A stretch of DNA of 64,000 nt, taken from Pyxidicoccus trucidator. GTDB taxonomy: Bacteria; Myxococcota; Myxococcia; Myxococcales; Myxococcaceae. Below the pieces are notes generated by a model. That model was not told the DNA's origin, did no database searches, and saw nothing but the letters and a program-made list of their open reading frames with translations. Shown piece after piece: positions 1-64,000 of the stretch (position 1 is the stretch's first letter; every line of letters starts with the position of its first letter). The stretch is taken from positions 1 through 64,000 of the forward strand of contig NZ_JAAIXZ010000027.1 in the NCBI RefSeq assembly GCF_010894435.1, given 5' to 3'. Made by a program: the position numbers and the translations under genes.

Positions 1-2
1 AG

Positions 3-6995
<6,993 letters not shown>

Positions 6996-7008
6996 GGACC
7001 CCATCACC

Positions 7009-8382
7009 ATGACCACGCCAAGGAAATCCGCCCTTCCTCCCGGGCCCAAGCGCAACTGGCTGCCCCGGTTCGGCATCGTGCAGGTGAAGGACGCACTGGA
7101 ACAGCTCGCCCAGGAGCGGCAGAAGTACGGCGACATCGTCTGCCTGCCCATGAACCATGGCCCGACCTGGCTGCTGTCGCACCCGGACCATGCGCAGTAC
7201 GTGTTGGCGGACAAGGCCAGCAACTACCCGTCCATGGTGGGCGAGAATCCGGATCCGCTGCTGGGCCGTGGCCTGTTCGTCAGCAACGGGGACTTCTGGC
7301 GCCGCCAGCGACGCATGGTGCAGCCGTCCTTCCACCGCCCGCGGCTGGCCCGGATGGTGGAAGGGATGGTGCGGGACGCCCAGCAGCACGCCGAGCGCTG
7401 GGCGCCCCAGGCCGCCACGGGTGCGCGGCTGGAGCTGCTGGAGCAGATGCGCCGGTTGGTCATCACCATGCTCGGCAACTCCATCTTCTCGGAGGACGCG
7501 CGCGCGAACCGGGCCTCGCTGCGCGAGGGCATGGACACCCTCGGGCACCTGCTCCACGGCCCTCCCCGCACACTGCTGGACGTGGTGAAGGGCCTGCTCG
7601 GCCAGCATCGCGCGCAGATGAAGCGCTTCTTCAATGCCATCGAGCAGGTCAACACCGACATGTATCGCCTGATCGCCGAGCGCCGTCAGTCCCCCGCCGG
7701 CAGGGACGACATGATGACGATGTTGATGGACGCTCGGGACACGCAGGGCGCGGCCATGACGGACACCGAGCTGCGTGACGAGCTGGTGAACCTCTTCATC
7801 GGCGGGTACGAGTCCACGTCCGTGGCGCTCACGTGGATTCTGTACGAGGTGGCACGCAACCCCGAGGTGGAGCAGCGCGCGCGGGGGGAGCTGGCCACCG
7901 TGCTGGGAGGACAGCCGCTCACGGCCGAGAGCCTCCAGTCCCTCCCCTACACACGCGCGGTGGTGGAAGAGGCGCTCCGCATCCACCCTCCCGCGTGGAC
8001 CTTCATGCGCCGGGCGCTGAACGAGGATGAGATCGACGGCTACACCGTGGCTCCGGGCACGAAGATGCTGATCTCCCCCTACCTCCTGCACCGGCATCCC
8101 TCGTTCTGGACCGAGCCCGAGCGGTTCCTCCCCGAGCGATTCCTCCCCGAGCAGAAGGAGGTCCGGCACCGTTACGCCTACCTCCCCTTCGGTGCTGGCC
8201 AGCGGCAGTGCGTCGCCAACGGCTACACCGTGACGCTCCTGACCGTCGCTCTCGCCACACTGCTTCAGCGCTGCCAGTGGCGCCTGGTGCCAGAACACCC
8301 GGTCGTCGCATGGGCCGCCACCACCCGCCGCCCGCGTCACGGTGTGCTGGCCACGCTGCACGCCGCCCCCCAGGTCGCCTGA
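7009..8382 (+). CDS. Cytochrome P450 between two NRPS genes
   Basis: Heme monooxygenase of 457 residues, normal length for a soluble bacterial P450. The I-helix motif GGYEST is near residue 265 (proton delivery), the K-helix ExxR (EALR) near 322, and the heme-binding loop FGAGQRQC runs 394-401 with Cys401 as axial thiolate ligand. No signal peptide or membrane anchor, so cytoplasmic. I chose the ATG at 7009 because it gives the expected proline-rich N-terminus (PPGPK) and because AAGGAG and GAGG lie just upstream, overlapping the NRPS stop codon. Its place inside the NRPS operon implies oxidation of the peptide or of a carrier-bound amino acid; the substrate cannot be read from sequence. No ferredoxin or reductase partner is encoded nearby, so electrons must come from proteins encoded elsewhere. 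Confidence 0.95.
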   Translation: MTTPRKSALPPGPKRNWLPRFGIVQVKDALEQLAQERQKYGDIVCLPMNHGPTWLLSHPDHAQYVLADKASNYPSMVGENPDPLLGRGLFVSNGDFWRRQRRMVQPSFHRPRLARMVEGMVRDAQQHAERWAPQAATGARLELLEQMRRLVITMLGNSIFSEDARANRASLREGMDTLGHLLHGPPRTLLDVVKGLLGQHRAQMKRFFNAIEQVNTDMYRLIAERRQSPAGRDDMMTMLMDARDTQGAAMTDTELRDELVNLFIGGYESTSVALTWILYEVARNPEVEQRARGELATVLGGQPLTAESLQSLPYTRAVVEEALRIHPPAWTFMRRALNEDEIDGYTVAPGTKMLISPYLLHRHPSFWTEPERFLPERFLPEQKEVRHRYAYLPFGAGQRQCVANGYTVTLLTVALATLLQRCQWRLVPEHPVVAWAATTRRPRHGVLATLHAAPQVA

Positions 8383-8416
8383 GCACCCGACTCTTCACTC
8401 TTCGAAGCCCCCATCC

Positions 8417-28528
<20,112 letters not shown>

Positions 28529-28605
28529 GCGTCCAGGAGGGGGCGCGGGTTGCCTCCCACGCCCTCTCCGAACGACCTTGGCGGGCTGCGCAGGAATCTG
28601 CTCTC

Positions 28606-29601
28606 ATGAGCATCCCTCTCCCCACGGACCTGTCACCCCGGCCGCTCGGCTACCTGCGCGACGTGCTGGGCCCGGCCGTCACCGGTGACGAGCAGTTGCT
28701 GCCGCTGCTCACCGAGGAGCCCTCGCGCTACACGCCGTGGGAGGGCCCGGGGCCGCGCGTGCGCTACCTGGGCCATGCCTGCGCCCTGGTGGAGTGGAAG
28801 GGCATCACCATTCTCGTGGATCCGGTCATCAGCGCGCGCCCGAGCGAGGGAGGCATGTCGCGGCTCACCTTCCACGAGCTACCGCCGCGCATCGACTACG
28901 CCCTCATCACGCACAGCCACCCGGACCACCTCGCCATCGACACGCTGCGGCGGCTGCGCCACCGCATCGGCCACCTGGTGGTGCCGCGCTGCAATGGATT
29001 CCTGGTGGGTGACTACTCCCCCAAGCTGCTGGCCCACTCGATGGGCTTCCAGAACGTGCTGGAGCTGGACACCTACGAGTCCATCCCCCTGCCCGATGGG
29101 GAGCTCATCGCCGTGCCCTTCCTCGGCGAGCACGGTGACATCGGCCACGCCAAGTCCTCGTACATGGTGCGCCCCGGCAAGCAGCAGCTCCTCTTCGCCG
29201 CCGACTCCATGTGCGTGGATGACGCCGTCTACCGGAACATGCGTCAGGCCGTCGGCCCCATCCAGACGGTCTTCATGAACACCGAGTTCGAGGGCGCTCC
29301 GCACACCTGGACGCTTGAGGCTCCCTTCCCCAAGAAGCGCGACCGCAAGCTGGAGAAGAACCGGCGCTGCCGTGGCAGCAACACGAACGAGGGCCTGCGA
29401 ATCCTCGAGCTGGTGGGCGCCTCGCGGCTCTACAACTACGCCATGGGGCTGGAGCCCTGGCTGGAGCACATCATCGGCCCGCCCAGCCCGCCCGAGGCCC
29501 CGCGCATGAAGGAGTCGGAGCGGCTGCTCACCGAGGCCCGGGCCCGCGGCATCAGCGCGGAGCGACTCGTGGGTCCCACCGACCTGCTGCTGGGGGCCTG
29601 A
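28606..29601 (+). CDS. CmlA-like metallo-beta-lactamase-fold protein, probable diiron beta-hydroxylase domain
   Basis: 331 residues with a metallo-beta-lactamase fold. The metal motif HSHPDH is at residues 103-108, followed by GEH at 174-176 and the aspartate of FAADS at 200. Replacement of the usual third histidine by glutamate (E175) is the hallmark, as I recall it, of CmlA, the diiron enzyme that beta-hydroxylates an aminoacyl group on a PCP in chloramphenicol synthesis. The C-terminal blocks GAPHTW, RGSN and YAMGLEPWLEHIIG also match that family from memory. CmlA itself is about 530 residues with an extra N-terminal domain that this protein lacks. The gene starts 77 bases after the large NRPS, so it is probably the last gene of the operon, perhaps hydroxylating a carrier-bound amino acid. 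Alternative: an ordinary hydrolase or lactonase of the same fold. The start has AGGA about 12 bases upstream. Confidence 0.75.
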   Translation: MSIPLPTDLSPRPLGYLRDVLGPAVTGDEQLLPLLTEEPSRYTPWEGPGPRVRYLGHACALVEWKGITILVDPVISARPSEGGMSRLTFHELPPRIDYALITHSHPDHLAIDTLRRLRHRIGHLVVPRCNGFLVGDYSPKLLAHSMGFQNVLELDTYESIPLPDGELIAVPFLGEHGDIGHAKSSYMVRPGKQQLLFAADSMCVDDAVYRNMRQAVGPIQTVFMNTEFEGAPHTWTLEAPFPKKRDRKLEKNRRCRGSNTNEGLRILELVGASRLYNYAMGLEPWLEHIIGPPSPPEAPRMKESERLLTEARARGISAERLVGPTDLLLGA

Positions 29602-29949
29602 ACTCGCGTTTCGTTCCTCGGACCCGAGCGACTGTCGCCCGCAGGACTCCTGCTACGACCTCGTGAACGAGGCGGGGGGCTGGACGAGGCGGCCTGCGAG
29701 AAAGCCCGCGCGGGTGCGGTGAGCCCGGAGGGCGACCTGCCTAGCCGACGCCCGGCGCCCCTCCCCCACCCCGCGGGAATCCGCTCGGGCCTCCCCCGGC
29801 GCCGCCCCTTCCGAGGATGCGCCAAACCCCGGGAGGTGTTGATGATTTCGGGCCCTCGGGGCCGTGCCGCCCCTGGCGGAGGGCCCCCTGGACCCTTCTC
29901 TCCACTGTTCTTCCATCACATCTTGGGTGTCCACGGAATCGGGGCAGGC
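29602..29949. other. Gene-free stretch between converging genes, holding repeat copy A
   Basis: No convincing coding frame: the short frames here lack ribosome sites and recognisable features. The only structure I see is the repeat copy at 29815-29910. The flanking genes converge, so this is 3' sequence for both. Confidence 0.7.
29815..29910 (+). repeat. Structured dispersed repeat, copy A
   Basis: 96 bases that match 38207-38303. The first 17 bases (GGATGCGCCAAACCCCG) are identical, the middle block AGG-n-GTTGA-n-GATTTC is shared, and the end CTTCTCTCCACTGTTC differs by one base. Two nested hairpins: outer 29850-29855 with 29081-style partner at 29881-29886 (GGGCCC/GGGCCC), inner 29867-29871 with 29875-29879 (CCGCC, loop CCT, GGCGG). 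Copy B keeps both stems with compensatory changes. Strand is given as read; the transcribed strand is unknown. Confidence 0.7.
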
Positions 29950-30303
29950 TCACTCCTGGATGTTGTACAGCGCGTTACCGCCCCCCCAGTTCATCGTGGT
30001 GGGGCTCGACCCACTCTTCGACCGGATGAACCAGCCAACGTCCGGGAGCGAATAAGCCTCCCAGTTGGAAGGCACGAACGCGGGGTTCCAGATGGGCAGC
30101 TCGATTTCATACCCATGGGTGCCCGGCACGTCCGCCGACTCGGAGGTGGTGTCACAGTCCGCGCACACCGCGGCCTGCGCCGCGACGGAGACGGTCTCCG
30201 CCGCCCCGTCCGCCGACGGCAATCCCTCACCACAGCCCAGCAACAGCAGTGCGCACAGCGGCGAAACAAGGCTCTTCGACATGACAGTTCGCTTCCCAAT
30301 CAC
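29950..30303 (-). CDS. Short lipoprotein, truncated paralogue of the upstream gene
   Basis: 117 residues, no family recognised. The N-terminus is a lipoprotein signal ending at LLGC, followed by GEGLPSADG, a CADC pair and the block PGTHGYEI-LP, all shared with the neighbouring 252-residue lipoprotein. Homology runs to the WGGG-ALY motif, after which this protein stops (NIQE) while the paralogue continues for about 150 residues. The GTG start overlaps the upstream TGA by four bases, a classic coupling arrangement; the paralogue aligns from this same start (MI-n-n-RTV), which supports it over the internal ATG at 30282. It may be a functional one-domain product or a decaying duplicate. The stop lies 40 bases from repeat copy A. 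Confidence 0.65.
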   Translation of the reverse strand: MIGKRTVMSKSLVSPLCALLLLGCGEGLPSADGAAETVSVAAQAAVCADCDTTSESADVPGTHGYEIELPIWNPAFVPSNWEAYSLPDVGWFIRSKSGSSPTTMNWGGGNALYNIQE

Positions 30304-31058
30304 AGGCAGCCCGTGGGGTTACTGAAGTCCACGTAGCACTGCGCGCCAAACATCCGCGCCTTGGTGAAGTAGACAAGCCGGTGCCAGGTAGGGTCACGCC
30401 AGCCACGAATCTCGAAGCGCACAGGCTGGTTCGGCTCAATTGTCGCCTGCAGCTCGGCGAACACGAGCCCCCACCCCGAGGAGTACACCCGCCGGGTGGC
30501 GACGTCCTGCCAGAGCGTGCCGTTGTGGGTCTGCAGCGCCAGCTCGACAAAGTCAGTTGAGACAACCACAGGCTGGCTGTCCTGCTCCGGTGCGAGCTCC
30601 ACCGAGCCACGCACCATGCCCGCCTGGATGTTGGAGAAGTACCCGGAGATGTGGCCGAGCACCGCATAGCCCGTCCCGGGGGAGACCTGCGTCCGGATGA
30701 GGGGAGGACGGCTCGGCGAGCCCACGTGGTACAGCGCGCTGCCACCGCCCCAATCCATCGTCCCTTCCGAGGCACCAGAGCGAAGGCGCACGAAGCTGCC
30801 CACCTCCGCGCGCTCCTCCCACAGCCAGGCCGCTGGCAGCAGGGCCTGGTCGCCCACTGGCAGGATGATTTCATAGCCATGCGTCCCAGGCGCATCCGCC
30901 GTGTCCGGGCTCCTTTCACAGTCCGCGCATCCGATGGATTGCTCCACCGCACCCGCGGCGGCCTGGGCCTCCGCCTGGGGCAGCCCCTCACCACAACCCA
31001 GCAACGACAATGCACACAGCAACGACATACCCTGTCTCACGGTCCTACTCCTTATCAT
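30300..31058 (-). CDS. Lipoprotein of unknown function
   Basis: 252 residues. The lipoprotein signal (SLLCALSLLGC) predicts membrane anchoring after cleavage before the cysteine near residue 22. The mature part has a CADC pair, a PGTHGYEIILP block and a WGGG-ALYH block. A C-terminal half of beta-rich appearance follows, with a QPVRFEIRGWRDPTWH segment and late cysteines near the C-terminus. I do not recognise a family. I chose the ATG at 31058 because it places the hydrophobic signal at the N-terminus and is matched by the paralogue; a longer frame upstream adds an unlikely basic extension. It is the first gene of a two-gene minus-strand unit. Confidence 0.7.
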   Translation of the reverse strand: MIRSRTVRQGMSLLCALSLLGCGEGLPQAEAQAAAGAVEQSIGCADCERSPDTADAPGTHGYEIILPVGDQALLPAAWLWEERAEVGSFVRLRSGASEGTMDWGGGSALYHVGSPSRPPLIRTQVSPGTGYAVLGHISGYFSNIQAGMVRGSVELAPEQDSQPVVVSTDFVELALQTHNGTLWQDVATRRVYSSGWGLVFAELQATIEPNQPVRFEIRGWRDPTWHRLVYFTKARMFGAQCYVDFSNPTGCL

Positions 31059-31260
31059 GAATTCAATACAGCTGAGCTTGCGCCGCGGAAGGGACACCGA
31101 GGTCCGAGGGCTACCCCTGGGACAGCCCTTCCGGGAGAGCCGTGCAGAACGGCTCACGATGGCGTGACAATCCAATGACGTTTTGTGAAGCCACACTCAC
31201 GCGGCAAGGTGCCAGCGTACGGACATACCCATACGCCAGAGAGGCCTGGGGTACCAGCGA

Positions 31261-31276
31261 CGGGGCGCCTGCCCCG
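31261..31276 (-). terminator. Short GC hairpin after the WD40 gene
   Basis: CGGGGC, loop GCCT, GCCCCG; 35 bases beyond the stop of the WD40-type gene. There is no U-run, so termination is only a possibility. Confidence 0.35.
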
Positions 31277-31310
31277 GCTTCGCTTGTGAGTGCGTGACGA
31301 CGGTGTGGCG

Positions 31311-32276
31311 CTACGCTTCAACGCCCCACAAACCCACCTGCGCCGAGCCCTCGCCCCAGGCGATGAACCGCCCGTCCGGGGAGAAGACCGCGGCGCTTGC
31401 CTGCGAATCGTCCTCGTCCGAATGGGCGTAGAGGCGCCCTCCCCCGTCGGTCCTCAGCACGACGAAGGCGCCCGTATCAGCGCCGACCGCTAGCAGAGAG
31501 CCCTCGGGATTGAAGCTCAGGCGCCAGGCTCCTGCGGGTGGGCCCTTGAGGGTTCCCACCACCCTCAGGCTCGCCACGTCGACGAGGAAGACGTCTCCCG
31601 CCGACGTGCCCGCGGCGAGCAGGTGTCCCGACGGAGCAAAGGCCACGGCCCAGACATGGGAGGCCGGCACGGAGATGACCCCGCGCGCGGCCCCGGTTCC
31701 CACATCCCAGAGGCGAATCGAGCCCTGGGTGCCGTCCTCGCCCCGTTCATCCGCCGCACCCGCGGCCGCCAGCGTCGCATCGGGCGAGAGGGCGCAGCCG
31801 TAGAGCAGCGTGGAAGCAGGTTCCAGGTCCCGGAGGGGCCGCCAGTGGGCGACGTCCCAAAGGCGGATGTCTCCACTGCTCCCAGCCACCAGCAGGAGGT
31901 CTCCCTGGCGCGACAGGTCGATGCCCTGGACCGTCAGTCCGAGAGGGGTCGAGCGCAGCGCGCTGCCATCGGCCACCGACCAGGCATGGAGTTGCCCCCC
32001 GAGGGTGACCGACATGACGCTTTGTGCATCCGGGAGGACCACTGCCGCGAGCCCGCCCGGCAGGGGCTGGACGACCCGGGGAAGCGGGGATTCGTCCTGG
32101 AGGTCCCACCAGCGGAGTCGCTGCGCGCCGCCCTGCTCCATGGAGACGAGAAGGCGTGACCGGGCGTCGAAGCCCAGCAACTGCCCCCGATAGGTCGGAA
32201 GGAGGGTCCGCTCTCCGAGCTGTCGCAGCCGGGTCAGCTTCTTGGCGTTCTCGGGTGTCACGATTCGAGGAGGCAT
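31311..32276 (-). CDS. WD40-type beta-propeller protein
   Basis: 321 residues, no signal peptide, so cytoplasmic. Repeated blades end in WD-like dipeptides: IRLWDV twice, FLVDVAS, QVGLWGV; each is preceded by a DGS/SPDG-type turn (FSPDGRFIAWGEG, LSPDATLAAAG, FAPSGHLLAAG). This gives six or seven blades, enough for a closed propeller, a scaffold for protein binding. It is the last gene of a four-gene minus-strand operon behind a secreted protein with a pre-toxin-like segment. Being the only non-exported product, it could be the immunity or chaperone partner; that is inference from position only. No ribosome site is visible, and a 9-bp hairpin lies only 10 bases upstream of the ATG. Confidence 0.8.
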   Translation of the reverse strand: MPPRIVTPENAKKLTRLRQLGERTLLPTYRGQLLGFDARSRLLVSMEQGGAQRLRWWDLQDESPLPRVVQPLPGGLAAVVLPDAQSVMSVTLGGQLHAWSVADGSALRSTPLGLTVQGIDLSRQGDLLLVAGSSGDIRLWDVAHWRPLRDLEPASTLLYGCALSPDATLAAAGAADERGEDGTQGSIRLWDVGTGAARGVISVPASHVWAVAFAPSGHLLAAGTSAGDVFLVDVASLRVVGTLKGPPAGAWRLSFNPEGSLLAVGADTGAFVVLRTDGGGRLYAHSDEDDSQASAAVFSPDGRFIAWGEGSAQVGLWGVEA

Positions 32277-32286
32277 GGTCGCAAGG

Positions 32287-32313
32287 CCCGGGCCGGCTCA
32301 AGGTCGGCCCGGG
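32287..32313 (-). promoter_or_regulatory. Perfect 9-bp inverted repeat just before the WD40 gene start
   Basis: CCCGGGCCG (32287-32295) pairs with CGGCCCGGG (32305-32313) across a 9-base loop. It sits in the 60-base gap between the pre-toxin-like gene and the WD40-type gene, ending 10 bases from the latter's ATG. There is no U-run, so an attenuator or a translation-blocking hairpin fits better than a full terminator. Confidence 0.5.
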
Positions 32314-32336
32314 TCCATCAAGAGGCACTGCGGAAA

Positions 32337-34745
32337 CTACGGGATAATCTCAATATGCACGGCGTAGCTCCAGGGCTTGAGCAGGGCCTCAAGCTCTTCT
32401 GGCATCTCCCGGACCTTGGTGATGTGGATGCCCGTCTGCTTGCTGAACCACTGCGCCATCTGGTCCTTGACCTGATTCGGGCCAAGCGACGACAGCACGC
32501 CGTCGTCCGCGATCTTCACCACCGTGTCGCTGTTGCCATACGTCCCCTGGGTCTCGACGATCTCCTTCTTGACCTGCGGGTACGTATTCTTGGGCGTGCC
32601 TTCCATGTCGATGCGGACGAGAGAGTGGTCCGGATGCATCCATATCTCCTGCCCGCGATCGATGACGGGGAAGTTGGTCCACCCGACGATCTTGTCGTCC
32701 ATGTCACGAACGGGAGAGCCAAACCCGTTGGACCGCAGCATCTCCTGAACCTCCGCCCGGCTCCGCTTGTAGACGGAAGGCAGTCCCTGGGCGGCGAGCC
32801 CCTTGGTCTTCGCCAGCTCCACCCACTTGGCGTCCACCTTGAGCATCGTCCGCTCGGAGGCCGTCTGGAGCCCACGCCCCTTGATGTGGGGCGCGAGCTT
32901 CTTCACGGCCTCGTCCTTCATCGTCTTGTCCAGCAACGTGAGGAGCTGCTGGCCGGTGAGGCCATCCATGTGCTCGAGGATTCCCTCGGTCAGCCGTGCG
33001 ACCAGGGCCTGCCGCTGCTCCTTGGTGATGTCGGAGCAGGTGTCGATGAAGCCGCCAATCTTGGCCATGGCGACCGCGCCCAGGCCGATGCCCACCGTGT
33101 GCCCGACGACCCGCCAGAACTGCCCGCTGCCGATGATCAGCCCCAGGCCCGAGGCCATGCGGTCGCTCACCGAGAGGTCGGCGCCCCAGGGATTGCAGAG
33201 CTCCTTGCCGGTGACGACCTCGCACAGGTCCACGAAGTCTCCCGCCGGGCTGAGCGAGATGGCGACGGTGGCCGCAATCTTCGCGGCCGTGGCGGCACCA
33301 TCCAGCAGGCGGTTGAGGGTGGTGGGAATGGTCGGGTCCTCGGCCGCGACGCCCTCGTCCATTGCCCGGTAGCCGCCGTGGAGCGCTTCCAGGCTGTCGA
33401 GCACCAGGTTCTGCTGCGCGTTCGCCGTGCCCTGCCAGAGGTTGAGATTGTTCTTGAGCGCGTAGGCCTGGGCGGATGTGTCGCCGCGCTGCTCCAGCAT
33501 CGCCACGAGGGCCTTGGTGGTCTCTCGCACGGGGGTGTCGCGGAACCAGTCGCCCTCCCCCATGTATACCTGGATCTCCGCCAGCACGGACTGCTGTGCG
33601 GTGAGGAAGGCGCCCCACTCCTCCGTGGACACTCCCACGCGAGACTTCAGCCCGCGCTCGAAGACGTCCTGGTTGAAGCGCCACAGGCGCACCACGGCCA
33701 GGAAGCCTTGACGGTCCACCACCACGCCACTGCTGACCGTCCGGTGCAGCTCCGCGATGATCTGGTCCGCGAAGGCCCGGTACGGGTCGTTGCTCGGGTC
33801 GAACGGGTCTCCGGAGCTGACGTCCGGCGCCTCCACCTCGCCCACCTGGTCATCGCGCAGGTCCGGCGAGTAGGTGTCCGGGTCGTCCAGGTCCACGCCG
33901 CCGGTGGGCTCCGTGGGCAGGGTGTAGCGGTCCAGCAGGTCCATCTGGCCGCGGAACTCCGCGACAATGCGGTCAATCTCCGCGCGCAGCTCGCTGATGC
34001 TCGTCTTCAGGTCCTTGAGGAACTGGACCAGCCGCTCGCGGACGGACGAAGGGACGGTGTTGTACTTCTCCAGGAGCGCCCTCAGCTCGGCCTCGGTGAT
34101 GGAGTCCAGCGAGCGGCTCATCAACTGCTTGAGCTCTTCCTGGAGGGCCGTGAGCTGGGCGGCCTGCGCCCGCGCCGAGTCGAGGGAGTCGCTGAGGTTG
34201 CCCAGCCGGTCCAGCTCCCGGGTCAGCGCCGCCTCGAGCGAGGCCAGGCTGGAGGCCAGCGTGGGGTTGATCTCGCTCAGCTGCAGCGCGACGTTGGCCA
34301 CGCCGGTGAAGGGCTTGCCATCACGGACGATATAGAAGAGGCGCCGCTCCTGCAGGCCGTCCGAGTTCAGGTTGACGACGTTCTCGGCGAGCGTGCAGTA
34401 GTCGTAGCCTCCCTGGGTGTAGACGTTGAAGAAGAAGTCGTTGGAGCCCCAGCGCAGCAGGCTGCCACCGAAGTCCGCCCGGAAGCGGTTGTACTCGTCC
34501 TTGTTCGGCCGCCGGACGAAGGCACCCGGGACGGTATAGGTCGGAATGGGGAAGCCATTGACCTGGAAGAAGGCGTCCCCCTCCTTGACGATAGATGCGG
34601 CGGCACAGCTTTGCTGACTGACGTACGACACGACATGCCAGTCGATGCGGTACTGGCGCGCCAGGCTTTGCGCCGAGGCCTGCCATGGCGTGACACCAAG
34701 CGCGGCCACCACGAGGGCCGCGCACAAGGTCCAGATGCGTTTCAT
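32337..34745 (-). CDS. Secreted protein with pre-toxin TG-like segment, candidate polymorphic toxin
   Basis: 802 residues. A Sec signal (MKRIWTLCAALVVAALG, cleavage near ASAQ) sends it out of the cytoplasm; there is no lipobox. The N-terminal 150 residues contain three cysteines. Residues about 160-270 are a long helical, probably coiled-coil stretch. Residues about 485-560 contain SPAGDFVDLCEVVTGKELC followed by LSVSDR and GLGLIIGSG, which matches the pattern of the pre-toxin TG domain (P-x-GD-x-x-D-x-x-E-x-x-TGK, LS-x-x-x-R) known in polymorphic toxins just before the toxic module. The last 180 residues (from about 620) would then be the effector; I do not recognise them, but they have a polar beta-rich part (EIWMHPDHSLVRIDMEG). 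It is third in an operon with two other exported proteins. Alternative: a structural surface protein. Confidence 0.6.
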   Translation of the reverse strand: MKRIWTLCAALVVAALGVTPWQASAQSLARQYRIDWHVVSYVSQQSCAAASIVKEGDAFFQVNGFPIPTYTVPGAFVRRPNKDEYNRFRADFGGSLLRWGSNDFFFNVYTQGGYDYCTLAENVVNLNSDGLQERRLFYIVRDGKPFTGVANVALQLSEINPTLASSLASLEAALTRELDRLGNLSDSLDSARAQAAQLTALQEELKQLMSRSLDSITEAELRALLEKYNTVPSSVRERLVQFLKDLKTSISELRAEIDRIVAEFRGQMDLLDRYTLPTEPTGGVDLDDPDTYSPDLRDDQVGEVEAPDVSSGDPFDPSNDPYRAFADQIIAELHRTVSSGVVVDRQGFLAVVRLWRFNQDVFERGLKSRVGVSTEEWGAFLTAQQSVLAEIQVYMGEGDWFRDTPVRETTKALVAMLEQRGDTSAQAYALKNNLNLWQGTANAQQNLVLDSLEALHGGYRAMDEGVAAEDPTIPTTLNRLLDGAATAAKIAATVAISLSPAGDFVDLCEVVTGKELCNPWGADLSVSDRMASGLGLIIGSGQFWRVVGHTVGIGLGAVAMAKIGGFIDTCSDITKEQRQALVARLTEGILEHMDGLTGQQLLTLLDKTMKDEAVKKLAPHIKGRGLQTASERTMLKVDAKWVELAKTKGLAAQGLPSVYKRSRAEVQEMLRSNGFGSPVRDMDDKIVGWTNFPVIDRGQEIWMHPDHSLVRIDMEGTPKNTYPQVKKEIVETQGTYGNSDTVVKIADDGVLSSLGPNQVKDQMAQWFSKQTGIHITKVREMPEELEALLKPWSYAVHIEIIP

Positions 34746-34786
34746 GAAATGGGTTCTCCAGAGACTTTGGAACGGATGGGGAAGGC

Positions 34787-36346
34787 TCAGAGGGCCTCTG
34801 ACGAGCGAACCGCCACGTCATGGGCCGCCGCGGCCGCGCGCAGGTTGTTGGCGGCGAGGTGCTGCTCGACCTCGGTGAGCATCGCGCCATCGACTCCGGC
34901 GTTACGCATCGTGGAGACGTTGAGCCGGAGGGTGTTGGGAATGGTGCTGGTGACGTAGGTGCGTGACTTGGAGTACTGCAGCGTCAGCGCATTGCAGCCC
35001 GTGCCCATCCAGGGCGTGGAGGTGATGCGTGCGCAGACGGGCTGGAGCTGGAGGAGGCCTTCGTGCTCCAGCAGCTTGCCGGCCATGTAGTACAGGCGGA
35101 GCTTCGTGCTGCGCGGGGGCAGCTTGCCGACCTGGGTGACGCGGGCGTTCATCTCGGCCAGGAACTTCTGCGAGGCGTCCAGCGTGGCCGCATCCGTCAT
35201 CGTCTGACGGGTGGCGTCGTCCGCGGCCTGGGCCACCAGCGCCTCCCGGCGGCGCGTCATGCCGGTGAGGGTCTTCTGGACGATGTCGCTCACGCGCTGG
35301 TAACGCGAGTCCGTGTAGGAAACCACGCTCTCCAGGACACGGATGGACGCGGTGACGAGCTGGGGACGCTCGAGGGTGTTCGCCTGCATGAAGGCGACGT
35401 AGGGGCGCAGCTCCTCTTCCAGGACGGAGTCCTCATAGGCGAGCTGCCGGGACATCCGGACGGCGTCGAGCCGCATCTGCTGGGGGGTGGCGCTCTCCGC
35501 GCGGCTGAGCTGTACCAATTCCAGCTGCACGTCGGGCAGCGTCACCAGGGTGGCCGTGGAGGCCCGCTGCACCAGTCCCTGAAGCTGCGCCAGGATGACC
35601 GGCTCGTTCGTCCGGTAGGCCGCGAACTGCTGCACCAGGGCGGCATAGGCGGGCTGGAGCGCATCCACCCGCGCCTTGTGCGCGTCCAGGGTCTGCTGGA
35701 CCTTGGCGAGCATCTCCCGCGAGTCGGCCGCTGCGGCCTCGGCGCCCCGGTTCTCCTCGGCCGCCTTGAACTTCAGGATGTCGGACAGGCCGGTGTCCAG
35801 GACCTGCTTGTTGCTCTTGCGCAGCGCCTCCAGGTCATCGGAGTTGTCGAGCCACGTGCCCCAGGAGACGTCCTTCATCTTCTGGATGCTCAGCTCGTAG
35901 GAGCGCATGGTGACGTCCGTGGAACTGGCCGTCCGGTAGAACGTCATGATGCGCTCGGTCTGGGCCCGGTACTCCGCCTGATTGCCGATGGAGATGGCTT
36001 CGGCCCACAGCACGGGGGGCCACCCCATGCAGCTTTGCCAGGAGGTAGGGGTGGCGATGACGCACTTGTTCTTGATCTGCTCCACCAGGATCTTGTTGTA
36101 GAGGCTGGCGACGTCCGTGGTCGTCTGACAGACGATGGAGTTGTCGGGGTTCTCGTGGCGCTTGCCACAGAGGCGCACCGCGCCGAGCGGCTGCCGCTGC
36201 GTGGTGGTGGCGGGGGTGGCGGGCACGTCTTCGGCGCTGGCCGTCGGCTCGCCGGACGGGGATGGCGCCGGGCTGCAGGCGCCCAGCAGCAGCGCCGTGG
36301 CGGCGGCAAGGCCGGACCTTCGGATGGGATTGCGTCTGGACATCAT
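34787..36346 (-). CDS. Helical lipoprotein of unknown function
   Basis: 519 residues. A lipoprotein signal (LAAATALLLGAC) gives a lipidated cysteine near residue 24, followed by a Ser/Pro/Ala-rich linker. A cysteine-containing region follows (LCGKRHENPDNSIVC, NKCVIATPTSWQSC). Residues about 150-430 are almost wholly alpha-helical and charged, with few prolines, as in coiled-coil or helical-bundle proteins. The C-terminal 80 residues contain one further cysteine pair (VCARITSTPWMGTGC). No family recognised. It lies 41 bases upstream of the pre-toxin-like gene and 84 bases downstream of another exported protein, so the three are probably made and exported together. Start: two adjacent ATG codons at 36346 and 36343; GAGG is about 12 bases upstream. 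Confidence 0.7.
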   Translation of the reverse strand: MMSRRNPIRRSGLAAATALLLGACSPAPSPSGEPTASAEDVPATPATTTQRQPLGAVRLCGKRHENPDNSIVCQTTTDVASLYNKILVEQIKNKCVIATPTSWQSCMGWPPVLWAEAISIGNQAEYRAQTERIMTFYRTASSTDVTMRSYELSIQKMKDVSWGTWLDNSDDLEALRKSNKQVLDTGLSDILKFKAAEENRGAEAAAADSREMLAKVQQTLDAHKARVDALQPAYAALVQQFAAYRTNEPVILAQLQGLVQRASTATLVTLPDVQLELVQLSRAESATPQQMRLDAVRMSRQLAYEDSVLEEELRPYVAFMQANTLERPQLVTASIRVLESVVSYTDSRYQRVSDIVQKTLTGMTRRREALVAQAADDATRQTMTDAATLDASQKFLAEMNARVTQVGKLPPRSTKLRLYYMAGKLLEHEGLLQLQPVCARITSTPWMGTGCNALTLQYSKSRTYVTSTIPNTLRLNVSTMRNAGVDGAMLTEVEQHLAANNLRAAAAAHDVAVRSSEAL

Positions 36347-36430
36347 GGGAATGGGAAGCCTCGCGGGCCGACATGCGCCGGCCCGGCTCGGGATGCGTGG
36401 TGAATGCGGGAGGTTGCGCGGAGGCCGCCG

Positions 36431-37393
36431 TCAGGGCGTGAGCCACGGGGCCAGCTGCGTCCGGCCCAGGTTCAGCTTCGCCTCGGCTGCGGCGTACTGC
36501 TGGGCCGCCACCTGGTAGTCGGCCTGATACTGGGCCTGGGCGCCCGCGTCGGAGCGCGCCGCCAGCTTGTCGATGATGGGCTTGGCCTCGGCGCCGAGGA
36601 AGTCCCGCAGCGTCTTGGGCGTACCGTCCGGGTTCGTGTAGTCGCCCGCATCGCCGAGCGTTCCCAGGGCGAAGTAGAAGTTGGCGAGCGTCTCCCGCTC
36701 CGCGTCGGTCAGCGTGTCATCACAGCCCATGGTCGTCTTGAAGATGATGGGCGCCGCGTCCTTCGCCTGCGCGCGCAGGTCATTCATGGACTCGGTGGTG
36801 AGCGCGGTGAAGAAGAGGTTGGACAGCTCCTGCATGAAGTCGAAGGCGGCGCTGTACTCGACGAGGTAGGCGAGGTTGTCTCGCGCGGCCTTCTTGGCGT
36901 TCGCATCGTCCTGGAGCTGCTGGAGGATGGCATTGGCCTGCGCGGTGGTGTCCACGTCCACCTGGTTCCACTGGATGTCCAGGGAGATGCGGCAGGTCTC
37001 ATTGAACGCGGCGTACTGCGTCCACGTGGAAGAGTCCTTCAGCTCGATGGAGCTGAGGTGCTGGCGGGTCAGGCCCCGGACCACATGCTGCGGCGTGGAG
37101 ATGAAGACATACTTCTGGGCAGCCTCGTCCTTCGGGGTCAGCGTCACCTCGAGCGGGTACTGCGTGGAGCAGTTGCCAGTCATCACCCGGTTGAAGACGG
37201 TGCGCATGGGGACGGCGGTGTTGAAGACGTCACCAACAAGCGTCTGGGTGGGAATCGCACAGCGAGTGAGCCGCCCCGAAGCCAGGGTGCACCGGGCAGG
37301 CGAGACGAGGTCCACGGTGGTGCTGGAGGCGAAGGCGGAGCCTCCCCCCAATGAACAGACGAGGAGCGCTCCGAGCAATGTCGGTCGGGTCAT
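36431..37393 (-). CDS. Secreted helical protein, first gene of the pre-toxin operon
   Basis: 320 residues. A Sec signal (LLGALLVCSLGGGSAFAS) is followed by a beta-like N-terminal half with cysteines in SPARCTL, LTRCAIP, GNCSTQ and NETCRIS. The second half is helical (QQLQDDANAKKAARDN onward). I recognise no family. The ATG at 37393 places the signal at the extreme N-terminus, whereas the longer open frame adds more than 80 unlikely residues. The ribosome site is weak (AAGAC). It heads a minus-strand run of four genes with gaps of 84, 41 and 60 bases. The promoter should lie in the 969-base gap to ffh, but I found no convincing hexamer pair. Confidence 0.7.
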   Translation of the reverse strand: MTRPTLLGALLVCSLGGGSAFASSTTVDLVSPARCTLASGRLTRCAIPTQTLVGDVFNTAVPMRTVFNRVMTGNCSTQYPLEVTLTPKDEAAQKYVFISTPQHVVRGLTRQHLSSIELKDSSTWTQYAAFNETCRISLDIQWNQVDVDTTAQANAILQQLQDDANAKKAARDNLAYLVEYSAAFDFMQELSNLFFTALTTESMNDLRAQAKDAAPIIFKTTMGCDDTLTDAERETLANFYFALGTLGDAGDYTNPDGTPKTLRDFLGAEAKPIIDKLAARSDAGAQAQYQADYQVAAQQYAAAEAKLNLGRTQLAPWLTP

Positions 37394-38206
37394 GATGTTT
37401 GTCTTTCTATGCTTCGGGTAGGCCCCAGCCATCGCGCCGGGCACGCAGCCCGGAACGTTGGATGAGGAGGGTTTTCGGACGCGGATGGGCAATGCCAGAC
37501 AGGGCCCGGGACGGGTCACATCAGGCGCAAGACGGCGAAAGACTTCGGGCCCCTGACAGGAAACGAACGGGTCAGGAGGGAGGTGAGCAGGAATCTGGCT
37601 GCTGGGTTCCAGTGCGCGCCCAGTCAGCACACCTTCACCCCTCAAAACGCCTTCTCAGGCGCATTCGAGGTGGGTGGCTTCCAAGGGTTGGCGGCAAAAC
37701 AATCTATGTTCGAGCGGCAATCTCCTTCACCCGTTCGTCAACTGTCAACCATTGAGTTCCCCTGAGCCTCTCCGTCCGGGGAATATCCTCTCAATGTGAA
37801 ACAGATTGAAGGGCCAATATAAACAAGACAGAAGCACTGCAGGCGTGGTGGAGTTCATGCGGATCCTCCGGCGGAGGTCGCCGGCCAGGAAGGACCTGCA
37901 CTGCGCGTGCCACCGGGCGACGCCGCAAGCCGAGTTCCAGGGCACTGACACGGCTGGGCGGATGCGTCCGCAGCGTGCCGACCTGCTCGCCAAGCGTGGG
38001 TGAGGGGCACCGCAAGGTGAACCTAGCCGCCGGGCAATCTTCCCCGCAGGGCCTGCCCACCTCCCTGCCGGTAGCGGTCGCGAGCATGGGACGGCCGTCC
38101 TCTGCTTCGGGAGGCATGCGGACGCGCCTGGCGCCCTCTTCGGGGCCGGCCCGCACCTGTAGCGGCTTCAGGGGCGGGCTTTTCGTACCCGGGGGCTGGG
38201 TCCCAG

Positions 38207-38303
38207 GGATGCGCCAAACCCCGAAAGGCGTTGAAGATTTCAGGCCCTCCGGCCCAGTCCGCGCGTCGCGGTGGGGCCTCTGGGGCCCTTCTCTTCACTG
38301 TTC
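38207..38303 (+). repeat. Structured dispersed repeat, copy B
   Basis: 97 bases matching 29815-29910. Outer stem 38242-38247 with 38274-38279 (AGGCCC/GGGCCT); inner hairpin 38259-38263 with 38267-38271 (CCGCG, loop CGT, CGCGG). Relative to copy A the outermost pair changes G-C to A-T and the loop-closing pair changes C-G to G-C, so both stems are kept. It ends 45 bases before the likely ffh -10 element. Confidence 0.7.
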
Positions 38304-38344
38304 GACGGCCCGGATGCGCTCCACCGTCGCATCCTGCCTTCCCC

Positions 38345-38353
38345 TGTTATAAA
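38345..38353 (+). promoter_or_regulatory. Extended -10 promoter element of ffh
   Basis: TGTTATAAA fits the extended -10 form TGn-TATAAT with one mismatch. The matching -35 position (about 38325-38330) is poor. Transcription would start near 38360, two or three bases before the ffh ATG. Confidence 0.5.
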
Positions 38354-38362
38354 GCGCCCCCC

Positions 38363-40009
38363 ATGCTCGAGACCGTCACCAAGGGCTTCCGCGCCGCCAA
38401 GAACCGCCTCGCCGGCAAGAGCGAGCTCACCCCGGAGCTGGTGGACGAGTCGCTCCGCGACATCCGCGTGTCCCTCCTCGAGGCCGACGTGGCCTTCGAC
38501 GTGGTGAAGAAGTTCGTCGCCCGCGTCCGCGAGAAGGCCGTGGGTGAGCTGGTGCAGACGACCATCACCGACAAGGCTGGCCAGAAGCGCAAGGTCAGCC
38601 CCATGGACCACTTCATCAAGATCTGCCACGACGAGCTGGAGGCCCTCATGGGGCCGGTGGACACCAGCCTCCAGCTCAAGCCCAAGGGCCAGCTGTCCGG
38701 CATCATGATGGTGGGCCTCCAGGGCTCCGGTAAGACGACCACCACCGGCAAGCTCGCCAACCGGCTCCTCCAGCAGGGGCGCAAGCCGCTGCTCGTCGCC
38801 GCGGACATCTACCGCCCCGCCGCCGTGGACCAGCTCAAGGTCCTCGGCGAGCGCCTCAAGGTCCCCGTCTACCACGAGCCCGGCCTCCAGCCCCCCGAGC
38901 TGGCGAAGCGCGGCTACGCCGCGGCCCGCGAGCAGAAGTGCGACGTGGTCCTCATCGACACCGCCGGCCGCCTCGCCATCGACGAGGCGCTGATGACCGA
39001 GCTGGAGTCCATCAAGGCCACCGTCCAGCCCGACAACATCCTCCTGGTCTGCGACGCGATGATTGGCCAGGACGCCGTGCGCACCGCCGCCGAGTTCGAC
39101 CGGCGCCTGACGCTGGACGGCTTCATCCTCACCAAGCTGGACGGTGACGCCCGCGGCGGCGCGGCGCTCTCCATCAAGGAAGTCACCGGCAAGCCCATCA
39201 AGTTCCTCGGCATGGGCGAGTCGATGGACAAGCTGGAGGAGTTCCGCCCCGACGGCCTCGCGGGCCGCATCCTCGGGTTCGGCGACATCGTCGGCCTGAT
39301 GAAGGACTTCGAGAAGGTCGTCGACGAGAAGAAGGCCGAGGAGGATGCGAAGAAGCTCCTGTCCGGCCAGTTCTCGATGAAGGACTTCGTCGAGCAGATC
39401 CGCATGGTCCGGAAGATGGGCCCGCTCAAGGACCTGCTGGAGAAGTTCCCCCTCTTCGGCGACCTCACCGAGCACCTCAACCCGGACGAGAAGGAGCTCA
39501 CCAAAATCGAGGCGATGTACGACTCGATGACGGCGAAGGAGCGCCTGCGGCCGGACATCATCAACAGCAGCCGCATCGGCCGCATCGCCAAGGGCAGCGG
39601 TCGCAAGGTGGAAGAGGTCCGCGAGCTGCTCCAGAAGTTCGGGATGATGCAGCAGGTGATGGGCTCCATCGGCCAGAACCCGGGCCTGCTGGGCCGCATC
39701 CCCGGCTTCAAGCAGCTCGGTCAGCTGTCGCAGATGAAGAACATGGACCTCTCCAGCATGTTCGGCGGCGACTCGAAGATGATGGAGAAGATGATGGCCG
39801 GTGGCATGCCCGGTATGGGCATGCCCATGCAGATGCCGCAGATCGCTCCCGGCTACACCCCGCCCATGGGCCAGGCCGCCATGGCCAAGGCCCGCCTCAT
39901 GGGCTACGCCCCGCCCTCCGCGGCCGGGAAGCCCGAGGACCGCGACGCCATCAAGGAGCGCCGCAAGCGGGAGAAGGACAACAAGAAGAAGAACCGCAAG
40001 AAGCGGTAG
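38363..40009 (+). CDS. ffh: Signal recognition particle GTPase Ffh
   Basis: 548 residues. Ffh binds SRP RNA and signal sequences of nascent membrane proteins and docks on FtsY. The N domain (1-90) is followed by a G domain with P-loop GLQGSGKTT (about 118-126), DTAGRL (near 199) and TKLDGDARGG (near 257). The Met-rich M domain (about 340-480) binds RNA and signal peptide. Beyond this are about 60 extra residues rich in Met, Gly and Pro (GMPGMGMPMQMPQ) and a Lys/Arg tail (KREKDNKKKNRKKR), making it longer than E. coli Ffh (about 450). I chose the ATG at 38363 because the conserved N-terminus (MLETVTKGFRAAKNRL) begins there; the longer frame adds an unrelated stretch. No ribosome site is visible and the -10 element is 10 bases away, so the mRNA may be leaderless. 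A terminator follows the stop. Confidence 0.97.
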   Translation: MLETVTKGFRAAKNRLAGKSELTPELVDESLRDIRVSLLEADVAFDVVKKFVARVREKAVGELVQTTITDKAGQKRKVSPMDHFIKICHDELEALMGPVDTSLQLKPKGQLSGIMMVGLQGSGKTTTTGKLANRLLQQGRKPLLVAADIYRPAAVDQLKVLGERLKVPVYHEPGLQPPELAKRGYAAAREQKCDVVLIDTAGRLAIDEALMTELESIKATVQPDNILLVCDAMIGQDAVRTAAEFDRRLTLDGFILTKLDGDARGGAALSIKEVTGKPIKFLGMGESMDKLEEFRPDGLAGRILGFGDIVGLMKDFEKVVDEKKAEEDAKKLLSGQFSMKDFVEQIRMVRKMGPLKDLLEKFPLFGDLTEHLNPDEKELTKIEAMYDSMTAKERLRPDIINSSRIGRIAKGSGRKVEEVRELLQKFGMMQQVMGSIGQNPGLLGRIPGFKQLGQLSQMKNMDLSSMFGGDSKMMEKMMAGGMPGMGMPMQMPQIAPGYTPPMGQAAMAKARLMGYAPPSAAGKPEDRDAIKERRKREKDNKKKNRKKR

Positions 40010-40035
40010 TCCCCCTGACTGTCGTCGAGGCGGCC

Positions 40036-40083
40036 ACGCCCGCTGTCCCTGTGTGACTCCAGGGGTAGCGGGCGTTCGTATTT
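40036..40083 (+). terminator. Terminator after ffh
   Basis: ACGCCCGCT (40036-40044) pairs perfectly with AGCGGGCGT (40067-40075); an inner CCCT/AGGG pairing can extend it. TCGTATTT follows, a weak U-run. It starts 26 bases after the ffh stop. Confidence 0.6.
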
Positions 40084-40264
40084 CCGAGGTTGGGGGGCTG
40101 GTCCGGGATGACCGTCTCACGTTCTGGATGCCCGTCCAGGCCCATGGATGGGTAACGGGCCTTAGAGGTCTGGCTTGGATGCTCCGGTCCATGAGAAAGG
40201 GCCGGACGGTCGCGAGTGGACAGGGGGCCTTGAGGCCCCGACGCCCTGGGAAATGGGGTGTGGA

Positions 40265-41686
40265 ATGCCACTTGCGATACGCACCGCTATGCCCAGACTC
40301 CCACTGCTTTTCTCCGCGCTGCTCGTCCTTGGCTGGACCTCCGCCTGCATCGATGTCCCCGACGTGGTGGACCCACCAGAAGAGTCCTCGGACTCGGGCT
40401 CCAACCTTCCGCCTGATGCGGGCGGGACTCCCGACGCGGGACCTCTGCCTGATGCTGGGAGCGGTGGGACCGACGCAGGACCGGTGGATTCGCGCAGGCC
40501 GACCCTGTTGAACACCACGCCCATGGGTAGCGCCACCGAAGTGCCCCGAAACGCGCAGCTCGTCCTCACGTTCTCCGAGCCGATGGACATCGACTCCGTC
40601 GACGTAGGCCTTCAGCCATCCGTGACACTGGGGGCACCCGTGTGGAGCCAGCAGGACACGGTGCTGACCCTCCAGCCCGTGGCGGAGTTGGCTGAGAATG
40701 TCGCCTATGCGGTGTCCGTGGATGGCGAGGATGTTGCCGGCAATTCGCTGACCGGGACACGCTCGTTCTCGTTCACCACGACAGGCCCCGCCCCCGACAC
40801 CACAGCGCCGACGGTGCTTGTCGCGAGTCCGAGCCAGACCTCGACCGGTAATGCGCGCAACACGCTCTTCGAAATCGTGTTCTCCGAGCCGATGAACAAG
40901 GCCTCGGTCCAGGCGGCGTTCTCCATCACCGCGCCTTCGGGTTTCAACGGTGGCGGATTCTCCTGGAACGAAGCAGGGACGGTGATGACCTACGTGTTGC
41001 CCGCGAGCTTCGCCTTCGGAGCCGACGTGTCCTGGCAGGTGTCAACCAGTGCCAAGGATGCGGCCGGCAATGCGCTGACTGAGGCCCTGACACGCGTGTT
41101 CCGAATTGTTCGACAGGGGACCACGACGCTGCGCTTCAATCCGGAGACCAGCGGTGGAGTGGGCGCTCCTGGCTACCTTCGTAACAATCACTTGTATAAC
41201 TTGGTGAGCCTGGGCGACGACGGGGCAGACAACATCTATCGTCTATTTATTGGATTCAAACTTGACAGCCTTCCCGAAGAACTCACCCAGGTCTCACAGG
41301 CTACGCTCAGGTGGTGGGTGACAACCCAGCTTGGCAACCCTTTTGAGAAACATGGGCGCCTACTGCTAGAGCCTGTGGATGTGGGCGACGAAATCGCTCT
41401 CACCTCCGATGGGCCGACCCCAGAGATTATTGCGGACTACGATGCCGAGCCCTTGGCTCCAGGTGTCGGCGTCCTTGCGAGTTCGGTTGCGAGCCCCGGA
41501 AGCCTTGACGTCACCTCCTGGGTGGCGCAGGACTGGTCAAACCGGATCGTCCGCAACAAGAGAACGCAATACCGCTTACGCTTCGAGCAGGCCGTCACCA
41601 ATGACAGTATTGCTGACGTATTGCGTTCTGACGCCGAGGTTCATCCCACCTTGGCGGAACTTCAGGTTGTCTACGAATACCCCTGA
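40265..41686 (+). CDS. Ig-like-repeat surface lipoprotein with a DNRLRE-like C-terminus
   Basis: 473 residues. A lipoprotein signal (LLFSALLVLGWTSAC) is followed by a disordered Asp/Gly/Pro linker with three PDAG repeats (about 45-80). Two bacterial Ig-like (SbsA type) domains follow, each with the signature VLTFSEPMD or IVFSEPMN and a DTTAPTVL spacer (about 85-285). The C-terminal 190 residues have the look of the DNRLRE family seen in extracellular proteins: a TTLRFNPET start, LRWWVTT in the middle and LDVTSWV-QDW near the end. The role is probably surface binding or spacing. The 41100-41690 part is visibly poorer in G+C, with codons such as TTA, TAT and ATT that are rare elsewhere here, hinting that this domain was acquired separately. 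The start at 40265 is preceded by GGGGTGTGG; an ATG at 40289 is the alternative. Confidence 0.75.
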   Translation: MPLAIRTAMPRLPLLFSALLVLGWTSACIDVPDVVDPPEESSDSGSNLPPDAGGTPDAGPLPDAGSGGTDAGPVDSRRPTLLNTTPMGSATEVPRNAQLVLTFSEPMDIDSVDVGLQPSVTLGAPVWSQQDTVLTLQPVAELAENVAYAVSVDGEDVAGNSLTGTRSFSFTTTGPAPDTTAPTVLVASPSQTSTGNARNTLFEIVFSEPMNKASVQAAFSITAPSGFNGGGFSWNEAGTVMTYVLPASFAFGADVSWQVSTSAKDAAGNALTEALTRVFRIVRQGTTTLRFNPETSGGVGAPGYLRNNHLYNLVSLGDDGADNIYRLFIGFKLDSLPEELTQVSQATLRWWVTTQLGNPFEKHGRLLLEPVDVGDEIALTSDGPTPEIIADYDAEPLAPGVGVLASSVASPGSLDVTSWVAQDWSNRIVRNKRTQYRLRFEQAVTNDSIADVLRSDAEVHPTLAELQVVYEYP

Positions 41687-41738
41687 GCCTCTTCTCCGTC
41701 GCACAGCGACGATTGCGCCTGTAGTTTCGGGGAACTTC

Positions 41739-42839
41739 TCAACCCTGTCGCTTAGGCACCACGAGGCCCTGGCTGAGCCGCTTGAGTACCCGCTGCTTCT
41801 GGCGCCGCTTGTAGGCCTCGTGGGCATTCTCTCCCAGTTCGTTGAGGCGCGCCGTCTCCTCGTCGACGATCTGGAACTCTACCAGCGAGATGACAATGCG
41901 GCCCTTGCGCTGGCGCGTGTCCTCCTCCGGCAGGGGCAGGTACGCGTCCATCCGCACCGGGATGTCCACGACGAAGTTGAGCGCCCGGTACGTGTTCCCG
42001 GAGAAGGTGTTGCCGTTGCGGTCCTCCCGGTCTTCGTAGTCGCGGTCCAGATGGAGCTGTGGCGTGTGCGCCTCGAAGTGGGGGTACTCCGCCAGCACGG
42101 ACTTGAACGGGATGAGCGTGTTCTCTGTCTGGCCCGGCACCACGAGGTGGAAGGGAAACAGCCGCTGCGTGAGGTAGTAGAGCACCGGCAACAGGTCTTC
42201 CCGCTTCCGCGTCACTACCCGGAAGCGCGTCCTGTCGTACACCTGCGCGGCCACCGTCTCCTTCTTGGCCAGCAGCTTGGTGACGAGCGAGTCCCGCGTC
42301 TTGATGGAGTGCGCGAACTCCACCACCGGCAGCCCCTTGGCCTGCATCTCCTCGGCGACGCTCAGCACCTTCTCCGTCACCAGCTCCGCCAGCTCCGCCT
42401 CGGACACCGCCAGGCGGAAGAGCAGATCACGCCCTTCGATGTGCTGGATGACGTGCATCACCTTCAGCACCACGCAGGCGATGCGGCGGTGACGGGGGGA
42501 GCCCTTCGCGCCGGAGGCCAGGAGGAACAGGTCGTGAATCTCCCCCGGCTGCGCCACCGCGTCCGCGACGCGGTAGTTGTACGTCTTGCGCAGGTACTCC
42601 ACCGCCTCCGCCAGCACCCCACGGGCCCAGGCGTCGTCGTAGGGCCGGGACACGTCGAGTTGGACGAGGCGCAGGAAGCGGTCCACCTCGTCCCGCGTCT
42701 GGAAGTGCATCCGCCGCCAGTCGATGACCGAGCCACCACGGAGGATGAGGCGGATGCGCTCAAGCTCGCGCAGGCCCATCTCCTCCACCGAGCGGATGGG
42801 GATGTCGGGCAGGACGGGGGTGAGCGAGGGGGGCTTCAC
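41739..42839 (-). CDS. RelA/SpoT-fold nucleotidyltransferase-like protein
   Basis: 366 residues, cytoplasmic. The C-terminal half follows the (p)ppGpp synthetase pattern. K180-x3-S184-x3-K188 (IKTRDSLVTK) matches the RxKxxxSxxxK nucleotide site without its first Arg. D202 and R207 (YDRTRFRV) match the DLxxIR metal motif. TYRALNFVV (283-291) matches the GYxSxH block. E321 and Q323 (VEFQI) match the catalytic EIQIRT, lacking the R-T. ENAHEAYKRRQ (337-347) matches the AAHWAYK motif. The order and spacing agree with Rel enzymes, so I infer the fold with good confidence and the activity with little. The N-terminal 170 residues are not the HD hydrolase or any domain I recognise. I believe this is the uncharacterised family TIGR04552 but cannot check. 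It converges with the Ig-like gene (52-base gap) and has no operon partner. Confidence 0.65.
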   Translation of the reverse strand: MKPPSLTPVLPDIPIRSVEEMGLRELERIRLILRGGSVIDWRRMHFQTRDEVDRFLRLVQLDVSRPYDDAWARGVLAEAVEYLRKTYNYRVADAVAQPGEIHDLFLLASGAKGSPRHRRIACVVLKVMHVIQHIEGRDLLFRLAVSEAELAELVTEKVLSVAEEMQAKGLPVVEFAHSIKTRDSLVTKLLAKKETVAAQVYDRTRFRVVTRKREDLLPVLYYLTQRLFPFHLVVPGQTENTLIPFKSVLAEYPHFEAHTPQLHLDRDYEDREDRNGNTFSGNTYRALNFVVDIPVRMDAYLPLPEEDTRQRKGRIVISLVEFQIVDEETARLNELGENAHEAYKRRQKQRVLKRLSQGLVVPKRQG

Positions 42840-42896
42840 GTTAGAGGCTTCCTAGCCGAGCCGCCCCAGTCGGGAAAGCCCTCCGGAAAGCACGAA

Positions 42897-42923
42897 GGCC
42901 CTTTCCCATGGGAGGAAAGGGCC
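42897..42923 (-). terminator. Terminator after the MORN-repeat gene
   Basis: GGCCCTTTCC (42897-42906) pairs perfectly with GGAAAGGGCC (42914-42923). It lies 26 bases past the stop; the downstream minus-strand sequence TTCGTGCTTT is moderately T-rich. Confidence 0.65.
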
Positions 42924-42949
42924 CTCGTCACTGCCGAGCAGCCGGACGA

Positions 42950-43432
42950 CTACTCGTTTGCCACCGCGCGGTTGTTCTCGTACCGAACCTGGCTGACGAC
43001 CCGGCCATCCTCGGCCAGTTCCTTCACGAGGCCGTTCTTGCGGCCGTTCTGGTACTCCTCGATGAGGCGGGGCTTGCCGCTCGGGAAGTACATCACCCGC
43101 TGGCCATCCCAGCCACCGGACTTGAACTCCGCCGTGCTCCGCTTGTTGCCCGACTCATCGTAGAACGTCCAGACACCCACCTTGAGGCCGTCCGAGAACT
43201 GGCCCTGGGTCGCAAGCTTCCCATTGGGGTGGTACTCGACGTACGCGCCGTGCGCGAGCTGGGTCCCCGCCTTGGCGTTCGCCTTGACGCAGGTGAAGCC
43301 CTCGTCCTTGGTGCCGGCCTGTGCCGTGCCCGCCGGGCAGTTCAGCTTCGAAGCGGTGTCGCCTGCCATCGCCGCGGGAGCAGCAAGGGCCAGACCCAGG
43401 GTCAGCATTCGAATCAGTTTGGTAGACAGCAT
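42950..43432 (-). CDS. Exported MORN-repeat protein
   Basis: 160 residues. A Sec signal (LTLGLALAAPAAMAG) is followed by a short cysteine-bounded region (LNCPAGTAQAG to GFTC). About four MORN-type repeats of the form G-x-W-x-x-Y-x-x-G-x-x follow, e.g. GAYVEYHPNGKLATQGQF, GVWTFYDESGNKR, GQRVMYFPSGKPR and GLVKELAEDGRV. Such repeats are often named YwqK-family antitoxins in databases, but here the protein is exported and has no toxin neighbour, so that label should not be taken as function. The start at 43432 has a strong AAAGGAGAG site. It has its own terminator, so it is monocistronic. Confidence 0.8.
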   Translation of the reverse strand: MLSTKLIRMLTLGLALAAPAAMAGDTASKLNCPAGTAQAGTKDEGFTCVKANAKAGTQLAHGAYVEYHPNGKLATQGQFSDGLKVGVWTFYDESGNKRSTAEFKSGGWDGQRVMYFPSGKPRLIEEYQNGRKNGLVKELAEDGRVVSQVRYENNRAVANE

Positions 43433-43573
43433 GGACTCTCCTTTTACAGACGCCGGGTTTCCCGCGCGCACCCTTCAGACGGTGGGGCGTTAGCGAAATT
43501 CACCGGTTCGGCCCAGGCAGTCCAGCGTCTCCTGCTCTGCGCTGGGACTGGGCACGCGCGGTACCTCCACAAC

Positions 43574-43612
43574 AGCCGAGCCCCGCCCCTATTGACAGGG
43601 CGAGGCTCGGCT
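43574..43612 (-). terminator. Terminator after the cysteine-rich lipoprotein
   Basis: AGCCGAGCC (43574-43582) pairs perfectly with GGCTCGGCT (43604-43612), with an inner GCCC/GGGC pairing. It begins 18 bases after the stop and is followed on the minus strand by TTGTGG. Confidence 0.65.
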
Positions 43613-43630
43613 CCTCAGCTGCTCAGCCGT

Positions 43631-44533
43631 CTACTGGTAGTTGGACTGCTGGCAGACGAAATTGCCACCCGAGAAGTAGAAGCCGGCCGAATTCGTGGTG
43701 CTGCTGGCCCCGACGCACAGGCTGACGATGATGTCCGCCCGGTCACGGTTGGTCCCCGTCACGGTGTAATTGCCCGCGGAGCTGCTGATGGGCGCGTTCG
43801 AACGGCCACCATCCGTTTGGACATAGAAGAACTGGCTGAGCTCCGCCGAAGTCTGGGGGAACGCCGTGTTGGAGTACGCGGAGACGCGGATGCGAAGGCG
43901 CTTGGGCGCGCTGGCGGCACAGAAGCCGTCGGTCTGCGCGGACACGAGCTCGGTCTTGAAGATGATCGGGCCCGTCGTGCCCAGGTCGGATTTATTGGGG
44001 AACGCGGTGTAGTTCTGGCAGGTCGGGGCCGGAGGCGCCGAGCAGACGCTGTTCGTGCAAATCTGGCCGTAGGTGCAGGTGGAGCGCCCCTCGCCCGTGC
44101 AGGTGCCGCCCGTGGTGTCGTCCTCCTCGCACTGGCCGGAAGCCGTGTCGCAGACGCGGCCGGTGCCGCAGTCAGAGTCGTCGGCGCACTTGGTCACGCA
44201 CACGTTGTCCAGGTCGGAGCAGACCATGTCGGTGCTGTCAGAGTCCGTGCCGCCATTGCAGAGGACGTCCGTGGAGCACTGGCAGATACGGGTGGTGGCG
44301 TCCGGGCCCGTGCCACCGAGCGCGGCGCAGGTCTTCGCCGTGTCGGGACAGTCGGAGCCGCTCTCGCACGTCGTCACACAGACGTTGGCGGTGGGGTGGC
44401 AGATCTCCGTGCCAGCGCAATCGTCGTTGGTGGTGCAGGTGTCGGAACCGCCCTCCTCGTCACCGCAACCAACCATGAAACCGCTCATCGCGCCGAGCGC
44501 CGTGAGCACCAGCATCATCTTGCGAAGCTGCAT
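43631..44533 (-). CDS. Cysteine-rich lipoprotein
   Basis: 300 residues. A lipoprotein signal ends near VGC (Cys23). Residues 30-170 are a chain of short disulfide-type repeats of the form C-x-x-x-x-D-C-x-x-x-x-x-C (CTTNDDCAGTEIC, CESGSDCPDTAKTC, CADDSDCGTGRVC), as found in many myxobacterial surface lipoproteins. The last 120 residues form an unrecognised domain with two cysteines near the end. The start at 44533 carries an AGAAGGAAGG site, so the longer frame is rejected. It is the gene next after agmX on the same strand but is separated from it by a strong terminator, so any link to gliding is positional only. Confidence 0.75.
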   Translation of the reverse strand: MQLRKMMLVLTALGAMSGFMVGCGDEEGGSDTCTTNDDCAGTEICHPTANVCVTTCESGSDCPDTAKTCAALGGTGPDATTRICQCSTDVLCNGGTDSDSTDMVCSDLDNVCVTKCADDSDCGTGRVCDTASGQCEEDDTTGGTCTGEGRSTCTYGQICTNSVCSAPPAPTCQNYTAFPNKSDLGTTGPIIFKTELVSAQTDGFCAASAPKRLRIRVSAYSNTAFPQTSAELSQFFYVQTDGGRSNAPISSSAGNYTVTGTNRDRADIIVSLCVGASSTTNSAGFYFSGGNFVCQQSNYQ

Positions 44534-44723
44534 GTTGAGCCTTCCTTCTGAGTGGGAACGTCGCTCGGGGCCTCCGGCCACTGACATCAGGCCCCGACGT
44601 CCAATGGAAGCGGGCAGGCTTTAGTCCTGCCTGTCCTGACGTGTCAACGAGTGTCGACAAGGCTCTCGACGCACCCGCCCAGAGGAAATTCAGCACTCCC
44701 GATAGCGGACAGTCCAAACGGAA

Positions 44724-44751
44724 ACGGGCGTGACGCACACGTCACGCCCGT
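44724..44751 (-). terminator. Strong terminator after agmX
   Basis: A perfect 12-bp stem, ACGGGCGTGACG (44724-44735) with CGTCACGCCCGT (44740-44751), loop of four; on the minus strand it is followed by TTCCGTTT. It lies 27 bases past the agmX stop. Confidence 0.8.
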
Positions 44752-44778
44752 CACACACACCTACCGCTTCCCAGCAAC

Positions 44779-46863
44779 TCAGAAGGTGAAAGGGAAGTCG
44801 ATGGGATCGCCCTGCTTCTTGTGGCGGGGGAACGTCCAGCTCTTGATGAGCCCGGAGATGCAGCTCGCCATGTAGGTGGAGCGGAACTCGTCCGTCCGGC
44901 AGGAGACGGCCGTCGTCTTGCCGCTGGTCTGGATGGACCAGCGCATCACCAGCTTCCCGCTCAGCGCCGGGTCCTTCTTCTTCTGCTCGTTCACGCACTT
45001 GATGATGGCCGGCTTGTTGGCCAGCACCACCGCCATGACGTCGGACGTCTGCAGGCGCTCCGGCGTGGAGCCGCCGGGCTCGGGCGGCACGTACGCGGTG
45101 GGCCGCGCCTCGGGCTGCTTCGGCTCCGGCTTCGACTTCTTCGTGCCGAACAGCTCGTCGAAGTCGTCGTCACCGTCGCTCGAGGAGGACGGACGCTCCG
45201 CGCGCGTGGGCTGTCGCTCCTCGGGCTCCTCACGACGCGCGGAGGCCGTCGAGGTGGAAGGCTTGCGGGCCGTCCCGACGCGCTCCGCCTTCGCCACCAC
45301 CGTCTCCGCGGGCGGAGTCGCAGCGACTGGAGCCGCCGCGGGAGGCGGAGTCGCCGCGGCCGGAGCCGCCGCCACCACCGCCGGGGCCGCCGCAGGCACG
45401 GTGCCCGTGGGCGCCGCGGTGCCCGTGGCCGGAGCCACCGCCACCGTACCGCCCGCAACAGGAGCCGGCGCGGGGGTGGCCGGAGCCGGAGTCGCGGCAG
45501 CCGGCGCCGCCTGTGCCACGCCCGCGGGAGGCGGAGGCATGGGCGGCAGGCTCGGGTTCGCCGTCGCGGGGGTGGGCTGGGCCGCCGCCACTGGAGTGCC
45601 CGCGGGCACCTCGGTGCGGTTGCCGTTGTTCATGAAGAAGACCACCGCGCCACCGGCGACGATGAGCAGGCCCACCAGGGCGCCCACCAGGGCGCCCATC
45701 TTGTTCTTGCCCCCGCCCTGCGCGCCGCCAGGAGGCGGATACGCGGGCGAATAGCCCTGCTGCGGATACTGCGCGGCCATGGGCTGCTGCGCATAGGGCG
45801 CGGGCTGCGCGTAGTGCTGCTGCTGCATGGGCTGCTGCCCGTACGGCGCCTGCTGCTGCCCGTAGGGCATGGGCCCGGCCCCGGGAGACATCTGCGCGCC
45901 CATGGCGTCCGCGCCGCGCAGGGACGGCGAGGACACCGGCTCCGGCGGAGGCATGGGAACGTCGAGCAGCCGGGACTGGGAGACGGGCTCCCGGCCCAGC
46001 GGAGGCGCGGGCGTCGGCGGCGGCTTGGCGAGCGCGTCGTTCTCCTCCTTCACCAGCGAGGCCAGCACACTGGCCGCGGACGGCTTCCAGCCCACCGGCT
46101 CTTCGGAGGAAGCGGCCAGCACGCCGTCAGCACGCGACGCCTTGCCCGCGCTGAAGGCGGACTGCACCGGGCCCGAGGACACCGTGGGCGACGAGCCGGA
46201 CACCGGCTCGGGCGCAACGATGACGGGCTTGGACGGACGCGGCGCCAGCACGGAGGCCAGTTCGGAAGTCTCGGACAGCGGAATCCAGTCACTGAAGCCC
46301 GAGCGCCAGCACAGGCTGTCCGGCCCCACCTCGCCGCGGTCCCACAGGTCCTTCACCTTCTCGACGGTGAACGGGCCCACCTGCTTCTCGTCGATGGCGA
46401 CGTACCACTCGTGCGCGGCGGCGTTGGACTTCGCGTCCTCCTTCGCCGGCTCGGCCTCGGCCTCGGCCAGCTTGCGCACGCTCTCCGTGGTGGCGTCACG
46501 GGCCGCGGCCTCGCCGGCCGCCTCGCCCGCCGGAATCTTGTGCGTGCCCGAGCTGAGCACCTGGTCGAAGACGGCGCCAATCTCGTCCTCTTCCCAGTCC
46601 GTGAAGAGGCCGCCCTCGGGCGGAGTGCCGAGCGATGCGGGCATGGTGGCGGCCGACGACTCCGCCTCCTTGCCGGCGCCATTCTGGGTGGGAGGTGAAG
46701 AAGTCGCGGACTCCGGCGCGGAGTCCTTCGCGGCCGATGCGCCCGCGGGGCGCACGGTGATGGTGTGGCCGCACTTCTTGCAACGAACCTTGACCCCCTT
46801 GGGGCCAACTTTGTCGTCGCTAATCATGTACTGCGCGCGGCAGCTGTCGCAGACGAAACGCAT
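44779..46863 (-). CDS. agmX: Gliding motility protein AgmX/GltJ
   Basis: 694 residues, an inner-membrane component of the Agl-Glt gliding machine. N-terminal zinc ribbon with Cys5, Cys8, Cys28 and Cys31 (CDSC...CKKC); GYF-like domain at about 151-194 (WYVAIDEKQVGPF...DLW...W); Pro/Gln-rich linker; one membrane helix at about 387-412 (GALVGALVGLLIVAGG); long Ala/Pro periplasmic spacer; and the AgmX/PglI TonB-like C-terminal domain (about 607-694, SGKLVMRWSIQTSGK, KSWTFPR). In M. xanthus the cytoplasmic zinc ribbon is reported to bind the polarity GTPase MglA, which explains this layout. I chose the ATG at 46863 because the zinc ribbon begins immediately there, with GGAAAAG upstream; a longer frame adds 24 residues. 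It follows agmK by 134 bases and ends at a strong terminator. The C-terminal domain is shared with GltG at the right edge. Confidence 0.9.
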   Translation of the reverse strand: MRFVCDSCRAQYMISDDKVGPKGVKVRCKKCGHTITVRPAGASAAKDSAPESATSSPPTQNGAGKEAESSAATMPASLGTPPEGGLFTDWEEDEIGAVFDQVLSSGTHKIPAGEAAGEAAARDATTESVRKLAEAEAEPAKEDAKSNAAAHEWYVAIDEKQVGPFTVEKVKDLWDRGEVGPDSLCWRSGFSDWIPLSETSELASVLAPRPSKPVIVAPEPVSGSSPTVSSGPVQSAFSAGKASRADGVLAASSEEPVGWKPSAASVLASLVKEENDALAKPPPTPAPPLGREPVSQSRLLDVPMPPPEPVSSPSLRGADAMGAQMSPGAGPMPYGQQQAPYGQQPMQQQHYAQPAPYAQQPMAAQYPQQGYSPAYPPPGGAQGGGKNKMGALVGALVGLLIVAGGAVVFFMNNGNRTEVPAGTPVAAAQPTPATANPSLPPMPPPPAGVAQAAPAAATPAPATPAPAPVAGGTVAVAPATGTAAPTGTVPAAAPAVVAAAPAAATPPPAAAPVAATPPAETVVAKAERVGTARKPSTSTASARREEPEERQPTRAERPSSSSDGDDDFDELFGTKKSKPEPKQPEARPTAYVPPEPGGSTPERLQTSDVMAVVLANKPAIIKCVNEQKKKDPALSGKLVMRWSIQTSGKTTAVSCRTDEFRSTYMASCISGLIKSWTFPRHKKQGDPIDFPFTF

Positions 46864-46974
46864 CTTTTCCGTAAGCCTCGGAAATGACGGGAGAAATCCC
46901 GCATGAATCGTAGAAGTGCCCACCGGAGGGGTCAAGAATGGGTACCACGCCCGCCCGGCTGCTAATCAACGCGT

Positions 46975-46992
46975 GAACCCTTCCCCGGGTTC
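46975..46992 (-). terminator. Small hairpin between agmK and agmX
   Basis: GAACCC (46975-46980) with GGGTTC (46987-46992), five bases past the agmK stop. Short and without a U-run; an mRNA-end or partial attenuator at best. Confidence 0.3.
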
Positions 46993-46997
46993 TGTCG

Positions 46998-49900
46998 CTA
47001 CTTGCGCACCTGCACCTCCACGTGGGTGCCGACAGCGACGCGCAGTTCGTGCAGGTCTTCGGAGGTGGCGAACACGAGCAGCTCCCGGAGCTTGGTGCGC
47101 ACGGGGACGCGGAAGGCGGACCCCGTCTCACCCTGCACCATGCGGCGCACCGGCTCCATCTCCCCCGCGGCGAAGAGTCCCGCGCGAGCGGCCGTCAGCT
47201 CAGCGCCCTCCAGGTACTGGCGGACGGCCTGGGGGGTGGCCGTGGGCAGCCAGGCCCGGGCCGCCTTGGCCAGCGCCGCGCGGTCCGGCTCGTTGAGGCT
47301 CTTCTCCAGCAGGCGCCGCTCGGGCTCCACCAGGTGCTGCGCCTCGGCGATGCGCACATTGCCCACCACGAGGCTGAGGGCCGCCTGGAGGATGGCCTCC
47401 AGCCGCTCCACCGCCACGCGCTGGCTGAAGGCCAGCTCCGGACGGGCCAGCGCCAGGGTGCGGCCCAGGAGGTAGTACACCTCCTTCTGTCCCTGCTCCG
47501 CGAAGTACTTGCCACCCACGCGCACGCAGGCCGGGTGCGTCTGCAGGAGCTCCGTGTTGATGAGCGGCTCGGGAGCCGGCTCGTTGGAGCGCTTGGCCAT
47601 GCGCTCGCGCGTGGCCACGAGGAAGGGCGAGTACAGTTCCACCGCGTCCATGCCCAGCATGCGCGCCACGTACCGGTAGTGGTGCACGTGGTACTCCTGC
47701 GCGCTGGCCACGTCGATGCGGTGCTTCTTCGGCACCAGCTGGTACTGCTGGTAGGGCACCGCGTACAGGTGGCCCGTCTTCGCGAAGAGCAGCCCCATCA
47801 GCTCGGCCAGCGGGCCGCGCGTCTTCGGGTGGAAGAGGTGGTTGTGCCAGAGCTGGTCGTTCAGCGGCCGCGGCTCGAGCGCTTCCTTCTTCTTCGCGTA
47901 GGGCCCCAGCTTGGTGAGGATTTCCTGCTCGTCCTCACCCGCCTCGCCCAGCAGGCCCGCCACCGCCTGCGCGGCCAGCCACGCCCCGTCGTAGTCCTTG
48001 CGCACCGCGCACAGCCGCACCAGCTGGCCGCACACCTTGCGCGGGTCCGTGGTGTTCGGCAGCGCGCGGCGCAGCGCCGCGATGGCCTCGTCCTCGCGGC
48101 CCGGAAGCTGCCCGGCGATGTCGGCGAAGGCCTCCTGCACCGTCGCGTCGTCGGGCAGGCCCTTGGCGGCCACGCCGTAGGCGGCCACCGCGCCCTCCGG
48201 ATGCTTGAGCACCTGGAGGTACAGGTCGCCGAGCGCGCGCCACAGCGCCATGCGCGCCACGTGCGTCTCCGGCGTCTTGGGCAGCCGGCCCAGCATCTTC
48301 GTGTAGTTCTCCTCCAGCGGCTTCCACTGGCGCGCCGCGCCGAGCATCGCCTCCAGCGCGCTGAAGGCCTCCACGAAGCGCGGGTCCAGGTCCAGGGCCG
48401 CGTTGAAGGCCTGGGTGGCACCCTCCACGTCCTTCAGGTCATCCCGGCGCAGCTCGCCCAGCGCGAACCAGACGCGCTTGGCCTTGTGCGGCTCCATGCC
48501 CAGCGCGGGCAGCGCCAGCATCCGCGCCAGCACGTCCGCGGCCTTCTGGCCCTGACGCGTCTCGCGCAGCAGCACGTAGAGCTGGTCCATCACCTCGGGC
48601 GCGTCGGGCTGCGCCTTGAGGGCCGTGGTGAAGGCGTCGATGGCCATGTACGGGTCGTGCAGGTGGTCTCGAGCGATGCGGCCCAGGTCCAGCGCCACCT
48701 TCGCCTTCGCCTCCCCTTCCAGCTCGCTCACCAGTTGCTGACGCAGCTCGGCGGACTTCTCGTACTGGCCCGCCTTGTCCATCAGCACCACCAGCGCGCG
48801 CAGCGTCGGCTCGTGGCCCGGGTCGATGGCCAGCGCCTTCTCGAAGTGGTTCTGCGCGCGGTCCGCCTGGCCGAGCGCGGCGTGGATGTCGCCAATCTGC
48901 CAGTAGACCTCCACCACCTCCAGGTCCGTCAGCTCCTCGCGGTGGTGGATGAGGATGGTCTGGAAGACCTTGAGCGCGCCCTCGTAGCGGCGCGTCTGCA
49001 CCAGGAGGTTGCCGTAGCCCTCCAGCGCGGGCAGGTACGTGGCATCCAGCTCGTAGGCCTTCTCGTAGCAGCTCAGGGCCTTGTCGCGACGGCCCAGCTT
49101 CTCCGCCACGTAGCCCAGGCGGTAGAGCTGGCGGCAGAGGTCCGCGGCGGTGACGGCGTCCTTCTCCGCCATCGCCTTCTCCGCCATCTTCCGCGTGACG
49201 ATGTCCAGCATCCGCTCGCCGGAGGCCCAGTCCTCGCGGGCGATGTAGACGTCCGCCAGCGGGCGCGCGGCCTCCAGGCTGTCCGGAATGTGCTTGAGGG
49301 CCTCCTGCCAGTAGCCGGTGGCGGTGTCGCGGTCCTCGCGCGTCTCCGCGTGGTAGCGCGCCACGTCCAGCAGCGCGCGGCCCTTGGCGGCCGGGTCCTC
49401 CGTCTGCTCCGCCTCCTGGCGCAGCGTCTGCTCGTAGCCGCTCCAGTCCTTCTCCTGCTCCTGGATGCCCTTGAGGGCGCGGATGCTGGGCAGGTGGCCC
49501 GCGTCAATCGCGAGGGCTTGCTGGTAGGCGCTCCGCGCGCTGCCGGAGTCCATCAGCATGTCCTCGTTGATCTTCCCGAGGCGGTAGTACAGCTCCACCG
49601 CGTTCGGTGTCTGGCCGGCGAGCTCCGCCTCCTTCGCCAGCATCTCCAGCGCGAAGGGCCAGTTGCCGCTGCGCTCGTACAGGTTGCCCAGCGCGTGCAG
49701 CGCCGGACGGCACGCGGGGTCAGCCGCGAGCGCCGCGTGGTAGCTGTTCACGGCCTTGTCGAGCGCCTTGAGCTGCTGGTACTGGACGTTGCCGATGTCC
49801 ACGTAGAGTTCGGCCTGCTCCTGCACGCTGGTGGCCAGCGAGAGCTGCCGCTCGTACGCGGAGATGAGGTCCTCCCAGCGGCCCTGCGTCCGGCGCAGGC

Positions 49901-52900
49901 GGATGAGTGCCTTGATGGCCTGGACGTTCTGCGGGTCGATGGAGAGCACCCCCTCCACGCAGACGTCCGCGTTGGCCGGGTTCTGGTACTTGTCCTCCCA
50001 GATGGTGGCGCTGCGGAAGAGGACGCGGACCTTCTCGCGCCAGTCCTCGCTCAGCTCCAGCATCCTCTCGTAGACGGCGAGCAGGTCCGCCGGCTGGTCC
50101 AGCTTCGTGTGCAGTTGCTCCAGGGCCTCCAGCGCGGTGCGGTTGACGGGGTCCAGCTCCAGCGCCTGCCGGTAGGCGGACACCGCGGCCTCGTCGTCCC
50201 CGAGGTCTCGCTCGTAGACGCCGGCCACCTCCACCTGGATGCGGGCCCGCTCCTCGGCCGTGTCGGCCAGGTCTCGCGCACGCAGCAGCGAGGACGCCAC
50301 GTCCGGCCAGGAGCGCTGCCGCCGGTACAGCGTGGTGAGCACGCCCAGCGTCTCCGCGTCCGGCTCCAGCTCCAGCGCGCGCAGCAGGGCGCTCGCGGCC
50401 TCCGCCGGGTCCTCCAGCTTCTCGTCCCAGACGCGGGCAATCTCCTTGAGGATGCCCTTGCGCTGCTCAATCGAGCCGGCGGCCTCCAGCTTCTGCTCCA
50501 GCGCGACGACGTACTCCTTGTCGCGCCCGCGCCGCTGGAACACCGCGGCCAGCCCGTCCAGCGCGGTGGCGTTGGTCGGGTCGAACTCGAGAATCTTCCG
50601 AAACGCGCCCTCCGCGGCCTGCGGGTCGTCCAGCCGCGTGTCGTGCACGCGCGCCAGCGTGGCGTAGAGGCGCTCGGCCAGCGCGCCACGAGGCAGCTCG
50701 TCCGCCACCTCCTCGTAGACCGCGGCCAGCTCCTCGTGGCTGCCCGTCTCGTCCGCCAGCCGCTCCACCTCCTCGCGGAGCGTGTCGTCCGAGGCGTCCA
50801 GCTGCAGCGCGCGGCACAGCGCGAGGAAGGCCACGTCCTTCTGGCCCAGCCGCTCCTCCTGCACCCGCGCCAGCTCGCGCAGCGAGGCCAGCTTCTCCTC
50901 GTCGGTGACGAGGTTGGGCATGTAGCGGTCCATCACCGTGGCGTACGCGCGCCAGTCGTTGTGCGTCTTGTACAGCCCGCGCACGCGCTCGTAGGAGGTG
51001 CGGTTGGCCGGGTCCAGCTCCAGCACCTTCTCCAGCGCGCCCGCGGCCTGCTCGGGCTTGCCGCCCTGCCCTTCCCACAGGTCCGCCACCGCGAAGTACG
51101 CGGCCACCGCGCGCTCACGCTCCTCGGCCGCCAGGTGCACCTGCACCTTGAGCTCCAGCGCGCGCACCGCGTCGTTCCAGGCGCGCAGGGACTCGAAGAG
51201 CGCATACACGCGCTCCAGGTCCGGCACGTGGTGCGGCTCCACCTCCAGCGCGCGGCGTGCCGCGTCCAGCGCCTCCTCGCGGCGGCCCATGCCGGCCAGC
51301 ACCTCGGCCAGCCGCAGGCGCAGCGCCTTCACGCCCTCGCTGTTCTCCTGCAGGGGCACGAGCCGGCGCAGCACGCCCACCAGCTCCTCGCGCTGGCCCG
51401 TCTCGTCATACAGCTCGCGCAGCGTGTCCAGCACGCCGCGGTGGCGAGGGTCCCTGTCCAGCGCGGCCTTGAAGTACGGCACCGCGTCTTCCGGCTGCTT
51501 CAGCAGGCGGTACACCACCCGGCCCAGCCGCTCGTTGAGGCGCACCACCTCGCGCGGGTCCAGCGTCACGGCCAGCCGGCCCTCCAGCAGCTCGCGAAGG
51601 TCCTGCGGACGGTCGGCGCGCTCGTACAGCGACTCCAGCGCGGAGAAGGCCTGCTCGTTGCGCGAGTTCTTCGCCAGCAGCTCGCGGTACAGGTCGATGG
51701 AGCGGCCCAGGTCCGACAGGCCCTCGGAGGACACCTGCGCCATCTTCCCCAGCACGCGGTCGCGCTCGGCGCCCACCACCTTGTCCGCCTGCAGCTTCAG
51801 GATGGCGTAGAGCTTCTCGGACGCGCCGGCGCTCTCGTAGATGCCCTCCAGCAGCCTCGCGGACGCCAGGTGCGCCGGCTCCTGCTTGAGGATGGCCTCG
51901 TACGCCCCGGCCGCGCGGTCCGGACTGTCCAGCCGCTCCTGGTAGAGCTGCCCCAGGCGGAAGAGGTAGCCCAGCCGGTCCGCGGGCTCGGTGGCCCCCG
52001 TCACCAGCGCCTCGAGGATGCCGGCCAGCTCCGGCCACGCCTCCAGGTGGAGGTACAGCCTGTCCAGCGCCACCAGCGCCTTGTCCTGCACCGCCGGGTG
52101 CAGCGTGCGCGCGCGCTCGTAGTAGGAGACCGCGCGGTCCGAGTCCCGCAGCTTCGTCTCCAGCAACTGCCCCAGCTTGAGGCACACCTGCGCAGCGTCC
52201 GCGGCCTCGGCCACGCGCGGCAGTGCTTCCTCGTACGCCGCCACCAGCTCGTCGTAGCTGTCGGAGGCGTCGGTGGCGTTCTCCAGCCGGCGGCGCACCT
52301 CGCCGTCGTTGGGGTCCTCCTTGAAGGCGCGGAAGAGGGCCAGGAAGGCCAGCTCCGACTCGCCCTGCGACTCGCGCAGCGTGGCCAGCTCGCCCAGGAG
52401 CGCCTTGCGCTCGGAGGCGTCGGTGGACACACCCACGCGGGTCTCAATCACCTGCGCCAGGCGCGGCACGTCCCCGCTGGCGCGGAAGGCGCGCAGCAGC
52501 GTCTCCACCGCGAGCAGGTTCTGCGGCTCGCGGGTGACGATGGCCTCCATGCGGCCCACGGCGCCCGGGTGGTTGGGCTGCACCGCGAGCACCTCGCCGT
52601 ACAGCGCCAGCGCGCCCGTCTTGTCCATCAGCCGCGTCTCGCGCACCGAGGCCAGGCGGAACTTCAGCTCCAGGCCGGACTCGGGCGGGAGGAGGGCAAT
52701 GCGCTTCGCCAGCGCGTCCGCCAGCTCGGGCCAGCGCTCCTGCTTCTGGCAGAGCGCCTCCATGCGCTCCAGCGTCGGCACGTCGTCCGGCTTCAGCTCC
52801 AGCAGGCGCCGGAAGGTGGCCAGCGCGCCCAGCGAGTCCTTGAGCTGCTCCTCCTGCAGCGTGCCAATCTGGAAGAGCACCGCGGCGCGGCGCGACGGCT

Positions 52901-55900
52901 CCTCCGCCACGGCGAGCTGGCGGCGCAGCACCTCCAGCAGCTCCGTGGGCTTGCCCTGTGAGGCCACCAGGCGCACCGTGCCGTCCAGCGCCTCGGTGTC
53001 CGAGGGCCGCAGCTCCAGCACGCGCTTCCAGGCGGTCAGCGCCTCGGCCTGCTCGCCCAGGTCCGTCTGGAGGCGGGCCAGCGCGCGGTACAGCTCGGCG
53101 CGGGACGCGTCCGCCGCCTTCATGGCCACTTCAACCAGCACCGAGGCGAGCTCCTCGGGCGCCTCCGCCTTGTCCACCAGCGAGACGCACAGCTCCAGCG
53201 AGCGCAGGTCGTCCGGCAGCTCGCGCAGCGCGCGAGTCGCCGAAACGAAGCCCATCTCCGGGTTCTCCAGCGGGCCGGCGTAGATTTCGGCGATGCGACG
53301 CAGGAGCGCGGCGCGCTCCTGGGGTACCGCCTCCGCCGAGGAGCGCGACTCCAGCATCTCCACCTGCTTCAGGTGGTTGCCCACCGAGGCGAAGATGGGC
53401 TCCAGCTGGCTGGCCGCGGCGCCACGCAACGGGCTGTCCGAGCGCGCCATCTCCTCCAGCGCGCCCACCGCGCCGGCATGCCCGGCCCGGCGCGCCAGCA
53501 CCGCCTGGTACAGCTCCAGCGCGCCGCGCGGGTCATCCAGGCGGGACACCTTGAGACGGCCCAGCCGCACCCGCAGGTCGGACGCCTCTTCCTGGGCGCC
53601 GCGCGCGTCCGCGAGCTGGATTTCACGCTCGATGTGCTGCGCCAGTTCCGGCCAGCGCTCCGTCTCCGCGAGCACCCGGCCCAGCAGCTTCAGCGCGTTG
53701 CCGTTCTCCGGCCGCAGGACGAGGACTTCCCGGTACGCCTGCGCCGCCAGCGACTTGTCCGCCAGCGTCTCCTCCGCCAGGTGGGCCAGCTCGAAGAGCA
53801 GATTCACCTGCGTGGCCGCGTTGGGCTCCGCCGCCACCTGCCGGCGCATGATGAGCGCCAGCTCACGGTGCGCGCCGGTGCGGCGGTGCACGCGGGCGAT
53901 GGACTCCAGCACACCCTTGTTCTTCGGATCCCTCCGGCTCACCTCCTCCAGCGCACGGACCGCGAGGTCGTAGCGCTTGAGGCGGTTGTCGTAGATGGCC
54001 GCCAGCCGCCGCCACAGGTCGCCGGCCAGCGGCTCCTGCGTGTCGCGCTCCAACTGGTCCTCGTACGCCCCGGCCACCTCCTCGAAGGAGCCCGAGTCCG
54101 CCGCCAGCCGCTCCAGCTCGTCCCGGACCGCGGCTTCCTGGGGGAACTCGTTGAAGGCCCGCAGGCGCGCGACGAAGGCGAGCGACGTCTGCCCCAGCGC
54201 CTCTCGCAGGGTGGCAATCTCCTGGACGTGCTCCAGCCGGCGCTCCGGAGCCACGCCGGGCAGCAGCACCTCCAGCACCTCCACCAGCTTCCGCGAGTCG
54301 TTGATGCCGCGGTAGACGGCCTCGAGCAGGCGCGCCGCTTCCACGCGCGGGCCGTCGTGCGCCATCAGTCGCTCCAGGCCGGCCACCACCTGGCCGTCAC
54401 CGGGCGCCAACTCCAGCAGCCGACGGTACACCGGCAGCGACTCGGCGGGGCCCACTTCCTTCTCCAGGAGCTGCGCGCGCTTCAGCAGCCAGCCCCGGCG
54501 CGCGTTGTCGTCCGCCGCCCCGTCCGCGAGCTGGTCCAGCACGTCCGCCTGCTCCGCGAAGCGCCGCGTCTTCGCGTACAGCTTCTCCAGCGCGAGCAGC
54601 CCCTCGGGCAGCTTCCGCAGCGCCAGCGCCGAGCGGTAGGTCTCAATCGCCTTCGCGTCCTCACCCGAGTTGGCGTACGCCTCGCCGGCCTTGAGCATCA
54701 GGCCCACGCGCTCCTCGGGGTCCGCGGACAGCTGCGCCTGGCGCGCATACACCTCGGAGAGGCTCTTGGCGTTCTGGCCCTTCTCGTACAGTCGCGAGAG
54801 GGCCTCCAGCGCCTGCCGGTCCTGCGGCGCGTCGGCCAGCAGGTTCTTCCAGAGGCGCGTGGCCTCCTCGGGCTGGTCCAGCGACTCGCGCACCTCGGCC
54901 GCCCGCCGGAGCAGGTCCAGCGCGGCCGGGTCACCGGACGTCAGCTCCACCGCCGCCGTCTCGTAGATCTCCGCCAGCACCTCGTGCGAGCCCGTCTCGC
55001 GCCCGAGCCGCTCCAGGTCCGGCCGCACGCCGTCCCGATCCAACCCCTGCGCGAAGGACTTCACCGCCGACATGAAGGCCAGCGACGGCTGGTGCATGTC
55101 GCGCTCGTAGATGCGGCGCACCTCTCCCGCGAGGAGGATCTTCTCCACGGTGAGGGCGGACTCCATCCGCGCCTCGCGCAGCGCCACGCGGCGGGCATGG
55201 TCGCCCACCTGCGCCAGCACCGGGTCCAGCACTTCCAGCGCCGCGCCGCTCGCGGGCACGGCCGCCTTCACCCACGCCTCCAGCGCGGCCCGCGCGCCCG
55301 GGTGTCCCGGGTCCTCGGCGAGGATGCGCTTGTAGAGGCCCAGCGCGGCGTTCGGGTCGTCCAGCACCGTGCGCTGCAGCTCCGCCAAGCGGAACGACAC
55401 CTCGCGGCCCTGCGGGCTCTGCCCCTCCTGGTTGCGGCGCAGCGCCAGCACCCAGGCGAGGTCCTCGTTCTTCCCGCCCTCGGTGTAGAGGCGGTCCAGC
55501 GTGGCCGCGGCCTCGCGGTTCGCCGTGTCCCGCTCGGCAATCGCGCGCCACGCCGCGGCGGCGCTTTCCTTGTCGGTGAGCCGCGTCTCGTGCAGCAGCG
55601 CGGCCTCGCGCAGGAACACCAGCTGCTCGGTGGGCTCCACCGTCACGGCGGCCAGCTTCTCCAGCACCTCGGCCAGCGCGGCCCACTCCTCGCCCGCGCG
55701 GTGCAGGCGCTGAAGGGCGCGGAGGCTGTCCAGGTTGCCGGGCTCCAGAGCCAGCAGCGCGCGGAGGGCCTTCACCGCACCGGCCTTGTCGTCCAGCTTC
55801 TTCTCCTGCACCTCGGCCAGCTCGCGCAGCAGCGCCAGCCGCGCCGGGCCCACGTCGCCCTCCTCCGCCAGCTCGGCCAGAATCTCGGCGTAGCTGTCCA

Positions 55901-58900
55901 GCGAGTCCGCGTCCTCCGCCGCCTGCCGGGCCGTGGAGCGCAGGCCCGCGTCACCCGGGGCCAGCCGCAGGGCGCGCGCCAGGGACGCGAAGGCCAGCTC
56001 CGGCTGACGCAGGTGCGCCAGATGCACCTGCGCCGCGTGCCGCAGCGCCTGCACGCGCGCGGAGTCGTCCTTCGCCACCTCGGCCAGCACGTCCAGCGTG
56101 GCCACCAGCTTGCGGTGGTCCTTGGTGCGCTCGAAGGCGGGCACCAGCACCCGCGCCGCGGCCTCACGCGCGGGGCCGGAGGCGAGCATGGCCTCCAGCG
56201 CGGCCAGCGCGTCCGGGTCCGTGGGGCGCTGGGTGAGGATGTCCGCGTAGCTCTGCACCGCCTCCGCGCTGCCGTCCTGCGAGCCCTGGAGCAGCTGCGC
56301 ACGGCGCAGCTTCAGGCGCGACACCTTGTCCGCCTCACCGGCCGACTCGGCCAGGGCAATCATCCGCGCCAGCGTGTCGCCCAGCTCGCGCGTGCGGCCG
56401 GCCTTCTCGTACAGCTCCGCCAGGCGCGGCAGGTGCCGCCCTTCCTCGGCGCCGTGCGACAGCGCGCCCTGCAGCGCCTCGGCGGCCTGCGCGGGACGCC
56501 CCAGCTCCGTGTTGAGGTCCACCAGTTGGAGCAGCAGCTGCAGGCGCTCCGGCCCGCGCGCGCCCTGGATGCGCTTGCGCAGCAGCCCCTCGGCGTCCGC
56601 CGCCCGACCCGCGCGGCCGTACAGCTTCACCAGCCGCTGAAGTACCGCGTTCGACTCGGGCGCGCGGCCCACCGCCGCCTCCAGCGCGGCAATCGCCTCC
56701 GCCGCCAGCCCGCCCTCCTCCGTCAGCGTCGCGGCCTCGGTGAGCAGCGGCACCGCCAGCGCCAGGTCCTCCGACTCGGAGGCCAGCGTGCGCAGCACGC
56801 GGCCGAGCTCCGCATGAGCCGACAGGTCGCGCGCCAGCCGCAGCGCCTCCGCGCGGCCGCTCTCGTCCTTCGGGTCCTCGCGCAGGGCGCGCATCCGGAC
56901 GTCGAAGGCGGCGCGGCTGTCGGCGAGCTGCTTCTCATGGATGCTGGCCAGCAGCGCGAACAGACGCTTGCGCTCAGCCGCCTCCGTCGTGGACTCCAGC
57001 TGCTGCTGGAGCGCCGCCACCTGCCGCTGGTGGTCACCGGTGCGGCCGTAGTGGGCCGCCAGCGCCTCGGCGATTTCCAGCGTGCGCACGCCCGCCGCCG
57101 CCAGCCGCTCCAGCCCGCCCACCACCACGCCGGTGGAGACGTTCTCCGCCAGCAGGCCGAGGAACAGGTCCGACGCGTCCTCCTGCCGGCCCAGCCGCTC
57201 CGCGTACAGCTTGCCCTGCCGGGCCATCCACTCGTTGCGCTCGAGCTGCGTCTCCGCCAGCCCCGCCAGCCGGCCTGCCAGCGCCGCCGCCTCGTCGAAC
57301 TTCGACAGCGCCACGCACAGCGCCTGCAGCCGCTGCACCGCCGACGGGTCCTCCGGCGCCAGCTGCACCAGCTGGCGCACCAGCGGCTCCAGCTCCTCGG
57401 GCGCCGCGCCGGCCGCCTCGCGGCGGGACACGTCCGCTTCCAGGCGGGCCTGCGGGTCGTCCGCGAGCGCCGCCGCCGACTGCAGCGACTTCACCGCCTC
57501 CGCCGCCGCCGCGTCACCGGGCGCACGCGCCAGCACCTCGCGCCACGCGGCCTCCGCGCGCGACGGGTCCGCCAGTGGCCCCTGGAGGAGCTGCGCCAGC
57601 TGGCGCCACAGCTGCGCCGCCACCTCGGGCAGCGGGGCCGCCTGCGCCGCGCGTTGCAGCGCCAGGGCCAGCGCGGGCTGCGCCTGGGCCTTCTCCGCGT
57701 GCTCAATCACCGAGCCGAGCAGCAATGGGCGCCCCGGGTCCAGCTCCAGCGCCCGCGCCAGCACCTCGAAGGCGCCGCGCGCGTCGTCCTTCTCCTCGAA
57801 CATCAGCGCGAGCGCCTCGCAGAAGGCCACCCGCTCCGAGCGCGGACGCGGCGCCAGCAGCGCCAGGTCCAGCAGCGGCACCACCGCCTCCAGCTCCTCG
57901 TCCTCGGCCAGCAGCCGCGCCAGCTGGAAGGCCGCCAGCGCCTGCGTGGCGTCCAGCTTCAGCGCCGCCTCCAGGTGCGTGCGCGCCGCCGTGGCGTCCT
58001 TCAGCTGCGTCAGGCACAGCTCCGCCAGGCGCAGCCGCATGGCCGCCTGCGCCCCCTTGTCCTTCACCGTGGCCAGGTAGCGCTCCAGCACCGCCACCGC
58101 GTCCGAGGCGCGCCCCTTCTCCAGCAGCAGCTCGGTGGTGAGGCTCGCCGCGTCCACGCGGGACGGGTCCGCCGCCACGGCCTTCTCGAAGGCGGCGAGC
58201 GCGCCGTCCCCGTCGTTCAGCTTGCCCAGCCGCAGCGTGCCCACGCGCAGCCACAGGTCCACCTGCGCGCCGCGGTCCTTGACCTCGCCCGCCATCGCCT
58301 CAATCTGGGCAATCGCCGGAGCGAAGTCGCCGCCGGCACGCTCGGCCAGCTTCTCAATCAGCGACAGGCCTTCCGGCATGCCCGGCCACAGCAGGAAGCA
58401 GCGGTCCAACGCCTCCTTCACCTTGCCCGTCGCGCCCGCGTCGTACCAGGCGAACAGCTTCGCCACGAGGAGCGACAGCCGGGCCGCGCTCTTCCGGTCG
58501 CGCTCCTCCAGCGACATGCTGCGCAGCATCCGCACGCGGTCTCGCCACGTGTGCTCGAAGCGCTGCAGCGCGCGCGTCGCCTTCTCCACGCGCGCGTTCT
58601 GCGGCTCCAGCGTCCGGGCGACTTCCAGCACCTTGTGCGCCAGCGCGTGCTCGGTGGGGTCGTCCACCAGCTTCTCGGCGAGCGCCGCGTACTCCTCGGC
58701 CATGCCCGCGTCGCCCAGCGCCTCACGCTCGCGCTCCAGCGCCTCGAAGACGGGCTGGAAGAGCTGCTCGGACAGCAGCAGCTGGCGCACGCGCCGGAAG
58801 ATGGCCCGGTCCGGCTTCGCCCGCGCCGCGCGTTGCAGGCACAGCACCGCCCTGTCGCGGCGGAACAGCTTCTGCTCGTAGAGGTCCGCCGCCTTGAGGT

Positions 58901-59276
58901 AGTGGCCCGCGCCCTCCTCGCCCTGCGTGGCGGCGCCCAGCCGCTCGAGCACGTCCGCCAGCGACGCCGCGTCCTGCCGCGTCTCGTGCAGCCGCTTCAG
59001 GCCCCGCAGCGCCGGCAGCGGGTCCTTGGCAACCAGCTGCGCTCGCTTGAGCAGCTCCTCGGCGCGGGGCGCGTTGCGCTGCCGCTCGTGGGCCAGCTCC
59101 GCCGCGCGGCACAGCAGGCGAACCGCCTCATCGGCGGGGACGTCTCGGGAGCGCCCCTCGTAGAGGCGGATCAGCTCTTCCACACGGCCGGCCTTCTCGA
59201 GGGCGGCTTCAGCTTCGACGAAGGTCCGGTCATCGGACACTCGGAGCGTGGGGCGCGGGGGCGTGGGCTGTTGCAT
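46998..59276 (-). CDS. agmK: Giant TPR gliding protein AgmK/GltI
   Basis: 4,092 residues, made almost entirely of tetratricopeptide-like helical hairpins: blocks such as AAxxYRxxLxLDPxNxxALxxLxxLYxxxGxWxELAxVLERxxxL recur through about the first 3,650 residues. The last 400 or so are different ([30 protein letters not shown]) and may form a separate capping domain. No signal peptide or membrane segment is seen. A giant TPR scaffold placed beside agmX and pglI identifies it as AgmK/GltI, required for gliding and for the regularly spaced protein clusters along the cell. The start at 59276 begins [13 protein letters not shown]; the frame runs 31 codons further up but through the terminator region, so the shorter form is preferred. 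The gene is uninterrupted. A terminator upstream suggests it has its own promoter in 59277-59367. Confidence 0.9.
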
Positions 59277-59367
59277 GGGGAGGCGGGCCTTGGGAATGGA
59301 ATGGAACGCAGCGGGGGCGCCAGCGACCGGAACTCTACCGGTCACAAGCGCCCCCGAGCAATCATGC

Positions 59368-59387
59368 AAAACCCGCCAAACGGCGGG
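59368..59387 (-). terminator. Canonical terminator between the TPR gene and agmK
   Basis: CCCGCC (59372-59377), loop AAAC, GGCGGG (59382-59387); on the minus strand the stem is followed directly by TTTTGC. It begins 17 bases after the stop of the RGG/TPR gene. Confidence 0.75.
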
Positions 59388-59404
59388 AATTATTGGCTTT
59401 CTTG

Positions 59405-61336
59405 CTACTCAGCCGAGGGAGCGGCCGGGGGCGTCTCACCACCCTCGCCCGACTCTCCACCGTCCGCCGCGTCAGAAGCGGGAGGAGGGGCCACCGTCGG
59501 CGTCTCCGGAAGGGCGTTGGCCCGTTCCACACCGGCGGTGTCACCCAGCTGCGTGTAGAGGGCAATGGCCTTGTCACGCTGCTGCAGCTCTTCCGCGAGC
59601 TGGGCGGCGCGCGCCGTGTTGCCGAGCTTCTCGTGCAGGGGGAGCGCCTTGTCCTTGCGGCCGGCACCCTCCCAGGCCTCGGCGGCGGAGGCCGTCTCGC
59701 CGAGCAGCTCCAGCCACCGGGCACGGCCCGCCGGCTTCTGCTCCGCCTCGGCACGGGCCAGCTCGCGCTGGGCCAGCTCCTTCGCCTCGTCGTCCAGCTT
59801 CAGCCGCTGCATGAAGTGGAAGGCCTTGGGCGGCGGCAGGGGGCTGAGCACCTCCACCGCTTCACGGCGCTGGCCCACCGCCACCAGCAGGGTGGCGGCA
59901 CCGAGCCTGTCACCGCGCTCCACCAGGCCCTTCACCTCCAGGCCGCGGATGCGGTTGGCGCTGGCCATGTCCCGGGAGCGCTCGTACGACTTGCGCGCCA
60001 GGGTGAGCTTGCCGGCACGCTCGTAGGCGAGCGCCGCCTGGTCGAACTGGCGGGCGCGCTCGTACAGCCGGGCCACGTTCTCGAAGTCGCCCTTGCCCAC
60101 GTAGTGCTCCATGAGGAGCTCGTAGGCACCGGCCTTCTCCAGCGTGGGAGCGAGCTGGTCCGGGGGCAGCGTGCCCACCAGCCGGCGCGCGATGTCGTTG
60201 TCGCCGGCGGCCAGGGCGTTGCGCAGGGCGCTCTTGAGGTCCCCGCCCGCCTCGAACAGGCGCGCGGCGTCCGCGAACGAGTTGTTGCGCTCATGCAGCC
60301 GGCCCGCGTCGCGGGTGCGGCCCATGGCCTCCAGCTGTGCCACCTGCTCCTGCCAGGTGCCCGTCAGCTCGGGCAGCGGTCGCTCACCTCGCTCGGGGCG
60401 CTCGGGGCGCTCAGGCCGGGGGCCGCGCTCGGGACGCTCGCCCCGGGGCGGACGCTCCGGACGCGGACCGCGCTCGGGACGCTCGCCCCGCTCAGGACGA
60501 GCCCCACGCTCGGGTCGCTCGCCCCGCTCGGGACGGGCCCCGCGCTCACGGCGCTCCTCGGACCGGGGCGCCGGCGCGGCCTCCTCGGTCTCCGGGCCCG
60601 GCTGGCGGCCGCTGGCGGCGAAGGCCGTCTCGGCGCGCTCGCGGTCACCCGCCGCGCGCCAGGCCTGGCCCACCAGGAACATCACGTCCGTCCAGGCGTC
60701 GAACTTCTCCTTGGCCAGGTCCACCCCGGGCGCCGCGGGGGCAGCGGCCTCGGCGGGGGCAGCGCCCTCGACCGGAGCCTCGCCCTCGGCCGGAGCCGCG
60801 GCCTCACCCTCGGCTGGAGCAGCGGCCTCGGCGGGAGCCTCCACCGGAGCAGCGGCCTCCGCCGGAGCGGCAGCACCCTCGGCCGGAGCAGCCGACGCCT
60901 CGGGGGCGGGCGGCTTCGGCTGGCGCTGCACGCGCAGCAGCGTGGTGATGAGACGGCCACGCGTGTTGAGGTCCAGGTCGTCCAGGGACTTCAGGCGCAT
61001 GGGCCGCAGCGAGCGGACGATGGCCTGCAGGGGCCCCTTCTCCGCCACGAAGTCCGTCTTCGAGAGCGCCTTCTCCAGGGTGCTCAGCTCGGAGATGACA
61101 CGCTGGCCGGGGCCAACAGGGCCCTCGTCGCGATCTCTCCGGCCGCGGCCTCCGTCACGCCCACCAGGGCCACCGGGACCGCCACGACCACCGGGGCCAC
61201 CACCACGGCCACCGAAGCCCCCGCCGCCAAAACCACCGCCACCCGGGCCATCACGGCGCGGGCCCTGGCCCGGCGCACCCCCATCACGACCACGCCCACC
61301 GGGGCGCGGCCCACCGCTTCCATTCTCCTGAGGCAC
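59405..61336 (-). CDS. RGG-rich, TPR-like protein of the gliding cluster
   Basis: 643 residues. The N-terminus (1-75) is an RGG-type low-complexity stretch ([15 protein letters not shown]). Residues about 75-130 are folded. About 130-190 is Ala/Pro/Glu-rich, and about 255-325 is a run of ERPERG / RPERP repeats. Residues about 325-600 are TPR-like helical hairpins ([43 protein letters not shown]). No signal peptide, so cytoplasmic. The start is GTG at 61336 with a GGGAGA site; it is 12 bases after gltH, so the two are co-transcribed, and a terminator follows. In M. xanthus I recall small genes between gltH and gltI at this place, but I cannot match this one to a name. RGG boxes suggest RNA binding or condensate formation; that is inference. 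Confidence 0.75.
60370..60560 (-). repeat. Tandem in-frame ERPERG repeats within the TPR gene
   Basis: Degenerate short units (CGCTCGGGACGCTCGCCCCG and variants on the + strand) encode about ten ERP / RPERG turns. A likely length-variable, disordered linker. Confidence 0.75.
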
Positions 61337-61348
61337 GTCTTTCTCCCG

Positions 61349-61978
61349 CTAGAACGCGTAGCGAATATTCGGCGCCACCGCGAACCCGAAGGAGCCTCCG
61401 CTAACGAGATAGTTCCCCGTTACCTCGAGCCCCACGGAAAAGTGGCGCAGCCTTGTGTAGTACTCCACTCCGGGCCCGGCAAACACAAGAATGTCGGAAT
61501 CGGGGAGCAGACGCTTCGGCGAGAACATCGCGAGGCCTCCGCCGGCGCGGAGGTAGAACCACGTGCGCTTCGTTTCCTGGCTGTCCGCCAGGCCCAGCAG
61601 GCGCGCGCGCAGCGCCAGGCCGGGAACCATCGACGAGAAGTCCCCGGACACCGCGCCGCCCGAGTTGCCGACGTACTCGGCGCTCGTCCGGATGCTGGAG
61701 CCCATGATGAACAGGCCCACGGAGAGCCGCTCACCCAGGTCCACGCCTACCTCCACCTGCGCCATGGGGCCCGAGGAGAAGGGCCGCGGCGTACCCTCGG
61801 GGGCCGGCGGGTTGGTGAGGAACAGCGGGCCACCCATCACCGCGAAGTACACGCCCCGCTCGATTTCATCGAACGTGACGGCGGGGCGGTCCCCGTTGGC
61901 GGAGGTGGGCTGCTGGGCGCTCGCGACCAGGGGGAGGACGAACGCGGCGCACAGGGCAAGGGGGGCGAGGGCTTTCAT
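61349..61978 (-). CDS. gltH: Outer-membrane protein of the gliding cluster, GltH-like
   Basis: 209 residues. A Sec signal (MKALAPLALCAAFVLPLVASA) is followed by a body with alternating hydrophobic strands (GPMAQVEVGVDLGERLSVGLF, LALRARLLG, TWFYLRAGGGLAMF, HFSVGLEVTGNYLV) and a C-terminal strand ending in Phe (APNIRYAF), the hallmark of Bam-inserted beta-barrels. It probably forms a small outer-membrane barrel of eight or so strands. Its position between the pglI/gltG homologue and the TPR genes points to GltH, an outer-membrane part of the gliding complex (I believe also called CglE). AGGA lies just before the ATG. The gltG stop is 105 bases upstream, with a hairpin in the gap. Confidence 0.7.
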   Translation of the reverse strand: MKALAPLALCAAFVLPLVASAQQPTSANGDRPAVTFDEIERGVYFAVMGGPLFLTNPPAPEGTPRPFSSGPMAQVEVGVDLGERLSVGLFIMGSSIRTSAEYVGNSGGAVSGDFSSMVPGLALRARLLGLADSQETKRTWFYLRAGGGLAMFSPKRLLPDSDILVFAGPGVEYYTRLRHFSVGLEVTGNYLVSGGSFGFAVAPNIRYAF

Positions 61979-62033
61979 GCGGTCCTGACGTTAGCGCGGC
62001 TTCCATGGGGGATGGGAGCCGGTGGAGACAGCA

Positions 62034-62060
62034 CGGGCGGACTCTTTCGGAGTCCGCCCG
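62034..62060 (-). terminator. 11-bp hairpin between gltG and gltH
   Basis: CGGGCGGACTC (62034-62044) pairs perfectly with GAGTCCGCCCG (62050-62060), loop TTTCG. No U-run follows on the minus strand, so it may lower rather than stop readthrough into gltH. Confidence 0.45.
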
Positions 62061-62083
62061 CGGCACAGACTGGCAGCCCGGCG

Positions 62084-64000
62084 CTACTCGCCGGCCTGCT
62101 TGAAGATGAACGGATAGGTGACGACCACCACGCCGCCACCCTTCGGCTCGGGGAACTTCCAGGTGCGGACACGGCCCGCCACGCACGTCTCCAGGTCCGC
62201 GTTGCCCGCGGTGGACTGCGCCACCGAGGACGACGCCACCGAGCCCGTGGCCGTAATCACGAACTTGATGGCCACCTTGCCGCCCAGCTTCGGGAAGCGG
62301 TTGAGCAGGCTCTCGTAGCAGTAGCGGATCTGCCCGCGGTTCATCTGGATGACCTTGCGGATCAGCTCCTTGTCCAGCGAGCCCATGACCTCCGGCTCGG
62401 ACGAGGTGATGCCCACGTCCACGCTCTGCTTGCCGCCCAGCACGCCCACGCCGCTGCCGTAGGTGCCGGTGCCGCCGCCACGGCCCTTGGTGCCGATGCC
62501 GCCGATGCCGACGGTGTCACCCGTGCCGCCACCGCCACCGCCGGAGCCGCGCAGGCCCAGGCCGCCGAAGCCGCCGGAGTCACCCGCCTTGGCGCCGAAC
62601 ATGTTGCCCATGGCGCTCTTCAGGTCGCCGCCCAGTCCGCTCTTGCCGAACACGGTGGAGATGCCGCCCTTGCCGCCGCCGAAGATCTTGGCCGTCAGCG
62701 CCCGGGCCTCGTCCTTCTTGTTCGGGTCGCCCTTGGGCGCGGTGCGGTTGTTGGTCTTGGGCGTGTCCTTCTTGCCCATCTGACCCTCGTCGCCGCGGCT
62801 CTTGGCCGCCATCTCGCCGCTCTTCTTCGCCTCCTTCTGCTGGTTGAGGCGCTCGAGGAACTTGTTCTTCTGCACCTCGGGGGGCTTGATGATGAGCTTG
62901 GCGATGCGGGCGTTGTCGGCCGACAGCTCGTCCGAGTACTCGTCGTCGTCGCCGGGGCGGTTCATCGCGCCGATGACGAACACCGAGGCCACGAAGAACA
63001 TCACCAGGAAGATGTTGAGCGCCGTGTAGTCCAGCGACTCGCCCAGCGGCACCACCACGCGCTTGGGCACCGGCTGGAAGGCCAGCTCCAGCGTGACGCC
63101 GCCCAGGTCCACCCAGAGGAAGTCGTCCGCGTCCAGCGTCAGCGTGTACGCGTCGCCCTCGTGCGAGGCCTTGCCGGACTCGATGACCTCCTTGAGGTCC
63201 TTCGTGTCGCCCTTCCGGGTGAGCTCGCCCTTCATCTTGCCCGTGAAGCGCACGGAGAAGGACTGCCCGTCCGAGCGCACCACCTCGAACTTCGGGGCGC
63301 CCAGCTTCGAGTCGCCCATGATGAAGTCCACGCCCGCGGCACTGCCCACGGTGAACGTGCGCTTCATGCCCGGGGCAACGAAGAACTCGCCCACGCGCTG
63401 GTCACCCCAGGCGAAGCGCATCCCCAGGCCGAGCGGCCCGGTGGACTTCGTCTTGCGCACGGTGCGCACGCGCGGCGCGGCCTCCACCACGGCGGCGGGA
63501 GCGGGCTCGGCGGCGGCCACCACCGCGTTCTGCTGCGTGGCGGCGAACGACGCGTCCAGCGCGCCCTCGGCGGCGGCGGCGGGAGGCACGGCCGCGGCGG
63601 CCTGCGCCAGGCCCACCGCGGGAGGCTGAGCGCCCACCACGGGGTTCTTCTCGGTCGTCTCGTCCGTGCCGGCGACGGCCACGGCCAGGTTGGCGGCGGC
63701 CACCGCGGCCGGGTTCTCCAGGCGGATGGTGGTGCCACCCACGCGGATCTCGTCACCGAAGGTCAGCTGCCCCTTGTTGACGCGCTTCCCGTTGACGTAC
63801 GTGCCCTCGACGCTGCCCATGTCGATGATGGACATGGCGCCGTCGGTGGCGACCTCGATGACGGAGTGGATTCGGCTGACCTTCTCGTCTTCCAGGCACA
63901 GGTGCGCGGAAGAGAGACGGCCAATCTTGATGATGTCGCGCTCGTAGTCCTTGGAGGCGACCAGCGAGTCGCCCTTGAAGACCTTGAGTGTCAGAGGAAC
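62084..64000 (-). CDS. gltG: Gliding motility protein PglI/GltG (start just outside the window)
   Basis: 638 visible residues; the frame is open to the right edge and begins VPLTLKVFKGD, so only a few N-terminal residues are missing. An N-terminal FHA domain (about 1-95: KIGR, SRIHSVI, DMGSVEGTYVNG) binds phosphothreonine. A second beta-rich domain follows (about 155-315), then one membrane helix (about 323-346, FLVMFFVASVFVIGAM), a charged linker (KNKFLERLNQQKEAKK), a long Gly-rich stretch (about 455-535) and the AgmX/PglI TonB-like C-terminal domain (about 540-638; YCYESLLNRFPKLGGKVAIKF, RTWKFPEPKGG). FHA inside and TonB-like domain outside is the known GltG layout, thought to link the cytoplasmic motor platform to the outer membrane. 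A start codon inside the window at 63835 would delete most of the FHA domain and is not right. Confidence 0.9.
   Translation of the reverse strand, partial: VPLTLKVFKGDSLVASKDYERDIIKIGRLSSAHLCLEDEKVSRIHSVIEVATDGAMSIIDMGSVEGTYVNGKRVNKGQLTFGDEIRVGGTTIRLENPAAVAAANLAVAVAGTDETTEKNPVVGAQPPAVGLAQAAAAVPPAAAAEGALDASFAATQQNAVVAAAEPAPAAVVEAAPRVRTVRKTKSTGPLGLGMRFAWGDQRVGEFFVAPGMKRTFTVGSAAGVDFIMGDSKLGAPKFEVVRSDGQSFSVRFTGKMKGELTRKGDTKDLKEVIESGKASHEGDAYTLTLDADDFLWVDLGGVTLELAFQPVPKRVVVPLGESLDYTALNIFLVMFFVASVFVIGAMNRPGDDDEYSDELSADNARIAKLIIKPPEVQKNKFLERLNQQKEAKKSGEMAAKSRGDEGQMGKKDTPKTNNRTAPKGDPNKKDEARALTAKIFGGGKGGISTVFGKSGLGGDLKSAMGNMFGAKAGDSGGFGGLGLRGSGGGGGGTGDTVGIGGIGTKGRGGGTGTYGSGVGVLGGKQSVDVGITSSEPEVMGSLDKELIRKVIQMNRGQIRYCYESLLNRFPKLGGKVAIKFVITATGSVASSSVAQSTAGNADLETCVAGRVRTWKFPEPKGGGVVVVTYPFIFKQAGE

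Follow-up and report, generated by a model that had tools for sequence, protein, structure and literature searches.

Described relatives by fold of the protein reported here include the small alarmone synthetases, which make the bacterial starvation signal (p)ppGpp, and the toxic enzymes that share their fold. In SaRelP, according to the accessible part of PMC5794853, R78 and R112 stack against the adenine and H190 contacts the ribose; K80, S84, K88 and R91 hold the phosphates, D107 and E174 bind magnesium, and Y151 receives the acceptor base. For FaRel2, the available portion of PMC11782079 names R64, R95 and Q147 as donor-site residues and describes a smaller positive acceptor patch that accompanies a tRNA substrate and no alarmone synthesis. 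The same portion presents those RelA-fold enzymes that use acceptors besides GDP/GTP chiefly as toxins; another case, in the accessible part of PMC6491832, is the pppApp made by a housekeeping Rsh. Here we describe a gene in a 64,000-nucleotide stretch of Pyxidicoccus trucidator DNA (hereafter the window). Its predicted fold and residue pattern suggest a stand-alone, active housekeeping RelA-fold pyrophosphotransferase with a remodelled acceptor site, a reading to which we give an even chance.

The gene (41739..42839, minus strand), recognised as an open reading frame with an NCBIfam profile match, encodes 366 amino acids, with a GTG start and a TGA stop. The TIGR04552 model scores 411.8 bits against a curated cut-off of 125 over residues 24-357, and TIGR04562 likewise exceeds its cut-off of 140 with 358.3 bits; neither model name gives a function. 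An earlier note, made from the DNA letters and their translations, had spoken of an uncharacterised RelA/SpoT-like protein. That adjective still applies, but the protein already sat in a named family. Within the open-access literature subset, TIGR04552 is mentioned only as an annotation, in the accessible part of PMC9888234, and TIGR04562 was not found. Titles and abstract openings in that subset on RSH and SAS surveys, the active site, gliding, the nucleotidyltransferase fold and M. xanthus alarmones do not name the TIGR04552 family.

The Pfam RelA_SpoT family (PF04607) matches the window protein at 20.6 bits (E 5.6e-4), below its gathering score of 27. In alignment A2, 30 of the 53 members match PF04607 at E≤0.01 (best 3.6e-6), and it is the sole Pfam family matched there, so the weak match of the single protein is not a chance one. 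A2 comprises 53 of a 55-sequence set from which the partial sequences L084, L124 and L125 were left out; alignment A1 holds 36 of the 50 loci and A4 holds 35 of them. Among the 50 loci the best relative is that of Pyxidicoccus caerfyrddinensis, which shares 94% identity across 366 aa. Only this copy of the gene was found in its own 12.7 Mb genome, the one further match having an E value of 0.33. A protein with 88% identity to that of the window occurs in a record labelled Comamonas sp. KCTC 72670 (L039, BNCN01000006.1), which is probably mislabelled, given this degree of identity to a myxobacterial protein.

An AlphaFold2 model of the window protein, built with 37 sequences, reached a pLDDT of 84.7 and a pTM of 0.82. 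When this model was compared with the PDB by Foldseek, all 36 matches at E≤0.001 belonged to the RelA/SpoT family (RelP, RelQ, Rel, RelA and close relatives), headed by RelP 6ewz at E 2e-5; among the matches listed, the superpositions fit loosely, with TM-scores from 0.24 to 0.31 by query and no higher than 0.56 by target, and with an rmsd of 9-25 Å. In contrast, VIA-align gave a tight superposition, the best being 5ded (Z 10.5 over 146 residues, 2.9 Å, 17% identity). Long Rel and RelA scored a Z of about 10 by the same method, and DNA polymerase lambda 7.1 at best. The structural match spans about residues 145-345, and these tools together with hhalign and Pfam delimit a SYNTH (RelA/SpoT-type nucleotidyltransferase) domain at residues 145-350 (41790..42407, minus strand). 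By its predicted structure, the window protein has a SYNTH fold. The check that the earlier note had proposed, a structure prediction compared with Rel and small alarmone synthetases, returned their fold and not a different one.

By sequence, a PDB search with the single window protein found nothing, and a search with the A2 profile returned no Rel or SAS chain, only two weak RNA-directed RNA polymerase chains at E 0.5. Comparison with the Rel of the same genome by blastp gave no meaningful alignment. An hhalign alignment of profiles against seven long Rel proteins has an E value of 0.013 and a reported probability of 3.3%, which is weak by itself. In this alignment the window motifs fall on Rel K255, S259, K263, D276, R281, Y320, E336, Q338, H355 and Y358 (Rel residues are numbered as in the Rel of the same genome), and E334, G336 and K344 also fall on Rel counterparts. 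The Lys-Ser-Lys, Asp-Arg, Tyr-Arg (Y284-R285), Glu-Gln and His-Tyr motifs that the earlier note had read as being in the right order are all there in the order of Rel. D202 and E321, whose match to the Rel active site the same note had singled out, are placed by the profile alignment on the Rel Asp and Glu.

Conservation was assessed in 67 sequences, obtained by cutting 157 collected sequences at 80% identity and drawn from Myxococcota, three further phylum groups and G330, one genome of a group not searched whole. Fetched copies with a phmmer coverage below 300 residues (L162, L166 and L174) were left out; L138, L144 and L149, of the same group as the dropped copies, were kept despite short phmmer matches. 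The putative ATP phosphate-binding motif K180-x3-S184-x3-K188 (42276..42302, minus strand) has K180 in 67/67 and S184 and K188 each in 65/67. It is followed by a segment (42219..42236, minus strand) that runs from D202, the predicted catalytic Mg ligand (67/67; Rel D276), to R207, the predicted second adenine-stacking Arg (61/67; Rel R281). The stretch E321-F-Q323-I-V-D326 (41862..41879, minus strand) would provide the second catalytic acid (E321, 67/67) and the adenine-contact Gln (Q323, 65/67), along with an invariant Asp (D326, 67/67). Beyond it lies N333-E-x-G336-x3-H340-x2-Y343-K-x-R346 (41802..41843, minus strand), the counterpart of Rel AExGxAAHWxYK, in which G336 and H340 are each kept in 66, Y343 in 67 and R346 in 62 of the 67. 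The residues invariant throughout are K180, D202, E321, D326, Y343, R354, S37, P235 and N240.

Set against SaRelP as described in the accessible text, counterparts of K80, S84, K88, D107, R112, Y151 and E174 are kept in the window protein. Donor-site residues as in SaRelP and FaRel2 are kept except for the first Arg, and the position of RelP R91, placed by counting, is taken by A191, directly beside K192 (kept in 65/67). Rel R253, an adenine-stacking Arg, is aligned with S178 just before the K180 motif, and position 178 is Ser in 37, Gly in 17 and Asn in 13 of the 67 sequences, so that the first adenine-stacking Arg is absent from every one. Both of these Arg (R78 and R112 of SaRelP) would be expected of a (p)ppGpp synthetase, and only the second, R207, is retained, in 61/67. 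The loss of one of them in all members could mean another donor or weak catalysis. The earlier note had correctly listed this Arg as replaced, together with the Arg-Thr after EIQI, where Rel R340-T341 correspond to V325-D326.

Two readings deny the protein an activity. The earlier note had allowed for a dead regulatory copy; alternatively, the protein could be a catalytically silent member of the SYNTH fold that serves as a nucleotide- or RNA-binding sensor or scaffold, which would suit both the loss of one of the two adenine-stacking Arg in 67/67 and an added domain that has no PDB match. Inactive enzyme copies, however, are expected to lose their metal acids and phosphate Lys, and here neither the two metal acids nor the first phosphate Lys varies between the groups. 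Furthermore, when the window gene was compared pairwise with 10 others, dN/dS was 0.067-0.157, in several comparisons with dS above 0.8. A dead copy is disfavoured because the catalytic residues are invariant in 67 divergent sequences and the gene is under purifying selection, and a silent sensor or scaffold strikes us as improbable.

The acceptor side is altered relative to Rel. The G-loop equivalent N277-N288 (41976..42011, minus strand) carries Y284, the putative base-stacking residue, which is Tyr in 61 and Phe in six of the 67 sequences; a G-loop Tyr that stacks the acceptor base is expected of a (p)ppGpp synthetase. Within the same loop S280 is Ser in 66 and Thr in one, and N288, aligned with the Rel His (H324), is Asn in 54, Lys in five, Gln in five, His in two and Ser in one. 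From the Pro-Gly pair (P235-G236; Rel P305-G306) to the G-loop Tyr there are 48 residues versus 14 in Rel, a stretch 34 longer. In the hhalign columns Rel R307 is aligned with Q237 (Q48 R6 of 67) and Rel K309 with K246 (K18 R11 of 67), while the G-loop Lys K316 falls on variable position 275 by hhalign and on S280 if residues are counted backwards from the Tyr. Ahead of the G-loop Tyr the alignment is uncertain, and block 271-280 has a pLDDT of 48 in the AlphaFold2 model. Two conserved basic residues, R285 (R45 K7 of 67) and R296 (60/67), may compensate for a less basic acceptor side, where a (p)ppGpp synthetase is expected to have a basic patch. After the ExQ motif the Arg-Thr is replaced, and Asp326, found in 67/67, stands at the Thr position.

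Because the stretch from Pro-Gly to Tyr is longer, its basic residues appear mostly not to be kept and Asp326 replaces Thr, the acceptor would more likely be something other than plain GDP/GTP, such as a different nucleotide or an RNA 3′ end. By analogy with the FaRel2 patch, as given in the accessible part of PMC11782079, we infer a changed acceptor for TIGR04552. Of the possibilities named in the earlier note, a divergent alarmone synthetase and an enzyme with another nucleotide product both stay compatible with these observations. A contrasting possibility is a divergent but ordinary (p)ppGpp/pGpp small alarmone synthetase, a second source of ppGpp with its own sensor domain, used for starvation, development or predation. 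The closest solved folds are indeed (p)ppGpp synthetases (RelP, RelQ and Rel), the G-loop Tyr is kept, and E-x-G-x3-H-x2-Y-K is common to Rel. Such an enzyme would nevertheless have to work with the first adenine Arg, the G-loop His and the Arg-Thr after ExQ all replaced, and with no conserved Lys before the G-loop Tyr.

The occurrence of Rel itself bears on the same alternative. An ordinary Rel is encoded elsewhere in the same genome (C9; 752-aa ORF with a TTG start, 147 bits to PF04607), and in 26 of the 28 genomes belonging to one other phylum group a separate long Rel-type ORF exceeds the cut-off of PF04607. The two exceptions are genomes that are 59% and 65% complete, in which only the TIGR04552 gene matches PF04607. 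With a dedicated Rel already in place, a second ordinary ppGpp source is harder to explain. A weak hint in its favour comes from Bdellovibrio sp. NC01, in which, according to the accessible part of PMC9888234, a single-base deletion in the TIGR04552-annotated gene rose to more than 75% in one of six lines. Such a deletion would fit a role in starvation, but because all six lines gained starvation survival in that experiment, no effect can be assigned to it. Taking both sides together, we consider an ordinary small alarmone synthetase unlikely without dismissing it. As a separate observation, in G332 and its relatives (genus g182) PF04607 matches the long Rel-like ORF at 64-81 bits, against 105-146 in the other genera that have such an ORF; the Rel-like synthetase domain may be degenerate there while the TIGR04552 gene is intact.

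TIGR04552 was found at E≤0.001 in 157 of 195 Myxococcota genomes (153 over the cut-off), mostly as one copy, in 6/46, 7/9 and 28/28 genomes of three other phylum groups, and in 0/14 control genomes. A broad genome set, in which many genomes of the 195-genome Myxococcota set are repeated, gave 163/384. By annotation, Bdellovibrio sp. NC01 also has a member (PMC9888234, Table 1, accessible in part). Two oddities of copy number deserve mention. One genome (G069) has four TIGR04552 matches versus one in nearly all others, and with a contamination of 7% these are not proven paralogs. A gene apparently split into two HMM pieces in genus g34 proved, in the one case examined (L123), to be a single open frame with a shorter variable stretch.

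This distribution speaks against a toxin. A toxSAS, a toxin that belongs to a toxin-antitoxin or defence system and either pyrophosphorylates tRNA or synthesises (p)ppApp, would be compatible with the fold and with the altered acceptor side, and in one group (L168-L172) a 154-166 aa ORF lies directly downstream on the same strand at 5/5 loci, with an Mrr_cat nuclease domain in L168. This small ORF is a possible functional partner in that group. The patchy, mobile distribution of toxSAS enzymes contrasts with a gene that is near-universal and mostly single-copy within groups (28/28 and 157/195 genomes, though 6/46 in another); a tblastn search of a plasmid collection and a search of viral contigs with six exact peptide patterns found no relative, and no PADLOC model matches the gene. 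No antitoxin was recognised in the window or, by Pfam, among the neighbours at eight other loci; in L168 the Mrr_cat ORF adjoins the gene. The neighbours named at other loci are of another kind: a PHP protein, GH57, DJ-1/PfpI, a Mur ligase, Lon, adenylate kinase, enolase, and two-component and Fe-S genes, with gltJ in the window. We regard a toxin as very unlikely.

The gltJ neighbourhood raises the possibility that the protein belongs to the Glt gliding machinery or regulates it. In the window the TIGR04552 gene lies downstream of gltJ (44779..46935, minus strand; NF033761, 914.5 bits), which encodes adventurous gliding motility protein GltJ, and genes for a Cys-rich protein and a repeat-type protein lie between the two. 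A gltI-like gene for a putative giant repeat (TPR-type) protein of 4123 aa (46998..59369, minus strand) has the order and length of M. xanthus gltI in Table 1 of PMC3169522, and gene order and lengths upstream match the M. xanthus G1 gliding cluster as far as that source was accessible. From gene order, M. xanthus MXAN_4859 would be the counterpart of the window gene, which is only a guess. On the other side of the TIGR04552 gene, a surface-type protein gene and ffh follow on the other strand. No consensus promoter or T-run terminator was found around the gene in the window.

Two further features of this region were noted. An inverted repeat of 10 bp without mismatches, with a loop of 7 bases (42897-42923), lies between the TIGR04552 gene and its upstream neighbour; it has no minus-strand T-run and might be a terminator of a different type. 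Flanked by the gltH-like and gltI-like genes there is an intact 643-aa ORF (59405-61336, minus strand), in the slot of M. xanthus MXAN_4864/4865, which are called likely pseudogenes in the accessible part of PMC3169522. Because this frame is open in the window, the slot may hold a real gene.

Across loci, a GltJ-like gene was found by BLAST clustering in 31/49, always on the same strand, a count that includes the window and eight close relatives. With an HMM made from an overlapping set, a GltJ-like gene of at least 100 bits lies upstream on the same strand within 3 kb in 23/40 Myxococcota loci, and in 11 of those 23 the open frames abut or overlap with it. The other 17 comprise three loci with GltJ-like matches at 43-61 bits in that same position, one with a weak match on the opposite strand and 13 with none. 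In the fetched flanks of 18 loci from the three other phylum groups and G330, some of them on short contigs, no GltJ-like gene was found (0/18). Genome-wide co-occurrence of GltJ was not used as evidence, as NF033761 matches 190/193 genomes (93 over its cut-off) and 4/14 controls (none over the cut-off).

The range of Group A glt genes, Myxococcales plus Bdellovibrionales in the available part of PMC3169522, resembles that of TIGR04552 and would fit a Glt role. Since the link is missing at all 18 loci outside Myxococcota, however, it probably reflects the inherited gene order of a housekeeping gene. Also against a Glt role, 13 of the 40 Myxococcota loci show no match and two genes separate gltJ from the TIGR04552 gene in the window; old gene order would account for the linkage equally well. 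A Glt role would concern where the protein acts and is compatible with pyrophosphotransferase chemistry. We hold such a role to be distinctly improbable.

The N-terminal part of the protein forms a predicted all-helical domain of residues 1-144 (42408..42839, minus strand; AlphaFold2, Foldseek and VIA). When residues 1-151 were modelled alone (pLDDT 74.5), the model matched nothing in the PDB, with a best Foldseek E of 2.8 and a VIA Z of at most 3.7. The earlier note had assigned the N-terminal 170 residues to no domain; the absence of a match is borne out, but the extra domain is nearer 144 residues, because the SYNTH structural match starts at about residue 145. The domain is included in the TIGR04552 family model itself. 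That note's description of a protein without hydrolase or TGS domains agrees with our searches, as Pfam gave no HD or TGS at E≤5 and the fold search gave, at E≤0.001, only the RelA/SpoT family. The idea of a remnant HD hydrolase at the N terminus was unsupported by Pfam and by the fold search, judged from the families in the fold tables.

On our preferred reading, an active pyrophosphotransferase with a remodelled acceptor site, the SYNTH domain would bind ATP-Mg via D202/E321, K180/S184/K188, R207 and Q323. The β,γ-pyrophosphate would be moved to the 3′-hydroxyl of an acceptor, the base of which would be stacked against Y284, and the helical N-terminal domain would serve in regulation or in recognising the acceptor. 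The activity itself, ATP as donor, the changed acceptor and the N-terminal role are deductions; what was observed is the sequence, the family, the predicted fold, the conservation, the distribution and a Rel elsewhere in the genome. The fold is a known one and the chemistry probably is too, in a named family. It is set apart by the absence of one of the two adenine-stacking Arg of (p)ppGpp synthetases, by a score below the Pfam gathering threshold and by an extra domain without a known fold match.

A bolder form of this reading, which we hold tentatively and at somewhat less than an even chance, is that the family represents an ancient second RelA-fold enzyme of nucleotide signalling or RNA modification, core to Myxococcota and allied groups, with a non-GDP/GTP acceptor and an N-terminal sensor of new fold. 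Annotated in predatory Bdellovibrio too, it would be a housekeeping match for activities that are so far familiar chiefly from toxins. If true, a near-universal second SYNTH enzyme beside a normal Rel in predatory and social bacteria would widen the alarmone field, and it could explain part of the starvation handling of these bacteria.

Among known systems, RelP and RelQ (SAS2 and SAS1) share with TIGR04552 the SYNTH fold, the K-x3-S-x3-K motif, the catalytic Asp/Glu, the second adenine Arg and the G-loop Tyr. They differ from it in that TIGR04552 has no first adenine Arg, has a longer stretch without a conserved Lys before the G-loop Tyr, and carries about 144 additional residues as an N-terminal domain. 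Long RSH proteins (Rel, RelA and SpoT) resemble it in the SYNTH core, in the E-x-G-x3-H-x2-Y-K segment after the second acid and in having the added domain at the N terminus. In contrast to them, TIGR04552 has no HD hydrolase, TGS or ACT (Pfam, E≤5), its ORF ends soon after SYNTH, and its N-terminal model matches nothing in the PDB. The SAS subgroups of the 2011 RSH survey (e.g. bdRel of beta/delta-proteobacteria), compared by their description in the accessible part of PMC3153485, include synthetase-only proteins in deltaproteobacteria, and the TIGR04552 family may have been counted there under another name. Finally, toxSAS enzymes (FaRel2, CapRel and FaRel) and Tas1 share the fold and an altered acceptor side, the latter for FaRel2 by the published description (PMC11782079, accessible in part). 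They differ from TIGR04552, for which no antitoxin was recognised among the examined neighbours and which is a core, mostly single-copy gene.
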